Assembly (NCBI RefSeq): GCF_001552075.1
Contig: NZ_BCQM01000001.1
Span: 744,001-808,000 of the forward strand
Source of the DNA: Arthrobacter luteolus NBRC 107841
Lineage (GTDB): Bacteria; Actinomycetota; Actinomycetes; Actinomycetales; Micrococcaceae
Direction of reading: 5' to 3'
DNA length: 64,000 nucleotides
The position numbers and the translations under genes are program-made. Position 1 is the first letter of the stretch. Every line of letters begins with the position of its first letter. The notes beneath the pieces are model-generated. The model searched no databases. It had not been told where the DNA came from and saw nothing but the letters and a program-made list of their open reading frames with translations. Below, one piece after another: positions 1 through 64,000 of the stretch.

Positions 1-525
1 GAGACCGGTCCCCTCATTTCCGCGGCCCACCGGGACAAGGTCACCGCCTACGTCAAAAAGGCCGTCGACGAAGGTGCCCGCGTCCGCTGCGGCGGAACCT
101 GGGGCACCGGCGACCTGGAAAAGGGCTTCTACTACGCCCCGACCGTGCTGGAAAACGTTCAGCGGGGCAGCTCGGCCCTGGTGGACGAGGCCTTCGGCCC
201 CGTGGTCACCGTCGAAACGTTCAACGGCGAAGACGAAGCCGTGGAGCTGGGCAACGACACCGACTACGGCCTGGCCGGAGCGGTCTGGTCACAGGACGCC
301 GGGAAGACCCAGCGGGTGGCCCGCAGGCTGCGCCACGGCACCATCTGGATCAATGATTTCCACCCCTACCTGCCGCAGGCCGAATGGGGCGGCTTCGGAG
401 CCTCCGGCGTCGGCCGCGAACTCGGCCCCACCGGGTTGGGCGAATACCAGGAAGCGAAGCACATTTACCAGAACATCAGCCCCCAGGTGACCGGCTGGTT
501 CGCCGACCACGGAAAGGCCAACTAA
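1..525 (+). CDS. betB: Betaine-aldehyde dehydrogenase, C-terminal part (5' end outside window)
   Basis: Open from the first base in frame 1 to a TAA at 523-525, so this is the last 174 residues of a longer protein. Visible are typical aldehyde dehydrogenase C-terminal elements: the GFYYAPTVL segment, EAFGPVVTVETF (the EEpFGPV-type NAD-binding Glu-Phe element), a DTDYGLAGAVWSQD stretch, and the closing GASGVGRELGPTGLGEY segment. The catalytic Cys lies upstream of the window. Choline oxidase starts four bases downstream, so the pair most likely converts choline to betaine aldehyde and then to glycine betaine, an osmoprotectant. The assignment to the betaine aldehyde subfamily rests mainly on this neighbour. 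Confidence 0.88.
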   Translation, partial: ETGPLISAAHRDKVTAYVKKAVDEGARVRCGGTWGTGDLEKGFYYAPTVLENVQRGSSALVDEAFGPVVTVETFNGEDEAVELGNDTDYGLAGAVWSQDAGKTQRVARRLRHGTIWINDFHPYLPQAEWGGFGASGVGRELGPTGLGEYQEAKHIYQNISPQVTGWFADHGKAN

Positions 526-529
526 CTCC

Positions 530-2143
530 ATGACTCATCTGCAGAAAACGGAATTTGACTACATCGTGATCGGTGGCGGCTCGGCCGGAGCCGCCGTCGC
601 CGCACGGCTCAGCGAGGATCCCGCCGTCGAAGTGGCCCTCGTGGAAGCAGGGTCCGATGACCGCGGCCTGGAGGAAATCCTGCAGCTGGACCGCTGGATG
701 GAACTGCTCGAATCCGGCTACGACTGGGACTACCCCATCGAACCGCAGGAAAACGGCAACTCGTTTATGCGCCACTCCCGCGCCAAGGTCATGGGCGGCT
801 GCTCCAGCCATAACTCCTGCATCGCCTTCTGGGCGCCCCGCGAGGACATCGACGAGTGGGAGACGAAGTTCGGCGCTGAAGGCTGGAACTCCGAGATGGC
901 CTTCCGGCTGTACAAGCAGCTGGAATCCAACGAGGACGCCGGCCCGGATGCACCCCACCACGGTGCGGACGGCCCGGTGAAACTGATGAATGTGCCGCCC
1001 AGCGATCCGTGCGGCGTCGCCCTCCTGGACGCCTGTGAACAGGCCGGGATCCCGCGGACGAAGTTCAACACCGGGCAGACCGTCACCAACGGCGCCAACT
1101 TCTTCCAGATCAACCGGCATCCGGACGGCACCCGCTCCTCGTCCTCCGTTTCCTACATCCATCCGATTATGGAACGGAAGAACTTCACGCTGCTGACCGG
1201 GCTGCGCGCCCGGGAACTGACATTCGACGACGCCAACCACTGCACCGGCGTCGACGTGGTGGACGGGCAATTCGCCCGTACCCACACGCTGCGCGCCCGG
1301 ACCGAGGTCATCCTCTCCGCCGGTGCGATCGACTCCCCCAAGCTGCTGATGCTCTCCGGCATCGGCCCACGGGAGCACCTGGCCGAACACGGCATCGAGG
1401 TGCGTGCGGACTCTCCCGGCGTGGGTTCGAACCTGCAGGACCATCCCGAGGGCGTTATCCAGTGGGAGGCGAAGCAGCCCATGACTGAAACCTCCACCCA
1501 GTGGTGGGAAATCGGCATCTTCACCCCCACCGAAGACGGACTGGACCGCCCGGACCTGATGTTCCATTACGGTTCGGTGCCGTTCGACATGCACACCCTG
1601 CGCCAGGGGTACCCCACCACGGAGAACGGTTTCTGCCTCACCCCGAACGTAACGCACGCGCGGTCCCGCGGCACGGTGCGGCTGCGCAGCCGGGATTTCC
1701 GCGACAAGCCGATGGTGGACCCTCGCTACTTCACCGACCCGCACGACATGCGCGTGATGGTCCACGGCATCAAAAAGGCCCGCGAAATTGTTTCCCAGCC
1801 GGCTATGGCCGAGTGGGCCGGCCGGGAACTGTACCCGGGACCGGACGTGCAGACGGACGAGCAGATTACCGAGTACATCCGCAAAACGCACAACACCGTC
1901 TACCACCCGGCCGGTTCGGTCCGGATGGGCGCGTACGACGACGCGATGGCACCGTTGGATCCGCAGCTGCGGGTCAAGGGGGTCACCGGCCTGCGGGTGG
2001 CTGATGCTTCCGTGATGCCGGAACTGACCACCGTTAATCCGAACATCACCACCATGATGATCGGCGAGCGCTGTGCCGAACTGGTGCGGGAAGCCCGGAC
2101 TGCAGCCGGTGTGGAAGCCGTTGGAGCAGTGGCCACCGCTTAG
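530..2143 (+). CDS. codA: Choline oxidase (GMC oxidoreductase, covalent FAD)
   Basis: A 537-residue flavoprotein that oxidises choline to glycine betaine with O2, releasing H2O2. The FAD-binding GGGSAG lies at residues 15-20. The protein matches the Arthrobacter globiformis enzyme across its length with a constant offset. His94 corresponds to the FAD-linked His99 (context GGCSSHNS), Glu307 to choline-binding Glu312, His346 to His351, His459 to catalytic His466 (HNTVYHP) and Asn503 to Asn510. All the active-site residues I can place are therefore kept. A GGAAAGG Shine-Dalgarno sits about 13-20 bases before the ATG, inside the end of betB. A strong terminator follows, so it closes the betB-codA operon. 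The enzyme is cytoplasmic. Confidence 0.95.
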   Translation: MTHLQKTEFDYIVIGGGSAGAAVAARLSEDPAVEVALVEAGSDDRGLEEILQLDRWMELLESGYDWDYPIEPQENGNSFMRHSRAKVMGGCSSHNSCIAFWAPREDIDEWETKFGAEGWNSEMAFRLYKQLESNEDAGPDAPHHGADGPVKLMNVPPSDPCGVALLDACEQAGIPRTKFNTGQTVTNGANFFQINRHPDGTRSSSSVSYIHPIMERKNFTLLTGLRARELTFDDANHCTGVDVVDGQFARTHTLRARTEVILSAGAIDSPKLLMLSGIGPREHLAEHGIEVRADSPGVGSNLQDHPEGVIQWEAKQPMTETSTQWWEIGIFTPTEDGLDRPDLMFHYGSVPFDMHTLRQGYPTTENGFCLTPNVTHARSRGTVRLRSRDFRDKPMVDPRYFTDPHDMRVMVHGIKKAREIVSQPAMAEWAGRELYPGPDVQTDEQITEYIRKTHNTVYHPAGSVRMGAYDDAMAPLDPQLRVKGVTGLRVADASVMPELTTVNPNITTMMIGERCAELVREARTAAGVEAVGAVATA

Positions 2144-2158
2144 TTCCTGCCGCCGGAG

Positions 2159-2193
2159 CGGACACGGGTGCACCTGCGCCCGTGTCCGTTTTT
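2159..2193 (+). terminator. Rho-independent terminator after codA
   Basis: A perfect 10-bp stem CGGACACGGG / CCCGTGTCCG (2159-2168 with 2179-2188) has a 10-nt loop and is followed directly by five T residues. It separates the choline oxidase operon from the penicillin-binding protein genes. Confidence 0.88.
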
Positions 2194-2208
2194 CATTTCA
2201 GCTCCCGG

Positions 2209-2214
2209 TACTCT
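2209..2214 (+). promoter_or_regulatory. -10 element TACTCT giving a leaderless start for the PBP gene
   Basis: TACTCT is followed by exactly six bases and then the ATG at 2221. No Shine-Dalgarno is visible. Transcription would begin at or next to the A of the start codon. The same geometry precedes the paralogue at 4246, and it fixes the start at 2221 rather than at an upstream in-frame ATG at 2182. Confidence 0.6.
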
Positions 2215-2220
2215 GTGCGG

Positions 2221-4158
2221 ATGGGGAAACATCGCTTGCTCGCATCTGTCCTATCCATGTCCATACTGGGGCTCTCACTGGCGGCCTGCTCCGCGGACGA
2301 CGGCCCACAGCCCGAAGAGGCAGCCAAATCACTCGCTGAAGGACTCTCGCAGCTGGACGTCTCCGGCGCGAAGTTCCTGGACTCCACCGCGGAGGAAGCA
2401 AACCTCCGGCTGGCGGAATGGACTTCCGGCATGGCGCCGCTGAAACCAACCGTCAGCGTAGCCTCCGTGGAGGAAATCTCCGACGACGAAGCCACCGCCA
2501 CGCTCAGCTATGTGTGGGATGTGAACGCCTCCGATGAGGACTTCAGCTATGACACCACCGTTGACCTGCGGCGGGACGACGAGGGGGCTTGGCAGGTCAG
2601 TTTCGCCCCCACCGCGGTGCATCCCCAGCTGGCCTCCAGCGACCACCTGGTCCGAGAGGTAGCCCCGGTTCCCCGGGGTGAAATTCATGGTGCGGACGGG
2701 CAGGTACTGGTGACCCAGCGCGCGGTCTGGCGTGTCGGAATCGACAAGTCCTGGATCACCGAAGCTGAGTTCGAGTCCTCCGCTGCCGCCCTGGCCGGGT
2801 TCCTGGAACTGGACCCGGCTGCCTATTCCGCGCAGGTCCTGGCTTCCGGGCCCCAGGCCTTCGTCGAAGCCATCACGCTCCGGCAGGACAGTTCGTCCCC
2901 GGAGTTCCAGAGCGAGGTAGCGGCGATCCCCGGCGCCGCGGCCATCCCGGGCACTCTCGCGCTGGCACCCACCCGAACCTTCGCCCGGGCACTGCTCGGA
3001 TCTGTGGGCGAGGCAACTGCGGAACTGATCGAGAAATCCAACGGCGAACTCTCCGCGGGAGACCAGACCGGGCTCTCCGGCCTGCAGCAGCAGTACGACT
3101 CCCAGCTCAGGGGCGTTGACGGCGTCCAAATCCGGACGGTCACTGCCGAGAACGTAGCCTCAGCACCGCTCTTCACCTCTGCGGGCGTGGTTGCCGATCC
3201 GCTGCAGACCACGCTGGACACCCGGCTGCAGACCCTGGCCGAGTCAGTCCTGGCAGATGAGCCCTCCGCCTCGGCGCTGGTGGCCATCCAGCCCTCCACC
3301 GGCAACCTCCTGGCCGTGGCCAACGGTCCCGGCAGCGAAGGAGCCCAGACGGCCCTGCTCGGGCAGTATGCCCCTGGCTCCACCTTCAAGCTGGCCACAA
3401 CCCTGGCGATGCTCCGCTCCGGGGCCACCCCCGATTCGGTGGTCTCCTGTCCCGAGGAGCTCAACGCGGACGGCCGGATGTTCAACAACGCCAGCACCTA
3501 CCCTGCGCAGTTCCTCGGGGACATCCCGCTGCGCCAGGCGTTCGCGCAGTCCTGCAACACCGCCTTCATCAACGCCCGCGGAACGGTGGCCCAGCCGGAC
3601 CTTGCCGCCGCAGCGCAGGCGCTGGGCCTGGGCGTGGACACCGTCATCGGCACCCCCGCGTACTTCGGTTCCGTGCCGGAAACGGCAGAAGGAACCCTGC
3701 ACGCCGCCTCGATGATCGGGCAGGGCGAAGTGCTGGTCTCCCCGCTGGCACTGGCCGTCGCCGGAGCCTCCGTGGCCAAGGGCGAACGGGTCTCCCCACT
3801 GCTGGTCAAAGCACCTGACGCCGCGGCCGCAGGTGAGACGGCCTCTGCGTCGGCCTCCCCTTCCAGCTCCGCCGGTTCCCCCTCCGTGACCACGGCCGAA
3901 GCGTCCACCCTCCGGGAAATGATGCGGGCGGTCGTGACCGACGGCGGTGTCCAGCTGCTCCAGGCTGTTCCCGGCGAACCTGTACTGGCCAAGACCGGCA
4001 CTGCTGAATTCGGCAACGAAACTCCGCCGCGCACCCACGCCTGGGTTGTCGCGGTCCAGGGTGATCTCGCCGTCGCACTGTTCATTGAGGAGGGCGAACT
4101 GGGCTCAACGTCCGGCGGCCCGGTCATGAAGGCGTTCCTGGACGGCTTGGCCGGCTGA
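2221..4158 (+). CDS. Lipoprotein penicillin-binding protein, intact transpeptidase
   Basis: A 645-residue class B-type PBP that should cross-link peptidoglycan outside the membrane. The N-terminus is a lipoprotein signal ending in LSLAAC, so it is probably lipid-anchored. Residues about 30-140 look like the NTF2-like MecA N-terminal domain, followed by a dimerisation-type region and the transpeptidase domain. The catalytic motifs are complete: S387-T-F-K390 (PGSTFK), S444-C-N446 and K591-T-G593. A Ser/Ala-rich insert (ASASASPSSSAGS) lies shortly before the KTG motif. I chose the start at 2221 because it aligns with the paralogue and has a -10 element six bases upstream. A tandem duplicate follows at 4246. 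No other cell-wall gene is adjacent. Confidence 0.9.
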   Translation: MGKHRLLASVLSMSILGLSLAACSADDGPQPEEAAKSLAEGLSQLDVSGAKFLDSTAEEANLRLAEWTSGMAPLKPTVSVASVEEISDDEATATLSYVWDVNASDEDFSYDTTVDLRRDDEGAWQVSFAPTAVHPQLASSDHLVREVAPVPRGEIHGADGQVLVTQRAVWRVGIDKSWITEAEFESSAAALAGFLELDPAAYSAQVLASGPQAFVEAITLRQDSSSPEFQSEVAAIPGAAAIPGTLALAPTRTFARALLGSVGEATAELIEKSNGELSAGDQTGLSGLQQQYDSQLRGVDGVQIRTVTAENVASAPLFTSAGVVADPLQTTLDTRLQTLAESVLADEPSASALVAIQPSTGNLLAVANGPGSEGAQTALLGQYAPGSTFKLATTLAMLRSGATPDSVVSCPEELNADGRMFNNASTYPAQFLGDIPLRQAFAQSCNTAFINARGTVAQPDLAAAAQALGLGVDTVIGTPAYFGSVPETAEGTLHAASMIGQGEVLVSPLALAVAGASVAKGERVSPLLVKAPDAAAAGETASASASPSSSAGSPSVTTAEASTLREMMRAVVTDGGVQLLQAVPGEPVLAKTGTAEFGNETPPRTHAWVVAVQGDLAVALFIEEGELGSTSGGPVMKAFLDGLAG

Positions 4159-4181
4159 GCCTGTACCAAAGAAATGCAGGG

Positions 4182-4210
4182 ACGGCCGCCGCACTTTGAG
4201 CGGCGGCCGT
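4182..4210 (+). terminator. GC-rich hairpin between the two PBP genes
   Basis: A perfect 11-bp stem ACGGCCGCCGC / GCGGCGGCCGT has a 7-nt loop (ACTTTGA). No T tract follows. It sits just after the first PBP stop codon and before the promoter of the second gene, so it may separate the two transcripts. Confidence 0.55.
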
Positions 4211-4233
4211 GTCCAGATCCCGGTCCCCGCCGA

Positions 4234-4239
4234 TAGCCT
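4234..4239 (+). promoter_or_regulatory. -10 element TAGCCT giving a leaderless start for the second PBP
   Basis: TAGCCT is followed by six bases and then the ATG at 4246, the same geometry as for the upstream paralogue. No Shine-Dalgarno is visible. Confidence 0.58.
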
Positions 4240-4245
4240 GACCGG

Positions 4246-6150
4246 ATGGTGAAACCCCGCCTGCTCGCATCCGCTCTAACCCTTTCCGTCGTGGCACTGT
4301 CCCTGGCTGCCTGTTCGCCGGAGGAGGGGCCGGGACCCGAAACCGCCGCGGAGACCCTCGCCACCGGGCTCTCCGCGCTGGACGTAACGGGCAGCTCGTT
4401 CTCCGACTCCTCCGTCGAAGCCGTCAACGGTATGCTCGGGCATCTTGTCTCCGGCATGGCCCCGCTGAAACCGACAGTGACCGTCACGGACATAGAAGAG
4501 ACTTCCGGTTCGCAGGCAACTGCCACGCTCAACTACGTCTGGGATGTCAATGCTGCTGCGGAAGACTACAGCTACGACACTTCGGTAACCCTGGACCGCG
4601 ACGAAGAGGATGCCTGGCAGGTCCGGTTTACGTCCACCACGGTGCACCCGGAGCTCGACCCCGGGGAGCGGCTGGTGCGCACGACCGCACCCGTGCACCG
4701 TGGGGACATTCTTGGTGCCGGCGGAGCCGTCTTGATGGCGGACCGGGCAGTCTGGCGCGTCGGGATCGACAAGGCCGTGCTGACCGAGAAGGAGTATACC
4801 TCGTCCGCCTTCTACCTGTCCCAGTTCCTGAACATGGACATCGATGCTTTCACGGCACAGGTCCAGGCGGCCGGTCCCAAGGATTTCGTGGACGCGGTTA
4901 CCGTGCGGCAGGACAGTGTTCCGGCGAACTTCGAGTCGGAGATCGCCACCGTTCCAGGCGCCGCAGCGCTGTCGGAAGTCCGGTCGCTGACGCAGCCGGG
5001 CTCCTTCACCGGAGCACTGTTGGGATCCGTTGGAGAAGCCACACCGGAACTGATCGAAAAGTCCGGCGGCGCGCTGGCACCCGGTGACCAGGCCGGGCTG
5101 TCCGGATTGCAGCTGGAATACGACTCCCAGCTCAGGGGCGCCGACGCCGTTACGGTCCACATTGCCGGGACCGACAACGTGGCATCGGCGCCGCTGTTTG
5201 AGACCGACGGCGAACCCGGAAAGCCGCTCCAGACGACCCTGGCTGCCGGCATCCAGGCCCAGGCCGAGTCAGTCCTGAAGGATGAACCGTCCGCAGCGGC
5301 CCTGGTGGCGGTCCAGCCCTCCACCGGCAATCTCCTGGCTGTGGCCAACGGCCCGGGAAGCGGCGGTGCGCAGACGGCACTGCTTGGCCAGTACTCTCCG
5401 GGGGCCGCGTTCCAGCTCGTCACCGCCCTGGCACTGCTGCGGACCGGATCCACACCGGAGACCACGGTTTCCTGCCCGGCGGACGTGAACGTGGATGGCC
5501 GGAGCTTTACCAACCCCGGTACATATCCCAGCGGATACCTGGGCGGAATCACCTTCGCCGAAGCCTTCGCTCAATCCTGCAGCACCGCATTCGTCAACGC
5601 CCGGGACTCGGTTCCCCCATCCGGGCTCGCCTCCGCCGCTGCCAGCCTGGGAGTGGGCGTGGACGCCGCCATCGGCACTCCCGCCTCCTTTGGTTCAGTC
5701 CCGGCGGCAGCTGACGGGTCGCTGCATGCTGCCTCGATGATCGGGCAGGGCGAGGTCCTGATGTCGCCGCTCGCGCTGGCCATTGCCGGCGCCTCCGTGG
5801 CCAAGGGCGAACGGGTGCAGCCCGCGCTTGTCTCTCCGTCCGGGGACGGCGGGGCGGAAAACACTGCTGGCCCGGAGCCGATGACCAGCGATGAGGCCGG
5901 GACGCTGCGGGAACTGATGCGGGGCGTCGTCACCGGTGGCACCGGCGAACTGCTCCAGGACGTGCCCGGGGGGCCGGTGCTGGCCAAAAACGGCACCGCC
6001 GATTCCGTCAGCGAAACCCCGCCGGGCACCCATGCCTGGGTGGTCGCCATTCATGGTGATCTCGCCGTCGCACTGTTCATTGAGAACGCGGAGCAGGGAT
6101 CCCCCGCAGAGGCAGTGATGCACGCTTTCCTTGACGGTCTGGCCGGCTGA
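4246..6150 (+). CDS. Catalytically degenerate PBP paralogue (pseudo-transpeptidase lipoprotein)
   Basis: A 634-residue tandem paralogue of the gene at 2221. It shares the lipobox (LSLAAC), the MecA-N-like domain and the transpeptidase fold, with long stretches nearly identical (for example VQPSTGNLLAVANGPGS). All three catalytic motifs are changed. The SxxK motif reads A387-A-F-Q390 (PGAAFQ), so both the nucleophilic Ser and the general-base Lys are lost. SxN reads S444-C-S446, and KTG reads K581-N-G583. The reading frame is intact over its full length with no stop codons or frameshifts, so the protein is probably made but cannot acylate. It may act as a regulatory or scaffolding partner, or as a decoy for beta-lactams; the role is inferred. 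It has its own -10 element. Confidence 0.88.
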   Translation: MVKPRLLASALTLSVVALSLAACSPEEGPGPETAAETLATGLSALDVTGSSFSDSSVEAVNGMLGHLVSGMAPLKPTVTVTDIEETSGSQATATLNYVWDVNAAAEDYSYDTSVTLDRDEEDAWQVRFTSTTVHPELDPGERLVRTTAPVHRGDILGAGGAVLMADRAVWRVGIDKAVLTEKEYTSSAFYLSQFLNMDIDAFTAQVQAAGPKDFVDAVTVRQDSVPANFESEIATVPGAAALSEVRSLTQPGSFTGALLGSVGEATPELIEKSGGALAPGDQAGLSGLQLEYDSQLRGADAVTVHIAGTDNVASAPLFETDGEPGKPLQTTLAAGIQAQAESVLKDEPSAAALVAVQPSTGNLLAVANGPGSGGAQTALLGQYSPGAAFQLVTALALLRTGSTPETTVSCPADVNVDGRSFTNPGTYPSGYLGGITFAEAFAQSCSTAFVNARDSVPPSGLASAAASLGVGVDAAIGTPASFGSVPAAADGSLHAASMIGQGEVLMSPLALAIAGASVAKGERVQPALVSPSGDGGAENTAGPEPMTSDEAGTLRELMRGVVTGGTGELLQDVPGGPVLAKNGTADSVSETPPGTHAWVVAIHGDLAVALFIENAEQGSPAEAVMHAFLDGLAG

Positions 6151-6182
6151 TCGGCTGGACCTGTTCCCGCAGGTGGTTTAGG

Positions 6183-6641
6183 TTACCGGCCGTACCGGCC
6201 CTTGCCTGGTGACCCTGAATAGGTCGCATACGGAGTCGGCGAATTGTAGGGAACCAGGCCGGGACCGGAGGTCGGCACAATCCGCTTGCCCAGCGGGACC
6301 AGGGAAATCGGGATCATTTTCAGGTTCGCGATGCCCAGCGGGATGCCAATGATGCTGACGAACATGGGAATGGCCGTCAGCACATGCCCGATGGCGATCC
6401 ATACGCCGGCAAGCACCAGCCAGATCACATTGCCCAGGGTGGGAAGCACCCCGGTACCCCGGCCGCTGTCGATAACGGTGCGGCCGAAGGGCCACAGCGC
6501 ATAAGACGCGATCCTAAAGGAGGCGATGCCGAACGGGATGGTCACGATCAGCAGGCAGCAGACGATTCCGGCGAGGACGTAACCCAGGGCTAGCCAAATA
6601 CCGCCGAACAGGAGCCAGATAACGTTCAGGATTGCCTTCAT
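6183..6641 (-). CDS. yccF: YccF family inner membrane protein
   Basis: A 152-residue membrane protein with two copies of the YccF domain. The first reads NVIWLLFGGIWLALGY and the second NVIWLVLAGVWIAIGH. Each is followed by a hydrophobic segment and a short IPFGIA or IPLGIA stretch. Four membrane segments are likely, with a short polar C-terminal tail rich in Gly, Pro and Tyr. The molecular function of the family is not established. It is transcribed convergently with the PBP genes. The upstream sequence carries GGAG about 12 bases before the ATG. Confidence 0.85.
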   Translation of the reverse strand: MKAILNVIWLLFGGIWLALGYVLAGIVCCLLIVTIPFGIASFRIASYALWPFGRTVIDSGRGTGVLPTLGNVIWLVLAGVWIAIGHVLTAIPMFVSIIGIPLGIANLKMIPISLVPLGKRIVPTSGPGLVPYNSPTPYATYSGSPGKGRYGR

Positions 6642-6672
6642 GAGCCCATTGTTCTCCAGATGCGGTGCAGAG

Positions 6673-7383
6673 TCACGGTTTGCCCGCCGGTGGTGGCCCG
6701 TCCGGCAGCTGCCCGGAGGCTCCAGGTGCCTGATCCGGCCGGGAGGACCGGACGGCTAACCGGCGGACCACTGGGTCCAGCGCATAAACGACGACGGTGA
6801 CCACCAGGGTTCCCAGGGCCAGCCCGGACAGGACGTCGTGCACATAGTGGACGCCGCCCGCCACCCGGGATCCGGCAAGCAGCACGGCTGCCGGCACAAC
6901 CAGCCACGCGGTGCGGCCAAGGGCGAGGACGCATGCGGCGGCGAAGGCCGCCGCCAGCACTGAGTGGTTCGACGGCCAGGACCAGTCGCCTTCAACAGGG
7001 CAGGCAAGAACGGTCTCAACCACCAGGGCCCGGCAGGGACGCTGCTCCGTCACGATGAGCTTGATCCCCTCGCTGAGCAGATACGCCCCGATCACTCCCA
7101 CTCCCGCCGAGGCCAGACGCAGGAAGACCAGGCGGTCGCGCAGCAGCGACCAGGCTGCAATGCCACCGGCCGCGGCGACCAGGAGCCATAACCCGGATTC
7201 GGCGACGAGGCCGACGGCTGGAGCAGCGGCGGATTCCGCCGCAGACCCTGCGGCAGCGAGGTACAGGGCATCCCGGACCGGGTAGGCCGCAGCGGCTAGA
7301 AGCAGGAGGATCCCGGTGGTCAGGAGGCCGGCCGGCACCGGGCGGCGCGGAAGGGTTCGGGCGGAAGGAACTAACAGACTCAT
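6673..7383 (-). CDS. PAP2 superfamily phosphatase, membrane-bound
   Basis: A 236-residue protein with six hydrophobic segments and the three-part type 2 phosphatidic acid phosphatase signature. These are K-LIVTEQ-RP (KX6RP), PSNH (normally PSGH) and SR-VAGGV-H-YVH-D (SRX5HX3D). Such enzymes remove phosphate from lipid phosphates such as phosphatidate or undecaprenyl diphosphate on the outer membrane face. The exact substrate cannot be read from sequence. The only oddity is the Asn replacing Gly in the second motif. The start ATG has a TACCGT hexamer eight bases upstream on the minus strand and only a weak AGAAG ribosome site. The polar C-terminal tail is Pro-rich. Confidence 0.85.
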   Translation of the reverse strand: MSLLVPSARTLPRRPVPAGLLTTGILLLLAAAAYPVRDALYLAAAGSAAESAAAPAVGLVAESGLWLLVAAAGGIAAWSLLRDRLVFLRLASAGVGVIGAYLLSEGIKLIVTEQRPCRALVVETVLACPVEGDWSWPSNHSVLAAAFAAACVLALGRTAWLVVPAAVLLAGSRVAGGVHYVHDVLSGLALGTLVVTVVVYALDPVVRRLAVRSSRPDQAPGASGQLPDGPPPAGKP

Positions 7384-7546
7384 GGTCTTCTACGGTACGG
7401 GCACCCGCAGAGGGCCGCCTCGCCCTCAGGTCCCGGGCTGCCTGGATTGTCTGGACCCCCGGTATCAGTTGCGCTGCGGCCCCGTCCCCCCAGGGGTTGA
7501 GGGGGCCGGCTGAGGGAGCAGCACCTGGACGCCTGGGCCTGGACCG

Positions 7547-7615
7547 CTGCCTGTACCGAAATCCGCGGCCCTGGGCCTGGGCCTGCTGCCTGTGCCTAAT
7601 CCCACTGCCTGTGCC
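7547..7615 (+). repeat. Three copies of a CTGCCTGT-CC motif upstream of 7628
   Basis: An 11-base motif CTGCCTGTRCC occurs at 7547-7557, 7586-7596 and 7605-7615, within a CCTGGGCCTGG-rich, otherwise featureless intergenic stretch (7384-7627). The last copy runs directly into the TAGACT -10 element. It may be simple slippage sequence or a binding-site array; nothing decides between them. Confidence 0.45.
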
Positions 7616-7621
7616 TAGACT
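7616..7621 (+). promoter_or_regulatory. -10 element TAGACT, leaderless start
   Basis: TAGACT lies six bases before the ATG at 7628 with no Shine-Dalgarno, matching the leaderless geometry seen repeatedly in this window. Confidence 0.55.
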
Positions 7622-7627
7622 GAGGGC

Positions 7628-8101
7628 ATGCCGCGAACCAAAGATGATGCAGGAGTACCCGTTGAGCTAACTTCCAGCGAGTGCTGGGAGTACGCCCGCC
7701 AGGCTTCGGTCGGGCGGCTTGCCGTGCTGGTGGAGGGAGCGCCGGACATCTTCCCCATCAACTTCGCTGTGGACCACGGCACTGTCGTTTTCCGCAGCGC
7801 GGCGGGCACCAAGCTGGCCGCAGCCCTCACGGACACCCCGGTCGCGTTCGAGGTCGACGGTTACGACGACGGCCTGGGCTATGCCTGGAGCGTCGTGCTC
7901 AAGGGAACGGCCTCCCAGCTCGCGTCCATCGAGGACGTCCTGGATTCCGAGACGCTGGAACTCTTCCCCTGGCAGAGCGGGGAGAAGAACCACTTCGTGC
8001 GCATTGAGCCCACCGAGACCACCGGCAGGCGTTTCCGGATCACCGATACCGCCCGCCGCCATGTCCTCTCGGCCCGGCCCCGCCAGGCTTTCACGGAATA
8101 G
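7628..8101 (+). CDS. Pyridoxamine 5'-phosphate oxidase family flavin-binding protein
   Basis: A 157-residue protein of the split-barrel PNPOx-like superfamily. The pattern is an N-terminal helix (SSECWEYARQ), then SVGRLAVLVEGAPDIFPINFAVD, then a strand ending in FRSAAGTKLAAAL, then AFEVDGYD and a late WSVVLKGTAS strand. Members bind FMN or F420 and reduce diverse small molecules. The substrate is unknown here. It is not the vitamin B6 enzyme itself, which is longer. It has its own leaderless-type promoter, and a HutD-like gene follows after only two bases, so the two are probably co-transcribed. Confidence 0.78.
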   Translation: MPRTKDDAGVPVELTSSECWEYARQASVGRLAVLVEGAPDIFPINFAVDHGTVVFRSAAGTKLAAALTDTPVAFEVDGYDDGLGYAWSVVLKGTASQLASIEDVLDSETLELFPWQSGEKNHFVRIEPTETTGRRFRITDTARRHVLSARPRQAFTE

Positions 8102-8103
8102 GC

Positions 8104-8667
8104 GTGGAAACTCCGATCCTGAGCTTCGCTGCCCTGCCCTCCCACACCTGGGGGAATAACGCCGGTCGGGTGAAGGACATCGCGTCCGGCCCTGCCGGCC
8201 CGTCCGGAACTCCCGGCTGGCGCTTAGCCGCCGCGACCATCGAAAAATCCGCTCCGTTCACCAGGTTTGAGGGAATGGACCGCATCACGCTTCCGGTGGA
8301 GGGCGAGCTGCTCCTCCTGAACGTGGACGGAACCGAGCACGCCATGGAACGCCTCCGGCCGCTCCGCTACTCCGGAGACGCGCCCGCAGCCGCTTCCCTG
8401 CCCACCGGCGAAGTGACCGTGCTTAATACCTTCGTGGACCGCACCCGTTTCGGTGCCGCCGTGATGGTGGTGGAGCTGTCGAAGAAGAACGCTCCGTCAC
8501 TCGGGCCCGGCCAGTTCCTGGTCCTGCTGCAGGGATCCGCCAAAGCCATGCTCGAGGCCGGCAGCCAGGAGCTGGATCCGCTGGACACGGTGCCGGGGAG
8601 CGGGGACCGGCCGCAGGTCCTGGGGCGCGGTTTCGCCGCCGTCGTCTCCTTCTACGAACTGGACTGA
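8104..8667 (+). CDS. HutD/Ves family cupin-like protein
   Basis: A 187-residue protein starting at GTG two bases after the previous stop. It shows the HutD/Ves pattern: W-x-N-N-x-G near residue 16-21, a GWRLAAATIEKSAPFTRFEGMDR segment (family form W-R-S-A-x-I-x-x-x-G-P-F-S-x-F-x-G-x-D-R; positions 8215-8283), then a beta-rich LPVEGELLLL stretch. HutD proteins are bicupins sometimes linked to histidine utilisation, but no hut genes are near. The biochemical role is not known. The family match is moderate because the usual NGGG is NNAG here. Confidence 0.68.
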   Translation: METPILSFAALPSHTWGNNAGRVKDIASGPAGPSGTPGWRLAAATIEKSAPFTRFEGMDRITLPVEGELLLLNVDGTEHAMERLRPLRYSGDAPAAASLPTGEVTVLNTFVDRTRFGAAVMVVELSKKNAPSLGPGQFLVLLQGSAKAMLEAGSQELDPLDTVPGSGDRPQVLGRGFAAVVSFYELD

Positions 8668-8735
8668 CCGCTCTCCCGCCGCCGTGTCCGCCGCGGGCCC
8701 TTCTTTCCGGAATGACCGTTGCCTACCATCGACGC

Positions 8736-8930
8736 ATGAGCACTTCGCTGAATGAACTCCCCCGGATTTCTGCGCCCGCGGTGCGGGCCCTGGGCGGCGC
8801 GGGGATCACCTCGCTGCGCCAGCTGGCGGGTATTCCCCGGGAAGACCTGGCGCAGCTGCACGGTATGGGACCCAAAGCCCTGAACATTATTGATGCCGCG
8901 CTGGGTGAGCACGGGCTCAGCCTCGGCTAA
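8736..8930 (+). CDS. Small helix-hairpin-helix DNA-binding protein
   Basis: A 64-residue protein made almost entirely of two HhH motifs: ISAPAVRALGGAGITSLRQL and IPREDLAQLHGMGPKALNII. The arrangement resembles the C-terminal domain of the RNA polymerase alpha subunit, suggesting non-specific DNA or protein binding. I placed the start at 8736 rather than at 8712 because a TACCAT hexamer ends exactly six bases upstream. It is monocistronic and ends in a long bidirectional terminator. The function is not known. Confidence 0.75.
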   Translation: MSTSLNELPRISAPAVRALGGAGITSLRQLAGIPREDLAQLHGMGPKALNIIDAALGEHGLSLG

Positions 8931-8943
8931 TGCCGCAGGCCCA

Positions 8944-8989
8944 GACATACAGAAGGCCCCGCATTAATCTGCGGGGCCTTCTGTATGTC
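8944..8989. terminator. Bidirectional terminator with a 19-bp perfect stem
   Basis: GACATACAGAAGGCCCCGC at 8944-8962 pairs perfectly with 8971-8989 across an 8-nt loop (ATTAATCT). It lies between the converging HhH and DEAD-box helicase genes and should stop transcription from both sides. The AGAAGGCCC arm gives GGGCCTTCT on either strand. Confidence 0.88.
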
Positions 8990-9019
8990 AGCTGTTTCAG
9001 CCGATGGAGCTGCCAGCGC

Positions 9020-10627
9020 TTAGCGGCTGCGGCGTTCGTTCGACGCGGGTGCGGTGGCACGGCGGGGGCCGGCTGCACGTGCCGGGCGGCCGCTGCCGCC
9101 GGCGGCGGGAGCTGCTGACCGGGTGCCGCCGGAGCGGTGCGTTCCGGTTGCTGCCACATCGCCGGCACGCTGGCCGGTGGCGGGGCGGCGGTTGCGGCCC
9201 TGGGACGTGGCTGCGGCTGCTGAGCCGCGGCGTCCTTCGGGGCTGCGCTGGGCACGGGGGGCCTCGCCTGCGGGAGCGCGCTCGGCGGAGACACGGCCGC
9301 GGCCGCCTGATCCTCCGCGTCCGCCGGCACGGGTGCCGGTTGCGGTGCCGGAACGGGCCGCACGCTTGCGCTGGGCGTTGGCGCCGGTGGACCGGCCGCC
9401 ACCCTGCTGCGGGGACTTGGCTGCCAGCTGGGCTGCACGGACGTGCGGCTCGACGACGGCGGCGCGTTCCCCAATGAGCTTGGCGATCGACGGTGAATTG
9501 TGGGAGACCTTCTCGATCGAGACGTCGACGCCGGCAGCCTTCATCAGCTTGGACACCTCGCCCTTCTGCTCGGGCAGGGTCACGGTGACGACGGTGCCGT
9601 CGGAACCGGCGCGGGCGGTGCGGCCGGAACGGTGCAGGTACGCCTTGTGCTCCGTGGGCGGATCGATGTGGACAACCAACTCGACGTCGTTCACGTGGAC
9701 GCCGCGGGCAGCGACGTCGGTCGCAACCAGGACGCGGACGTCGCCGGAAGCGAACTCTGCCAGGTTCCGGTCACGGGCGTTCTGCGAGAGGTTGCCGTGC
9801 AGGTCAACGGCGGGGATGCCGCTGTCGCTGAGGAACTTGGCCATCTTCCGGGCGTGGTGCTTGGTGCGCATGAACATAATGCGGCGGCCCTGGCCGGAGG
9901 CCAGTTCCTTGACCAGGAGCTTTTTGGCGGTCTGGTCCTGGACCAGCAGCACGTGGTGCTCCATGGTGGTCACCGCGGCCTGCGGATCGTCCACCGAGTG
10001 GGTCAGCGGGTTGGAGAGGTAGCGGCGGACCAGCTTGTCCACGCCGTTGTCCAGGGTCGCGGAGAACAGCAGGCGCTGGCCCTTTTCCGGGGTGCGGTCC
10101 AGCAGGCGCTGCACCACCGGGAGGAAGCCAAGGTCCGCCATGTGGTCGGCCTCGTCCAGCACGGTAATCTCCACGGACTCCAGGCTGATGAGCTTCTGCT
10201 TCATCAGGTCCTCGAGGCGGCCGGGGCAGGCAATAACAATGTCGACGCCGGCGCCCAGCGCCTTTTCCTGGCGCTGCTGGGACACACCGCCGTAGATGAC
10301 GGTGGTGTTCAGGCCCAGCTCGGCAGCGAGCGGCTCAATAACGTTGTTGATCTGCGTGGCGAGTTCACGCGTCGGCGCCAGAACCAGGCCCAGCGGACGG
10401 TGGGGACGGCGGCGGTAAACAGCCTCGGCCTCGGCCAGGCGGGCTACCAGCGGCAGGGAGAACGCGAGGGTCTTGCCGGAGCCGGTGCGGCCGCGGCCCA
10501 GGACGTCACGGCCCTTGAGCGTATCGGGCAGGGTCTGCACCTGGATGGGGAACGCTTCGTCGATTCCCTGTGCGGAAAGGGTTGAGGCAAGTGCCTTGGG
10601 CACGCCAAGGGCAGCAAAAGTAGTCAT
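9020..10627 (-). CDS. DEAD-box ATP-dependent RNA helicase
   Basis: A 535-residue cytoplasmic RNA helicase. Motifs in order: Q motif around residues 4-30 (FAALGV...PIQVQTLP), motif I GRTGSGKT, Ia PTRELATQ, II DEAD, III SAT, then helicase C-terminal motifs VLVATDVAARGVHV and HRSGRTARAG. From about residue 400 the chain becomes a basic, Gly/Arg/Ala-rich tail with many RGG-like and ATG-rich segments, typical of RhlE/CshA-like helicases that bind structured RNA during ribosome assembly or mRNA decay. It is monocistronic and preceded by a leader of about 180 nt. Confidence 0.93.
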   Translation of the reverse strand: MTTFAALGVPKALASTLSAQGIDEAFPIQVQTLPDTLKGRDVLGRGRTGSGKTLAFSLPLVARLAEAEAVYRRRPHRPLGLVLAPTRELATQINNVIEPLAAELGLNTTVIYGGVSQQRQEKALGAGVDIVIACPGRLEDLMKQKLISLESVEITVLDEADHMADLGFLPVVQRLLDRTPEKGQRLLFSATLDNGVDKLVRRYLSNPLTHSVDDPQAAVTTMEHHVLLVQDQTAKKLLVKELASGQGRRIMFMRTKHHARKMAKFLSDSGIPAVDLHGNLSQNARDRNLAEFASGDVRVLVATDVAARGVHVNDVELVVHIDPPTEHKAYLHRSGRTARAGSDGTVVTVTLPEQKGEVSKLMKAAGVDVSIEKVSHNSPSIAKLIGERAAVVEPHVRAAQLAAKSPQQGGGRSTGANAQRKRAARSGTATGTRAGGRGGSGGRGRVSAERAPAGEAPRAQRSPEGRRGSAAAATSQGRNRRPATGQRAGDVAATGTHRSGGTRSAAPAAGGSGRPARAAGPRRATAPASNERRSR

Positions 10628-10898
10628 TAAAAGACAGGCAACTTTCGGTAAGAGGCCCCCTATGCCGTGTAGCGCAGAGGGTTCGCCGAAGAAAAGTCAG
10701 ACAGTGTCCACCGCCCCGGAATCGCACCGGGCGGGACAAAAGAAAGCGTTCATCGACGCAGGTTGCGCTGCTTACACACGCGGCTTTTAGGCGCGGCAGT
10801 CGCAACAACTTCCCCCAGTTTACCGGATGGAGCGCTGTTACCTAATCGGCGGCCTCCGGTCCGCACCGGCCTGAACCGCCGGACCGTTAGCATTAACA
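10628..10898. promoter_or_regulatory. Divergent promoter region of the DEAD-box helicase and trmB
   Basis: This 271-base gap holds a minus-strand TAAACT (10822-10817) that would start the helicase transcript near 10810, leaving a leader of about 180 nt. Leaders of that size are common for cold-induced helicases. On the plus strand TAGCAT at 10888-10893 lies five bases before a GTG and eight before an ATG for trmB. No convincing -35 or riboswitch fold is visible. Confidence 0.45.
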
Positions 10899-11756
10899 GT
10901 GATGACTACTGAACCAGCCCTGCCTGTTACCGACGCAGCCGACGACGTTCAAGACGCCGAAACGATGCACTTCCGTGCCCCCGTTTCCTTCGTCCGCCGG
11001 GGCTCGCGGCTCCAGGGACGCCGCCAGCAGGCCTGGGATGAGCTCTCCGACGTTTATGTGATTGACGTTCCCCGCGTGCAGGCCGACACCTCGGTGGATC
11101 CGGAGTACGTGTTCGACGCCGAGGCAGCCTTTGGGCGCAAGGCGCCCCTCGTCGTCGAAATCGGCTCCGGACTCGGTGAAGCTGTTACCCATGCCGCCGA
11201 GCAGAACCCGGAGAAGAACTTCCTGGCCGTGGAGGTCTACCTGCCCGGCCTGGCACAGACCCTGCAGCGCATCGGCCAGAAGAACCTGACCAACGTGCGG
11301 GTGGTCCAGGCCAACGCTCCGGAGGTGCTCTCCACCATGCTGCCCGCCGGGTCGGTGGACGAGCTGTGGGTCTTCTTCCCGGATCCCTGGCACAAGACCC
11401 GCCACCACAAGCGGCGCATGGTCAAGGACTCCTTCGCGGAGCTCGCGGCCCGTGCGCTGGTCCCGGGCGGGCTGTGGCGGCTCGCCACCGACTGGTCCGA
11501 CTACGCGGTCCAGATGCGGGAGGTCCTCGACGCTTCCCCGCACTTCGAGAACCTGCACCCAGGCGAGCGTGCCGGTGCGGACGGCCCGCTGAGCCAGGTG
11601 TACGCCCGCGGCCTGGAGGGGAAAGACGCAACTGACGACGTCGATACCCGCGGCGGCTGGGCACCGCGGTTCGAGGGCCGCACCCTGACCAGCTTCGAAA
11701 ACAAGGCGCACCAGGCCAACCGGCTGATCTTCGACCTCACCTACCGCAAGGCCTGA
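10899..11756 (+). CDS. trmB: tRNA (guanine-N7-)-methyltransferase
   Basis: A protein of about 285 residues that methylates G46 of tRNA using S-adenosylmethionine. Diagnostic elements are the SAM-binding EIGSGLGE, the TrmB signature FFPDPWHKTRHHKRR, the later ATDW, and the C-terminal R-T-L-T-S-F-E-N-K. The N-terminus is about 50 residues longer than in many bacterial TrmB proteins. GTG at 10899 or ATG at 10902 could start it; the upstream TAGCAT suits a leaderless transcript. The NYN-domain gene follows after six bases, so these two are probably one operon. Confidence 0.92.
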   Translation: MMTTEPALPVTDAADDVQDAETMHFRAPVSFVRRGSRLQGRRQQAWDELSDVYVIDVPRVQADTSVDPEYVFDAEAAFGRKAPLVVEIGSGLGEAVTHAAEQNPEKNFLAVEVYLPGLAQTLQRIGQKNLTNVRVVQANAPEVLSTMLPAGSVDELWVFFPDPWHKTRHHKRRMVKDSFAELAARALVPGGLWRLATDWSDYAVQMREVLDASPHFENLHPGERAGADGPLSQVYARGLEGKDATDDVDTRGGWAPRFEGRTLTSFENKAHQANRLIFDLTYRKA

Positions 11757-11762
11757 GCTTCC

Positions 11763-12770
11763 ATGACTGAACCAAACGATGCACGCGTTGGCCTCTACAT
11801 CGACTTCGATAACATCGTCATCTCCCGCTACCAGCAGCTGCACGGCCGGAATGCCTTCCAGCGGGACGGGATCCGCGACTTCGACCGGTCAAGCCGTGAC
11901 GCCGACCCGGAAATCAGCACCAAACTGACGGCAGCGACCGTTGATTTCAACGCCATCATCGATTTCGCCGCGTCCTTCGGAACGCTGGTCGTCAACCGCG
12001 CCTACGCGGACTGGTCGGTGCCGGTCAATGCCAGCTACCAGCGGCAGCTGATGTCCCGGGCGGTGGACCTCACCCAGTTGTTCACCACCACCACCCGCGG
12101 AACCAAGAACGGCGCGGACATCCGGCTGGCCGTCGACGTCGTCGAAGACCTTTTCCGCCTCCCCGACCTCACGCACGTCATCATTGTCGCCGGGGATTCG
12201 GACTACATCGCGCTGGCGCAGAAGTCCAAGCGCCTGGGCCGGTTCGTGGTGGGCATCGGTGTTGCCGGGTCGACCAGCACCTCCCTCGCGGCGGCATGCG
12301 ACGAGTTTGAGGACTATGACTCGCTGCCCGGCGTCGACCGGTCTACCGCAGCTGCGGCGGCTGAGCGGCCTTCCCCGGACCGGAAATCCCCCGCGCCGGC
12401 CGAGGCCCCGTCCGGCCAGGCGTCGGACAAGCCCCGCAAGCTCACCACCATCCCCATGTTCTCCCACACCGAAGACGCGCAGCTCGACGAGCTGGACCCC
12501 GCCGAGGACATTGATCCACTGACCCTCGCCACCGAGCTGCTGGTGCGCGCCCTGCAGATCGGCCATGCGAAGGGCGACGCCGATGAGTGGCTGAACACGG
12601 GCACGATCAAGAACCAGATGCGCCGGATGGACCCTTCGTTCAACGAGAAACCGCTCGGTTTCCGGTCCTTCACCGACTTCCTTTCCTCGCACGCCGATCT
12701 GGTCGAGCTCAAGGAGGACGGCCCGCACCGGCTGATCCGCCTCCGCCCGGAGGCTGACACCCCGCGCTGA
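11763..12770 (+). CDS. NYN-domain (PIN-like RNase) protein with C-terminal OST-HTH/LOTUS domain
   Basis: A 335-residue protein. The N-terminal NYN domain shows the acidic pattern of this nuclease fold: YIDFDN near residue 13, an NGADIRLAVDVVEDL segment, and VAGDSDYIAL. After a charged, Pro-rich linker (about residues 190-240), residues about 245-330 match a LOTUS/OST-HTH winged helix (LATELLVRALQ ... FRSFTDFLSSH ... VELKEDG). The combination is expected to bind and perhaps cut structured RNA. It is tightly linked to trmB, so tRNA or rRNA is a reasonable guess at the substrate, but this is inference. Confidence 0.82.
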   Translation: MTEPNDARVGLYIDFDNIVISRYQQLHGRNAFQRDGIRDFDRSSRDADPEISTKLTAATVDFNAIIDFAASFGTLVVNRAYADWSVPVNASYQRQLMSRAVDLTQLFTTTTRGTKNGADIRLAVDVVEDLFRLPDLTHVIIVAGDSDYIALAQKSKRLGRFVVGIGVAGSTSTSLAAACDEFEDYDSLPGVDRSTAAAAAERPSPDRKSPAPAEAPSGQASDKPRKLTTIPMFSHTEDAQLDELDPAEDIDPLTLATELLVRALQIGHAKGDADEWLNTGTIKNQMRRMDPSFNEKPLGFRSFTDFLSSHADLVELKEDGPHRLIRLRPEADTPR

Positions 12771-12837
12771 TTTCGGGGGCGGTGCTGCGCGCCGGGTAGC
12801 GGCGCGTGGGATTGCGGAGCGCCTCGGTGCGGAGCAT

Positions 12838-12869
12838 GTGGAGTGCAGACCGTGTGGAGTGCGGACCGT
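12838..12869 (+). repeat. Two tandem 16-bp repeats
   Basis: GTGGAGTGCRGACCGT is repeated head to tail at 12838-12853 and 12854-12869 with one mismatch, followed by related fragments (GTGTGGACCGTGCGG). It sits in the 211-base gap between the NYN gene and the next operon. No coding potential is evident. Confidence 0.5.
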
Positions 12870-12950
12870 GAGGAGTTCGCCTCCGTGTGGACCGTGCGGG
12901 CGCGCACTCCCCCGCGGCCACAAGAAGAAACATTCCCTCAACCTCTTCCC

Positions 12951-12984
12951 ACAAAGCACTTTGTACCGCAAACTACTTTGTATG
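12951..12984 (+). promoter_or_regulatory. Putative operator: palindrome ACAAAG-CA-CTTTGT plus an extra ACTTTGTA half-site
   Basis: A perfect 6-2-6 palindrome at 12951-12964 is followed by a second ACTTTGTA whose last bases overlap the ATG at 12982. The winged-helix regulator encoded by the same operon (13679) is the obvious candidate to bind here and repress its own transcription. Confidence 0.5.
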
Positions 12985-13686
12985 AATCACAGCACCCGCC
13001 CGGACCGGGTATCCGGCACCCCTGCGTACCCCGGAGACGAAGCCTCCTCGGGGGAGGACCGGGCACTGAACCTGCACCAGGCACTGGCAGTGGTGCAGGA
13101 TGCGGAGCGCTCAGCCCGGCGGACCCTCTCCGGAAACACCGCGCTTGTCTATCTTCTGTGGGGTCTCACCTGGGTCATCGGTTATGGCTCGCTCTGGGGC
13201 AGCCAAACGGGATTGCTGCCCCTGGAGCCCGGAACCGCTTTGATCATCCTCGCTGCTGCCCTGGCCGCAGCGACAATATCCACCGTTGTGATCTTCGCAC
13301 GGGGGTCCCGGGGCATCCGCGGGCAATCAGCTTTTCAGGGCGGAATGTACGGAGCAGCCTGGGCGCTCGGCTTCACCGTGATGGGAGCCCTCAGCGGAAC
13401 CCTTGGCAGGATTATCGAAGACTTCTGGCTGCGCGGCATGCTCGTCAACGCGATTGCAGTGCTCATAGTCGGCCTGCTCTACATCACGGGCGGCACCACT
13501 TTCAACGACAAGCAGCAGTCCTACCTGGGGGTCTGGCTCCTGATCGTAACCATCGCCGGGCTGGTCTCCGGCCCCGATCTCTTCCTCGCGGTGTTCCTCT
13601 TCCTGGGCTCCCCCGGCCTGCTGCTGGGAGCCCTGGTGGAGTACCTGCGCACCCGCCGGCGCCGGACGGCAGCAGCCGATGCCTGA
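12982..13686 (+). CDS. Polytopic membrane protein of unknown function, in regulator/ABC operon
   Basis: A 234-residue protein with a polar 40-residue N-terminus followed by about six hydrophobic segments, for example VYLLWGLTWVIGYGSLW, LIILAAALAAATISTVVIF and YLGVWLLIVTIAGLVSG, and a basic tail (RTRRRR). I chose the ATG at 12982, which follows the operator-like repeats. It overlaps the next gene by eight bases, so the two are translationally coupled. Membrane proteins of this kind often accompany small winged-helix regulators and ABC exporters, but I cannot name a function. Confidence 0.72.
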   Translation: MNHSTRPDRVSGTPAYPGDEASSGEDRALNLHQALAVVQDAERSARRTLSGNTALVYLLWGLTWVIGYGSLWGSQTGLLPLEPGTALIILAAALAAATISTVVIFARGSRGIRGQSAFQGGMYGAAWALGFTVMGALSGTLGRIIEDFWLRGMLVNAIAVLIVGLLYITGGTTFNDKQQSYLGVWLLIVTIAGLVSGPDLFLAVFLFLGSPGLLLGALVEYLRTRRRRTAAADA

Positions 13687-13975
13687 ACTCGACCCCGTCA
13701 TCCATGCCGAATCCCGGCTGCGCACCCTGACTACGCTCAACGAGGTCGGTGAGAACAACCGGATCGCTTTCACCAAGCTGCAGAAGCTGCTCGAAATGAC
13801 TGCGGGCAACCTTTCCACCCACGTCCGGAAGCTGGAGACGGCCGGCTACGTGGAAGTCACCAAGACCATTGAAGGCCGCACGCCCGCCACCTACGTCGGC
13901 ATCACCCCCGAAGGCAAAGCGGCCTACGCACGCTACCGCCGTAACCTGCAGGACCTGCTTTCCGGCCTTTCCTAA
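13679..13975 (+). CDS. Winged-helix transcriptional regulator (PF13601-like)
   Basis: A 98-residue protein consisting of one winged-helix domain. RLRTLTTLNEVGENNRIAFTKLQKLLEMTAGNLSTHVRKLE (13712-13834) covers the helix-turn-helix, then GYVEVTKTIEGRTPATYVGIT forms the wing and ends in GKAAYARY. This is the compact MarR/ArsR-like family often encoded next to ABC exporters or membrane proteins. It overlaps the preceding membrane gene and lies 39 bases before the ABC genes. Autoregulation through the palindrome at 12951 is likely. Confidence 0.83.
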   Translation: MPELDPVIHAESRLRTLTTLNEVGENNRIAFTKLQKLLEMTAGNLSTHVRKLETAGYVEVTKTIEGRTPATYVGITPEGKAAYARYRRNLQDLLSGLS

Positions 13976-14014
13976 CCTGCCGGCCACCGGCATCAGCGCA
14001 AGGAGAATTCAGAC

Positions 14015-14974
14015 ATGAGCATCCCCAGCCCCCGCGGCGGCCCGAAGACAGCGGCCGGTACCCTGGCTGCAGCCCACTCCGTAAGCAAAAGCTACGGCCC
14101 CACCAAAGCACTGGACACAGTCAGCTTTGCCGTCGGTGCAGGGGAAACCGTGGGGCTCCTCGGACCCAACGGAGCCGGCAAGTCCACGCTGCTGAACCTG
14201 TTGAGCGGACTGCGCCAGCCCGACACGGGAACGGTCGAACTCTTCGGCCAGAATCCCCGGAATCCGCTGTCCCGGCGGGAGCTGGGAACCACGCCGCAGG
14301 CGACCTCCGTTCCAGCAACGCTGCGGGTGCGGGAAACCGTGGATTTCGTGGCCGCCCACTACACCGATCCGATCCCGACGGCTGAGCTGCTGGACGGCTT
14401 CGGGCTGGGGCCGGCCGCCGGCAAGCAGTGCGGCGGACTCTCCGGAGGGCAGCAGCGGCGCCTGCTCGTGGCGCTGGCGCTAGTCGGGCGTCCCCGGCTG
14501 GTGATCCTGGATGAACCCACCACCGGCCTGGACGTCGAAGCGCGGGAGAACCTCTGGGAACGCCTGGCAGATTACCGGGCCGGCGGCGGAACGCTCCTCA
14601 TCACCAGCCATTACCTGGAGGAGATCCAAACCCTGTCCAGCCGCGTGGTTGTGATCAACGAAGGCTCCGTGGTGGCGGACGGCAACGTTGACGAGATCCG
14701 CGGGCGGGTCAGCGTATCCAGGGTTTCCTTCCACACCGAACTGCCGGCGTCGTCCTTCGAGACGATGGCCGGCACCGTTTCGGTGTCCGTCTCTGCCTCC
14801 GGCGCCACCACCATCCTCACGCACGACGCCGATGAAACGGTACGGCTGCTCGTCCGCGGCAACGTGGGGTTCAGCAGCCTGGAAGTGCACGCCGCGAGCC
14901 TCGAGGAAGCCTTTCTTTCCCTCACCCACGCCGGAGAGTCCGCTCCTGCCCCTGAACGGAGAGCAGTCCGATGA
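14015..14974 (+). CDS. ABC exporter ATP-binding protein
   Basis: A 319-residue ATPase. Walker A is GPNGAGKST, the signature LSGGQQRRLLVALAL, and Walker B VILDEPTTGLD; a late SHYLEEI carries the switch His. A clear AAGGAG site lies about nine bases before the ATG. The C-terminal third (about residues 220-319) is an accessory domain typical of DrrA/CcmA-type exporters. It overlaps the permease by four bases (ATGA). Its substrate could be a drug, lipid or peptide; the sequence does not tell. Confidence 0.88.
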   Translation: MSIPSPRGGPKTAAGTLAAAHSVSKSYGPTKALDTVSFAVGAGETVGLLGPNGAGKSTLLNLLSGLRQPDTGTVELFGQNPRNPLSRRELGTTPQATSVPATLRVRETVDFVAAHYTDPIPTAELLDGFGLGPAAGKQCGGLSGGQQRRLLVALALVGRPRLVILDEPTTGLDVEARENLWERLADYRAGGGTLLITSHYLEEIQTLSSRVVVINEGSVVADGNVDEIRGRVSVSRVSFHTELPASSFETMAGTVSVSVSASGATTILTHDADETVRLLVRGNVGFSSLEVHAASLEEAFLSLTHAGESAPAPERRAVR

Positions 14975-15783
14975 GCCCCACCACCGCTATGGCACGCCCC
15001 CTGGAAGCCAAATCCCAGTTGCACCTGATCCGCCCCCACACCCGGGCCCAGGTCCTGGAGCAGCTGCGGATTCCGGTTGCCGTCCTGTCCTCCACCATCT
15101 TTCCGACCCTGGCGCTGGTGTTTTTCGTGCTCCCGCAGACCGCGGTGACGTCCAATCCGCTGGCATCGCTGACGGCAATCGCACAGCTCGCGGTATTCGG
15201 AGTGATGAGCGCGTTCCTGTTCAACTACGGGATCGGCGTCGCGGAAGAACGGGCCAATCCGTGGAGCAGCTATGTGCGGACGCTGCCCGCGGGAGCCGTT
15301 CCGGCCACCGTGGCCCGTGCCGTGACCGCCATGATGTTCGCTTTCTTCGCGCTGGTTCCGGTCCTGGTGGTGGGCGCCCTGACCACTGCCGGCATGGACC
15401 TGTACCTGGATGGGAGTCTGCCGTGGTGGCGCGTGCCGCTGGCGGTGGCCGTCTGGCTGCTGTGCGGGCTCCCGTTCCTCTGCCTCGGGCTGCTGATCGG
15501 ATATCTGTGCACGTCCAAGGTGGCAATTGCGGTAACCCAGGTGGTCTTTTTTCCGCTGGCCTTCGCGGGCGGGATGATGCTGCCGCCGGAGATTTTCTCT
15601 CCCGGCCTGGACCTCTTTTCCAGGTTCCTGCCCTCACGGGCGGCCCGTGACCTCTCCGTTTCAGCGCTCTCCGGTGAACCATTTGAAGCCACGGCGGTCA
15701 TCTGCTTCCTGGCGTGGACTGCGGTGCTCGCTGCGGGGGCTATCTGGGCCAACCGCCGGGACCAGGGACGCCGCTTCCGCTAG
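14971..15783 (+). CDS. ABC-2 type exporter permease
   Basis: A 270-residue membrane protein with about six hydrophobic segments in the ABC-2 arrangement, including an AVTAMMFAFFALVPVLVVGA stretch and the usual mid-protein FPLAFAGGMMLP segment. It is translationally coupled (ATGA) to the ATPase at 14015, making a complete homodimeric exporter. It ends 15 bases before the convergent hspR gene. Confidence 0.86.
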   Translation: MSPTTAMARPLEAKSQLHLIRPHTRAQVLEQLRIPVAVLSSTIFPTLALVFFVLPQTAVTSNPLASLTAIAQLAVFGVMSAFLFNYGIGVAEERANPWSSYVRTLPAGAVPATVARAVTAMMFAFFALVPVLVVGALTTAGMDLYLDGSLPWWRVPLAVAVWLLCGLPFLCLGLLIGYLCTSKVAIAVTQVVFFPLAFAGGMMLPPEIFSPGLDLFSRFLPSRAARDLSVSALSGEPFEATAVICFLAWTAVLAAGAIWANRRDQGRRFR

Positions 15784-15798
15784 GACTGCAGGGAGAAG

Positions 15799-16338
15799 CT
15801 ACCGGGAGCCGAAGAACTCGCCGCGGTCCGCTGTGTAGCCCAGCTCGGTTTCCGCCGGGCTGCCCTTGCCCGCGGGCAATGCCATCACCCGGCGGTTGAG
15901 CGCGGCCAGCGCGGCCAGGCCGAGCGGCCGGCCGGTGGACCTCGAGGCCGGCGGACGCTGCCCGCGGGAGAGGGTGACGACGTCGCCGGCGAGCCCGGCA
16001 GCGAACACCCGGCCCATGTCGGCGCTGCGCTGCTGGACCTGGTCCAGTTCAGCGGAGAGTTCGTTAACCCGCGCCCGGAGCCCGGAGACCTGCTTCTGCA
16101 GCTCCATGATCCGCTTGATGCCCTCCAGGGAAACGCCCTCCTGGGAGAGGCGCTGCACCTCCCGCAGCATCTCAATGTCCCGCTGCGAGTACCGGCGCGA
16201 ACGCCCGGGAGCACGGCTCGGGCTGACGATGCCAAGGCGGTCATACTGCCGCAGGGTCTGCGGATGCATGTCCGCGAGTTCAGCGGCAACGGAGATCACG
16301 AAGATGGGTGCATTAACGTCGATGCCCACGTTCCTCAC
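15799..16338 (-). CDS. hspR: Heat-shock repressor HspR (MerR family)
   Basis: A regulator of about 179 residues with a MerR-type helix-turn-helix: FVISVAAELADMHPQTLRQY, then DRLGIVSPSRAPGRSRRYS and RDIEMLREVQRL, and a coiled-coil-like segment (MELQKQVSGLRARVNELSAELD). HspR binds HAIR operators and uses DnaK as co-repressor. Two HAIR sites lie in the dnaK promoter at 20080-20150. It is the last gene of the dnaK operon. The GTG at 16338 or one nine bases later (16329) could be the start; a purine-rich site fits the second slightly better. Confidence 0.92.
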   Translation of the reverse strand: MRNVGIDVNAPIFVISVAAELADMHPQTLRQYDRLGIVSPSRAPGRSRRYSQRDIEMLREVQRLSQEGVSLEGIKRIMELQKQVSGLRARVNELSAELDQVQQRSADMGRVFAAGLAGDVVTLSRGQRPPASRSTGRPLGLAALAALNRRVMALPAGKGSPAETELGYTADRGEFFGSR

Positions 16339-16405
16339 TCTCCCTCGCTACTTGCTGGCTTGCGTGTTTGTCATACTAGCCCGGTCCGCTCCGTTGCCGG
16401 CCAGG

Positions 16406-17398
16406 CTACAGCCGTGCCTTGGCGGCCAGCCCGGCGCGCGGGTCTTCGCCCTTGGTCGCATCGGCGAAGGCCTCGACTGCGGCTTTCGCGTCCTTGCTCA
16501 GATGGGACGGAACGGCGACGTCGACTGTCACCAGCAGGTCGCCGTTGCCCTTTGAGGTGTGGACACCGCGTCCCTTCACCCGCAGGGTGCGGCCGGACGG
16601 AGTTCCGGCAGGAACCTTGAGCTTGACCCGGTCCGCTGTCAGGGTCGGGACCTCGATCGTCGCGCCGAGGGCTGCCTCGGGGAAGGTGATCGGCACATGG
16701 ATGCGGATGTTGTTGCCGTCCCGCACAAAGAAGTCGTGCGGGGTGACGTGCACCGTGACCATCAGGTCTCCGTTGCCCGCGGCCCCGGGCATGCCCTTGC
16801 CGCGGACCCGGATCCGCTGGCCGTCCTTCACACCGGCGGGTACCCGTACCTCGACGACTTCCCCGCTCGGTTCGCGCAGCCCGATCACGGTTCCGTTGAT
16901 CGACCCGGCGAAGGAGATGGTGGTGCTGGCCGTGCGGTCCGCACCCTTCTGCGGGGGCGCGGATGTGAATCCGCCGCCGCCAAAACCGCCGCCGCCAAAC
17001 AGGTCGGCGAATTCCGGGGGTATGTTGCTGCCGCCGGCGTTGAAGGAACTCCCCCGCCGGCTGCGTCCGGCGGACTGATTAAACAGGCCGCCGAAGATGT
17101 CTTCGAAACCTGCACCTGCTCCACCGGCGGGGCCGGCGCCGCCGGCCGTGAACCTGGCTCCGCTGCCCATCGCCCGGATGGCGTCATACTGCTGGCGCTC
17201 CTCGGCGTCGGAAAGCACCGAGTACGCCTCGGAAACGTCCTTGAACATCTTCTCCGCGGACGGATCATCCTGGTTCTGGTCCGGGTGGTACTTGCGCGCC
17301 AGCTTCCGGTACGACTTCTTGATGTCGGCTTCGGAAGCGTCCTTGGGAACACCCAGAATCTTGTAGAAATCCTTGTCGACCCAATCCTGACTAGCCAA
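16406..17398 (-). CDS. dnaJ: DnaJ-type co-chaperone without zinc finger
   Basis: A 330-residue J-domain protein with the J domain at residues 10-75 and HPD at 38-40. A Gly/Phe-rich linker (about 85-150) and two beta-sandwich substrate-binding domains follow. There are no CxxCxGxG repeats, so it is a type II (CbpA-like) protein, although it sits in the dnaK operon where the zinc-finger type is often found. The best start is TTG at 17398, seven bases after GGAAGGGGA. It stimulates DnaK ATPase activity. Confidence 0.93.
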
Positions 17399-17454
17399 TT
17401 GGTGTCCCCTTCCCTATGTCTTGCCTACAACGCTGGACCCGGCTCTCCACCGGA

Positions 17455-17489
17455 GATGCCCGGGACCGCCCACGGCGGTCCCGGGCATC
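17455..17489 (-). terminator. Strong intercistronic hairpin between grpE and dnaJ
   Basis: GATGCCCGGGACCGCC (17455-17470) pairs perfectly with 17474-17489 across a three-base loop, a 16-bp GC-rich stem. No T tract follows in the direction of transcription. It may attenuate or process the operon mRNA so that dnaK-grpE is made in excess of dnaJ-hspR. Confidence 0.7.
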
Positions 17490-17494
17490 AACTG

Positions 17495-18115
17495 CTACTG
17501 CTCCGGAACGGAGACGATCACCTGTGCCGCACGCAGCACCCTGTCATTCGCCTTGTACCCGGTGCGCAGAATCTGCGTGACGGTGTCGGACTGGACGTCC
17601 GGGCTCTGCTGCTGGATCAACGCTTCGTGGACGTTCGGGTCGAACGCCACGCCGGTCTCATCGATCCGGCTCATGCCGTAACCCTTAAGCGTGTTTTCCA
17701 GCTTCACCGCGATCGAGGCGAAAGGACCCTCTGCGAGGTCCCCGTGCTGGCGGGCAGCCTCAATGTCGTCCAGAACGGGCAGCAGGGAATTCAGCATTCC
17801 AACCACTGCCATTTCCCGGGCGACATCACGGTCCCGTTCCACCCGCTTGCGGTAGTTGACGTACTCAGCCTGCAGCCGGAGCAGGTCGTTGCGGAGTTCG
17901 AACGCTTCGGCCGAGCCGGCGTCGTCCTTCGCACCGCTGCCGGCGCTGTTCAAGATCTCCTCGGCCTGGGACAGTGCGTCGCCGTCGGCCGGAGGGGCAC
18001 CCTCCGCAGCGGACTGTGCGTCCGCTGCGGAGGAGCCTGCCTGCGCCGGCTGCGGATCCTCGTTCTCCTCCGGCTGTCCGGCGGGGTTCTGGTTTCCGTT
18101 GCCATTAGCAGCCAT
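17495..18115 (-). CDS. grpE: Nucleotide exchange factor GrpE
   Basis: A 206-residue co-chaperone. The first 60 residues are acidic, low-complexity and Ala/Pro-rich. The long helix (NDLLRLQAEYVNYRKRVERD) and the C-terminal beta domain (GVAFDPNVHEALIQQ, ending in VLRAAQVIVS) are canonical. It accelerates ADP release from DnaK. It begins two bases after the dnaK stop codon. Confidence 0.95.
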   Translation of the reverse strand: MAANGNGNQNPAGQPEENEDPQPAQAGSSAADAQSAAEGAPPADGDALSQAEEILNSAGSGAKDDAGSAEAFELRNDLLRLQAEYVNYRKRVERDRDVAREMAVVGMLNSLLPVLDDIEAARQHGDLAEGPFASIAVKLENTLKGYGMSRIDETGVAFDPNVHEALIQQQSPDVQSDTVTQILRTGYKANDRVLRAAQVIVSVPEQ

Positions 18116-18117
18116 GA

Positions 18118-20097
<1,980 letters not shown>

Positions 20098-20098
<1 letters not shown>

Positions 20099-20125
20099 CT
20101 TTACCGGGTGCGGTTTTTTTGTCAA
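20098..20125 (-). promoter_or_regulatory. dnaK promoter
   Basis: On the minus strand, -35 TTGACA (20125-20120) and -10 TAAAGT (20103-20098) are separated by 16 bases that include an A tract. The promoter is flanked on both sides by HAIR operators. The leader to the dnaK ATG is about 100 nt. Confidence 0.82.
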
Positions 20126-20127
20126 CC

Positions 20128-20154
20128 AGAGTTGAGTGACTTCGGCTCAACTCT
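20128..20154. promoter_or_regulatory. HAIR operator, upstream copy
   Basis: The core TTGAG-N9-CTCAA is at 20132-20150, extended to a perfect 9-bp arm pair AGAGTTGAG / CTCAACTCT. It lies just upstream of the -35 box. Confidence 0.82.
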
Positions 20155-20343
20155 GTTCACGCTCGGTCCCCGCGTGTTTCGTGTCAGCTGCAGGCACTCC
20201 TTCTATGAAGGCACCGGCGGCTGGCACAGCACAAGGCCCCGCGGAATCCTGTGGATGGCGGCACCCGATCCTCCGGGCAGCCCCCCGTGACACACCGCGG
20301 CTCAGAACCGGTTTCATTCCCTCCGCCCGCGTATCGTCCTGCT

Positions 20344-21147
20344 ATGCCCCAGGACACGTACTCACACGGCCACCACAGCAGCGTGGTCAGTTCGCACGCC
20401 ACCCGGACGGCGATGGATTCGGCCGCGTACCTCATGCCGCATCTGAGTCCCGGCCTGCACATTCTCGACGTCGGCTGCGGCCCCGGCAGCATCACCGTGG
20501 ACCTCGCTGATCTGGTGGCACCGGGACGGGTCACCGGACTCGACCGTTCCGAGGACGTCCTGGTCCAGGCCCGGAGACTCGCGGCCGAGCGCGGAGCAGG
20601 GAACGTGGAGTTCATCTCCGGGAACGTCTACGACCTTGATTTTCCGGATGACACGTTCGACGTCGTCCACGCCCACCAGGTGCTCCAGCACCTCACCGAT
20701 CCGGTGGCGGCACTGCATGAAATGCGCCGGGTCACCCGCCCGGGCGGAATCGTGGCCGTGCGCGACGCCGATTATCACGGTATGAGCTGGTACCCGGAGG
20801 TTCCGGAGCTGGCGGAGTGGATGGACACCTATCAGCAGATCGCCCGCGGCAACCGCGCCGAGCCCGATGCCGGACGCCGGCTCATCAGCTGGGCGCTGGA
20901 CGCCGGGTTCAGCGGCCTTGTTCCCTCCTCCACCAGCTGGGTTTATGCCACCGAGGACCGCCGGCAGTGGCTCGCCGGCGCGTGGTCCCAGCGGATCCTC
21001 CACTCTGCCTTCGCCGAGCAGGCCCTCGAGCGGGGCCTGGCCTCGCAGGAGAAGCTGGAAAGGATGGCCGGGGGCTGGACGCGCTGGTCCGCTGCACCGG
21101 ACGGATGGTTCCTGATGCCCAGCGGGGAACTCATCGCCCGTCCCTGA
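20344..21147 (+). CDS. Class I SAM-dependent methyltransferase
   Basis: A 267-residue methyltransferase of the Methyltransf_11/UbiE-like type. Motif I is LDVGCGPGS, followed by acidic GLDRS at the end of strand two, then DTFDVVHAHQVLQHL and RVTRPGGIVAVRD. The substrate is unknown. The start at 20344 was chosen because TATCGT ends exactly six bases upstream and the protein then starts close to the family fold; upstream ATGs lack support. It is followed by the LMW-PTP gene with its own leaderless-type promoter. Confidence 0.82.
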   Translation: MPQDTYSHGHHSSVVSSHATRTAMDSAAYLMPHLSPGLHILDVGCGPGSITVDLADLVAPGRVTGLDRSEDVLVQARRLAAERGAGNVEFISGNVYDLDFPDDTFDVVHAHQVLQHLTDPVAALHEMRRVTRPGGIVAVRDADYHGMSWYPEVPELAEWMDTYQQIARGNRAEPDAGRRLISWALDAGFSGLVPSSTSWVYATEDRRQWLAGAWSQRILHSAFAEQALERGLASQEKLERMAGGWTRWSAAPDGWFLMPSGELIARP

Positions 21148-21173
21148 GCGCAGCCGCTGGGTACGCTTAACCG

Positions 21174-21680
21174 ATGTACCGCATCATTACGGTCTGCACC
21201 GGAAACATCTGCCGTTCGCCCATGGCCCAGTTCTGCCTCACCCGCGCTTTCAGCGACGCCCAGCTGGCGGACCGGGTGGAGGTGGACTCAGCCGGCGTCA
21301 CCGGGTGGGAAGCCGGCCGTCCGATGGACCCCCGCACGGCCGCCGAACTGCTCCAGCACGGTTTCCCCGAACAGCCCCTGGACAGCTTCCGGGCCCGGGC
21401 CTTTGAAACCGGGTGGTACCGCGGCCGGGACCTGATCCTGGCTCTGGACTACGGGCATCTGACCCATCTGCAGGCCGAAGCTCCGGTGTCCGAACACGGG
21501 AAAATCCGGATGCTGCGCAGCTTCGATCCGGCCGCCGCAGCGCTGCCCCTGGACCAGCAGGGCATCGACGATCCCTGGTACGGAGACATGTCCGACTTTG
21601 ATTCGTCCTACGCACTGATCCAGGCCGCAGTTCCCGGGGTGGTGGACTTTGTCCGCGGCGCCCTGGCGGAGCGGTCCTGA
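21174..21680 (+). CDS. Low-molecular-weight protein tyrosine phosphatase
   Basis: A 168-residue cytoplasmic phosphatase. The P-loop C8-T-G-N-I-C-R14-S matches CX5R, and the general-acid loop D133-P-W is present. TACGCT lies six bases upstream of the ATG, so it is probably leaderless. The stop codon overlaps the start of the next gene (TGATG), so the P-loop/PabB protein should be translated from the same mRNA. Possible targets include capsule or cell-envelope kinases; none is nearby. Confidence 0.9.
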   Translation: MYRIITVCTGNICRSPMAQFCLTRAFSDAQLADRVEVDSAGVTGWEAGRPMDPRTAAELLQHGFPEQPLDSFRARAFETGWYRGRDLILALDYGHLTHLQAEAPVSEHGKIRMLRSFDPAAAALPLDQQGIDDPWYGDMSDFDSSYALIQAAVPGVVDFVRGALAERS

Positions 21681-23911
21681 TGTCCCCTGCACCAAAACGC
21701 CCGCTGCTGATCGCGGTTGACGGTTTTTCCGGAGCAGGAAAAACCAGCCTCGCGCTGGAACTGGCAGCCGAGCTGCGGGCCCACCGCTCGGTGGCCCTGT
21801 TCCACCTGGAAGACGTCTATCCGGGCTGGGACGGGCTGGAAACCGGCATGGATTACTACCGCCGCCGCGTCCTGGAGCCGCTGGCACAGGGCCGCAGCGC
21901 GCACTGGCAGTCCTGGGACTGGGTGGCGGGCCGGTACGGCACGCAGCACGCCACGGAGCCCGCTGACATTGTAATTTTCGAAGGAGTCGGTGCCGGGCAT
22001 CAGGCTGCCCGGCACCTCCTGGACGCGGTCCTCTGGATCGAATCCCCGGAATCCGTCCGCCGGGAACGCGCCCTGGCCCGGGATGGGGAGACTTATGCTC
22101 CGCACTGGAACCGCTGGGCTGCGCAGGAAGCAGCCTGGGCAGCGGTGGACCCGGCGGCCGCCGCTGCCGACATCCTGGTCCGCAACGAGCCGGCCGCAAT
22201 TCATTCCACCCCGGACGACGGCGGTGCCGGCTCTTCCCCGGCGCCGCTGCAGCAGGCGGCGCTCCAGCAGGTTCCGCTCCCCCGTTTCGTCCTGCGGGCG
22301 CTGGCTTCGCTGCAGCTGCCCTCCCCCGGGGTGGGCCTGCCCCGTCCGGACCTCCAGGTTCAGGTGCAGACGGTCGACGCCGCTCCGGACCCGTTGACGC
22401 TGTTCGCCGAACTGTTCGGCAGCTCGCCGAACGCCGTCTGGCTGGACAGTTCCGACGCCGGTTCCGCCGGTTCCGGCGGCAGCCCCGCCGGGCGCAGCCG
22501 GTTCAGCATCATGGCGGACGGCGGCGGTCTCCACGGCCGGTACGCCGAGCACACAGCGGGGCTGACCAGGATCACGCACGGACCGGTGACCACCGTGGTT
22601 CCGGGCGAGTTCTTCCGCTGGCTGGACCGGGAATGGGGCACCGCGCAGGTCCCTGCCCCCGACGGCCTGGCCTGCCCGTTCGCCCTGGGCTGGCTGGGCT
22701 GCCTCGGCTATGAGCTCAAGCGTGAAACCGGCGGAGCGGACACCGCCGGGCCGGGACCGGACGCCGCGCTGATTTTCGCGGGCCGTGCGCTCGTGCTGGA
22801 TCATGCCGCCGGAAGGGTCCACCTGCTGACCCTGCGGGACCCCTTCTTCGAGGAAGATGTTTCCGGCAGCGATCCCGGGCCCGTCCCCGGGGACACGGAC
22901 AGGGGCGCCGGGCAGCCGGACCTGGACGGTGACTGGCCCGCCCGCGCGTCCGCCGCCCTCGCCGCCGCTGCCCGGTCCGCCGATCCGGCCGCCGGCACCG
23001 GCTTCCTTCCCGCGCAGACCGGCGGGTTCCGGCCTGTCAGCGCACCATCCTTCACCTTTCGGGACAGCCGGGAGGATTACCTGGCCAAGGTGCGCCGGTC
23101 GCAGCAGGAGATCGCCGAGGGCAACACCTATGAGGTCTGCCTGACAACGTCGCTGCATGCTGTCCTGCCCGAGCCGCTGGCGCCGGCTGCCCTCCTGGAC
23201 CTGTATGCCTCGCTTCGCCGGCGCAGCCCCGCACCGTTCGCTTCCCTGCTCCGCCTGGGCCCGCTTGTGCTGGCGGGTACCTCACCCGAGCGGTTCCTCC
23301 GCATCGGCGCGGACGGGCATCTGCGCGCCGAGCCGATCAAGGGCACCCGTCCGCGCGGGCAGGACCCTGCAGCGGATGCGGCCCTGCGCACGGAGCTGCT
23401 GGAGAGCGAAAAGGACCGTGCGGAGAACATCATGATCGTGGACCTGATGCGCAATGACCTCTCCCGGCTGGCTGTTGCCGGTTCCGTGACCGTTCCGCGG
23501 CTGTGCGTCGTGGAGTCCTATGCCACGGTGCATCAGCTGGTCAGCACCGTTGATGCGCAGCTCGTTCCGGATGCCAGCCGCGCCGAGGCCGTCGCCGCAG
23601 CGTTTCCGGCCGGCTCCATGACCGGAGCGCCGAAGACCAGCACCATGGCGATCCTGGATGAGCTGGAAGCCGCTCCGCGCGGAGCGTATTCGGGCGCCGT
23701 CGGCTATTTTTCGCTGACGGGCGCCGCTGACCTCTCCGTGGTGATCCGCACGCTGGTGCTCCGCAGCGCCCCGAACGGCGGCCTGGACCTCAGCCTGGGC
23801 GTCGGCGGCGCGGTCACCGCCGGGTCGGACCCGGAAGCCGAATGGGAGGAAGTGCGCACCAAGGCCCGCGGCGTCCTGGGTGCGCTCGGCTCAGAGGTGC
23901 CGTCAGGCTGA
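21680..23911 (+). CDS. pabB: Fusion of a P-loop (uridine kinase-like) domain to aminodeoxychorismate synthase component I
   Basis: A 743-residue two-domain protein. Residues 1-175 form a P-loop kinase-like domain with GFSGAGKT at 15-22, DVYPGWDGL, and a later RERALARDGE lid-like segment. Residues about 230-743 form the chorismate-binding PabB domain: P-I-K554-G-T (the Lys is typical of PabB rather than TrpE), ENIMIVDLMRNDLSR, FPAGSMTGAPKTSTM and GAYSGAVGYF. PabB with a glutamine amidotransferase makes 4-amino-4-deoxychorismate for folate. No PabA-type amidotransferase domain is present in the fusion. PabC lies nearby at 25474. The kinase domain's role is unknown. ATG overlaps the LMW-PTP stop. 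Confidence 0.87.
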   Translation: MSPAPKRPLLIAVDGFSGAGKTSLALELAAELRAHRSVALFHLEDVYPGWDGLETGMDYYRRRVLEPLAQGRSAHWQSWDWVAGRYGTQHATEPADIVIFEGVGAGHQAARHLLDAVLWIESPESVRRERALARDGETYAPHWNRWAAQEAAWAAVDPAAAAADILVRNEPAAIHSTPDDGGAGSSPAPLQQAALQQVPLPRFVLRALASLQLPSPGVGLPRPDLQVQVQTVDAAPDPLTLFAELFGSSPNAVWLDSSDAGSAGSGGSPAGRSRFSIMADGGGLHGRYAEHTAGLTRITHGPVTTVVPGEFFRWLDREWGTAQVPAPDGLACPFALGWLGCLGYELKRETGGADTAGPGPDAALIFAGRALVLDHAAGRVHLLTLRDPFFEEDVSGSDPGPVPGDTDRGAGQPDLDGDWPARASAALAAAARSADPAAGTGFLPAQTGGFRPVSAPSFTFRDSREDYLAKVRRSQQEIAEGNTYEVCLTTSLHAVLPEPLAPAALLDLYASLRRRSPAPFASLLRLGPLVLAGTSPERFLRIGADGHLRAEPIKGTRPRGQDPAADAALRTELLESEKDRAENIMIVDLMRNDLSRLAVAGSVTVPRLCVVESYATVHQLVSTVDAQLVPDASRAEAVAAAFPAGSMTGAPKTSTMAILDELEAAPRGAYSGAVGYFSLTGAADLSVVIRTLVLRSAPNGGLDLSLGVGGAVTAGSDPEAEWEEVRTKARGVLGALGSEVPSG

Positions 23912-23916
23912 ACCCG

Positions 23917-25383
23917 CTACTGCAGGGTGGCGGTCAGCCGGGCGACGTTGTCCACGTACCGCTGCCACACCGGCCGGTTCCGCCACTCCTCCAGGACCAG
24001 TTCCTTGGACAGGTTCCGGTAGGTGTCCTCGATCTGGCGCATCTTTTCCACGATGTTCCCGCCGTACATCATCATCGACACTTCAAGGTTCAGCGAAAAG
24101 GACCGCATGTCCATGTTGGAGGACCCCAGGACGGCTACCTCGTTGTCCACGGTGAAGTGCTTGGCGTGCAGCACCAGCGGCGCGGGATACAGCCAGATCC
24201 GGATCCCGGATTCCAGCAGGGCCTCATAGTAGGAGCGCTGGGCGTGGTCCACGAGGAACTGGTCCCCGCGCTCTGAGACGAACAGCTCCACCTGCACACC
24301 GCGCTGCGCCGCCGTCGTAATCGCGTACAGCAGCGAATCGTCCGGAACGAAGTACGGGCTGGTGATGGAGATCCGCTCCGAGGCGGAGTAGATCAGCGAG
24401 GTGAAGAGCCGGAGGTTGTTTTCCGTCGTGAAACCCGGCCCGCTGGGAACCACCTGGCAGGTAATGTCCCCGGGCTCGTAGGTCCACTCGTAGAGGCTGA
24501 GTTCGCGCTCCAGGTTCTCATCGGTTTCCATGTTCCAGTCGGTGGCGAAAACAACGTTGATTTCGTCCACCACCGGACCCTCGAGCCGGCACATCAGTTC
24601 CACCCATTTGCGGCCGAGCCGGTGGTTGCCGGGCTTGCGGTAGCCCGGTTCCACCAGGTTCTGCGACCCGGTAAAGCCCAGGACGCCGTCGACTACCAGG
24701 ATCTTGCGGTGGTTGCGCAGGTCGGGACGGCGCCAGTGCCCGCGCAGGGGCTGGATGGGCAGCATGGGATGCCACTGGATGGCGCTGGACTTCAGTTCCT
24801 TCAGCAGCTGGCGGTACCCCTTCACCCGCAGGGTTCCAATGTGGTCGAACAGCAGCCGGACGGTGACACCGCGCCCGGCAGCGTCCTTGAGGGCAGTGAA
24901 GAAATCCTTGGTCACGGCGTCGTAGCTCATGATGTAGAACTCGACGTGGACGTAACTCTCTGCGGCCCGGACTGCCTCGGTCATCTCCCGGATGGACTGC
25001 TCATAGTCCCGCTGCAGCTCCACCTTGTTGCCGTCCAGGCTGGGCAGCGAGCCCAGCCGCCGGTTCAGTTCGACGGCGGACATCACCCATTCCGGCCCCA
25101 GATAGGAGCTGGACTGCGCTTCAAGTTCGCGGGTGTTGTCGCGGACCCTGCGGTTGATCAGGGTCTGCCGCTCAACGCGCTGCTCTGAGAGCCGGTGGTT
25201 GCCGAACAGGAGGAACAGGATGATTCCGGGCACCGGCAGGAAGAAGATGCACAACAGCCAGGCCATCGCCGTCGTGGGCCGGCGGTTGCCGGGAACCACA
25301 CCCAGCGCGATGATCCGGATCGCGAAGTCCAGGATCGTCAAAACCGTCGCAAGCCAGTACGGAGCCGTAACCGTCCACCACAC
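23917..25383 (-). CDS. cls: Cardiolipin synthase (phospholipase D family)
   Basis: A 488-residue membrane enzyme that condenses two phosphatidylglycerols to cardiolipin. Two N-terminal membrane segments (WLATVLTILDFAIRIIAL and AWLLCIFFLPVPGIILFLLF) precede two PLD domains, with HxK motifs in NHRKILVVDG...GSQN and LHAKHFTVDN...GSSNMD. I chose GTG at 25383, ten bases after GGAGG, because it places the first membrane helix at the N-terminus; the open frame extends much further upstream without support. It converges with pabB, with five bases between. Confidence 0.92.
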   Translation of the reverse strand: MWWTVTAPYWLATVLTILDFAIRIIALGVVPGNRRPTTAMAWLLCIFFLPVPGIILFLLFGNHRLSEQRVERQTLINRRVRDNTRELEAQSSSYLGPEWVMSAVELNRRLGSLPSLDGNKVELQRDYEQSIREMTEAVRAAESYVHVEFYIMSYDAVTKDFFTALKDAAGRGVTVRLLFDHIGTLRVKGYRQLLKELKSSAIQWHPMLPIQPLRGHWRRPDLRNHRKILVVDGVLGFTGSQNLVEPGYRKPGNHRLGRKWVELMCRLEGPVVDEINVVFATDWNMETDENLERELSLYEWTYEPGDITCQVVPSGPGFTTENNLRLFTSLIYSASERISITSPYFVPDDSLLYAITTAAQRGVQVELFVSERGDQFLVDHAQRSYYEALLESGIRIWLYPAPLVLHAKHFTVDNEVAVLGSSNMDMRSFSLNLEVSMMMYGGNIVEKMRQIEDTYRNLSKELVLEEWRNRPVWQRYVDNVARLTATLQ

Positions 25384-25473
25384 GCTTCTTTTCCCTCCAA
25401 CAGGCCAACGTCCCCCTAGCCTAGTCGGCTTGGGACCGTGGTTGCGGCCCCGGGGCACACTACGCTTGGACGC

Positions 25474-26349
25474 ATGAGTGTTTTGGTTTTCCTGGATTCT
25501 GATTTCCCCGCCGGCCGCGTGGCCGATGCCTCCGTTCCGCAGCTGCTGGCGACCGACCTCGGCGCGACGCGCGGAGACGGGGTTTTCGAATCCATGCTGG
25601 CGGTGGACGGGCACCCGCGGAAGCTCGCCTCCCACCTGTCCCGGATGGCGGGTTCGGCTGCGGCCCTGGAACTGGAGTTCCCTCCGGCGGAAAAGTGGGA
25701 ACCGGCAATCCGCACCGCCCTGGCCGAATTCGCCCGGATTTACGGGGATCAGCAGGCCGTTGTGAAGCTTCTCCTCACCCGCGGACCCGAAGGCGCGGAC
25801 CACCCGACAGCCTGGATCCAGGCCTCCCCCATCCCGGCGTCGGCCGCTGAACAGCGCAAGTCCGGACTCGATGTGCTGCTGCTGGAACGCGGGTATGACA
25901 GCACCGTGGCGGAGCGGGCACCGTGGCTGCTCCTCGGCTCCAAAACGCTGTCCTACGCCGTGAACATGGCCGCGATCCGCTACGCGCGGGAGCACGGAGC
26001 CGATGATGTGATTTTCACCTCGTCGGACGGGCTGGTCCTGGAAGGCCCCACCTCCACCGTGGTCCTGGCCGTCGTCAAGGACGGGGTAAGGACCCTCCTG
26101 ACCCCGGAACTGGAAAGCGGAATCCTGCCCGGAACCACCCAGGCCGCCCTGTTCGACGCCGCGGAAAAGTCCGGCTGGCAGCTCGGCTACGGTCCGCTGG
26201 AACCGGACCGGCTTTCGCAGGCCGACGGCGTGTGGCTGGTTTCCAGCATCCGGCTCCTCGCCCCGGTGAAATCGATCAACGGTGAAGCCATCCCGGTGTC
26301 CGCTGAGCTGACGGACGAGCTGGCAGCCCTGGTGGACACCGTCCTCTAA
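25474..26349 (+). CDS. pabC: Aminodeoxychorismate lyase / class IV aminotransferase
   Basis: A 291-residue PLP enzyme of fold type IV. The GDGVFESM segment near residue 34-41, the PLP-binding Lys157 (LLGSKTLSYAVNM) and the substrate-side LEGPTSTV and LTPELESGILPGTT are all present. Together with the PabB fusion at 21680 it would complete p-aminobenzoate synthesis. An assignment as a branched-chain or D-amino-acid aminotransferase is possible but less likely given the neighbour. The start is set by TACGCT ending seven bases before the ATG. Confidence 0.85.
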   Translation: MSVLVFLDSDFPAGRVADASVPQLLATDLGATRGDGVFESMLAVDGHPRKLASHLSRMAGSAAALELEFPPAEKWEPAIRTALAEFARIYGDQQAVVKLLLTRGPEGADHPTAWIQASPIPASAAEQRKSGLDVLLLERGYDSTVAERAPWLLLGSKTLSYAVNMAAIRYAREHGADDVIFTSSDGLVLEGPTSTVVLAVVKDGVRTLLTPELESGILPGTTQAALFDAAEKSGWQLGYGPLEPDRLSQADGVWLVSSIRLLAPVKSINGEAIPVSAELTDELAALVDTVL

Positions 26350-26368
26350 CCGGAGGCTGCTCCGGTTT
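26350..26368 (+). terminator. Short hairpin terminator after pabC
   Basis: CCGGAG-GCTG-CTCCGG (26350-26365) is followed by TTT. It is small, but placed between two converging transcripts. Confidence 0.45.
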
Positions 26369-26391
26369 GGTTCCGCCTGGTTCCGCCGGAG

Positions 26392-27204
26392 CTAGGACAG
26401 GATGAAGTTGTACGTTCCCGCGGCCACGGCTGCGGCGACAGCGGAGGCTGCCAGCCCCACACCGTACAACAGCACCCACACATCGATCCGGCTGAAGGTG
26501 GAAGTCCTGGCCCAGGTCCGCGGGCCGCCGTCGAATCCGCGGGCCTCCATCGCCACGGCCAGCCGAGTGGCCCGGCGGATCGCCTGGACCAGCAGTGCCA
26601 GCCCCTGGCCCAGCAGGTTCCGGAACCTGCCCAGCGGACCGCCTGCAGTGTCCGCGCCGCGGGCATGGCGGGCCAGTCCCAGCGTCCGCCATTCCTCCAC
26701 CAGCAGTCCCACCAGCCGCATCGCGGCCAGCGCTCCGAGCACAAACCGGGCCGGAAGATGCAGGCGCTGGGCCAGGGCGTCCGCAAGGTCCGTGGGATCG
26801 GTGGAGACCAGGAGGAAAATCCCGGGCAGGGCTATCGCGAGGCCGCGCAGGCCGATGGCAATGCCGGCGGTGACGGAATCGGTGGTGAAGAGCAGCGGCC
26901 CTGCGTCGAGCACCACACTGCCGGTCTTTTCCGCCAGCAGCGCGGTGCCGTAGGCGCCAATGGCCGCGGCGGCGATCAGGGGCCAGACCCGTTTCAGCAG
27001 CGTCCAGGGATGGATGCGCAGCAGCGGAAGCAGCAGCAGTTCCCCGGCCAGGACCACGGAGGCGCTCACCCAGTCAACGGTGAGCAGCACAGCTGCCGTC
27101 ACCGCCACCGCGGCGCCCAGGGTGGACAGCGGGTTCGCAGCGGACAGCGCCGTGGGACGTGTGCCGCCCAAGGCTGTCCCGGTCCGCACGGCGACGGCGC
27201 TCAT
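26392..27204 (-). CDS. ykoC: ECF transporter transmembrane component EcfT (YkoC-like)
   Basis: A 270-residue membrane protein, the shared T component that couples the ATPases to the substrate-binding S protein. It has five or so hydrophobic segments and the conserved Ala-Arg-Gly coupling motifs: GLARHARGA and VAMEARGFDG. The ATG at 27204 overlaps the ATPase stop codon (ATGA). It is the last gene of the riboswitch-controlled ykoE-ykoD-ykoC set. Confidence 0.9.
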   Translation of the reverse strand: MSAVAVRTGTALGGTRPTALSAANPLSTLGAAVAVTAAVLLTVDWVSASVVLAGELLLLPLLRIHPWTLLKRVWPLIAAAAIGAYGTALLAEKTGSVVLDAGPLLFTTDSVTAGIAIGLRGLAIALPGIFLLVSTDPTDLADALAQRLHLPARFVLGALAAMRLVGLLVEEWRTLGLARHARGADTAGGPLGRFRNLLGQGLALLVQAIRRATRLAVAMEARGFDGGPRTWARTSTFSRIDVWVLLYGVGLAASAVAAAVAAGTYNFILS

Positions 27205-28763
27205 GCCGCACCTCCCTGCGCCCGGCCGTGGACCGGCAGCAGTTCCTCCACCCGGCCCCCGGCGACCCGGAGCGTCCGGCCGCCAAGGGCAGCGGTGAAA
27301 TCGCTGTCGTGGGTCACCGAAACCACGGTGCAGCCGTGCGCATCGCGCTGCTCGGCCAGCAGTGAGACCAGTTCCCGCCAGGTGTTGGCGTCCTGCCCGA
27401 AGGTGGGTTCGTCCAGGAGCAGGATGTCCGGGGCGGTCGCGAGCATCGTCGCGACCGACAGCCGGCGTTTCTCCCCGCCGGAGAGGGTGAACGGATTCAC
27501 CGGGAGGAGGGACTGCAGCCGGAGCCGCTCCGCCAGCCGCCCAACAACCGCATCCACTTCGGCCTCGCTGCGTCCGGCCCGCCGCGGCCCGAAGGCCAGC
27601 TCGTCGTGGACCGATCCGGTGAGGAACTGGTGCTCCGGTTCCTGGAACACCGTTCCCATCCGGGTGACCAGCTGGGCGGACTTCCACTTGTACGGGATAT
27701 TGCCGGCTTCCCGGGCCAGCGGAGGTGCTGCGGTGAGTTCGCCGCCGCGCGGCCGCAGGAGCCCACCCAGGGTGAGGGCCAGCGTGGATTTGCCAGCCCC
27801 GTTGGGGCCGGTAATGCCCAGGGCGGTTCCAGCCTGCAGCGTGAGGTCCACGCCTGCCAGCACCGGCTGACCCTTGGCGGTGCGGGCCACATCCAGGCCC
27901 CGTGCCACAAGCAGGTCAGTTCCCGCCGGTTGGTCTGCGGGAACCGACGGTAAACGTGTCCCGGGTGTGCCCGTTCCTGCACCTGTTCCTGCGCCGCCCG
28001 GGCCGGCCCCCGGCAGCCAGACACCCGCCTCGGCCAGCCGGCTGCGGGTAGCAGCCCCGGAAAGCACCTCCTGCGGCGCCCCGTCGGCGAGGACCCCGCC
28101 ACCGGCGTCGAGCACAATCACCCGGTCCACCAGCTCTGCCCACGCCGCGACCCGGTGCTCCACCACAATCAGCGTGGCTCCGGTGCGGTCCAGGACCCGG
28201 GCGACGGCGTCCCGGATTTCCAGCACACCGCCGGGATCCAGGTTGGCGGTCGGTTCATCCAGCAGCAGCAGGCCGGGCTGCATGGCCAGGATGGAGGCCA
28301 GGGCGAGGCGCTGCTTCTGCCCTCCGGAGAGCGCCGCCGTGGAGTGGTTCAGCGGAACTGCCAGCCCCACGTCGTCGAGCGCTGCATGCACCCGCTCCCA
28401 GATCTCACCGCGGGGAATGCCAAGGTTCTCCGCCCCAAACGCAACCTCGTCCCCGACCCGCGAGAGCACAATCTGGGTGTCCGGATCCTGGAGCAGCAGT
28501 CCGGCGCGGCCACGCGCTGCCTGCGGGTGGACGCCGTCGAGCGTCAGTGAACCCGTTTCGGTTCCGCCCGTGTCCTCGCCGAGGACCCCGGCGAGGGCGT
28601 GGAGCAGGGTTGACTTGCCGGCGCCCGACGCGCCGAGGAGCAGGACCCGCTCGCCGGGACGGATCTCAAAATCTGCCCCGGCCACAGCGGGCCTTTTGCG
28701 CCCGGCGTGCCGCCAGCCCCAGTTCCGGGCGCTGACCGCCACGGGAGAAGTACGTTGCTGCAT
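27201..28763 (-). CDS. ykoD: ECF transporter fused double ATPase (EcfA1A2, YkoD-like)
   Basis: A 520-residue protein with two ABC ATPase domains in tandem. The first has Walker A GASGAGKST, signature LSGGQKQRLALAS and LLLDEPTANLD. The second has GPNGAGKST, LSGGEKRRLSVAT and LLLDEPTFGQD. The linker (about residues 240-285) is Gly/Thr/Pro-rich. One polypeptide therefore supplies both ATPases of an energy-coupling-factor transporter. It starts four bases after ykoE. Confidence 0.92.
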   Translation of the reverse strand: MQQRTSPVAVSARNWGWRHAGRKRPAVAGADFEIRPGERVLLLGASGAGKSTLLHALAGVLGEDTGGTETGSLTLDGVHPQAARGRAGLLLQDPDTQIVLSRVGDEVAFGAENLGIPRGEIWERVHAALDDVGLAVPLNHSTAALSGGQKQRLALASILAMQPGLLLLDEPTANLDPGGVLEIRDAVARVLDRTGATLIVVEHRVAAWAELVDRVIVLDAGGGVLADGAPQEVLSGAATRSRLAEAGVWLPGAGPGGAGTGAGTGTPGTRLPSVPADQPAGTDLLVARGLDVARTAKGQPVLAGVDLTLQAGTALGITGPNGAGKSTLALTLGGLLRPRGGELTAAPPLAREAGNIPYKWKSAQLVTRMGTVFQEPEHQFLTGSVHDELAFGPRRAGRSEAEVDAVVGRLAERLRLQSLLPVNPFTLSGGEKRRLSVATMLATAPDILLLDEPTFGQDANTWRELVSLLAEQRDAHGCTVVSVTHDSDFTAALGGRTLRVAGGRVEELLPVHGRAQGGAA

Positions 28764-28767
28764 GGTT

Positions 28768-29373
28768 CTATACGTCCGCCGTGCGGCCTGCCGCGAAGGA
28801 GGACAGCACTCCGGTGCGGGCCAGGGCCCGGACCGCGAGCCAGGACAGCAGGCCCGCCAGCACCAGGCCGGAGACCGCTGCGAAACCGGTGTAGAGCGCC
28901 TGCCATTGGAAGGCCCATTCCGGCTTGTACAGGATCGATTCGCTGACCCCCAGGAAGAGGCCGGACCCAAGGCCCGCCAGAAGCGCTACGGGCAGCGTGA
29001 ACTTCCGGTAGAGGAAGAGCAGGAAAACCAGTTCCGCGCCGAGGCCCTGGATGGCGCCGGAGAGCAGGACGGAGAGGCCGAACTGGGTCCCCAGAACGCC
29101 CGAGACAGCGGCGGCCAGGACTTCGCAGTAGATGGCGGCGCCGGGCTTGCGGATGATCAGCCCGCCCAGGACACCCGCGATCAGCCAGCCGCCGGTGTAG
29201 AGACCGCCGATCGGCGGGAAGGCCAGAACCAGGGCTTCGACGCCGCCATAGGCCAGCGACCAGGCCCAGAAAACGACGCCGACGGCCACCGCGAGTACCG
29301 AAGCGACCACGATGTCCACCACCCGCCAGGAATAGCGTCCGCGCGCAGGTGCCCGTTGAAGAGTGTGTTCCAT
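28768..29373 (-). CDS. ykoE: ECF transporter substrate-binding component, YkoE family (thiamine/HMP)
   Basis: A 201-residue membrane S-component with six hydrophobic segments, including GVVFWAWSLAYGGVEALVLA, PPIGGLYTGGW and FGLSVLLSGAIQGLGAELVF. YkoE-family proteins bind thiamine or its hydroxymethylpyrimidine moiety. That fits the TPP riboswitch directly upstream. An AGGAGG ribosome site eight bases before the ATG lies inside a hairpin (29382-29399), so translation should be shut off when TPP is plentiful. Confidence 0.92.
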   Translation of the reverse strand: MEHTLQRAPARGRYSWRVVDIVVASVLAVAVGVVFWAWSLAYGGVEALVLAFPPIGGLYTGGWLIAGVLGGLIIRKPGAAIYCEVLAAAVSGVLGTQFGLSVLLSGAIQGLGAELVFLLFLYRKFTLPVALLAGLGSGLFLGVSESILYKPEWAFQWQALYTGFAAVSGLVLAGLLSWLAVRALARTGVLSSFAAGRTADV

Positions 29374-29381
29374 AAAAGTGT

Positions 29382-29399
29382 CCTCCTGTATTCAGGAGG
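29382..29399 (-). promoter_or_regulatory. Shine-Dalgarno-sequestering hairpin of the ykoE leader
   Basis: On the minus strand CCTCCTG-AATA-CAGGAGG forms a 7-bp stem that contains the AGGAGG ribosome site of ykoE. This is a likely off-state structure of the upstream riboswitch. Confidence 0.72.
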
Positions 29400-29443
29400 G
29401 GAGGGAAACCCCCGCTGTCTGCGGCGGTGCACCCCTGAGATCT

Positions 29444-29567
29444 CGACTCCCTTCGCCGGTACTAACCGGAGCAGGTTCGAGGGTCTGCGGCTTGGTCCGC
29501 ACTCTCAGCGCCCGAATTCCCCGGCCCGGTTTTACCCGGTTCGGCGGAAAGCGGCGCTCCCCTGTCG
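29444..29567 (-). promoter_or_regulatory. TPP riboswitch aptamer
   Basis: On the minus strand the thi-box signatures are present: GGGAGCGCC on the 5' side, GCGCTGAGAGTGCGGACC in the middle, and ACCCTCGAACCTG, CCGGTTAGTACCGG and CGAAGGGAGTCG on the 3' side. Closing P1 bases CGAC/GTCG define the ends. The P3 stem is enlarged with a GC-rich insert (ACCGGG...CCGGGG). It precedes ykoEDC. Confidence 0.93.
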
Positions 29568-29677
29568 TATGTATGCGAGGTCCACTGTACACGCAGTCCG
29601 CCCGGGTTTCGGGTTGTTTTTGGTTGGCTGCGGGTAGCGTAGGAATCGATAGCACCGAACAACGCCAAGGAGCGCAT

Positions 29678-29941
29678 ATGAACCTGATCCTGAAACTGCT
29701 GGGAACCGGCGTGAGCATCGGCGCAGGCCTGGCCTCCGCCAAGATCCTGGACTTCATCTGGACCAAGGCCACGGGCAACGAACCACCCAAGGACAAGGAC
29801 GGTGCACTCGATGCGAGCCTGCGCTCCGCTGTCATCTTCGCCCTGGTTTCCGGAGCCGTCAGCCAGGCGATCCGGGTCCTGACCAACCGCGGCACCCAGC
29901 GGGCAATTGCCCGCTACAACCGCACGCCCGAGGTCGTCTAA
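29678..29941 (+). CDS. DUF4235 family small membrane protein
   Basis: An 87-residue protein with an N-terminal hydrophobic segment (LLGTGVSIGAGLASAKIL), a charged loop (NEPPKDKDG) and a second hydrophobic stretch (SAVIFALVSGAVSQAIRVL). This matches the actinobacterial DUF4235 family, whose function is unknown. An AAGGAG site precedes the ATG. Nothing nearby suggests a role. Confidence 0.82.
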   Translation: MNLILKLLGTGVSIGAGLASAKILDFIWTKATGNEPPKDKDGALDASLRSAVIFALVSGAVSQAIRVLTNRGTQRAIARYNRTPEVV

Positions 29942-30055
29942 GCAGCTGGGACACGTTTCCCGGCGGCACTTTTCCCGGCGGCACCAGCCTGCCGGGAACG
30001 GAGCTGCCGGAAACGGCTCTTGGGTCAGCTCCCGTGAAACACCCTGGCGGCAGTG

Positions 30056-30586
30056 CTAGCCCTCGCGGCTGCGGCCGGGCGGCCGGGTACGGCCCTCGGT
30101 TTCGGCGCGGGAACGTTCCATCGCTTCCTCGTCGAGCTCGCCCGTGTAGTGGGTGCCGTCAGGTTCCTGCCCGGGATCGTCGTCGACCTTGGGATCGGTG
30201 GAATCCCCCTCGTCCTCCTCAGCGGCCTCAAACATCAGCCGCTGGGCACGTTCCACCACATCATCAAGCTCATCGATGGTGAGCAGCTCGGGGCGCAGGT
30301 GCTTGGTCCGGTAACCCGCACGGCCCACCATGTGCGCCGAGACCGGGGCGGTAAGCAGCTGGAAGATCCAGCAGACTGCCAGGACCGGCAGGAGCACCCA
30401 GCTGCGGAACTCCACGGCCATGGCCATCAGGAACAGCAGCAGGCCCAGAACCTGGGGTTTGGACGCCGCGTGCATCCGGCTCATGAGGTCCGGGAAGCGC
30501 ATCAGGCCGATTGCGGCGGCCAGGGACATCAGGGCTCCGCCGAGCAGCAGGATCGCGACAATCACGTCGATCACGGTTTCACTCAC
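30056..30586 (-). CDS. mrpG: Mrp antiporter subunit G
   Basis: A 176-residue subunit. Three membrane segments (VIVAILLLGGALMSLAAAIGL, LGLLLFLMAMAVEF and VLLPVLAVCWIFQLL) and the G-subunit signature MRFPDLMSRMHAASKPQ are present. The C-terminal 70 residues are acidic and Arg-rich, longer than in most MrpG proteins. It is the last gene of the six-subunit operon and starts two bases after mrpF. Confidence 0.88.
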   Translation of the reverse strand: MSETVIDVIVAILLLGGALMSLAAAIGLMRFPDLMSRMHAASKPQVLGLLLFLMAMAVEFRSWVLLPVLAVCWIFQLLTAPVSAHMVGRAGYRTKHLRPELLTIDELDDVVERAQRLMFEAAEEDEGDSTDPKVDDDPGQEPDGTHYTGELDEEAMERSRAETEGRTRPPGRSREG

Positions 30587-30588
30587 GG

Positions 30589-30846
30589 CTACCTCCTGTC
30601 CGTCACGAAGCGGGCTACGGTTACCGAGCCGATGAAGCCGATCAGGGAGATCGCAATCAGAAGGGCCAGATAGTCCAGGTTCCGGTAAATGACCATCTCA
30701 ATCACCAGGGCGCCGCCCAGGATTGCCAGCAGCACATCCGCTGCCAGCACGCGGTCCAGAATGGAGGGTCCGCGGACAATCCGGAAAATGGCGCCGGCGG
30801 CAGCGGTGGCGAGCATGATGGCCGCTATAACGATCACGATTGTCAT
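30589..30846 (-). CDS. mrpF: Mrp antiporter subunit F
   Basis: An 85-residue membrane subunit with three hydrophobic helices and the typical FRIVRGPSILDRVLAADV segment near the end of helix one. It overlaps mrpE by four bases. It is part of the Na+(Li+)/H+ antiporter complex. Confidence 0.9.
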   Translation of the reverse strand: MTIVIVIAAIMLATAAAGAIFRIVRGPSILDRVLAADVLLAILGGALVIEMVIYRNLDYLALLIAISLIGFIGSVTVARFVTDRR

Positions 30847-31442
30847 CGGCTGACCTCCCCGTTCCGCAGTTCCTTGAGGTCTTTTTGCTCGGCACGCACC
30901 AGCGCGAGGTCCTCCTTGGTTCCCATGGCCCGGATCAGCCAGGACTCAGTTGCCCGGACGTCGTCGCGGACCCTTTCTGCCGCCTCCTGCGTGTCCACGC
31001 CCAGGCAGTGAAGGTAGAGCGTGGAGGTGGACCGGTCCACCTCCACCACCAGGGAGCCGGGGATGAGGGACAGCGAGTGGCCCGTGGCTGTCACCAGCAG
31101 GTCCGAATGGCTGCGCAGCTTGACGGCCACCACGGCGTTCCTGATGTTGGGCCCGTGGGCTATGGCCAGCCACAGCACCTGGAACGAGGCAACCACCAGC
31201 TTGTAGAGGAACCGGACGCCAAAGCCGAGTGCATAAATGATGTTGAACCGTCCGCTGAGGTCAACCGGCGGCAGGTAGAAGATATTGGTGACCACGAACG
31301 CGATGATCGCTCCGAAGACCAGGTTGCCCAGGCTGAAGTCCTGCCACAGGGCCCCCCAGAGCAGGACCAGCCAGATGATCAGCGGCAGTTCCTTCAGCAG
31401 CGGAATCCGCGGGTGCTTGCGCATGCGGGGTTTTTTGGTCAT
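30843..31442 (-). CDS. mrpE: Mrp antiporter subunit E
   Basis: A 199-residue subunit with two N-terminal membrane helices (LIIWLVLLWGALWQ and NLVFGAIIAFVVTNIFYLP) and a cytoplasmic domain containing SLSLIPGSLVVEVDRSTSTLYLHCLG, the hallmark of MrpE. It is coupled by four-base overlaps to mrpD and mrpF. Confidence 0.9.
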   Translation of the reverse strand: MTKKPRMRKHPRIPLLKELPLIIWLVLLWGALWQDFSLGNLVFGAIIAFVVTNIFYLPPVDLSGRFNIIYALGFGVRFLYKLVVASFQVLWLAIAHGPNIRNAVVAVKLRSHSDLLVTATGHSLSLIPGSLVVEVDRSTSTLYLHCLGVDTQEAAERVRDDVRATESWLIRAMGTKEDLALVRAEQKDLKELRNGEVSR

Positions 31443-33049
31443 TCGACGTTCCCTTCACCGAAGACGGCTTCGATGTACGGAGTCCGGTCCAGCAGGTCCT
31501 GGGCGGCCCTGTCGCTGAGCGAGAAGAGCGGCCCGGCGAGCACCGTCAGCGCCACGCCCAGGGCCACCAGCCCCACCGTCGGATAGACCATGGAACGCGG
31601 CAGCAGGTTGACCGTGGAACGGCCGGCAAAGCGCCCGCTCTGGTGTTCACGGACGTTGCCGGAGTCCCGGACCGCGCTGCCGTCGGTGGTGGTGGCCAGC
31701 AGGATCGGGTCCGGGTGGACTGCGTCTTCCGGCGTGCGCCAGAAAGCGCGGTTCCAGACGCGGGCCATCACCAGCAGGGTCAGGAGCGAGGTGAGCACGC
31801 TGGCCGCGACCAGGACATAGGCCAGCGGGCTTCCGAGCTCGACGCCGGCCTGCATCAGCCCCAGTTTGCCCAGGAAGCCGGAGAAGGGCGGGATCCCTGC
31901 AAGGTTGATGGCCGGGATGAAGTAGAGCACCGCCAGGAGCGGGGACAGTTTCGCCAATCCGCCGAGCCGGTCCATGTTGGCGGTGCCGCCCCGGCGTTCG
32001 ATCAGGCCGGTCACCAGGAAGAGGCTGGTCTGGACCGTAATGTGGTGCACCACGTAGAAGACCGCGGCACCGATTCCGACCACCGAGGCGACGGCCAGGC
32101 CAAACACCATGTAGCCGATGTGGCTGACCAGGGTGAAGGAGAGCATTCGTTTGATGTCGGTCTGTGCCAGCGCACCCAGGATGCCCACCAGCATGGTCAG
32201 TCCGGCCACGATCATCAGCAGCGTATTGATCCGGTCCCCCGGGAACAGCAGCGTCTCGGTACGCACCATGGCGTACACACCGACCTTGGTCAGCAGGCCC
32301 GCGAACACCGCGGTGACCGGTGCCGGCGCAGTCGGATAGGAGTCGGGCAGCCAGAAGGACAGCGGGAACACGGCAGCCTTGATGCCAAAGGCCACCAGCA
32401 GCATCAGGTGCAGCATCATCTGCGTGCCGGGGTCCAGCTCCCCCAGTTTCGTGGCCAGGTCCGCCATGTTCACCGTGCCGGTGGCTGCGTAGATCATGGC
32501 GATCGCGATCAGGAACAGCAGGGAGGAAATGACACTGACGACGACGTAGGTCACGCCGGCACGGATGCGCGGGGTCGTGCCGCCCAGGGTCATCAGCACA
32601 TAGCTGGCGGTGAGCAGGATTTCGAAGCCGACGTACAGATTGAACAGGTCCCCGGCCAGGAATGCGTTGGACACACCGGCCACCAGGATCAGGTACGTCG
32701 GGTGGAAGATCGAGATGGGCCCGTCTTCATCGCCGTCGGCCATGCCCTGGCCGGCGGCGTAGATCAGCACCGAGAGGCTGATGGCCGTGGAAACCACCAG
32801 CATCAGGGCGGAGAACTGGTCCACCACCATGGTGATCCCGAAGGGCGGCAGCCAGCCGCCGATGTTCACGGCCTGTGCGCCGGTCTCCCAGACGGCCGCC
32901 AGCAGATAGCACTCGAGCAGCAGGGTCAGGGCCAGCACACTGATGCTGACGATCCGCTGTGACCGCTGATGCCGGATCAGGACGAATGCCAGGGCCGCGC
33001 CAAAGAAGGGAAGGACGACGGCGAGCGGGGCAAAACTGGAAGCGTTCAT
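31439..33049 (-). CDS. mrpD: Mrp antiporter subunit D (complex I NuoN/L-like)
   Basis: A 536-residue polytopic membrane protein homologous to complex I antiporter-like subunits. It has about 14 hydrophobic segments with the conserved proton-pathway region GIKAAVFPLSFWLPDSYPTAPAPVTAVFAGLLTKVGVYA (32276-32392). The C-terminal 80 residues carry a polar insert (ATTTDGSAVRDSGNVREHQSGR). It overlaps both neighbours by four bases. Confidence 0.92.
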   Translation of the reverse strand: MNASSFAPLAVVLPFFGAALAFVLIRHQRSQRIVSISVLALTLLLECYLLAAVWETGAQAVNIGGWLPPFGITMVVDQFSALMLVVSTAISLSVLIYAAGQGMADGDEDGPISIFHPTYLILVAGVSNAFLAGDLFNLYVGFEILLTASYVLMTLGGTTPRIRAGVTYVVVSVISSLLFLIAIAMIYAATGTVNMADLATKLGELDPGTQMMLHLMLLVAFGIKAAVFPLSFWLPDSYPTAPAPVTAVFAGLLTKVGVYAMVRTETLLFPGDRINTLLMIVAGLTMLVGILGALAQTDIKRMLSFTLVSHIGYMVFGLAVASVVGIGAAVFYVVHHITVQTSLFLVTGLIERRGGTANMDRLGGLAKLSPLLAVLYFIPAINLAGIPPFSGFLGKLGLMQAGVELGSPLAYVLVAASVLTSLLTLLVMARVWNRAFWRTPEDAVHPDPILLATTTDGSAVRDSGNVREHQSGRFAGRSTVNLLPRSMVYPTVGLVALGVALTVLAGPLFSLSDRAAQDLLDRTPYIEAVFGEGNVE

Positions 33050-33534
33050 CGTTTTGCCTCTCCTGTCGTTTCGGTGCCCGGTCCGCGCTGCGAGCCGGGA
33101 GCTTCTTCGGCTTCCTCAGCCGGGGTGAACTCTGTCGTGTCCTCGGGAACATCGGCGTCGTCTTCGGCGTCGTAGCTGCTCTGGCTGGCCACGCGGCGGT
33201 CTTCGATGTCGTCCTGCACCTCGTCCTGGCGTCCGAGGACCCAGGAGCGGTAGATGATTCCGAGCATAAAAGCGGTCACGGAGAAGGAAATGACGATGGA
33301 GGTGAGGATGAACGCCTGCGGCAGCGGATCGTTGTAGTCCTCCGGCGGAATGTCCGCGCCGAACAGCGGGGCCAGTCCCGCGTACCCACCGGTGGTGAGC
33401 AGCAGGATGTTCGTGGCGTTGGTCATCATGGTCAGCCCGAGCACCACCCGGGTCAGGCTGCGTTCAAGCAGCAGGTAGATTCCGGCGGCGAACAGTGCCC
33501 CCATAATCAGCAGCAGCGTGATGTTGACGCTCAT
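33046..33534 (-). CDS. mrpC: Mrp antiporter subunit C (NuoK-like)
   Basis: A 162-residue subunit. Three helices match NuoK/MrpC (ITLLLIMGALFAAGIYLLLERSL, TRVVLGLTMMTNATNILLLTTGG and AFILTSIVISFSVTAFMLGI), with the conserved DPLPQAFILTSIV. A long acidic C-terminal tail follows (about residues 115-162). It is coupled to mrpA and mrpD by four-base overlaps. Confidence 0.92.
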   Translation of the reverse strand: MSVNITLLLIMGALFAAGIYLLLERSLTRVVLGLTMMTNATNILLLTTGGYAGLAPLFGADIPPEDYNDPLPQAFILTSIVISFSVTAFMLGIIYRSWVLGRQDEVQDDIEDRRVASQSSYDAEDDADVPEDTTEFTPAEEAEEAPGSQRGPGTETTGEAKR

Positions 33535-36533
33535 CGGGACACTCCTTCCGCATCCAGCAGTTCCGGTTCAGGTTCGATCAGGTCCTCGTCATCAGAGGGG
33601 CCGCCTTCGCTGCGTTCATCGATCTCCGAGCCGAGGCTGCGGAGCACATCGAGGACCAGTCCAACGACAACCAGGTAAACGCCGATATCGAAAATCGTGG
33701 AGGTGACGAACTTGATATCGCCGAAGACCGGCCAGGTGAAACTGAGGATGGCGGTCTGCAGGATCTGGCCGCCGAAGAACAGCGGCGCTGCAGCCGAGAG
33801 CGCGGCGAGGCCCAGCCCGCCGCCCAGCAGCATTCCCGCACTGACCGGGGTCGCTTCAGCCAGCTCGAACCGGCCGCCGGCCAAGTAGCGGATGGTCAGC
33901 GCCAGGCCTGCCATCAGGCCGCCGGCAAATCCGCCGCCCGGCGCATTGTGCCCGGCAATCAGGAGGTAGATGGAGAAGATGATCACCGAGTGGAAGAGCA
34001 GGCGGGTGATCACTTCGAAAATGATCGACCGCCGTTCAGGTGCCAGCGTCCGCCCCGCGACCAGCCAGGCTTCACGTCCCACCGTGGAGAACTTGCGGGC
34101 CAGGGCCAGGGTGGCGGCTTCCCGGTCAGAGGAGCCGAAGTGTTCACGCCCGCGGTCCACCGAACCGGTGGCAATCTCATCGGCACGGCGCCGCTTGTCG
34201 CCGCGGCCACGGATGAAGATCAGGGAGGCAACGCCGGTGGCGGCCATGGTCAGCACGGAGATTTCGCCAAAGGTGTCCCAGGCGCGGATGTCCACCAGGG
34301 TGACGTTGACGATGTTGAGCCCGCCGCCGCCCTCGTAAGCCAGTTCGGGGTAGGCCAGGGAGATCGGTTCGGCCACCCGGGAGGCCATCGCTGACATCGC
34401 GAACAGCACCATGGCTGCGCCGAAGCTGATGCCCAGCAGGGCCCGCAGCAGCCGCTGGCCGGTGGGCTCGCGCTTCCACAGCCGCGCCGGCAGGGAGCGC
34501 AGCGCCAGCACAAAAGCGACCAGGACGATCGTCTCCACCAGCATCTGCGTCAGGGCCAGGTCCGGTGCACCCTGCAGGGCAAAGATCAAGGCAATGCCGT
34601 AGCCGCTGACGCTGACCATAAGCACGGCGAGGAAACGCTTGTTGGCCCGTGCAGCCCCGAGGGCGCCAATCACCACTGCGGCGCCGATCACGGCCTGCAC
34701 CGGGGAATCGAACCAGTGGAAATTCTCCGGCATCTGGGCGCCGCGGAAGATCACGGCGGCGAGCGGGCTGATAATCGCCATGCTCAGGATCACGAAGAGG
34801 TAGAAGGTCAGCGAACCACGCTGGGTGCGGCCGGTGACCCAGACGGCGGCGTCATCAAGCAGGCCGATGAGCCCGCGGTAGGAGCGTTCTGCGTCCAGCG
34901 GGCTGGCGGTGAGCGCCTGGAGCCGTTCCACCCGTTCGCGCTGCCAGAACAGCAGCAGTCCGGCGGCGATGGTGACGGCGGTCAGCCCAAGGGCCAGGGT
35001 AAATCCGTGCCACAGGGCCAGATGCGTCGCTTCGCCGTCGATCGGGTAAAGATCCGCATAGGGTGTGATGACCGTGTCCAGCGGCCGCGGCCACAGGCCG
35101 AAGAAGATGGTCACCACAGCGAGGATCGCCGGCGGAGCCAGGAACGGCCACGGGACCTGCTTGAATGCGGTGGGCTCGCAGGACTTCTTGGTGGCGAACC
35201 CGCCCCAGAGGAACCGGCAGCTGTACGCGAAGGTCAGGACGGCTCCGGCCACGACGCCAATGAGCAGGATCCAGCCCGTGAGGTTGTTCTGCTGCTCGGC
35301 ATAGTGGACGTAGGTTTCGTAGACCGATTCCTTCGCCACGAAACCGATCAGCGGCGGCAGTCCCGCCATCGAGGCGGCACCGACCGCGGCCACGATGGCC
35401 AGGAGCGGAGCGGAACGTCCCACCCCGGAGAGCTTGCGGATGTCACGGGTACCGGCCTGGTGGTCAATGATGCCAACGACCAGGAACAGGGTGGCTTTGA
35501 AGAATCCGTGCGCGAGCAGCAGCCCGATCCCGGCAACTGCAGCCTCCCGGTTGCCCAGCCCCACCACGAGGGTGAGGAAGCCGAGCTGGCTCACCGTTCC
35601 ATAAGCAAGCATCAGCTTGAGGTCGTGCTGGCGCAGCGCCCGCCAGCCTCCGAGCAGCAGAGTGGCCAGGCCGAGCACCGAGATGACGGCGCTCCAGTAG
35701 GCAGTCTCGGAGAATCCCGGCGCCAGGCGTGCCACCAGGTAAATACCGGCTTTCACCATCGCCGCCGCGTGCAGGTAGGCACTGACGGGAGTGGGCGCGG
35801 CCATCGCGGCGGGCAGCCAGAAGTGGAACGGCAGCAGCGCGGATTTGGAGACCGCGCCGACCAGCATCAGCACGATCGCGATGTCAACGATCACTCCGCT
35901 GGCAACGAGCTCCGGCGCCATCGCCATGATCTCGGAAATCCGGTAGGTGCCTGCGACCGAGCCGAGCATGATCATGCCAACCAGCATCGCCAGTCCGCCG
36001 AAGGTGGTGACGATCAGTGCCTGGAGCGCTGCGCGGCGGGCTGAAAGCCGGTGCGCCGCATAGCCGATCAGCAGGTAGGAAAGGATGGTGGTCAGTTCCC
36101 AGAAGATGAACAGCAGGATCAGGTCATCTGCCGTAACCAGGCCGAACATCGCTGCGGCGAAGGCCAGCAGCTGTGAACCGAACGCGCCCATCTTCGGATC
36201 TTCCGGGCGGAAATAGCGGGCGCAGTAGAACAGGACCAGCGAGCCGACGCCGAGGATCAGGATGGACAGGTCCGCGGACAATGCGTCCATGCGGAAGGCC
36301 AGCTCTACCCGGAGGTCCGGAATCCAGGGGATGACTACGGACGGCGGCGCGTTCGGAGCGCCGGAAGAAAGTGACTGGTCCGCCCCGGTATACGCGGGGA
36401 AGGTGGCCATGAGCCAGATAAACGCCGCTGCCGGAACTGCAGCCAGGATGTAGAAGGCTGACCGGCCAAACCAGCGGAAGAATAACGGCGCTGCTAATGC
36501 CACCGTGAACAAGACGGTGAGCACAACTAGCAC
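33531..36533 (-). CDS. mrpA: Mrp antiporter subunit A fused to subunit B
   Basis: A 1000-residue membrane protein, first gene of the Na+/H+ antiporter operon. The N-terminal 500 residues form a NuoL-like antiporter module (HFWLPAAMAAPTPVSAYLHAAAMVKAGIYL; 35744-35833). A middle region of further helices follows. The last 170 residues (from about RSIIFEVITRLLFHSVIIFSIYLL, including HNAPGGGFAGGLMAGLALTIRYLAGG) are the MrpB domain. Separate mrpA and mrpB genes are replaced by this single one. The start is GTG at 36533 with GGGAGA upstream. The complex exports Na+ and supports pH and salt tolerance. Confidence 0.93.
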   Translation of the reverse strand: MLVVLTVLFTVALAAPLFFRWFGRSAFYILAAVPAAAFIWLMATFPAYTGADQSLSSGAPNAPPSVVIPWIPDLRVELAFRMDALSADLSILILGVGSLVLFYCARYFRPEDPKMGAFGSQLLAFAAAMFGLVTADDLILLFIFWELTTILSYLLIGYAAHRLSARRAALQALIVTTFGGLAMLVGMIMLGSVAGTYRISEIMAMAPELVASGVIVDIAIVLMLVGAVSKSALLPFHFWLPAAMAAPTPVSAYLHAAAMVKAGIYLVARLAPGFSETAYWSAVISVLGLATLLLGGWRALRQHDLKLMLAYGTVSQLGFLTLVVGLGNREAAVAGIGLLLAHGFFKATLFLVVGIIDHQAGTRDIRKLSGVGRSAPLLAIVAAVGAASMAGLPPLIGFVAKESVYETYVHYAEQQNNLTGWILLIGVVAGAVLTFAYSCRFLWGGFATKKSCEPTAFKQVPWPFLAPPAILAVVTIFFGLWPRPLDTVITPYADLYPIDGEATHLALWHGFTLALGLTAVTIAAGLLLFWQRERVERLQALTASPLDAERSYRGLIGLLDDAAVWVTGRTQRGSLTFYLFVILSMAIISPLAAVIFRGAQMPENFHWFDSPVQAVIGAAVVIGALGAARANKRFLAVLMVSVSGYGIALIFALQGAPDLALTQMLVETIVLVAFVLALRSLPARLWKREPTGQRLLRALLGISFGAAMVLFAMSAMASRVAEPISLAYPELAYEGGGGLNIVNVTLVDIRAWDTFGEISVLTMAATGVASLIFIRGRGDKRRRADEIATGSVDRGREHFGSSDREAATLALARKFSTVGREAWLVAGRTLAPERRSIIFEVITRLLFHSVIIFSIYLLIAGHNAPGGGFAGGLMAGLALTIRYLAGGRFELAEATPVSAGMLLGGGLGLAALSAAAPLFFGGQILQTAILSFTWPVFGDIKFVTSTIFDIGVYLVVVGLVLDVLRSLGSEIDERSEGGPSDDEDLIEPEPELLDAEGVSR

Positions 36534-36615
36534 GTTAGATCTCCCGGGTTCTCTAAGGGTTTACAGGTCAGAACACAGCTTTAGTTATCAACGTTGCGGG
36601 CAAGGGACTGTGTTT

Positions 36616-36621
36616 ATTCTA
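36616..36621 (-). promoter_or_regulatory. -10 element TAGAAT of the mrp operon
   Basis: A consensus-like TAGAAT on the minus strand lies about 80 bases before the mrpA GTG in the divergent gap with the MFS gene. The -35 region (GC-rich) is weak. Confidence 0.5.
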
Positions 36622-36724
36622 CCCTTGGCATACGCCCGGGCGCATTCGCGGGGTGTCGCCCTGCCATGGAATATTCCCGCGCCTCTCCGCGTTAATAAGG
36701 CCGTTGCGGGCTAGCATCTGGATC

Positions 36725-38089
36725 ATGGCATCAATGACGCATACAACGCCCGGACCTGCAGGAACACCGGCTGCCGTCCGGCGGCGGGAGATCTGGGCGT
36801 GGGCTTCGTGGGATTGGGGGTCGGCGGCTTTCAACGCCGTGATGACCACCTTCGTCTTCACTGTCTATCTGACGTCCGCCCCGTTTGGCGGTGAGGCCCG
36901 GGCCTCGGCCGTGCTGGGCACCGCCTTGGCCATTGCCGGAGTCCTCGTGGCCTTGCTGGCCCCGGTGACGGGGCAGCGCTCGGATGCCGGCGGCCGGCGG
37001 AAACTGTGGCTTGCGGTCAACACCCTTGCCGTCTGCGCTGCAACGGGTCTGTGTTTTTTTGTCTATCCCAGTCCGGATTTCCTGCTGCTGGGTGTCGCGC
37101 TGATCGCCCTGGCCAACGTGTTCTTCGAATTCGCCAACGTGAACTACTACGCGATGCTCAAGCAGGTCTCCACACCGGGCACCGTCGGCAAGGTCAGCGG
37201 GTTCGGCTGGGCGATGGGATATGTGGGAGGTATTGCCGCGCTGGCCGTGGTCCTCATCGGCTTTATCAACCCGGACGTCGGCTGGTTCGGCGTCACCTCG
37301 GAGAATGGCCAGAACATCCGCGCGGTTGCCGTGTTTTCCGCGGTCTGGTTCCTGGTCTTCTCACTGCCCATCTTCTTCACTGTGCCGGAGGTCCCGCGGA
37401 CCAGGGCAGCCCAGCTGGGCTTTTTTGCTTCCTACGGCCTGCTGTTCCGGCGGATTAAAGCGATCTACAAAACCAGCCCGCACACCATCTGGTTCCTCAT
37501 GGCCAGCGCCGTGTTCCGTGACGGACTTGCTGCCGTCTTTACCTTCGGCGGCGTGATCGCCGCAGGAACGTTCGGCTGGGATCTCCCGCAGGTCATCATG
37601 TTCGCCATCTTCGGCAACGTCGTGGCAGCTGCCGGCGCCTTCGCCGGCGGTTTCCTGGACGACCGGATCGGCCCCAAACCCGTCATCGTGGGATCCCTCA
37701 CCGGCCTGCTGGTGGCCGGTACGGCCATCGCGGCGCTTGGCCCGGAGGAGGCGAACCTCTTCGGCCTCACCTGGAGCGGTGACACGACCTTCTGGATCTT
37801 CGGCCTGGCACTGTGCCTGTTCGTGGGGCCGGCGCAGTCCGCCTCACGTGCTTTCCTGACCCGCCTTTCCCCGGAGGGTGAAGAAGGGGAGCTGTTCGGC
37901 CTGTACGCCACCACCGGACGGGCCGTGAGCTTCCTGGCGCCGTCGCTGTTCGCCATCTTCATCACGATCTTCGGCGCGCAGCGCTACGGGATCATCGGCA
38001 TTCTGCTGGTCCTGGCCCTGGGCCTGCTCGCCCTGCTGCCGGTCCGGGCTCCGGACCGGACGCCCCGGGCCGTGGTGCCCGAGGTCTAG
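36725..38089 (+). CDS. MFS transporter, UMF1/Atg22-like
   Basis: A 454-residue transporter with 11-12 membrane segments. The family's N-terminal signature (REIWAWASWDWGSAAFNAVMTTFVFTVYL; 36787-36873) and the EFANVNYYAMLKQVSTPGTVGKVSGFGWAMGYVGG stretch (37126-37230) are those of the UMF1 (Atg22-like) family. Substrates in bacteria are unproven; amino-acid efflux is suggested by the yeast relative. The start at 36725 has TAGCAT seven bases upstream; an earlier in-frame ATG at 36653 lies in the promoter region. Confidence 0.85.
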   Translation: MASMTHTTPGPAGTPAAVRRREIWAWASWDWGSAAFNAVMTTFVFTVYLTSAPFGGEARASAVLGTALAIAGVLVALLAPVTGQRSDAGGRRKLWLAVNTLAVCAATGLCFFVYPSPDFLLLGVALIALANVFFEFANVNYYAMLKQVSTPGTVGKVSGFGWAMGYVGGIAALAVVLIGFINPDVGWFGVTSENGQNIRAVAVFSAVWFLVFSLPIFFTVPEVPRTRAAQLGFFASYGLLFRRIKAIYKTSPHTIWFLMASAVFRDGLAAVFTFGGVIAAGTFGWDLPQVIMFAIFGNVVAAAGAFAGGFLDDRIGPKPVIVGSLTGLLVAGTAIAALGPEEANLFGLTWSGDTTFWIFGLALCLFVGPAQSASRAFLTRLSPEGEEGELFGLYATTGRAVSFLAPSLFAIFITIFGAQRYGIIGILLVLALGLLALLPVRAPDRTPRAVVPEV

Positions 38090-38227
38090 CTCCTGCGCGG
38101 AGGTCCCGGGCTGCTCTGCCCGGGCAACCGGCTGGCGCGCGGCGCCGTCGAAGTCCTCCCGCGCCGCTTCAGCTGCCGCCGGGGTGGGAAGGCCACCAGC
38201 CCGGCCGCGGCCGTCCCGCCGCTTTCC

Positions 38228-38803
38228 CTAGATGCTGGTGCGGTGGAAGTTCAGGTGGCTGCGCGACGCCGTCGGGCCCCGCTGGCCCTGGTACCGGTTG
38301 CCGTAGACGCCGGTTCCGTAGGCGTATTCGGCGGGTGAGCTGAGCTTGAAGAAGCACAGCTGGCCGATCTTCGAACCGGGCCAGAGTTTGATCGGCAGGG
38401 TCGCCATGTTGGAGAGCTCCAGGGTCACGTGCCCGGAGAACCCGGGGTCGATGAACCCCGCAGTGGAGTGGGTCAGCAGGCCAAGGCGGCCCAGGGAGGA
38501 CTTGCCCTCCAGCCGGGCAGCGACGTCGTCGGGCAGCGTGACGCTTTCATACGTGGACCCCAGCACGAATTCCCCCGGGTGCAGGATGAACGGCTCATCC
38601 GGCGCCACTTCCACCAGGCGGGTGAGGTCCGGCTGGTCGAGGGAGGGGTCGATGTGCGCGTACTTGTGGTTATCGAAGAGCCGGAAATACCGGTCGATCC
38701 GGACGTCGACGCTGGAGGGCTGGACCATCGCGGGGTCGTAGGGATCCAGGACGATGCGCCCGTCAGAAATTTCAGCTCGAATGTCGCGGTCAGATATCAG
38801 CAC
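38228..38803 (-). CDS. dcd: dCTP deaminase, probably bifunctional dCTP deaminase/dUTPase
   Basis: A 191-residue trimeric enzyme of nucleotide metabolism. The active-site stretch [26 protein letters not shown] (38437-38514) and the C-terminal YQGQRGPT are nearly identical to the Mycobacterium tuberculosis Dcd, which converts dCTP to dUMP directly; I infer the same here. The start is GTG at 38803, with TATTTT ending six bases upstream, so it is probably leaderless. Its promoter lies between the end of the tryptophan dioxygenase gene and dcd. Confidence 0.93.
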
Positions 38804-38823
38804 CTTCTAAAAATAGCGCATCC

Positions 38824-39681
38824 TCATCCCTGGCCGATTTCCGTGCGGACTGCATAAAGCTCAGGAAAAAATGTCAGGTCAAGGGCGCTGCGCAGGAAGC
38901 CGGCACCGGAGGAGCCCCCGGTGCCGCGCTTCATGCCGATGGTCCGCTGGACGGTGAGCAGGTGCCGGAAGCGCCAGAGCTGGAAATTGTCCTCCAGGTC
39001 CACCAGCTCCTCGCAGGCCTCGTAGATATCCCAGTTGGCTGCGGGCTGTTCATACACCTCACGGAAAACGTGCATCAGGGTTTCGTCGTAGACGTGGGCC
39101 TGGCTCACGTCGCGCTCCAGCAGCTCCGGCCCGACGGCGTAGCCCCTGCGGTGCAGTGCCCGGATGAACTCGTCGTAGATGCTGCTCTGCTCCAGCAGTC
39201 CGGCCAGCAGCTCCTGCGCCACCGGGTCGGCGGCGAAGACGTCCAGCATGGCGGCGTTCTTATTGCCCAGCAGGAACTCAACCGCGCGGTATTGATAGGA
39301 CTGGAATCCGGAGGATGCCCCAAGATCACCGCGGAACTCCGCGTACTCCGACGGCGTCAGCGTGGCCAGCACGGACCACTGCTCCGTCAGCGAGCGCTGG
39401 ATGTGCTTGATCCTGGCGATGCCTTTCATTGCTGCCCGCAGGTCATCGGCCATCAGCCGCACCCGGACCCCGCGCAGCTCATGCAGCACCAGTTTCAGCC
39501 ACAGCTCGGAGGTCTGGTGCTGGATGATGAACAACATTTCGTCGTGATGGACGGGGCTGCTGACCGGGTGCTGGGCGGAGAGGAGCTCGTCGAGCCCCAG
39601 ATAGGATCCGTAACTCATCTTCCGGCTGAAGTCCCGCTCAATTCCCGGCTCCAGGTGCCGGGTATTCTTGTCTACGCTCAT
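38824..39681 (-). CDS. kynA: Tryptophan 2,3-dioxygenase
   Basis: A 285-residue haem enzyme that opens the indole ring of tryptophan to give N-formylkynurenine. Family segments are [37 protein letters not shown] (39530-39604), [21 protein letters not shown] (39252-39314) and the proximal haem-ligand region [24 protein letters not shown] (38906-38977). No kynureninase or kynurenine formamidase is adjacent, so the rest of the pathway lies elsewhere. A GGAG site precedes the ATG. Confidence 0.95.
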
Positions 39682-39856
39682 CGCTGCTCCGTCTGCGTTG
39701 TCGGCCCTTGTCAGCTTTTCCTTGGTGGGGTGCCGGGACGCGGTGCCCCGGTTTCGCTGACCCTACGGTAACTGCAGCCCCGCTGGAGCGCTTCTGCGCC
39801 TCGGCGCGGCTGTGGAAGACTGGCGTAAACGCACCCCACCCTCGCAAGGAGTCCCC

Positions 39857-40339
39857 ATGGAGAACGAGCCCGGCAGCACCCCCGGAGCAGGCGAGACCGA
39901 AGGAAGCCCGGCGAACTCCCCCGCTCCGGCTACCGCTCTGGAAGAAGCCATCCAAGCGGGCCAGGCCGGTGAGATCAGCAACCAGGACGTGATTGCGGCG
40001 ATCTGGAACGCGGATCTTCTCAGCGTCGGCCGCCTGACCGCGGAGGATGATCCGGCCAGTTTCCAGGCACTCGTCCTGAAGTCCCCCGAAGGCGCAGCCC
40101 CGGTTGCGGCTACGTTCACGGACGCCCAGCGCATTCCGCAGCGCATCCGCGACACGGCCCCGATCATGGTGAAGGCATCAGGGGAAGCAACCCTGCGCAG
40201 CATCGCGCCCGGGTACGGATTGGCGATCAACCCCGGCAATTCGCTGGGCCTGGAGCTGGGACCGGAAGGCGTGGCCGCCGTCGTCGCCGCTTTTGACGGT
40301 GCGGCTGGAAACATCGGACCCGAAACCGCTGCCGAATAG
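39857..40339 (+). CDS. SseB-like domain protein
   Basis: A 160-residue protein: an acidic, Pro/Ala-rich N-terminus (residues 1-30), then a single domain with NADLLSVGRLT, PVAATFTDAQRIPQR and YGLAINPGNSLGLELGPEGVAAV. These match the SseB N-terminal-type domain, found in type III secretion proteins but also widespread in actinobacteria without such systems. An AAGGAG site lies before the ATG at 39857; this start is preferred over an in-frame upstream ATG at 39812. The function is unknown. Confidence 0.72.
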   Translation: MENEPGSTPGAGETEGSPANSPAPATALEEAIQAGQAGEISNQDVIAAIWNADLLSVGRLTAEDDPASFQALVLKSPEGAAPVAATFTDAQRIPQRIRDTAPIMVKASGEATLRSIAPGYGLAINPGNSLGLELGPEGVAAVVAAFDGAAGNIGPETAAE

Positions 40340-40407
40340 CCTCCCCTGCAGCGCCCGCGCAGGCGGGCAGCAGTGTTAGAGCAGTGTTTTGGTTGCCTTA
40401 TGGATAA

Positions 40408-40432
40408 CAGGACCCGGTTTTGCCGGGTCCTG
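40408..40432. terminator. Hairpin between the SseB-like and M4 protease genes
   Basis: CAGGACCCGG (40408-40417) pairs perfectly with CCGGGTCCTG (40423-40432) over a five-base loop. No long T tract follows. Confidence 0.55.
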
Positions 40433-40434
40433 CC

Positions 40435-40462
40435 TTGCCGTGGGGGTGCCGCCGTCTAGTCT
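40435..40462 (+). promoter_or_regulatory. Promoter of the M4 protease/inhibitor operon
   Basis: TTGCCG (40435-40440) and TAGTCT (40457-40462) are separated by 16 bases. A short leader with GGAGGG ends at the GTG start codon at 40495. Confidence 0.6.
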
Positions 40463-40494
40463 GGGGAACCTCACTACAGATGGAGGGCTGTACC

Positions 40495-41559
40495 GTGACC
40501 TGCTCAGCGAAATCCCCGACGTCCTGCTCCATAGTCCCGCCCTATCTGCTGGCCCGGATAGCCGAACACCCGGACCGCCTCGCTGCGGCGGCGGATGCGG
40601 CCAAGCGGACGCTGCTGGGACAACCTGCCGTAGTTGAATCCCGGATGCAGCGCCGCACCGCGCCGGTCCCTGGATCGGGCACCGCGCTCACGCCACAGCT
40701 GCGCCGCACCGTCTTCGATGCCGGACAGAAGCAGGATCTGCCCGGCCTTCCGGTGCGGACGGAAGGTGCCCCGCCCACGTCCGATCCAGCCGTGGACGAG
40801 GCCTACGACGGATTGGGTGCAACCTACAACCTGTTCAGCGACGCCTACGGCCGCTCTTCGGTCGACGGCGCCGGCCGCCCGCTCCACGCCACCGTCCACT
40901 ACGGACGCGACTATGACAACGCTTTCTGGGACGGCAACCAGATGGTGCTTGGCGACGGAGACGGCGAGGTTTTTGAGCGCTTCAGCAAGTCCCTGACCGT
41001 CATCGGCCATGAGCTGGCCCACGGCGTTATCCAGTACACCGCCCGGCTGGTCTACCGGGGCCAGGCCGGTGCACTGAACGAATCGGTCTCCGACGTGTTC
41101 GGTGCGCTGGTGGAACAGAAATTCCTCAACCAGTCCGCCGGAGAAGCATCCTGGCTTATCGGCGAGGGCCTGTTCACGCCCGCGGTCAGTGGGCGGGGGC
41201 TCCGGTCCATGTCCGCTCCGGGCACTGCCTATAACGACGACGTGCTGGGCAAGGATCCACAGCCAGCGGACATGTCGGGCTACGTGGAAACCAGCGCCGA
41301 CAACGGCGGTGTGCACCTCAACTCCGGGATCCCCAACCGGGCGTTCTACCTGGCTGCCTCCCGGCTCGGCGGTTATGCCTGGGAACGCGCCGGGCAGATC
41401 TGGTACGACACCATCACTGAACCGAACTTTCCCGCAGACTGCACCTTCAGTCTCTTCGCGGCGGCGACAGTCACGGCGGCGGAAAAACGCTACGGTGCCG
41501 GAGGCGCTGAAAGTTCTGCTGTGCAGGCGGCGTGGAAAGAGGTTAACGTCGTGGTATGA
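40495..41559 (+). CDS. M4 (thermolysin-like) metallopeptidase, protealysin type
   Basis: A 354-residue zinc peptidase without a signal peptide. The short N-terminal propeptide contains CSIVPPYLLARIAE; the PPxL-type motif is characteristic of protealysin-like enzymes rather than secreted thermolysins with long propeptides. Zinc and catalytic residues are H172-E173-L-A-H176, Glu196 (ALNESVSD) and His274 (GGVHLNSG). GTG at 40495 is the best start (GGAGGG seven bases upstream); ATG at 40480 is possible. It overlaps by four bases (ATGA) with a small gene that resembles emfourin, the protein inhibitor encoded with such enzymes. It is likely cytoplasmic or exported without a signal peptide. Confidence 0.9.
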   Translation: MTCSAKSPTSCSIVPPYLLARIAEHPDRLAAAADAAKRTLLGQPAVVESRMQRRTAPVPGSGTALTPQLRRTVFDAGQKQDLPGLPVRTEGAPPTSDPAVDEAYDGLGATYNLFSDAYGRSSVDGAGRPLHATVHYGRDYDNAFWDGNQMVLGDGDGEVFERFSKSLTVIGHELAHGVIQYTARLVYRGQAGALNESVSDVFGALVEQKFLNQSAGEASWLIGEGLFTPAVSGRGLRSMSAPGTAYNDDVLGKDPQPADMSGYVETSADNGGVHLNSGIPNRAFYLAASRLGGYAWERAGQIWYDTITEPNFPADCTFSLFAAATVTAAEKRYGAGGAESSAVQAAWKEVNVVV

Positions 41560-41831
41560 GACTGGTTGTGGTGCGCAGCGGCGGGATCGCAGGCATGACG
41601 CGCACGTGGAGCAGTGAAGTGAGTTCCCAGGAGGCCGAAGAACGCTGGCTTCCCCTGCTTCAGGACCCGCCGTCCGCCGACACCCAGAAAAACGTGCCCG
41701 ATCGGTTTACCTACGAAATCAGCGTGGGGAAAGCCGCCGTCACCATCCCCGAGGAATCCCTGCAGGGCCGCTGGCGGGAGCTGGTGGACCGCGCCCGCAA
41801 GGGAAACGGGGAAGCCCGGGCACCCGAGTAG
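41556..41831 (+). CDS. Emfourin-like inhibitor of the M4 protease
   Basis: A 91-residue protein beginning MRLVVVRSGGIAGMTRTW and containing PDRFTYEISVG and a C-terminal LQGRWRELVDRARK. The pattern (strand, SGG-aGm, DrfxYei, LxxLvxxa helix) fits emfourin, the inhibitor encoded with protealysin in Serratia. Translational coupling to the protease (ATGA) supports the assignment. It would hold the protease inactive in the cytoplasm. Inhibition has not been shown here; the inference is from family and gene order. Confidence 0.75.
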   Translation: MRLVVVRSGGIAGMTRTWSSEVSSQEAEERWLPLLQDPPSADTQKNVPDRFTYEISVGKAAVTIPEESLQGRWRELVDRARKGNGEARAPE

Positions 41832-41914
41832 GGAAACCGCCTGCGGCACCGCGTTGTGCTGGTGGTGCTGAAGGCATGTAAAGTGGTTTCCTGTGCCGGT
41901 GCTTCACCGGCCTT

Positions 41915-41988
41915 GCGGGCGTAGCTCAATGGTAGAGCGCTAGCTTCCCAAGCTCGATACGCGGGTTCGATTCCCGTCGCCCGCTCCA
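41915..41988 (+). tRNA. tRNA-Gly (CCC)
   Basis: A 74-nt cloverleaf including an encoded CCA end. The acceptor GCGGGCG pairs with CGCCCGC, the D arm is GCTC-AATGGTA-GAGC, the anticodon loop is TTCCCAA (anticodon CCC), and the T arm is GCGGG-TTCGATT-CCCGT. The anticodon stem has one mismatch (T28-C42). It decodes GGG. Confidence 0.96.
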
Positions 41989-42112
41989 ATTTCCCCTTTT
42001 TATCTGGCTTCGCCAGACTCCCCCGGCGCAGCTGCGGTGCCGGTGAACCCCGGCACCGGACCGTTTTCCGGCCGCCCCGCAGGTATTCGTTCAGGCGTAC
42101 ACTTGTACAGCC

Positions 42113-42532
42113 ATGAACCGCAAAATGTTTAAGTCCAAGATCCACCGTGCCACCGTCACGCATTCCAACCTCCACTACGTGGGCTCCGTGACCGTGGACC
42201 TGGACCTCCTCGATGCCGCCGACATCCTTCCCGGGGAACTGGTCGCGATCGTCGACGTGGACAACGGTTCCCGGCTGGAGACCTACACCATCGCGGGAGA
42301 GCGCGGGAGCGGCGTGATCGGCATCAACGGTGCCGCTGCGCACCTGGTGAACATCGGCGATACCGTCATCCTGATTACCTACGCCGACATGAGCACCGAA
42401 GAAGCACGGGCCTTCATCCCCACCGTGGTGCATGTCGATGCGGAGAACCGCATCCTCGCCCTGGGCACGGACCCCGCGGAAGCCCTCACCCCTGGGACTG
42501 AGCGCCCGCCGCTGGCCACGCCTGCCGGCTGA
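42113..42532 (+). CDS. panD: Aspartate 1-decarboxylase precursor
   Basis: A 139-residue pyruvoyl enzyme that makes beta-alanine for pantothenate and CoA. The self-cleavage site Gly24-Ser25 sits in HYVGSVTVD, with Lys9-Ile-His-Arg ([10 protein letters not shown]) and the later [16 protein letters not shown] conserved. Cleavage would give a beta chain of 24 residues and an alpha chain with an N-terminal pyruvoyl group. The ATG follows TACACT after nine bases. No other pantothenate gene is adjacent. Confidence 0.96.
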
Positions 42533-42655
42533 GAACCCCCTTGCATGCCCCGGTTCTGCCCCGGGGATAAACCGCCAACTGCGGCTGCCACCTGTGGTTA
42601 CACGTGTTTCCCATGTGAACTGTGGCGCAATAGAGCGTAAAGGCATAGGGTCGGT

Positions 42656-42685
42656 CGAAAGGTTGCTGAGGATTGCAGCCTTTCG
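42656..42685 (+). promoter_or_regulatory. Leader hairpin of the sugar ABC operon; palindrome upstream
   Basis: CGAAAGG-TTGC...GCAG-CCTTTCG folds into a stem of about 10 bp with an 8-nt loop in the leader of the importer operon. Upstream at about 42600-42609 lies an ACACGTGT palindrome that could be an operator. No regulator gene is adjacent. Confidence 0.4.
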
Positions 42686-42733
42686 CGGAAAATCACTCAG
42701 TCCGTGCCTACGACGAGGTGGAGGCATGCACCA

Positions 42734-44056
42734 ATGCCAAAAGACGCTACACATCACGGCAGACCCTGGATGAGGAAGTCTGCAGCCGCGGGGTTCGCCC
42801 TCGCAGTAGGTGCCACCCTGCTGGCCGGCTGCAGTTCCGATGCGGGCTCCGCGCCTACCCTGACCTGGTACATCAACCCCGACGACGGCGGCCAGGCCGA
42901 ACTCGCCAAGCGGTGCACGGACCAGTCCGGCGGCGCCTACACCATCGAAACGTCGCTGCTCCCGAACGACGCCGCATCACAGCGCGAACAGCTCGCCCGG
43001 CGCCTGGCCGCCGGCGACACGACCATGGACATCATGAGCCTGGACCCGCCGAACGTTCCGGAGTACGCAGAGCCGGGCTATCTGGCGCCGATTCCGCAGG
43101 ACGTTCAGGAACGCACCACCCAGAACGTAGTGGAAGGCGCCCTGACGGGCGCCACCTGGAAGGGCGAGCTTGTCGCCGTCCCGTTCTGGGCCAACACTCA
43201 GATCCTCTGGTACCGGAAGTCGGTGGCTGAAGCAGCCGGACTGGACATGACCCAGCCGGTGACCTGGGACCAGCTCATCAACGCCGTCCGGGAACAGGAC
43301 AAGTTCCTCAGCGTGCAGGGCGCCCGGGCCGAGTCGATGACGGTCTGGGTTAATGCCCTGATCGAATCAGCCGGCGGACAGATCGTGGAGAACCCCGATG
43401 CTCCGGCCGACGAAATCGAACTCGGCATCGACACCGAGGCCGGGGCCAAAGCAGCGCAGATCGTCTCCACCATCGGCAAGGACGGCCTGGGCGGACCAGG
43501 CCTGCCCACCCAGACAGAAAACTTCTCCATGATCCAGTTCCAGGGGGACAAGGGCGCGTTCATGGTGAACTATCCCTTCGTCTGGCCGGCCACCAACGCG
43601 GCCGTCGCGGAGGGCACCCTGCCGCAGTCCCTGGTGGACGACATCGGCTGGGCCCTCTACCCGCAGGTCAACGAGGGCGAGGATACTGCTCCCCCGCTGG
43701 GCGGGATCGACCTCGCGGTGGGGTCCAAGAGCAAGCACCCGGACCTCGCCTACGAGGCCATCGAGTGCATTGTCAGTCCGGAGAACCAGGCCTACTACTT
43801 CCAAACCAACGGGAACCCGCCGTCGAACACCGAGGCGTACAACGATCCCACGGCGCTGGAGACCTTCCCGATGGCTGGCACCATCCAGGAATCACTCCAG
43901 CTGGCCAAGCCCCGTCCCCAGACGCCGTACTACAACGAAATCTCCACCGGTATCCAGCAGACCTGGACACCACCGTCGGACGTCAACCCTGACACCACGC
44001 CCGCCACTAGCCAGGAGTTCATACTCGCGGTCCTGAAGGGAGAGAGGCTGCTATGA
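42734..44056 (+). CDS. lpqY: ABC sugar importer lipoprotein, LpqY-like
   Basis: A 440-residue solute-binding lipoprotein. The signal peptide (WMRKSAAAGFALAVGATLLAGC) ends in the lipobox LAGC. The mature part follows the type 1 binding-protein fold with segments resembling mycobacterial LpqY: MDIMSLDPPNVPEYAEPGYL, NTQILWYRKSV, GDKGAFMVNYPFVWP, and PLGGIDLAVGSKSKHPDLAYEAIECI (43696-43773). I chose ATG at 42734 because GGAGG lies nine bases upstream. With the next three genes it forms a complete importer, probably for trehalose or maltose-type disaccharides. Confidence 0.87.
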   Translation: MPKDATHHGRPWMRKSAAAGFALAVGATLLAGCSSDAGSAPTLTWYINPDDGGQAELAKRCTDQSGGAYTIETSLLPNDAASQREQLARRLAAGDTTMDIMSLDPPNVPEYAEPGYLAPIPQDVQERTTQNVVEGALTGATWKGELVAVPFWANTQILWYRKSVAEAAGLDMTQPVTWDQLINAVREQDKFLSVQGARAESMTVWVNALIESAGGQIVENPDAPADEIELGIDTEAGAKAAQIVSTIGKDGLGGPGLPTQTENFSMIQFQGDKGAFMVNYPFVWPATNAAVAEGTLPQSLVDDIGWALYPQVNEGEDTAPPLGGIDLAVGSKSKHPDLAYEAIECIVSPENQAYYFQTNGNPPSNTEAYNDPTALETFPMAGTIQESLQLAKPRPQTPYYNEISTGIQQTWTPPSDVNPDTTPATSQEFILAVLKGERLL

Positions 44057-45018
44057 GTACGTCCGTCGAGACACGTGCCGCTGCCGAGGGCGGCAGCCCG
44101 AAACAGCCCAGGCAAAAACTCAGTGACCGCGCCCGCAGCGAACGGCGGCTCGGGTTCTGGCTGGCGGGACCCGCCTTTGTGATCATGCTGGCCGTTACCG
44201 CCTACCCGATCATCCTGGCCTTCTACGATTCCCTGTTCAAGTACCGGCTCACCGCTCCGGATGACCGCTCGTTCGTGTTCTTCGGCAACTACATCACCAT
44301 CCTGACCGACTCCGTGTGGTGGCGGGACCTGGGCGTTACGCTCCTGATCACCGTGGTCACGGTCGTGATCGAGCTGGTGCTTGGCTTCGTCCTGGCCATG
44401 ATTATGAACAGTGCGCTGAAGTCCATCCGCGGCTGGCTCCGCACCGCCATCCTGGTGCCCTACGGCATCATCACGGTGGTCTCGGCGTTCGCCTGGTTCT
44501 ATGCCTTCGACATCAACTCCGGCTACGTCAACCACTGGTTTGACTGGGTACCGGGCATTAGTCCCGACCTGAACTGGTTCGCCGATTTCGGCACCGCGAT
44601 CACCGTGATCATGGCGTCGGAAATCTGGAAGACCACGCCCTTCATCTCGCTGCTGCTGCTCGCGGGACTGGCACAGGTGCCCGGTGAGCTGACCGAAGCG
44701 GCCGAAGTCGACGGCGCCACCTGGTGGCAGCGTTTCTCCCGGGTGATTGTGCCGAACATGAAAGCCGCGATCATGGTGGCGGTCCTGTTCCGGGCCCTGG
44801 ACGCGTTCCGCATCTTCGACAACGTGTACATCATGACCAAGGGCGCGTACGGCACGGAAACACTATCCCTGCTCGCCTACCGCACCTCGATTACCCGGCT
44901 GGAGATAGGCATGGGGTCCGCCGTGTCCGTTCTGCTGTTCCTGTGCGTGATCATCATCTGTTTCATCGCGATCAAACTCTTCAAGGTGGACCTGACCGGC
45001 GCACGAGGGGGCAACTAA
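44053..45018 (+). CDS. sugA: ABC sugar importer permease, SugA-like (MalF type)
   Basis: A 321-residue membrane protein with six helices. The permease coupling motif E-A-A-E-V-D-G-A-T-W-W-Q-R-F near residue 214-227 contacts the ATPase. It overlaps the binding-protein gene by four bases (ATGA) and abuts sugB. Confidence 0.89.
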   Translation: MSTSVETRAAAEGGSPKQPRQKLSDRARSERRLGFWLAGPAFVIMLAVTAYPIILAFYDSLFKYRLTAPDDRSFVFFGNYITILTDSVWWRDLGVTLLITVVTVVIELVLGFVLAMIMNSALKSIRGWLRTAILVPYGIITVVSAFAWFYAFDINSGYVNHWFDWVPGISPDLNWFADFGTAITVIMASEIWKTTPFISLLLLAGLAQVPGELTEAAEVDGATWWQRFSRVIVPNMKAAIMVAVLFRALDAFRIFDNVYIMTKGAYGTETLSLLAYRTSITRLEIGMGSAVSVLLFLCVIIICFIAIKLFKVDLTGARGGN

Positions 45019-45861
45019 ATGAAATCGTCACCGATCCGCAGACGCCTTACCTGGACGATCATCTCCATCCTGGTGATCGTGTACGCACTGTTCCCCGTTG
45101 CCTCGATCTTCGCGACGTCGTTCAAGCTGCCCAGCGACCTGACCTCGGGAACCTTCCTTCCCTCCACCTGGTCCACGGTCAACTACGAAGAGATCCTGGT
45201 CGGCGACGCCCAGGAACTCTTCCTCTCGGCGCTGCGGAACTCGATCGGCATCTCGCTGATCGCCACCGTGATCGCCGTCGTACTGGCCACGCTCTGCGCC
45301 TACGCGATCGCCCGCCTGGACTTCCCCGGCAAACGGCTGGTACTCACCACGGCGCTGGGCGTCTCCATCTTCCCGGTGATCTCCATCGTGACCCCGTTGT
45401 TCAACCTCTGGCGGAACATCGGCCTCTACGACACCTGGCTGGGCCTGATCATTCCCTACCTGTCCCTCACACTGCCGATCTCCATCTGGACGCTCGCCGC
45501 ATTTTTCCGGCAGATCCCGTGGGAACTGGAACAGGCAGCCCAGGTGGACGGAGCCACCACGTGGCAGGCCTTCCGGAAAGCGATCGTCCCGCTCGCCGCT
45601 CCCGGTGTCTTCACGACGGCGATCATTGCCTTCTTCATCGCGTGGAACGACTTCGTGTATGGCATTTCACTCACCTCAACCTCCGCGGCACGGCCGGTTC
45701 CGGCAGCGCTGGCATTCTTCACCGGCGCCTCACAGTTTGAGCAGCCCACGGGAGCAATTTCCGCAGCGGCGATCATTGTGACCATCCCGGTCGTTGTACT
45801 GGTGCTGCTGTTCCAGCGGCAGATTGTTTCCGGACTAACCCAGGGCGCCGTCAAGGGCTAG
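45019..45861 (+). CDS. sugB: ABC sugar importer permease, SugB-like (MalG type)
   Basis: A 280-residue membrane protein with six helices and the coupling motif EQAAQVDGATTWQAFRKAIVP. It begins directly after the sugA stop codon with GAGGGGG eight bases upstream. The C-terminus lies just before the ATPase gene. Confidence 0.89.
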   Translation: MKSSPIRRRLTWTIISILVIVYALFPVASIFATSFKLPSDLTSGTFLPSTWSTVNYEEILVGDAQELFLSALRNSIGISLIATVIAVVLATLCAYAIARLDFPGKRLVLTTALGVSIFPVISIVTPLFNLWRNIGLYDTWLGLIIPYLSLTLPISIWTLAAFFRQIPWELEQAAQVDGATTWQAFRKAIVPLAAPGVFTTAIIAFFIAWNDFVYGISLTSTSAARPVPAALAFFTGASQFEQPTGAISAAAIIVTIPVVVLVLLFQRQIVSGLTQGAVKG

Positions 45862-45897
45862 CCCCGGACGCACGGTATAAGAAAAGGAGCCATGAGC

Positions 45898-47175
45898 ATG
45901 GCATCGATTACCCTCAAGAACCTCGTCAAGAAGTACGGCGACGGCTTCCCTGCCGTCAATGACGTCAGCCTGGACATTGCCGACGGCGAGTTCATCATCC
46001 TCGTCGGGCCGTCGGGCTGCGGCAAGTCGACCCTGCTGCGGATGATCGTGGGCCTGGAGGACATCACCTCCGGGGACCTGCTGATCAACGGGGAACGGGT
46101 GAACGACAAGGCGCCCCGCGACCGCAACCTCGCCATGGTGTTCCAGAACTATGCCCTGTACCCGCACCTGACCGTGTACGAGAACATCGCTTTCCCCCTG
46201 CGGTTGAACAAGGGCAAGTACTCGGACGACCAGGTCCGCAAGCTCGTCCGGGAGGCCGCGGAGACGCTGGAACTCACGGAACACCTGGACCGGAAGCCCG
46301 GCAACCTCTCCGGCGGCCAGCGCCAGCGGGTGGCGATGGGCCGGGCAATCGTCCGTCAGGCCGACGCGTTCCTGTTCGACGAGCCGCTGTCCAACCTGGA
46401 TGCCAAGCTCCGCGGGCAGATGCGGTCGGAAATCTCCCAGATGCAGCGCCGGCTCGGCGTCACCAGCGTTTACGTCACGCACGACCAGACCGAGGCCATG
46501 ACGCTCGGCGACCGCGTTGCCGTGCTGAAGAAGGGCATCCTCCAGCAGGTCGCCTCGCCGCGCGAGCTCTACGAACAGCCCGTCAACCTCTTCGTGGCCG
46601 GCTTCATCGGCTCCCCGTCGATGAACTTCCTTCCGGCGACATTCAAGGAAGGAAACATCCTTGAAACGGCCGTCGGAGACATCCGGATCCCCGAGGAGAA
46701 GGCCGCCAAAGCCGCAGGGAAGCAGGTTGTCCTGGTGGGTATCCGCCCCGAGTTCTTCGAAGATGCGTCACTGGTGGAAGGCGATAAGAAGGCGCACGGC
46801 TCGACGTTCAAGGCGCACATCACCCATACGGAGTGGCTCGGCAACGAACAGTACGGCTACATCCACTTCGATCCGACCCCTGAGGTACGGGAGCTCCTGG
46901 ACAACCTGGCGCGGGACATGGATGCCGATGAGCTGCGGCCCCAGGTTGTGGTGACGCTCGACGCCGCCAGCCGGGTCCGCGGCGGGCGTGAGGCCGAGCT
47001 GTGGCTCGATACCCGCAAGATCCACCTCTTCGACCCGGAGAGCGGGGAGAACCTGACCAGGGACCCCGAAGCCGGGGCGGAGCTGACCGAAGAGGCCAAT
47101 GCCCGCCGGGCCGAGGAAATCGCGATGGCCAAGGAAGAGCTCCAGCAGGCTGCAGCCACCCCGGCTGAGTCCTAG
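45898..47175 (+). CDS. sugC: ABC sugar importer ATPase, SugC/MsiK-like
   Basis: A 425-residue ATPase. Walker A is GPSGCGKST, signature LSGGQRQRVAMG, Walker B FLFDEPLSNLD, followed by VTHDQTEAM. The C-terminal regulatory TOBE/OB part spans about residues 240-400, and an acidic Glu/Ala-rich helix ends the chain. AAAGGAG lies eight bases before the ATG at 45898, favouring it over the ATG at 45892. It energises the LpqY-SugAB importer and may also serve other importers, as MsiK does in Streptomyces. Confidence 0.91.
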   Translation: MASITLKNLVKKYGDGFPAVNDVSLDIADGEFIILVGPSGCGKSTLLRMIVGLEDITSGDLLINGERVNDKAPRDRNLAMVFQNYALYPHLTVYENIAFPLRLNKGKYSDDQVRKLVREAAETLELTEHLDRKPGNLSGGQRQRVAMGRAIVRQADAFLFDEPLSNLDAKLRGQMRSEISQMQRRLGVTSVYVTHDQTEAMTLGDRVAVLKKGILQQVASPRELYEQPVNLFVAGFIGSPSMNFLPATFKEGNILETAVGDIRIPEEKAAKAAGKQVVLVGIRPEFFEDASLVEGDKKAHGSTFKAHITHTEWLGNEQYGYIHFDPTPEVRELLDNLARDMDADELRPQVVVTLDAASRVRGGREAELWLDTRKIHLFDPESGENLTRDPEAGAELTEEANARRAEEIAMAKEELQQAAATPAES

Positions 47176-47266
47176 ACAACAGCAAAGACAGACCAGCGCC
47201 CGGCCAGCCGCGTCTCCGCGGCAGGCCGGGTCTGCCCTCTGCGCGCCGTGCAGGTAACGTAAGAGC

Positions 47267-48250
47267 GTGCAGGGAACATCACCGGTAATTAAGGCAGTGG
47301 CCATCTGGCTCACCGCCCTCATGCTCACCATCGCGGCCGCCGTCGTCGTGATCTGGCTCGTTAACGCCAAGGCTTACGGCCCAGGCAAGCAGGTGGAGAA
47401 CTATCTCCAGGCCCTGCAGGACGGCAACGGTGCCCAGGCCCTTGGGCTGCTGAACGCCGACGTTCCTGACGCCAATGCCGTCCTGCTGGACGGCGACGCG
47501 CTGCGGAACTCGACGGCAGGGCTTGAGGTGCTGGATATCGCGGAAGTCGAGACAGCCGTGGATGACCGGACGGATGTGGTGGTCAGCTACCGGCTGGACG
47601 ATACCGAGGAAGAATCCACGTTCCAGCTGGAGAAGACCGGTACCCGCTGGATGTTCTTCGACCAGTGGTCCTTCCGGCCAACCACGCTCCCCGGGGTGCG
47701 GGTCAGCGCGGCGAACCAGAACGAGGCTGAGTTGAACGGCGCCCGGGTCGCCTTGCCCGAGGGCAGCAATACCTTCGCAGCGTTCTACCCGTCCCGGGTC
47801 GCCGCGTCCTTCACCAGCGGCTATTTCGAAGCTCCGGAGCAGACCGGGGTGCTCGCTGCCCCGTCAGGATCGCTGGACCTGACGCTCCGCAGCCAGGCAA
47901 CCCCGGAGCTGGTCGATGCCGTTGACGCGCGGGTGCACGAGTTCCTGGATAGCTGTGCCGGCGAGCAGAACCGGCTGGCCCCTGCCGGGTGCCCATTTTA
48001 CCACATGACCAATAACCGGGTGGAGCCGCCCATCACGTGGGAAATCACGAAGTACCCCACCGTGGAGATCTCTCCCGCCGACGGCCACTGGGTGCTTGCT
48101 CCGCTGCAGGGCACGGCACGGGTCACCGCAACCCAGACGGACCTGTTCTCCGGCGCCCAGAGCCCGCTGGTGGAGGACAAGGAGTTCTCCTTTGGAGCCC
48201 GGCTGTCGGTCAACGGCCAGGACATCAGCCTCACGGCCGTCATCGAATAG
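47267..48250 (+). CDS. Membrane-anchored extracytoplasmic protein of unknown function
   Basis: A 327-residue protein with one N-terminal membrane helix (AVAIWLTALMLTIAAAVVVIWLV) and the rest outside. The first outer region resembles an NTF2-like or DUF4878-type fold (KQVENYLQALQDGNGAQALGLL ... VVSYRLDD ... STFQLEKTGTRWMFFDQWSF). A later part has two Cys (SCAGEQ and AGCPFYH) that may form a disulphide. The start is GTG at 47267 with TAACGT six bases upstream, so it is transcribed separately from the importer. I do not recognise a function. Confidence 0.72.
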   Translation: MQGTSPVIKAVAIWLTALMLTIAAAVVVIWLVNAKAYGPGKQVENYLQALQDGNGAQALGLLNADVPDANAVLLDGDALRNSTAGLEVLDIAEVETAVDDRTDVVVSYRLDDTEEESTFQLEKTGTRWMFFDQWSFRPTTLPGVRVSAANQNEAELNGARVALPEGSNTFAAFYPSRVAASFTSGYFEAPEQTGVLAAPSGSLDLTLRSQATPELVDAVDARVHEFLDSCAGEQNRLAPAGCPFYHMTNNRVEPPITWEITKYPTVEISPADGHWVLAPLQGTARVTATQTDLFSGAQSPLVEDKEFSFGARLSVNGQDISLTAVIE

Positions 48251-48266
48251 CTTTTCCCCAACGCAG

Positions 48267-48317
48267 AAAGCGCCGCCTCCAGGACCTGGATTCCAGGGAT
48301 CGTGGAGGCGGCGCTTT
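48267..48317. terminator. Bidirectional terminator
   Basis: AAAGCGCCGCCTCCA (48267-48281) pairs with TGGAGGCGGCGCTTT (48303-48317). T residues follow on the plus strand and A residues precede on the other side, so it serves both converging genes. The 21-nt loop contains a smaller CCTGGATTCCAGG stem. Confidence 0.87.
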
Positions 48318-48347
48318 TTACTGTTCCGGGGCGGGCCCGGCCGGGGT

Positions 48348-50258
48348 CTAGTCCAGGCCGCGCAGGTCCAGGGTGAGTTCTGTTTCCCCGCCCGGCTGCA
48401 CGATCACGGGGATTCCCCAGTCCTGCTGGTAGAGGTGGCAAGCGGCGTGGTCCGGGATCTCACCGCCGGGTTCACCGTCACAGGCCGCGGCGCGGGCCGT
48501 GATGTGCAGGACGCCTTCGCTGACGGTGTCGGAGAGCACCAGTTCACGGACCAGGCCGATGGCGGTACCGCCGCCCGAAACCAGCAGTTCCTCCGGCGAA
48601 GCGGAGATCTTCAGCTGCGTCGGGTCCCCCCAGCGGTCATCCAGCTTCTGACCCTTGGGAGCGGAGAAGCGGACGGTCAGGCCGAGTGGTCCCGCCTCGA
48701 TAGCCGTCTTGGGGCGCTGCGTCTGCCGGGCGCCTTCGTCCACGGACTGGGCTTCCTTCGGGACCGGCAGCCGTACCAGCTGGTGCTTGTTGGCTTCCAC
48801 GACCACCAGGAGCGGTTCCTCCGCCGTGGTGTCCAGCAGGACGCCGGAGGGCTCTGCCAGGCCACGGGCCAGGGTGGAGACGGTGCGGGTGGCCGGATCG
48901 TAGCGGCGGACGGCACCGTTGTAGGTATCCGCGACAGCCACCGAGCCGTCCGGCAGTACCGCAACGCCCAGCGGGTGCTGCAGCCGGGCCTCGGCGGCGT
49001 CGCCGTCGCGGAAGCCGAAGTCGAACAGCCCCGCACCGATCGCTGTTTCCACGGTCACGGCAGCCCGGTTCCCCGAGGCGTCGAACGTGAGTTTCCGCAG
49101 GGCCGAGGTTTCCGAGTCCGCCACCCAGATGGCGCCGTCGGCGTCCTGGGCCAGGCCGGAAGACTGTGCGAACCATGCGGCGTCGCCGTCCCCGTCAAGG
49201 AGCCCTTCCAGACCGGTGCCGGCAAGGATGCTCAGGGCACCGGTGGCAGGGTCGAAGCCGAAGATCTGGTGGGTGCCGGCCATCGCGACGACGGCTTTGC
49301 CCAGGGCCGTGGACCAGAGGACGTCCCACGGCGAGGACAGCGAGGTGCCCAGCGGGTCGGTGCCCAGTTCGGTGGACTGTTCCGCGGCCTGGTTCTCTGC
49401 GTCCAGCAAACGCTGAATCCCGTTGCCCGCCACCGTGGTCACGGCACCGGTAGCCAGGTTCACGCCCCGGAGCCGGTGGTTCACGGCGTCCGCCACGATC
49501 ACGTCGTAGTCCAGGGTTTCCGCGACGGCGGCAGGCAGCACGGCCAGCCCCTGCGGTTCATTGAACCGTGCGGTCCCGGCGTCGCCGTCCCGCCATCCCT
49601 TAGTGCCTTCACCGATGACGCGGCGGACGGTTCTAAGGTCTGCTTCGAGTTCCACCAGCCGGTGGTGCCCGGTGTCCGTCACGAGGAAGGTGCCCTCCGG
49701 AAGGGCTGCTGCCTTGCCCGGGAACCGCAGGTCGCCGGAGGTTGCTTCGGCCGGAACGTACGGGCCGTCGCCGCGGTGCAGGGTTCCTTTCGCCTCGTGT
49801 TCGGCAATGAGCTCCGCCACCAGCGACTCCAGGCCGGCTGCGTGGCCTTCTCCGGAGAGATGGGCCACGATGTAGCCTTCCGGGTCAATGACCACGAGAG
49901 TCGGCCAGGCACGGGCAGTGTAGGCCTGCCAGGTGGCAAGTTCCGGGTCATCCAGCACCGGGTGCTGGATTTCGTAGCGTTCGACGGCGGCAGCCAGGGC
50001 AACCGGGTCGGCTTCATGCTCGAATTTTGGTGAGTGGACGCCCACCGTCACCAGGACGTCGGAGTACTTCGCTTCCAGCGGCCGCAGCTCGTCCAGCACA
50101 TGCAGGCAGTTGATGCAGCAGAACGTCCAGAAATCCAGGATGACGATCTTCCCGCGGAGGTCTTCCAGCCCCAGTTGTTTCCCGCCTGTGTTGAGCCAGT
50201 TGCGGCCCTCAAGCTCGGAAGCCCGGACGCGGTATCCGGCTCGCACCGTTTCAGTCAT
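48348..50258 (-). CDS. Thioredoxin-like/NHL beta-propeller protein (NHLRC2-type)
   Basis: A 636-residue protein. The N-terminal thioredoxin fold (residues 1-150) has the unusual redox motif FWTFCCINCLHV, as in NHLRC2. Several NHL repeats follow (about residues 170-500: FNEPQGLAVLP, DYDVIVADAVNHRLRGV, LSSPWDVLW, LAQDADGAIWVADS, LQHPLGVAVLPDGSVAVADTYNGAVRR). A C-terminal beta domain (about 530-636) contains Cys residues and a CHLYQQDWGIPV segment. There is no signal peptide. It overlaps the CopD-CtaG gene by four bases; a role in redox or metal handling of membrane oxidases is possible but not shown. Confidence 0.84.
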   Translation of the reverse strand: MTETVRAGYRVRASELEGRNWLNTGGKQLGLEDLRGKIVILDFWTFCCINCLHVLDELRPLEAKYSDVLVTVGVHSPKFEHEADPVALAAAVERYEIQHPVLDDPELATWQAYTARAWPTLVVIDPEGYIVAHLSGEGHAAGLESLVAELIAEHEAKGTLHRGDGPYVPAEATSGDLRFPGKAAALPEGTFLVTDTGHHRLVELEADLRTVRRVIGEGTKGWRDGDAGTARFNEPQGLAVLPAAVAETLDYDVIVADAVNHRLRGVNLATGAVTTVAGNGIQRLLDAENQAAEQSTELGTDPLGTSLSSPWDVLWSTALGKAVVAMAGTHQIFGFDPATGALSILAGTGLEGLLDGDGDAAWFAQSSGLAQDADGAIWVADSETSALRKLTFDASGNRAAVTVETAIGAGLFDFGFRDGDAAEARLQHPLGVAVLPDGSVAVADTYNGAVRRYDPATRTVSTLARGLAEPSGVLLDTTAEEPLLVVVEANKHQLVRLPVPKEAQSVDEGARQTQRPKTAIEAGPLGLTVRFSAPKGQKLDDRWGDPTQLKISASPEELLVSGGGTAIGLVRELVLSDTVSEGVLHITARAAACDGEPGGEIPDHAACHLYQQDWGIPVIVQPGGETELTLDLRGLD

Positions 50259-52399
50259 CGATGTTCTCCTTGGTCTGTCCTTGCATCGCGTTCGGCCAGC
50301 TGGGCGAACATATTGTTGTAAGCCGTCAGGTCCGCGTCATTATTCCGTTCCGCGGCCCGGTCCTTGCGTTTGGTTTCACGTGCATCCGAACGTGACCACG
50401 CAATGGCGACGCCGATCGCGACCAGGACGGTCGGGATTTCCCCGACGCCCCACATGATGGCGCCGCCCAGCTGCTGGTCGGCCAAGGCGCTCAGGCCCCA
50501 GTCGCGGCCCATGTTTCCGAAGTAGGACGCCTGGATCAGCGAAGTCTGCCCCATGACCGCTACGCCGAAGAAAGCGTGGAACGCCATGGTGGCCAGCAGG
50601 ATCAGCAGCCGGAGCGGGTAGGGCGCGCGGGTAGGCAGCGGATCGATCCCGATCATCGTCAGGACAAAGATGTATCCCGCCAGCAGGAAATGCAGCACCA
50701 TCAGCTCGTGGCCCACGTGCTGGCGCAGCGCAAATCCGAAGGCCTCCGAGTAGTAGAAGATCACGATGGACCCAGCGAAGTTCACGGCGGCGAAAATCGG
50801 ATGCGTAATGATCTTGGACCAGCGCGAGTGCACTCCGATCAGGATCCATTCGCGCAGGCCCCGGCTGCCGTCCGTCCGCGGAGTCAGTGCCTTCAGCGCC
50901 AGGGCAACGGGTCCGCCGAGCACCAGGAAGAGCGGGATGACCATGGAGAGGGACATGTGCCCGAGCATGTGGGTGCTGAACAGCACCATGCCGTAGACCG
51001 TCGGAGCTCCGGAGGTGACATAGGTCAGGGCAATGAGGCCAACGAACCAGGAGAGGACCCGGGCAATCGGCCACTTGTCCCCGCGCCGGTAGAGCTTGAT
51101 CACTCCGAGGACGTACGCCACGGCCAGGGTGACGGCGATGGCGATCCAAAGCCAGTCGGGGCGCCATTCCGTGAGGTAGCGTTCCGGCGTCAGTTCAGGG
51201 GGCAGATCGTAGCCGGTGAGGATGCGGGCAGGAGTGGCGTTGGGCGGAAGCTCTTCCGGCCGCGGCGGCGCCGTGCGGGCCAGGGCCGCCGCCACACCGG
51301 AGATTGCTGCCATAATCAGCAGTTCCACCCCGACGAACTGCCACAGCACCCGACGGGCGCTCAGGCTGCCGGCGGTGTCCGCGGGAACGCCCTTGTTCGC
51401 ACCGGCCCCCGTCGCCTGGACTGGAAGGCGCGGAATGATCCACCGGCGGTGCAGGAAACCAATAATGCCGAGGACTACGGTGGCAGCGACTTTGAAAATC
51501 ACCAGTCCGCCCCAGCGGGAGTCGAGCTGTTCCAGGGAGGTGATGCGCAGGGATGCGTTGACGATTCCGGATACTGACACCAGGACAAAGCCAAACAGCG
51601 CCAGGGCGGAGAAGCGGCGGAGAACGGCGCCGGTCATGTCGCCCAGCTGCTTGGCAATCACGGCCAGGACGATGATCCCGCCGATCCACAGGCAGACGCC
51701 CAGCAGATGCAGCCCGATCGAGTTGACCGCGGCACTGTGATCGTCTCCGCCCGCGGCGTGTCCCACCAGGGCCATGGGAAGCAGGCCGCCAACCGCCAGC
51801 ACAGCCGTGAGCGCCAGCCCGGTGAGGGACCGGACGCCGAAGGTGAGGGTCGTGACCACGGCGGCAATGATGCTCACGGCGAGCCAGGCGCGGCCGGTGG
51901 AGAAGTCGGTGAGGAAGGACGCGAGGCCTTCGGTGTAGGACGGGTCCGGGCTTAGCGGCAGCCCGGAGACATCCGAATAGGTGAACAGCAGCACACCGAT
52001 GGCGGAGATCGTCCAGACAGCGGCGGCACCGGAGGCCAGGGCCATGGTCTGGGTGAAGGCCGGGTGTTCCGGCCGGGCTTCCCGCTCTCCCCTGCCCCGG
52101 CGCGGGCCGGCATGTTTAGGCAGGATGACGACGGCGAACACCAGGGCGCCGATCACAGTCGCGACTGCGCCGTTCTGGATGGCCTTGGCTACCGGAAGTC
52201 CCCAGCGCGTAAGCGCTCCGGGGTCCGAAAGCTGGGCGGCGGCCGCAGCGCCGGTGAAGAGGAGTGCCGTGACCAGAGCCAGGACCATTACGCCTATCCC
52301 TGCGGCTAGCCAGCCGTTTCGAGCGGGGTTGCCGGGCACGGACGCGGAACCGGTGGGATGGCCCGGCAGCGTGTTCTGGGTCTTGGCAGTGTTTGGCAC
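50255..52399 (-). CDS. CopD-CtaG fusion (copper import/cytochrome oxidase assembly)
   Basis: A 714-residue membrane protein joining two families. Residues about 20-370 form a CopD-like copper-resistance domain with eight or so helices (VGHAAGGDDHSAAVNSIGLHLLGVCLWIGG; 51680-51769). Residues about 400-650 form a caa3-CtaG domain (WLWIAIAVTLAVAYVLGVIKLYRRG, FSTHMLGHMSLSMVIPLFLVLGGPV, HFLLAGYIFVLTMIGIDPLPTRAPY). Such proteins deliver copper to the CuA/CuB sites of cytochrome c oxidase. The tail is charged. The start is GTG at 52399 with a possible GAGAAT seven bases upstream. Confidence 0.89.
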   Translation of the reverse strand: MPNTAKTQNTLPGHPTGSASVPGNPARNGWLAAGIGVMVLALVTALLFTGAAAAAQLSDPGALTRWGLPVAKAIQNGAVATVIGALVFAVVILPKHAGPRRGRGEREARPEHPAFTQTMALASGAAAVWTISAIGVLLFTYSDVSGLPLSPDPSYTEGLASFLTDFSTGRAWLAVSIIAAVVTTLTFGVRSLTGLALTAVLAVGGLLPMALVGHAAGGDDHSAAVNSIGLHLLGVCLWIGGIIVLAVIAKQLGDMTGAVLRRFSALALFGFVLVSVSGIVNASLRITSLEQLDSRWGGLVIFKVAATVVLGIIGFLHRRWIIPRLPVQATGAGANKGVPADTAGSLSARRVLWQFVGVELLIMAAISGVAAALARTAPPRPEELPPNATPARILTGYDLPPELTPERYLTEWRPDWLWIAIAVTLAVAYVLGVIKLYRRGDKWPIARVLSWFVGLIALTYVTSGAPTVYGMVLFSTHMLGHMSLSMVIPLFLVLGGPVALALKALTPRTDGSRGLREWILIGVHSRWSKIITHPIFAAVNFAGSIVIFYYSEAFGFALRQHVGHELMVLHFLLAGYIFVLTMIGIDPLPTRAPYPLRLLILLATMAFHAFFGVAVMGQTSLIQASYFGNMGRDWGLSALADQQLGGAIMWGVGEIPTVLVAIGVAIAWSRSDARETKRKDRAAERNNDADLTAYNNMFAQLAERDARTDQGEHR

Positions 52400-52487
52400 G
52401 CTATCTATTCTCTACCCCTTGTAAAAATTGGGCCAATCACCGGTCATACACCGGCCCGCGGCGGTTCAGCCTGGCCGTAGACATCGG

Positions 52488-52532
52488 CAAAAAACAGGAC
52501 GGGGCCGGAGCCTTCCGGCACCGGCCCCGTCC
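52488..52532 (-). terminator. Rho-independent terminator of hup
   Basis: A 12-bp perfect stem GGACGGGGCCGG / CCGGCCCCGTCC (52497-52508 with 52521-52532). On the minus strand it is followed by a run of six T. Confidence 0.88.
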
Positions 52533-52547
52533 CAGGACTGCGGGGTC

Positions 52548-52832
52548 TTACTTCTTGGAGACAGCAGCCTTCAGCTTCGAGCCTGCGGTCAGCTTGACGC
52601 TGTGGCCGGCCGGAATCTGGATGGTTTCGCCGGTCTGCGGGTTGCGGCCCTGGCGAGCGGCGCGGTCGGTGCGCTCAACAGCAAGCCAGCCCGGGATGGT
52701 GATCTTTTCGCCGTTGGCAACGGAGGTTGCGAAGATGTCGAAGACGGCATCGAGCACGCCGTTAACGGCGGTCTGGCTGTTGCCGGACTTTTCTGCGACT
52801 GCGGCAACAAGTTCACTGCGGTTCATAGCCAA
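52548..52832 (-). CDS. hup: HU-family nucleoid protein
   Basis: A 94-residue DNA-bending protein. The N-terminal MAMNRSELVAAVAEK, the helix-rich dimerisation part (VNGVLDAVFDIFATSVANG) and the DNA-binding arm GRNPQTGETIQIPAG are present. It lacks the long Lys/Ala-rich tail of mycobacterial HupB. The start is TTG at 52832: AGGAGG lies seven bases upstream, and the N-terminus then matches the MAxNRSEL of relatives; an internal ATG two codons later is too far from that site. Curved-DNA tracts lie upstream. Confidence 0.94.
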   Translation of the reverse strand: MAMNRSELVAAVAEKSGNSQTAVNGVLDAVFDIFATSVANGEKITIPGWLAVERTDRAARQGRNPQTGETIQIPAGHSVKLTAGSKLKAAVSKK

Positions 52833-52920
52833 TTTATGTCCTCCTGGACTCTGGTGTTTAGCGCGAGCGGTTCACGGATGCGTAACCGCCTCTGTTCGAA
52901 AACTTACCAGCTTGGCGGCC

Positions 52921-52977
52921 AAAATCGCGCTGAAAACCGCGGGTTTTCGGGGTTTTTTCGGGTTTTTTCCCAAATTT
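52921..52977. promoter_or_regulatory. Phased A/T tracts (predicted curved DNA) upstream of hup
   Basis: Six A- or T-tracts lie at centre-to-centre distances of 12, 11, 10, 10 and 9 bases: AAAA, AAAA, TTTT, TTTTTT, TTTTTT and AAATTT. In this GC-rich genome such a run is unusual and should bend the DNA in one plane. It lies 90-145 bases upstream of hup and downstream of the rpsN terminator. Confidence 0.65.
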
Positions 52978-53014
52978 GGGTGGGTTGAACATACCGAGGG
53001 CCGCAGGGTACGCA

Positions 53015-53049
53015 AAAAGGGCGGCAACCTCAAAGGTTGCCGCCCTTTT
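53015..53049 (-). terminator. Rho-independent terminator of rpmB-rpmG-rpsN
   Basis: AAAAGGGCGGCAACC pairs with GGTTGCCGCCCTTTT over a five-base loop (15 bp). On the minus strand it ends in TTTTT. Confidence 0.9.
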
Positions 53050-53068
53050 CAGGCGTGGAAAGCGGTGC

Positions 53069-53374
53069 TTACCAGCTGGACTTCTTGATGCCGGGCAGTT
53101 CGCCGGCGTGTGCCATGTCGCGGAAACGCACGCGGGAGATACCGAACTTCTGGAGGGTACCCCGGGGGCGGCCGTCGATCTGGTCACGGTTGCGCAGGCG
53201 CACCGGTGAAGCGTTGCGGGGCAGCTTCTGCAGGCCGAGGCGTGCAGCTTCCCGTGCTTCGTCGGTTGCGTTCGGGTCAACCAGGGTCTTCTTCAGTTCG
53301 AGGCGCTTCGCAGCGTAGCGCTCAACGACAACCTTGCGCTGCTCGTTGCGGGCAATCTTGGACTTCTTTGCCAT
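53069..53374 (-). CDS. rpsN: 30S ribosomal protein S14, zinc-free form
   Basis: A 101-residue S14 protein ([21 protein letters not shown], ending in [15 protein letters not shown]). This is the long type without the CxxC zinc ribbon. It is the third gene of rpmB-rpmG-rpsN. Confidence 0.96.
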
Positions 53375-53376
53375 TC

Positions 53377-53544
53377 TTAGCGCTCCTCACGGAATTCGAC
53401 GTGCTGGCGGATCTTCGGGTCGTACTTCTTCAGGACCATACGGTCCGGGTCGTTACGACGGTTCTTGCGGGTCACGTACGTGTACCCGGTGCCGGCGGTC
53501 GACTTAAGCTTGATGATCGGACGTACGTCCTTGTCCTTTGCCAC
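53377..53544 (-). CDS. rpmG: 50S ribosomal protein L33, zinc-free form
   Basis: A 55-residue protein ([20 protein letters not shown]..., ending in QHVEFREER). Residues [22 protein letters not shown] are standard for L33. The zinc-binding CxxC pairs are absent. GTG start at 53544 shares its G with the stop codon of rpmB. It lies two bases before rpsN. Confidence 0.95.
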
Positions 53545-53780
53545 TAGAGCTTCACACCCTTCGCAAGGAGGTCGGTGACGACAGCGTCAATGCCGCGGAC
53601 GTCGATCGTCTTGATGCCGCGTGCAGAAACCTGCAGCGTCACGTTACGGCGCAGGGACGGAACCCAGTAGCGCTTCTTCTGAATATTCGGGTCGAACCGG
53701 CGCTTGTTGCGTCGGTGCGAGTGCGAAATGCTGTGACCAAAGCCGGGAATAGCTCCGGTTACCTGGCAGTAAGCTGCCAT
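53544..53780 (-). CDS. rpmB: 50S ribosomal protein L28
   Basis: A 78-residue protein ([20 protein letters not shown], then [20 protein letters not shown]). A single Cys is near the N-terminus, and the four-Cys ribbon seen in some L28 proteins is absent. ATG at 53780 is preceded by GGAGGAGA. The open frame continues upstream for about 80 codons but that part is a leader, not protein. It is the first gene of the operon. Confidence 0.95.
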
Positions 53781-54146
53781 GATCTCTCCTCCAGTTGTAG
53801 TAAATATGACGGTCCTCAAAAAACAAGCACCAAGGCGATGCCGCCATGGCACCTGCAATAAAGAGCGTCCCGCCACCAGTTTTGACACCGTTATTACTGC
53901 GACTTTCCGGAGGTTGACCTGGCGGGGTGAGATCCAGCCGAAGTGCCTCGCCGCGGGGAAGACGGTGAAGTTCAGGTAGTCACGGCAAACTGCTGTGACA
54001 GCCTTCAATTCTAGGTTTACACGGGCGGCCACGCAAATGTTCTGCTCCGCACCGGTGAGGAGCGAACCAGATCATAGGCGTGACTTAACGCCTTCCTATC
54101 CTAGACGCCCGGCGCGTTTGAGCCAAACCGGGGCGGACGGCGCCGG
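53781..54146 (-). promoter_or_regulatory. Promoters and long leader of the rpmB operon
   Basis: This 366-base gene-free stretch contains two minus-strand promoter candidates. One is TTGCGT-N17-TAGAAT (54036-54008), which would give a leader of about 220 nt. The other is TTGGCT-N17-TAGGAT (54126-54098). I see no Zur-box-like palindrome. The leader contains an A-rich tract near 53815-53825. A ribosomal-protein feedback structure is possible but I cannot define it. Confidence 0.6.
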
Positions 54147-55289
54147 CTAGGCTGACGGCTTCTCCAGCGCGCCTGTGGCGGTCACCACAGCTATTCCCGT
54201 TTCAGGGTCTTCAGCGGCTCCGTCCAGGTCCGTTGCCCCGCCGATAACGGCACCGGAATCCACCACCATGTTCCTCAGCCGTGCGCCGCTGCTGACCCGC
54301 ACGCCGTCGAGCAGGACGCAGCCGTGCACTTCCGCTCCGGGCTCGATGTCGCAGTCCGGTCCCACCACGCTGCGGGAGACGGCGCCGTCGATCCTGGATC
54401 CGGGCGCCAGCAGGCTCGTCTCCACCCGGGCTGCTGCCCCGATGAAGGCCGGCAGCCGGCGGGGAGTTGCCGAAAGAATGGGCCAGGCCGGGTCATCGAA
54501 CACCATTCCGTGCCCGTCCAGCAGGTCCATGTGCGCCTGGTGGTAGCTCTCCGGCGTCCCCATGTCCCGCCAGTAGCCTTCGAGCCGATGCTCAACGACC
54601 TTTTCCCTCTCCACAAAATACGGCAGCAGCTGGTCGCCGTAATCCTCCAGCTGGCCGTCGCGCTCCACGAGCTCATCCAGGCTCGTCAGCAGGGCTCCCG
54701 CGTCGTAAAGGAAAATCTCCGCCGTGATGAGGTCCGTCCGGGGTTTCTCCGGCTTGTATTCAAAGCCCGTGACAACGCCGCCGCTGGTTTCGACCACGCC
54801 GTGGTCCGAAGGATTGTTGCTGATCCGGTAGGTCACCACGGTCAGGGCAGCTGCGGCCTCGAGATGGGTGGCGATGACATCGCGGTAGTCCAGCCGGTAG
54901 AGGTGGTCTGCGCTGAGCACGAGGACCAGGTCCGGATCGTATTCGCGGATGTAGTCCGCCTGCCGGTACAGGGCATCGGCGTTGCCTTGGGCGAACCCCC
55001 CGCCTTCGGAGTCCTGGTAGGGCGGCAGCACCCGCAGCCCTCCGTTCGTCCGGTCCAGGTCCCACGGACGCCCACTGACCAGATGGTCATTCAGGGACTT
55101 CGGTTCATACTGCTCGACGATCCAGACGTCGCTGAGCCCGGAGTTGTGGAGATTGGAGAGCGGCACATCGATCAGCCGGTAGGACCCGCCCACGGGCATG
55201 GCCGGTTTCGCCCGGGTATCGGTCAGGCTTCCCAGCCTGCCTCCGGCTCCTCCGGCGAGAATGATGGTCAGTACCTTCGGCTGGCGCAT
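54147..55289 (-). CDS. glgC: Glucose-1-phosphate adenylyltransferase-type sugar nucleotidyltransferase
   Basis: A 380-residue enzyme that would make ADP-glucose for glycogen. The nucleotide loop LAGGAGGRLGSLTDTRAKPAMPVGGSYRLIDVPLSN (55152-55259), QGNADALYRQADYI, LSADHLYRLDY, EYKPEKP and EGYWRDMGTPESYHQAHMDLL (54529-54591) are family features. A C-terminal left-handed beta-helix (SLLAPGSRIDGAVSRSVVG) follows. It is somewhat shorter than typical GlgC and the loop differs in detail (GGAGGRLG in place of GGEGKRL), so a related glucose-phosphate transferase is possible. The ATG abuts the MarR stop codon. Confidence 0.83.
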   Translation of the reverse strand: MRQPKVLTIILAGGAGGRLGSLTDTRAKPAMPVGGSYRLIDVPLSNLHNSGLSDVWIVEQYEPKSLNDHLVSGRPWDLDRTNGGLRVLPPYQDSEGGGFAQGNADALYRQADYIREYDPDLVLVLSADHLYRLDYRDVIATHLEAAAALTVVTYRISNNPSDHGVVETSGGVVTGFEYKPEKPRTDLITAEIFLYDAGALLTSLDELVERDGQLEDYGDQLLPYFVEREKVVEHRLEGYWRDMGTPESYHQAHMDLLDGHGMVFDDPAWPILSATPRRLPAFIGAAARVETSLLAPGSRIDGAVSRSVVGPDCDIEPGAEVHGCVLLDGVRVSSGARLRNMVVDSGAVIGGATDLDGAAEDPETGIAVVTATGALEKPSA

Positions 55290-55796
55290 TCAGGGTCCTT
55301 CGGTTGGGGTGCACGGGCGGGCCGCGGCCGGATCAAGCAGGGTCAGGATCTTGCCGCCGATCCGCGCGAGGTCTGCCACATCATCCTCGTCCAGGGCGTC
55401 AAAGACGGCGTTGCGGACGGACTCCACGTGCCCCGGCGCCAGTTCGACGAGAGCGGCCATCCCCTCCTCGGTGATCGCCGCCGTCGTCACCCGGGCGTCC
55501 TTCGGAGACGGGAACCGGCGCATCCAGCCCCGCTGCTCAAGCTTCTTCACCACATGGGACAAACGGGACAGGGAGGCGTTGGACCGGAGGGCGAGCTCGC
55601 TCATCGCCAGCTGCTTCTCCGGGGATTCCGAGGTCATGGCCAGCACGTGGTAGTCGAAGAGCGTGATCCGGGCCCGCTTGAACAGGTCGGCGTCCAAGGT
55701 TCCGGGCAGCCGGGTAGCCACGGCATAGAGTGCCAGCCATGCCTGCCGCTCCTCCGGAGTGAGCCAGCGGGCGGGAGCGGACTGCGGTTCGGTCAT
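55290..55796 (-). CDS. MarR family transcriptional regulator
   Basis: A 168-residue winged-helix regulator: ARITLFDYHVLAMTSESPEKQLAMSELALRSNASLSRLSHVVKKLEQRGWMRR (55522-55680) and the wing SPKDARVTTAAITEEGMAAL. It is coupled to glgC: its stop codon TGA is immediately followed by the glgC ATG. GAGAAT lies seven bases upstream of its ATG on the minus strand, another possible leaderless start. The ligand and target genes are unknown. Confidence 0.88.
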   Translation of the reverse strand: MTEPQSAPARWLTPEERQAWLALYAVATRLPGTLDADLFKRARITLFDYHVLAMTSESPEKQLAMSELALRSNASLSRLSHVVKKLEQRGWMRRFPSPKDARVTTAAITEEGMAALVELAPGHVESVRNAVFDALDEDDVADLARIGGKILTLLDPAAARPCTPTEGP

Positions 55797-55951
55797 GGGC
55801 GCAATTCTCTCACGGCACTTGAGCCTTCAACGGAATACCCCCGACACACGGCTGGCACCTTCCCCTGGCGGGGAGGGTGCCAGCTGTGTTGTCCCGGGCA
55901 GGACACGCCGGCCCGGCGGCGGGGCCTGCACCGGCTGCGGTCCGGGTTGCC

Positions 55952-57556
55952 CTAGCGGACGGCTTCCGGCTCGCCCTGCGCGGCCTCCGGAGCAGTTCCG
56001 GGGGTTCCGGCTGTCTCGAAGGGGAGGGAGTCGACGTCGAGCAGCGGGTTCTCGTCCTGGGTTGCGACGAGCTCGCGGGCTTCTTCCTCGGTGGCCACGC
56101 TCGGCATGGAGCCGGGCATGGGGCGGTTGGCTGATTCCTTCATGATTCCGATGGCGACCGCACCGATGAGGGACGTGGCCATCAGGTAGTAGGCGGGCAT
56201 CATGTCATCACCGGTGAGGGTGATCAGGCCCTGCATGATCAGCGGAGCGGTGCCGCCGAAGATAGCCACGGCGAAGTTATAGGCAATGCCCATCGCCCCG
56301 TAGCGGCTGGCCGTGGGGAAGAGCGCCGGCAGCGACGAGGCCAGGTTGGCCACGTAGAAGGTGACCGGGATGGCCAGCAGTGCCAGGCCCAGCAGCGTGG
56401 ACCAGATGGGCCCCATTCCGATGAGCAGGAAGGACGGGATGGCCAGGACGACAGTGGAGCCGGCACCCATCCACAGGACCGGACGGCGTCCGATCCGGTC
56501 CGAAAGCAGGCCGGTCAGCGGGATGCACAGCGCCATGATGACGAGCACCGGGATAGTCAGCAGTGTGCCGTGGAGCGGATCGTACCCCTTCGAGTCGGTG
56601 AGGTAGGACGGCATGTAGGAGGTCAGCGCATAGCCCACGGTGTTGGCGGCAGCCACCAGGACCACGGCCAGCACAATCGGGCGCCAGTAAACGCGGAAGA
56701 TCCCGAAGGTGCCCTGCGCGACGGCGTCCTTGTCTTCTGCACCGGTGCTGCCCGAAGCGGCAGCAGAGGCAGCGGTCTCCTCCTGCGCGTCGAGCGTCGC
56801 CTGGAAGGCCGGGGATTCCTCGATCTTGAGCCGGAAGTAAATGGCGATGGCACCCAGCGGGCCCGCGATCAGGAACGGAATGCGCCAGCCCCAGTCCAGC
56901 ATGGTTTCTTCGCTGAGCGTCATTTGCAGGATGGAGACGGTCAGGGCACCGAGGGCAAATCCCATGTAGCTGCCAAGGTCCAGGATGCTGGCCAGGAAGC
57001 CGCGGCGCTTGTCCGGCGCATACTCGGAGACGAAGGTGGTGGCACCGGCGTACTCGCCGCCGGTGGAGAAGCCCTGAATGAGCTTCATGAGGATGAGCAG
57101 CACGGGGGCTGCCATGCCGATCTGCGCGTAGCCGGGCAGGAGCCCGATGATGAAGGTCGAAGCCGCCATCATAATCAGGGTGGCGGCCAGGGTCTTCTGG
57201 CGTCCAATGCGGTCGCCGATCCGCCCGAAAATCATTCCGCCGAGCGGGCGGGCGATGAACGTGACTGCAAAGACACCCAGGCTGAAGAGCAGCTGCGACG
57301 CAGGATCTGCGTCCGAAAGGAACACTGCGCCCATGGTGACGGCCAGGTAGCCGTAGACGCCGATATCGAACCATTCCATGGTGTTGCCGACGACGGTTCC
57401 ACCGACGGCTTTCTTCATCATCGAATGGTCAACAACGTTGACGTCATCCACCTCGAGGCGGCGCTTGCGCAACGGATTGCGCTTGGGCTTGCGCGGTGAC
57501 CGGGGTGCCGGTGCGCCGGGCGGTGCTGCGCTGTAATCAGGTGCTTCTTGCTGCAT
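55952..57556 (-). CDS. proP: MFS osmoprotectant/H+ symporter, ProP-like
   Basis: A 534-residue 12-helix transporter of the metabolite:H+ symporter family. It resembles E. coli ProP over its length: KKAVGGTVVGNTMEWFDIGVYGYLA, FIARPLGGMIFGRIGDRIGRQ, GFSTGGEYAGATTFVSEYAPDKRRGF, LDWGWRIPF and a late MMPAYYLM...KESANRP. The N-terminus is basic and Pro-rich; the C-terminus is acidic and shorter than the ProP coiled coil. Substrates would be proline or betaine. The start at 57556 has AAAGG six bases upstream. An inverted repeat lies upstream at 57665. Confidence 0.87.
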   Translation of the reverse strand: MQQEAPDYSAAPPGAPAPRSPRKPKRNPLRKRRLEVDDVNVVDHSMMKKAVGGTVVGNTMEWFDIGVYGYLAVTMGAVFLSDADPASQLLFSLGVFAVTFIARPLGGMIFGRIGDRIGRQKTLAATLIMMAASTFIIGLLPGYAQIGMAAPVLLILMKLIQGFSTGGEYAGATTFVSEYAPDKRRGFLASILDLGSYMGFALGALTVSILQMTLSEETMLDWGWRIPFLIAGPLGAIAIYFRLKIEESPAFQATLDAQEETAASAAASGSTGAEDKDAVAQGTFGIFRVYWRPIVLAVVLVAAANTVGYALTSYMPSYLTDSKGYDPLHGTLLTIPVLVIMALCIPLTGLLSDRIGRRPVLWMGAGSTVVLAIPSFLLIGMGPIWSTLLGLALLAIPVTFYVANLASSLPALFPTASRYGAMGIAYNFAVAIFGGTAPLIMQGLITLTGDDMMPAYYLMATSLIGAVAIGIMKESANRPMPGSMPSVATEEEARELVATQDENPLLDVDSLPFETAGTPGTAPEAAQGEPEAVR

Positions 57557-57631
57557 TTTGGCCTTTTCTCTAGAGGTCATCTGCTCAGGACAAAGCATCC
57601 ATCGCCCAGGAACGGGCCGGGGAGACCATCT

Positions 57632-57685
57632 ATTTTAGAAAATTTCGGCTCAAATACCGAATCCTAAGCGTGCTTATGACGCTTA
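57632..57685 (-). promoter_or_regulatory. proP promoter region with inverted repeat
   Basis: On the minus strand TAAAAT (57637-57632) is a likely -10 box. Just upstream TAAGCGT (57665-57671) and ACGCTTA (57679-57685) form a perfect 7-7-7 inverted repeat that also contains the nested palindrome TAAGC-GT-GCTTA. It is a plausible regulator site. The surrounding gap is the most AT-rich stretch of the window. Confidence 0.5.
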
Positions 57686-57795
57686 ATGTGAATTGCGTCG
57701 TGTTGTCATTCGCTGTAAATCAAGAGAAATGTGACTTAGTTGTGAATTAAGCCACACAGGCGCCGGAACGTGGTTTTTGGGGGTGCTGGAGCCGC

Positions 57796-58569
57796 TCAAT
57801 CCTCCGGTTGGAGCCGGACCGGGGACGGGTACCGGGCACTGAGATTGTCTCCCGAGGAGACCCCTCTGAGCCGGCGCCCGACCCACGGGCCGAGGTACTC
57901 GCGCGCCCACCGCGCATCCTGCTTCAACCGCTGGATCCGGTCCCGGGCGGGCAGGGTGTCGAGTTCCGGAACATCCAGCGCATCGGTGGCACGGAGCACC
58001 TCCAGGACTTTCTTGGCGGTGAGGATGTGGCCGGCGGGAGACATGTGCAGCCGGTCGACGTCCCAGTACCGCTCATCCTGGAGGACCTTCATCCGCCAAT
58101 AGTCGACCAGCACCGCGCCTTGTTCATCCGCTGCCTCCCGCACCAGCTCGTTATAGAGGGCGGTACGGCCACGGGTCCTGCCGAAAATCGGAGACTGCCC
58201 GGAGTCGAATCCGGTGAACACCAGCACGGCAGCACCTGCGGACCGCAGCCGGGCAATAGCGCCCTCGTAAGCCTGGACAATCGCATCGATGTCCACTTTT
58301 GGCCGCAGGATGTCATTTCCACCGGCGTAGATGCTCACCAGCGTAGGTTCCAGGGCCAGGGCAGGCTCGATCTGCTCATCAATGACCTGGCGCAGCTTCT
58401 TCCCCCGGATAGCCAGGTTGGCGTACTCCCAGGAGGAGTCCGCCAGGCTCAGCTGCTCCGCCACCCGGTCCGCCCACCCCCGGACACCGTTGGGCCGGGA
58501 CGGATCCCAGTCCCCCACGCCTTCGGTAAAGGAATCGCCAAGTGCTACATATCGCTGCGTCACAGTCAC
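57796..58569 (-). CDS. SGNH/GDSL hydrolase
   Basis: A 257-residue esterase-type hydrolase. Block I is YVALGDSFTEG with the nucleophile Ser, the Gly/Asn oxyanion residues lie in NLAIRGKK and AGGND, and the catalytic Asp/His are in DRLHMSPAGH. No signal peptide is visible. GTG at 58569 was chosen because TAGGCT ends six bases before it; the GTG two codons earlier is also possible. A substrate cannot be named. Confidence 0.86.
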   Translation of the reverse strand: MTVTQRYVALGDSFTEGVGDWDPSRPNGVRGWADRVAEQLSLADSSWEYANLAIRGKKLRQVIDEQIEPALALEPTLVSIYAGGNDILRPKVDIDAIVQAYEGAIARLRSAGAAVLVFTGFDSGQSPIFGRTRGRTALYNELVREAADEQGAVLVDYWRMKVLQDERYWDVDRLHMSPAGHILTAKKVLEVLRATDALDVPELDTLPARDRIQRLKQDARWAREYLGPWVGRRLRGVSSGDNLSARYPSPVRLQPED

Positions 58570-58666
58570 CTCCACAGCCTACAAGTTGCCTGAGCAAACC
58601 AAGACGCCGGCTGCCGGCGGCAGTCTAGACTCAGAGCCGGAACACTCCCATCCAGCGAAGGGCACC

Positions 58667-59656
58667 ATGTCCAGCCAGCCACAGGCTCAGGGCCTCCCAG
58701 CAGACGCCGCTCCGGCTCCCCGCCGCGCCGCCGTCGTTATCAATCCCACCAAGAAAACAGACACGGATATCCGTGCGTTGGTGGAAGGTGTCTGCCGCGA
58801 AGAGGGCTGGGCGGAACCTCTGTGGCTGGAAACCGAAAAGGAAGATCCCGGCCACGGAATGGCGCGGCAGGCACTCAAGGAGGGGGTCGACGTCGTTATT
58901 GCCGCCGGAGGTGACGGCACTGTCCGGTGTGTGGCCGCCGAACTCGCCGGCACGGACACCCCGCTGGGGCTGCTCCCCCTCGGCACCGGCAACCTGCTGG
59001 CGCGCAACCTGGACGTCCCGGTCGATGACCCGGCCGGCGCGATCCGCACCGCGCTCACGGGCACCGAGCGCCGGATAGACGTGGTCCACGTCAAGGTGGA
59101 CGAGGCCGTGGACAGCGATATCTTCCTGGTCATGGCGGGGCTGGGCTACGACGCCGTGATGATGGGCGACACCAACACCGCGCTCAAGGACCGGGTCGGG
59201 TGGCTGGCCTACGTGGATGCAGGCATCCGGAACCTCCCCGGGAAACCCGTCAAGACCATGATTTCGATCGACGGCGGCACCCCCTTCCAGCGCCGCCTGC
59301 GCAGCGTTATGGGTGGAAACTGCGGCAAGATCATCGGCGGGCTGGAAGTCTTCCCGGGCGCGAAAATCGACGATGGGCTGCTGGACATCATGACAATGGC
59401 CCCCAAAGGGGGCCTTGGCTGGCTGTCGGTCGCCGCAGGACTGCTGCGCCGCGGCAAGGGCCGCGGCACCGCAGTGGAATACTTCCAGTGCCGGAGCGCC
59501 GAAATCTGGGCGGACGTGCCGCAGGAATTCGAGATGGACGGCGACCATTTGGGCACCGCATCCCACATCTCCATGCGCGTGGACCCGCAGGCGCTGCGGA
59601 TCCGGATGCCTTACGGCAAAAAGGACCCCGCTATCCTGACGAACCCGGAGCCGTAG
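58667..59656 (+). CDS. Diacylglycerol kinase family lipid kinase
   Basis: A 329-residue protein of the DAGK/YegS/sphingosine-kinase fold. AVVINPTKK, then AAGGDGTVRCVAAEL (the GGDGT nucleotide loop), PLGTGNLLARNLDVP and GLGYDAVMM are all present. The C-terminal beta domain ends in FEMDGDHLG...ISMRVDPQALRI. It probably phosphorylates a lipid with ATP. GAAGGG precedes the ATG at 58667, and TAGACT at 58625-58630 is a possible -10. Confidence 0.89.
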   Translation: MSSQPQAQGLPADAAPAPRRAAVVINPTKKTDTDIRALVEGVCREEGWAEPLWLETEKEDPGHGMARQALKEGVDVVIAAGGDGTVRCVAAELAGTDTPLGLLPLGTGNLLARNLDVPVDDPAGAIRTALTGTERRIDVVHVKVDEAVDSDIFLVMAGLGYDAVMMGDTNTALKDRVGWLAYVDAGIRNLPGKPVKTMISIDGGTPFQRRLRSVMGGNCGKIIGGLEVFPGAKIDDGLLDIMTMAPKGGLGWLSVAAGLLRRGKGRGTAVEYFQCRSAEIWADVPQEFEMDGDHLGTASHISMRVDPQALRIRMPYGKKDPAILTNPEP

Positions 59657-59761
59657 CCCCAGCACCGGGTGCGCGGCGTACCGCGCACCCGGCCAGCCGG
59701 GTTCGGCGGGTGGTTCAGCGGGTTCAGCGGGTGGTCCGGACGGTGGCTCGCCGGGGAAAGG

Positions 59762-60673
59762 CTAGAGCCATTCCATCGGGTCCACGTACTCGCCGTTGAT
59801 CAGCACTTCAAAGTGCAGGTGTGGTCCGGTCGAGTTGCCGGTGCTGCCCACAGCGCCGATCACCTGGCCGCCGTCGACCCACTGGCCCGGCTCCACCCAG
59901 ATGTCGTTGAGGTGGTTGTAGGTGGACTTGGTGCCGTTACCGTGGTCAACCACGATGCGCAGTCCGCCGCCGCCGTTGGTATGCCAGCCTGCCTCGGTGA
60001 CAGTGCCACCCAGGGTGGACTTCACATGGGTGCCGGTGGCACCGCGGAAGTCCGTCCCGGTGTGCCATTCCTGGCCGCTGCCGGTCATCGGGTTGATCCG
60101 CCAGCCGAACGGCGAGGTCACATAAACGTTGTCCACGGGGGTCACCGGCCCCGCCTCCACGGCGGGCGCGGTGGAACCGACGCCGTCTACGGCCGCCGGG
60201 TCGGCGGGCGCTTCTGCGGCAGGGGGCTCGGCAGCCGCAGTTTCCACCACTGGATCTTCCTGCCCCGGGGACGCTGCGAAGGGCTGGGCATCCAGCAGCT
60301 GGCGGTCGGCCAGGGTCCGGGGTGCCGCTTCCGCGACGCCAAAGACCATCCCGGACAGCACCAGGGAGGCCCCGGCACCGAGCGCAGCTGTTTTGCGGGC
60401 AGGTGTACCCAGCGTTGCGGCCCGGCTCCGGAGTTCCTCCAGCCGCCGGGAGAATTCGGTGCTGCGGCTGTCCCATCGGGGACCGGAATGCTTCCCCCGA
60501 GTCCGGTCCTGTGCATCAAAAGTCTGGTGTCCGGCCGTGTTTCCGGCCTTGTTCTTGATGTTCTTGGTTTGCTCAGTTTGCTCATCTGCCCGATACCGGG
60601 CCGCGGTGTCAGTCATGTACCGGCGGACAGAGTCAGCGAGGTTCCTGACGGTCTCGTTGACGTTTACGGTCAT
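59762..60673 (-). CDS. M23 (LytM) family peptidoglycan endopeptidase
   Basis: A 303-residue protein. A 90-residue basic cytoplasmic N-terminus precedes one membrane helix (about 95-117, ALGAGASLVLSGMVFGVAEA), then an Ala/Pro/Glu-rich linker and the M23 domain from residue 185. The zinc site is complete: H204-x-x-x-D208 (HTGTDF) and H285-L-H287 (HLHFEV). The enzyme should cut peptide cross-bridges at the cell surface. GGAG precedes the ATG. A tandem repeat lies 150-250 bases upstream. Confidence 0.92.
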   Translation of the reverse strand: MTVNVNETVRNLADSVRRYMTDTAARYRADEQTEQTKNIKNKAGNTAGHQTFDAQDRTRGKHSGPRWDSRSTEFSRRLEELRSRAATLGTPARKTAALGAGASLVLSGMVFGVAEAAPRTLADRQLLDAQPFAASPGQEDPVVETAAAEPPAAEAPADPAAVDGVGSTAPAVEAGPVTPVDNVYVTSPFGWRINPMTGSGQEWHTGTDFRGATGTHVKSTLGGTVTEAGWHTNGGGGLRIVVDHGNGTKSTYNHLNDIWVEPGQWVDGGQVIGAVGSTGNSTGPHLHFEVLINGEYVDPMEWL

Positions 60674-60818
60674 TCATCACTCCACTGAATAGACAAAAGT
60701 TCGGTCGGTACTGCTTTGCCTCTGGAGGGTGCGCGGAATCAGATAATTCCTAGTGATACTTCAAGGCTAGGCGACGCCGTGTTGACAGTGGAGTGGTTTG
60801 TGTGGAAGGAAACAGGGC

Positions 60819-60930
60819 TGGGTGGGTGGGAACACAGAGCGTCGGGTGGGTGGGAACACAGGGGTCGGGTGGGTGGGAACACAGGGGTCGGGTGGGTGGG
60901 AACACAGGGGTCGGGTGGGTGGGAACACAC
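60819..60930 (+). repeat. Tandem 23-bp repeat with G-quadruplex motif, about 4.9 copies
   Basis: The unit TCGGGTGGGTGGGAACACA followed by GGGG is 23 bp. One variant copy (60819-60841), three identical copies (60842-60864, 60865-60887, 60888-60910) and a partial copy (60911-60930) are present. Each unit contains GGGTGGGTGGG plus GGGG, with loops of 1, 1 and 6 bases, which fits an intramolecular G-quadruplex on the plus strand. It lies in the 295-base gap between the alpha/beta hydrolase and the M23 gene. Confidence 0.88.
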
Positions 60931-60968
60931 CGCTCTCCCCCCGCCCGCGTACTGGGGAGTGCCTCCTA

Positions 60969-61838
60969 CTACGCCCCCAGATGTTCCAGGACGATGCTGC
61001 TGAATTGTTCGTGGTGCTGGAACACTCCACCGTGACCGGAATTCGGGTAGATCGTGAGTCTGCTGTTGGGGATGCGGCGGTTAAGGCCGGCGGACAGGTC
61101 CGAGGGCACCATCCGGTCGTTGTCGCCGTTCGCAATCAACGTGGGTGCGGTGATGAGCGAGAGGTTTTGGGGCTCTGCCCGGCCCCATGCCTGGATGGCT
61201 TTCAGTTGTGTTCGGAAGGCACGGACCGTGATGGGAGTATCGCGGTCCATGATCCGTTCGCGGAGACGTCCCAGGTAGGCCTTGGCCGCGGTCTTGCCTT
61301 CAGCGCCGCGGTTGAAGAACAGGAACTCCTTGGCGTCGGTCCGGGCCAGTGCACCGCGGACCATGTCCCAGTACACATAGGCCGGGCCTGTGGTCCTGTT
61401 AATGCCGTGGCCACCAGCGGGGCCGGTTCCGGCCAGCACCAGACGCCGCACCAGGTCTGGCCGATCCAACGCAATCTGCTGTGCGATGAAGCCGCCCATG
61501 GAAAATCCTGCGATATCCACGCTCGTGAAACCCATCGCCTCCATGAACCCGACCGCGGCGTCTGCCATAGCCTTGATCGTCCCGCGGACGCTTCCAGTAG
61601 AGGCTCCAACGCCGGGCAGATCCACGGCAACGACATGGTGTTTCCGGGCCAGAGCATCGATGACCCGTGGATCCCATTCGTCCAAGGTTGCCCCCAAATG
61701 GGCCAGCATCAGCACAGGCGGGCCACCGGGTGATCCCAATTCGCGGTAAGCCAGCATCTCCCCTCCCGCCTCAACGCGCAGGGTCGGCGCTTCGCTCCAG
61801 GTCGAGGCCACTGGCTGGCTGCGGGTATTAGGCATCAT
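60969..61838 (-). CDS. Alpha/beta hydrolase
   Basis: A 289-residue hydrolase. The nucleophile elbow is GFSMGG, an Asp lies in IANGDNDRMVP, and the His in NSGHGGVFQHH. The oxyanion region is MLAHLGATLDEWDP. It starts inside the end of the upstream oxidoreductase gene (11-base overlap), so the two are co-translated and probably both controlled by the HxlR regulator. Its substrate is unknown; a lactone or ester arising from quinone or aldehyde metabolism is only a guess. Confidence 0.87.
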   Translation of the reverse strand: MMPNTRSQPVASTWSEAPTLRVEAGGEMLAYRELGSPGGPPVLMLAHLGATLDEWDPRVIDALARKHHVVAVDLPGVGASTGSVRGTIKAMADAAVGFMEAMGFTSVDIAGFSMGGFIAQQIALDRPDLVRRLVLAGTGPAGGHGINRTTGPAYVYWDMVRGALARTDAKEFLFFNRGAEGKTAAKAYLGRLRERIMDRDTPITVRAFRTQLKAIQAWGRAEPQNLSLITAPTLIANGDNDRMVPSDLSAGLNRRIPNSRLTIYPNSGHGGVFQHHEQFSSIVLEHLGA

Positions 61839-62859
61839 GGTTTCTGCCCGCCGTGACATCGCTGGGGTTCACACTGACCAGTACCTTGCCACGTGCACCG
61901 TGTGACAGGAGCGATTCGAAAGCCTGCGGGGTTTGTTCGAAAGGCAGAACCCGGTCCACGACCGGCCGGATAACGCCGCTGTCGACAAGCTCGGCGATCT
62001 TGCGCAGGTTCTCACCGTTGGGCCGGATGAACAGGAAACGGTAGGTGACGCCGAGCCGGCGGGCCCGCCGGCGGGTGGCGGCACTCAAACCCCGGATTGC
62101 CAGCTTCACCAGCGGGTTGGCTCCGGCCTGGGTTGCGAAGGCGGGATCCGGAGGCCCGGTAATGCCGATGACGGTACCTCCAGGGCGGAGGACGCAGAGC
62201 GACCGCTTCAAGGTTTCGCCGCCCTGCGTATCCAGCACGAGGTCAATGTTCGACAGCTTCTCAGTGAAGTCTTCGGTGCGGTAGTCGATGACGATGTCTG
62301 CACCAAGTTCCCGCACGAACTCTGCGTTGGCGCTGTTGACGGTAGTGGCAACAACAGCTCCCAGATGCTTTGCCAGCTGGATCGCCACCGATCCGACTCC
62401 GCCGGAGCCTCCGTGGATAAGAACGTTCTGCCCAGACTGCAGCTTGCCCATCTCTACCAGGCCTTGCCAAGCCGTCAGAGCGACCACCGGCAGTGCTGCT
62501 GCTTCCACCACGTCCGTGGATTGCGGAATCAGGGCCAGATCGTCCTCCTGTACGGCGACGAATTCTGCAAAGGCTCCCATGCGGGCCTGATCCGGATAGG
62601 CGAATACCTGCATGCCGGGTGTGAATTTGGAGGCTTTCGAGCCAAGAGCCACAACTTCCCCGGCAAACTCGCTGCCTAGGACCATGGGCAGCTTGAACGG
62701 GAAGATCTGTCTAAATTCACCAGAGCGGAGCCGCTCATCACCGTGATTAATGCCCGCGGCGCGCATCCGCACCAGTACCTCGTGGTCCCCCAGCACCGGT
62801 TCAGGCATGCTCACCTGGGTAATGGGTGCTCCGTATTTCTGGAGGACAAACGCCTTCAT
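61828..62859 (-). CDS. NADP-dependent quinone oxidoreductase-type MDR protein
   Basis: A 343-residue medium-chain dehydrogenase/reductase: GroES-like N-terminus (MKAFVLQKYGAPITQV, HEVLVRMRAAGINHGDERLRSG, LGSEFAGEVVALG) and a Rossmann domain (LIHGGSGGVGSVAIQLAKHLGA). No zinc-binding Cys pattern is seen, so it is a zinc-free quinone oxidoreductase. ATG at 62859 has AGGAG six bases upstream. It is divergent from the HxlR gene with a shared operator. Confidence 0.9.
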   Translation of the reverse strand: MKAFVLQKYGAPITQVSMPEPVLGDHEVLVRMRAAGINHGDERLRSGEFRQIFPFKLPMVLGSEFAGEVVALGSKASKFTPGMQVFAYPDQARMGAFAEFVAVQEDDLALIPQSTDVVEAAALPVVALTAWQGLVEMGKLQSGQNVLIHGGSGGVGSVAIQLAKHLGAVVATTVNSANAEFVRELGADIVIDYRTEDFTEKLSNIDLVLDTQGGETLKRSLCVLRPGGTVIGITGPPDPAFATQAGANPLVKLAIRGLSAATRRRARRLGVTYRFLFIRPNGENLRKIAELVDSGVIRPVVDRVLPFEQTPQAFESLLSHGARGKVLVSVNPSDVTAGRNHDA

Positions 62860-62913
62860 TCCTGCTCCTGTCATTCCGCGGACCTGGATGACTCTGATCG
62901 GCGGCTACCTTGG

Positions 62914-62969
62914 TGGTTGCATTGTGTTACCGGTTTGACCGTATAGAATCCAGTAACGAAATGCAACCA
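62914..62969. promoter_or_regulatory. Long inverted repeat operator between the HxlR regulator and the oxidoreductase
   Basis: TGGTTGCATTGTGTTAC (62914-62930) and GTAACGAAATGCAACCA (62953-62969) are inverted copies matching at 15 of 17 positions, 22 bases apart. A TAGAAT -10 box (62944-62949) for the HxlR gene lies between the arms. This is the expected place for HxlR binding and control of both divergent transcripts. Confidence 0.75.
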
Positions 62970-62985
62970 CTTAGAAGGGGGCCAC

Positions 62986-63399
62986 ATGATCACGTCGCCT
63001 CGGTCCGACTGCCCGGTCAACCGTGCCCTTGAGATGATCGGTGACCAATGGAGCCTGGTGATCCTGCGGGATATCGCGGCCTACGATCGGCGAAGCTTCC
63101 GTGAGCTGTGCACCGCGAATGAAGAAGGGATCAGCGCCCCGGTATTATCGAGGCGGCTTGCCGACCTGACGAGGGCCGGTTTCCTTACTAAGGCCGATAC
63201 CTCACCCGGGAAGCAGGGCCAGTACTCGTTGACCGAGTTGGGCCTGCAGACGATCCCGCTGATGGTGGAGTTGGCGCGGCTCGGGGTTCTCCTGGACCCC
63301 GCGACAGCCCGGAATGCACCGGAGTTTGTGCACCCGTCGGGTGCCGGCGGCCTGGAGTCGGAAATCGGAGAGCTTCGCCGGCGGCATCTGGGCGGCTAA
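62986..63399 (+). CDS. HxlR family transcriptional regulator
   Basis: A 137-residue winged-helix regulator. The N-terminal Cys9-Pro-Val (SDCPVNRALEMIGDQWSLVILRDI; 63007-63078) is the family signature; in YodB/HypR-type members this Cys senses electrophiles or disulphide stress. FRELCTANEEGISAPVLSRRLADLTRAGFL (63097-63186) is the helix-turn-helix and YSLTELGLQTIPLM the closing part. A second Cys (RELCTAN) is present. GAAGGGGG lies just upstream of the ATG. It is divergent from the oxidoreductase/hydrolase pair. Confidence 0.92.
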   Translation: MITSPRSDCPVNRALEMIGDQWSLVILRDIAAYDRRSFRELCTANEEGISAPVLSRRLADLTRAGFLTKADTSPGKQGQYSLTELGLQTIPLMVELARLGVLLDPATARNAPEFVHPSGAGGLESEIGELRRRHLGG

Positions 63400-63460
63400 A
63401 GGGAACCGGACGGTGGCCTGCCCAGGCACACGTCAGGAAGGGCTGGAAAGGAAATAGCCG

Positions 63461-64000
63461 TCAGGACAGTTCTGCGCGGCCGTGGCGCCAATAACCCATG
63501 AAGGCGACCTGCTTGCGGTCAATCCCGGCGTCACGGACCAGGTAGCGCCGCAGCCCGCGGACCACTGCGGCCTCACCGGCAATCCACGCGTAGAACGGCA
63601 GGGCGCCGGCCGGGGTGTTCGGGCTCGGTGAGTTCTCCACGACCTCCGGGGTCAGGCGGGCCGGGGTTTCCCACAGGATCGCCGAATCGATGTCCACTTC
63701 TTCGGGCTCCTGGCCGCGGCCGGGGGCTACGGTCGCCGGCGGAACACCGTCGGCGGTGCCGAGGCTCGCGTAGCCCGGGACAGCAACGGCTTCCCGGACA
63801 GCGGCCTCCAGGAGCTCTCCGTGGGGACGGCTTCCGCGCGGCAGCCAGGTGACGGTGACGCTGGAGGCGGTGCTGATCGGCTGGGCGTCGGCCTCGTCCG
63901 GGATTTCCAGCAGCGCGGAGCCGGTGATGCCTGCCGGCAGGTTCTCCAGGATGGACGCGACCGCAGGCACGGCGGTTTCGTCGCCTGCCAGCAGCACGTG
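63461..64000 (-). CDS. Siderophore-interacting protein, C-terminal part (5' end outside window)
   Basis: The last 179 residues of a ferric-siderophore reductase of the ViuB/SIP family. The frame is open at the window edge. The NAD-binding-type domain is seen: HVLLAGDETAVPAVASILENLP at the edge, VTVTWLPRGSRPHGELLEAAV, and the family ending YAWIAGEAAVVRGLRRYLVRDAGIDRKQVAFMGYWRHG (63479-63592). It releases iron from siderophores in the cytoplasm using NAD(P)H via FAD. The FAD domain lies beyond the window. Confidence 0.9.
   Translation of the reverse strand, partial: HVLLAGDETAVPAVASILENLPAGITGSALLEIPDEADAQPISTASSVTVTWLPRGSRPHGELLEAAVREAVAVPGYASLGTADGVPPATVAPGRGQEPEEVDIDSAILWETPARLTPEVVENSPSPNTPAGALPFYAWIAGEAAVVRGLRRYLVRDAGIDRKQVAFMGYWRHGRAELS

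Follow-up and report, generated by a model that had tools for sequence, protein, structure and literature searches.

Why does an Arthrobacter genome keep, directly behind an intact gene for a class B penicillin-binding protein (PBP), a second such gene that has lost its catalytic motifs? The two genes, here called A and B, lie in a 64,000-nucleotide stretch of the A. luteolus NBRC 107841 genome (the window).

Genes A and B and their putative expression signals

Proteins A and B are identical at 395 of 645 positions (61%, BLASTP). Each exceeds the Pfam cut-offs for MecA_N, PBP_dimer and Transpeptidase, and both carry a lipobox (LAAC, with Cys23) behind a signal peptide, as read from the sequence. 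The NCBIfam equivalog cut-offs for MecA and PBP4(5) (750 and 700 bits) are reached by neither protein (A: 35 and 112 bits; B: 34 and 91 bits), and the best solved relatives of B include PBP5 and PBP2a (phmmer). A previous sequence-only reading had described the two frames and the aligned motifs as listed in Table 1, with the frame, signal peptide, lipobox and fold of B preserved; all of this agrees with our analysis, the transpeptidase fold being predicted intact by AlphaFold from alignments that included intact paralogues and may bias the fold of a dead domain. The same reading held that Ser, Lys, Asn and Thr were all lost in B, which is correct for the Ser and Lys of SxxK, the Asn of SxN and the Thr of KTG, but B retains Ser at the SxN site and both Lys and Gly at the KTG site. 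Judged by SxxK, SxN and KTG, B does not have the make-up of an active DD-transpeptidase.

Table 1 Features of genes A and B in the window.
Feature	Position	Strand	Remark
-10-like box TACTCT (TANNNT)	2209..2214	+	6 nt 5' of gene A ATG; putative leaderless promoter element
Gene A, intact lipoprotein class B PBP (MecA_N/PBP_dimer/Transpeptidase), 645 aa	2221..4158	+	
Gene A STFK (SxxK motif), residues 387-390	3379..3390	+	
Gene A SCN (SxN motif), residues 444-446	3550..3558	+	
Gene A KTG motif, residues 591-593	3991..3999	+	
GC-rich hairpin in the A-B gap (11-bp stem, 7-nt loop, without T run)	4182..4210	+	
-10-like box TAGCCT	4234..4239	+	6 nt 5' of gene B ATG; putative leaderless promoter element of B's own
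Gene B, catalytically dead lipoprotein class B PBP paralogue, 634 aa	4246..6150	+	
Gene B lipobox Cys23	4312..4314	+	kept in 13/13 B
Gene B AAFQ at the SxxK site	5404..5415	+	nucleophile Ser and Lys gone
Gene B SCS at the SxN site	5575..5583	+	Asn gone
Gene B KNG at the KTG site	5986..5994	+	Thr gone

The promoter of its own that had been proposed for B finds support in another form: a sigma-70 scan detected no -35/-10 promoter in the A-B gap, but a TANNNT box lies exactly 6 nt 5' of the called ATG in 41 of 42 genes, A and B taken together. In the exception (G028_A) the start is called two codons early, and the box is found at the next ATG. The window's + strand served as a control: of its 691 ATG triplets, 7 have a box at this spacing, and TANNNT starts at 0.17% of window positions. 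This conserved -10 box at fixed spacing supports a separate leaderless promoter for B and suggests separate leaderless transcription of A and B. The hairpin in the gap was rejected as a conserved regulator, other tandem genomes being without the same hairpin.

Distribution, origin and movement of gene B

Gene A has working motifs in all 29 genus genomes (KSG counted as KTG in two), whereas gene B is present in 13 of them, never with a working SxxK: the Lys is kept in 0/13 and the Ser in 8/13. The SxN site is mutated in three B proteins and deleted in ten, by a gap of 43-53 residues. B orthologues with intact motifs are therefore not the rule among relatives; as to the proposed conservation of AAFQ, SCS and KNG, the exact AAFQ letters vary, and it is the loss of the SxxK Lys that is shared by all 13. 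Two of the deleted orthologues (L038, L036) exceed the Pfam cut-offs for PBP_dimer and Transpeptidase, with no MecA_N match. The reading frame is unbroken in 12/13 B, the single exception (G022_B) showing a frameshift close to the C-terminus; since G022, at 94%, ranks lowest in completeness within the genus set and its nei and pepN alignments are also short, this frameshift may be a sequencing error.

All B genes form one clade in the tree (G022_B left out of the trees), and the sequences place their origin in a duplication of A within an eight-species tandem clade, where B adjoins A in 8/8 genomes. They likewise indicate a later transfer of B to five other species, bringing a scrap of the donor A gene. 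In these five genomes B is located far from A, at a tRNA-Gly site, accompanied by no whole A gene and only by a 3' scrap, the recipients' own A being 59-62% identical to the window's A. The neighbours of B identified by Pfam were a GMC oxidoreductase, YccF, trigger factor and an Fpg/Nei glycosylase.

A search of 295 genomes from 32 genera of the family (24 genomes being from this genus), at E <= 1e-60 and with at most four candidates scored per genome, detected no dead second copy outside the genus. Only two genomes there (G063, G148) gave two matches each, and all four of these proteins have intact motifs; of the single-copy genes in those genera, the motifs of a minority were read. Two strict peptide patterns, which may miss cases, retrieved nine loci, every one from Arthrobacter, and no B beyond this genus.

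A separate, non-random survey outside the genus (89 proteins from 70 genomes: MecA_N hits, second copies or full-length matches), in which "dead" means the absence of S..K alone, found S..K absent in 16/89 homologues spread over four other families (f15, f22, f31, f35). The least certain are three f31 proteins, with Lys and SCN kept, Thr for Ser, and ATT/ATN for KTG; L135_5 (G552) has no Pfam match and was placed by its HMM hit and tree position. The careful tree, after dropping 36 of 103 rows (near-copies and long branches, three of them dead), requires five changes between dead and intact states, regains among them being possible in principle; the quick tree of all 103 rows also requires five, with two dead f15 rows as long branches that meet. 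An intact homologue is also present in all 29 genomes with a dead copy, and one group of dead homologues sits after ftsE-ftsX-smpB. Dead copies of this kind thus seem to have originated on several occasions among bacteria related to Arthrobacter.

We give even chances to a broader proposal: that naturally dead class B PBPs, being auxiliary lipoproteins of the MecA_N type, form an unnamed class of proteins that recurs in Actinomycetes, in which catalysis was lost about five times with an active homologue always kept, and which became regulators of wall synthesis or remodelling, the ftsE-ftsX-smpB linkage suggesting coupling to FtsEX-controlled cleavage and the Arthrobacter copy being portable. 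Literature searches with little access to subscription papers found no named pseudo-PBP, "unnamed" holding within these searches, and no report of an ftsEX-smpB-PBP linkage.

Constraint on gene B and its possible function

Estimated with a one-ratio GY model, in which the tandem-clade divergences are saturated, omega of B is 0.08 in the N-terminal half and 0.16 in the dead transpeptidase half, compared with 0.09 and 0.06 in A, indicating that constraint in B moved off the catalytic domain to the N-terminal half. Across partitions, B has an omega of 0.05-0.16 within the tandem clade and a relaxed one, 0.26-0.37, in four transferred copies; omega = 1 is rejected for every B partition (2dlnL 27.7 to 969, kappa fixed at its fitted value). 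G022_B was excluded from these fits, and G012_B (near-identical to G005_B) from the main tandem fit. By these estimates B is under purifying selection after motif loss, and the dN/dS check proposed by the sequence-only reading gives values far under 1 for each partition fitted, which supports its view that B is selected for a non-catalytic function and is not decaying. Neutral copies still had an open frame in 25% of runs at 0.05 substitutions/site and in 6% at 0.10; for the transferred B copies, whose divergence is low, an open frame taken by itself therefore says little about selection.

The explanation that we favour, and hold to be rather probable, is that B is a pseudoenzyme, kept because it serves peptidoglycan synthesis without catalysis, as a subunit or as a regulator. 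After the duplication of A, B would have lost transpeptidase chemistry and, with it, penicillin acylation. B would be lipid-anchored at the outer face of the membrane, and its N-terminal NTF2-like and pedestal half may act as a scaffold, allosteric subunit or competitor in peptidoglycan synthase complexes to which active auxiliary PBPs such as A would also belong; B would tune synthesis and make no cross-links, and A of its own lineage would not be a required binding partner. Since catalysis is lost, yet the gene is selected and has moved between species, B probably contributes to wall building in a non-enzymatic role. The presence of B in only 13/29 genus genomes, the lack of a dead second copy among the matches scored in other genera, the relaxed omega of transferred copies and the G022 frameshift are observations that speak against the pseudoenzyme reading, as do the behaviour of dead PBP-lipo in M. 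abscessus and the harm that dead PBP3 or SpoVD can do in C. difficile (see below).

A stricter version, which we regard as possible though unlikely, is an obligate heteromer in which a prozyme-like B binds and activates or stabilises A through the PBP_dimer/NTF2 domains. Activation of an enzyme by a dead paralogue is a known principle, B was born as a tandem copy that still adjoins A throughout the tandem clade, and dead and intact homologues adjoin in two further lineages (G313 and G552). However, dead and intact copies lie at separate places in f31, f35 and G330, and in five Arthrobacter genomes a B of foreign lineage is distant from a divergent A; the movement of B without the A gene argues against strict pairing. 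Moreover, only two fixed A/B differences were found in the N-terminal half (G022_B and G012_B excluded from the count), so no special A-B interface is visible. The earlier suggestion of a partner of the active copy or a regulatory pseudoenzyme may stand, its strict-partner version being qualified because B moved without A into species with divergent A and is selected there.

The patchy occurrence of B, its recent interspecies movement and its tRNA-gene site would also be compatible with a niche trait, such as a surface decoy or receptor acting as a sink for an outside agent (a wall-targeting bacteriocin, phage or competitor molecule). This is improbable: the Pfam-named neighbours are of housekeeping type, a covalent beta-lactam sink is not expected of a protein without the catalytic pair, and the half that is conserved in B is the membrane-proximal one, which in such PBPs contacts the synthase. 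About as little credit is due to an enzyme of altered chemistry, catalysing another reaction (e.g. as an esterase) with displaced residues. Evolution has put the PBP/beta-lactamase fold to other catalytic uses, the fold of B is predicted intact and the SxxK Ser survives in eight copies, but the SxxK Lys is gone from all 13, the SxN region is absent from ten, and only 51 of 315 transpeptidase columns are invariant in B, with no new conserved set of catalytic type seen. A decaying duplicate, or pseudogene in the making, is very unlikely given the rejection of omega = 1 in all B partitions, the 12 unbroken frames, an NTF2 part as invariant in B as in A, and a co-transferred A scrap eroded to a best match of 31-133 bases while B is open in 4/5, even though the motifs are lost, the SxN region is deleted in ten copies, omega of the transpeptidase half exceeds that of A, and pairs that include G022_B have overall omega values of up to 0.57-0.69, which its frameshift inflates. 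That A and B are both active is rejected on the motif loss in B.

Significance and comparison with known systems

Class B PBPs may have important non-catalytic roles, a question approached with engineered dead mutants in PMC5656894 and PMC12713402. A natural, selected and transferable dead PBP parts structure from catalysis without mutagenesis, and suggests that the working part of B is its N-terminal NTF2/pedestal half. If the recurrence is true, some of the actinobacterial proteins annotated as "penicillin-binding protein" would belong to a class that does not bind penicillin, and linkage to ftsEX would offer a concrete hypothesis of coupling between wall synthesis and cleavage.

The combination of MecA_N, PBP_dimer and Transpeptidase in B is that of the group of PBP2a (MecA), Enterococcus PBP5 and B. 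subtilis PBP3, active low-affinity transpeptidases, whereas B is without the catalytic pair. By its architecture, A resembles the PBP-lipo type (Rv2864c/MAB_3167c), a class B PBP and predicted lipoprotein according to PMC9170245. There, catalytically dead PBP-lipo (S364A) fails to rescue PBP-lipo loss in M. abscessus; PBP-lipo thus requires its catalytic Ser, while B is naturally without the motifs. Dead B. subtilis PBP 2B continues to serve division in a structural or allosteric capacity (PMC5656894), and for dead C. difficile PBP3 and SpoVD PMC12713402 discusses non-catalytic support of division and also reports that either can do harm; these are engineered point mutants of active enzymes, whereas B has become fixed in nature and has eroded further.

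Actinobacterial PBPs that miss motifs have been published before: according to PMC6273383, 13/100 Streptomyces class A PBPs are without SxxK, mostly with SxN and KTG, and are taken to function as PBPs. B differs in being class B with all three motifs lost. The same source describes adjacent, co-oriented class B PBP pairs of the SCO3156/SCO3157 type. In our data, eight tandem pairs of genus g108 (taken as Streptomyces) have S..K in both copies (8/8), unlike A and B. The likeness of B to prozymes lies in duplication, active-site loss and retention; in trypanosomes, a dead paralogue of a metabolic enzyme reportedly activates its live partner.

The A/B pair and its orthologues

The intact lipoprotein class B PBP gene (A) and its paralogue (B) lie in tandem and in the same orientation, separated by 87 bp. 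Their products are 61% identical over the full length, and each has a lipobox Cys23 and exceeds the Pfam cut-offs for MecA_N, PBP_dimer and Transpeptidase (TPase). The tandem and the motifs described in the sequence-only reading were both recovered: STFK/SCN/KTG in A versus AAFQ/SCS/KNG in B. A GC-rich hairpin in the A-B gap (11-bp stem, 7-nt loop, no T run) did not recur in the same form in the other tandem genomes. PF00905 occurs at six places in the genome: A, B, one gene each at two other places, C5 and C6, and two longer genes; from size and neighbours, those at C5 and C6 are taken to be PbpA and FtsI types, and the longer ones class A PBPs. The two SEDS genes of the genome sit at C5 and C6, 0.6 and 6 kb from the PF00905 genes there; A and B, which lack a SEDS gene nearby, therefore look like auxiliary PBPs.

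Table. Location of the features (L, loci; G, genomes compared).
Feature	Location	Strand	Length
Gene A	window 2221-4158	+	645 aa
A-B gap hairpin	window 4182-4210		
Gene B	window 4246-6150	+	634 aa
Uptake site beside tRNA-Gly (TCC)	L041:6160-8340 (equivalent place in L042-L045)		
B of G022	L044:5675-7435		
Intact and degenerate tandem of G313	L071:3376-6165		
Eroded dead PBP of G552	L135:1236-2936		

A was found in all 29 genus genomes searched, with working motifs throughout (KSG in G015 and G016 counted), and a second, B-like gene in 13 of them, beside A in eight (the tandem clade) and elsewhere in five (transferred B). The named genus matches (nine loci) were all Arthrobacter: A. gallicola, A. 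pullicola, A. koreensis, A. citreus, A. gandavensis and unnamed strains. The motif state of B proved only partly shared: the SxxK Lys is lost in 13/13, but the Ser is missing in only five (eight retain it) and KNG is present in only three, KTG or KSG being found in none; SxN is SCS or SCD in three and absent in the other ten, where 43-53 residues are missing. The reading frame is unbroken in 12/13. The B of G022 carries a frameshift near its C-terminus; nei and pepN of this genome likewise give short alignments only, so assembly errors are possible. TANNNT, the usual leaderless actinobacterial promoter form when placed 6 bases ahead of ATG, stands at precisely that distance in 41 of 42 cases when A and B are taken together with their starts as called; among the 691 ATG triplets of the window, 7 have it.

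Origin, movement and selection of B

In a tree of residues 25-403 (382 columns, 41 rows, G022 B excluded), B forms a single clade (100/100 support) that groups with the eight A genes of the tandem-bearing species (100/99), its exact position among these being weak; B therefore originated as a duplicate of A within the tandem clade. The order GMC oxidoreductase, A, B, YccF (Pfam names) was read in the window and in five of six further tandem loci, the G001 locus having YccF after B without the preceding GMC gene. Thirteen A loci were also read beyond the tandem clade (1.5 kb flanks). In 11 of them A is followed by YccF with no B, the GMC gene being in view as well in four; the remaining two, which come from other genera, have neither gene.

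Transferred B lies just past a tRNA-Gly gene, between trigger-factor and Fpg/Nei-type genes (Pfam names; loci collinear in 5/5, tRNA scan covering four). This site took B together with a scrap of the A 3' end; in L044, about 2.7 kb of extra DNA follows B. The scrap, a broken piece ahead of B with a best match of 31-133 bases, matches tandem-clade A above the host's own A in 5/5; transferred B sits beside the B of G004, G006 and G011 in the tree (G022 B excluded); and its dS between four hosts (0.09-0.19) is below that of A, clpP2, tig, nei, rpiB and pepN in 6/6 pairs. On these three observations, the A tail and B came as one piece out of a donor in the tandem clade, either by several transfers or by a single ancestral insertion with later homogenisation; both histories fit the data.

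One-ratio codon models, with the N-terminal and TPase halves fitted apart, gave omega values for tandem B of 0.076 and 0.159, and for A of the same species of 0.085 and 0.062. The corresponding values in G000, G005 and G012 were 0.045 and 0.123 for B versus 0.106 and 0.057 for A, and those of transferred B were 0.262 and 0.371 versus 0.098 and 0.084 for A of the same hosts. Columns invariant in 11 B and 7 A numbered 50 versus 52 of 116 in the NTF2-like part, 68 versus 101 of 190 in the dimer part, and 51 versus 208 of 315 in the TPase. Both measures agree that constraint in B has shifted to the N-terminal half and away from the catalytic one.

That B is a decaying duplicate, a view the sequence-only reading had already set aside, is very improbable: omega ranges from 0.045 to 0.371, with omega = 1 rejected in every fit (2dlnL at least 27.7), and neutral simulation of the tandem clade gave about 8 expected stops and 0/300 open copies at 0.39 substitutions/site. 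Some neutral copies stay open at lower divergence (25% at 0.05, 6% at 0.10 substitutions/site), so for the younger transferred B the open frame alone is weak evidence and omega bears the argument.

Dead homologues outside the genus

Other genera and families were sampled through their MecA_N matches, second copies and full-length matches. S..K, whose absence is the sole criterion of a dead copy here, was absent in 16 of the 89 such proteins, drawn from 70 genomes, in a joint alignment: G313 and G330 (family f15), G552 (f22), G452, G474 and G507 (f31) and ten f35 genomes. The 12 homologues added later were all intact. When the motif columns were left out of the tree (67 of 103 rows, 20 of them dead), five changes of state were required (5-6 across bootstrap trees), and one single dead clade, a group defined from motif state, was rejected (p-AU 1.6e-6). 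An intact homologue accompanies the dead copy in 29/29 genomes (13 Arthrobacter, G313, G330, G552, three f31 and ten f35), adjoining it in G313 and G552.

The degenerate copy of the independent G313 tandem follows the intact PBP and has GPVFG/GCV/LAG, no PBP_dimer match and MecA_N under the cut-off; that of G552, after an intact MecA_N-type PBP, has lost the SxN region and has zero Pfam matches. In the f31 loci (L124, L125, L126), the second MecA_N PBP has GTAFK (Thr for the SxxK Ser), retains SCN and has ATT or ATN for KTG; in L124 a trypsin-like/PDZ protease gene precedes it on the same strand. The f35 dead copy, a MecA_N PBP, lies directly 3' of ftsE-ftsX-smpB in the nine genomes with the flank covered (L136-L144), the tenth ending at a contig edge, and none of the other dead copies is so placed. 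Pfam names from one genome gave FtsX and SmpB, with an ABC ATPase ahead of FtsX read as FtsE. This position next to the FtsEX genes makes a pseudo-PBP/FtsEX link possible.

Possible role of B and comparison with known PBPs

Selection for a non-catalytic function of B, as first proposed from the sequence, is supported by its omega values and by the loss of the SxxK Lys in every copy; the partner and scaffold versions of that proposal both stand. The pattern fits a non-catalytic auxiliary PBP, which would be tethered at the membrane, with a conserved N-terminal half and a dead domain that is drifting and probably still folded. B more probably serves wall synthesis as a scaffold or an allosteric factor. 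This is ranked above an obligate A-B heteromer, which is rather unlikely because B moved and persisted without its cognate A.

In genus g108, taken to be Streptomyces, both members were intact in 8/8 tandem pairs, in agreement with the tandem class B pairs known from Streptomyces (PMC6273383). Motif loss in PBPs is not new per se, since the same review names Streptomyces class A PBPs without SxxK (13/100). A dead PBP 2B supports B. subtilis division if PBP 3 is present (PMC5656894), and C. difficile PBP3 serves as an auxiliary factor in polar division, which it promotes with no need of its own catalytic activity, although its catalytic mutant harms sporulation (PMC12713402). Counter to a general rule, M. 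abscessus PBP-lipo requires its Ser (PMC9170245). Class B PBPs thus work in part without catalysis (PMC5656894, PMC12713402).
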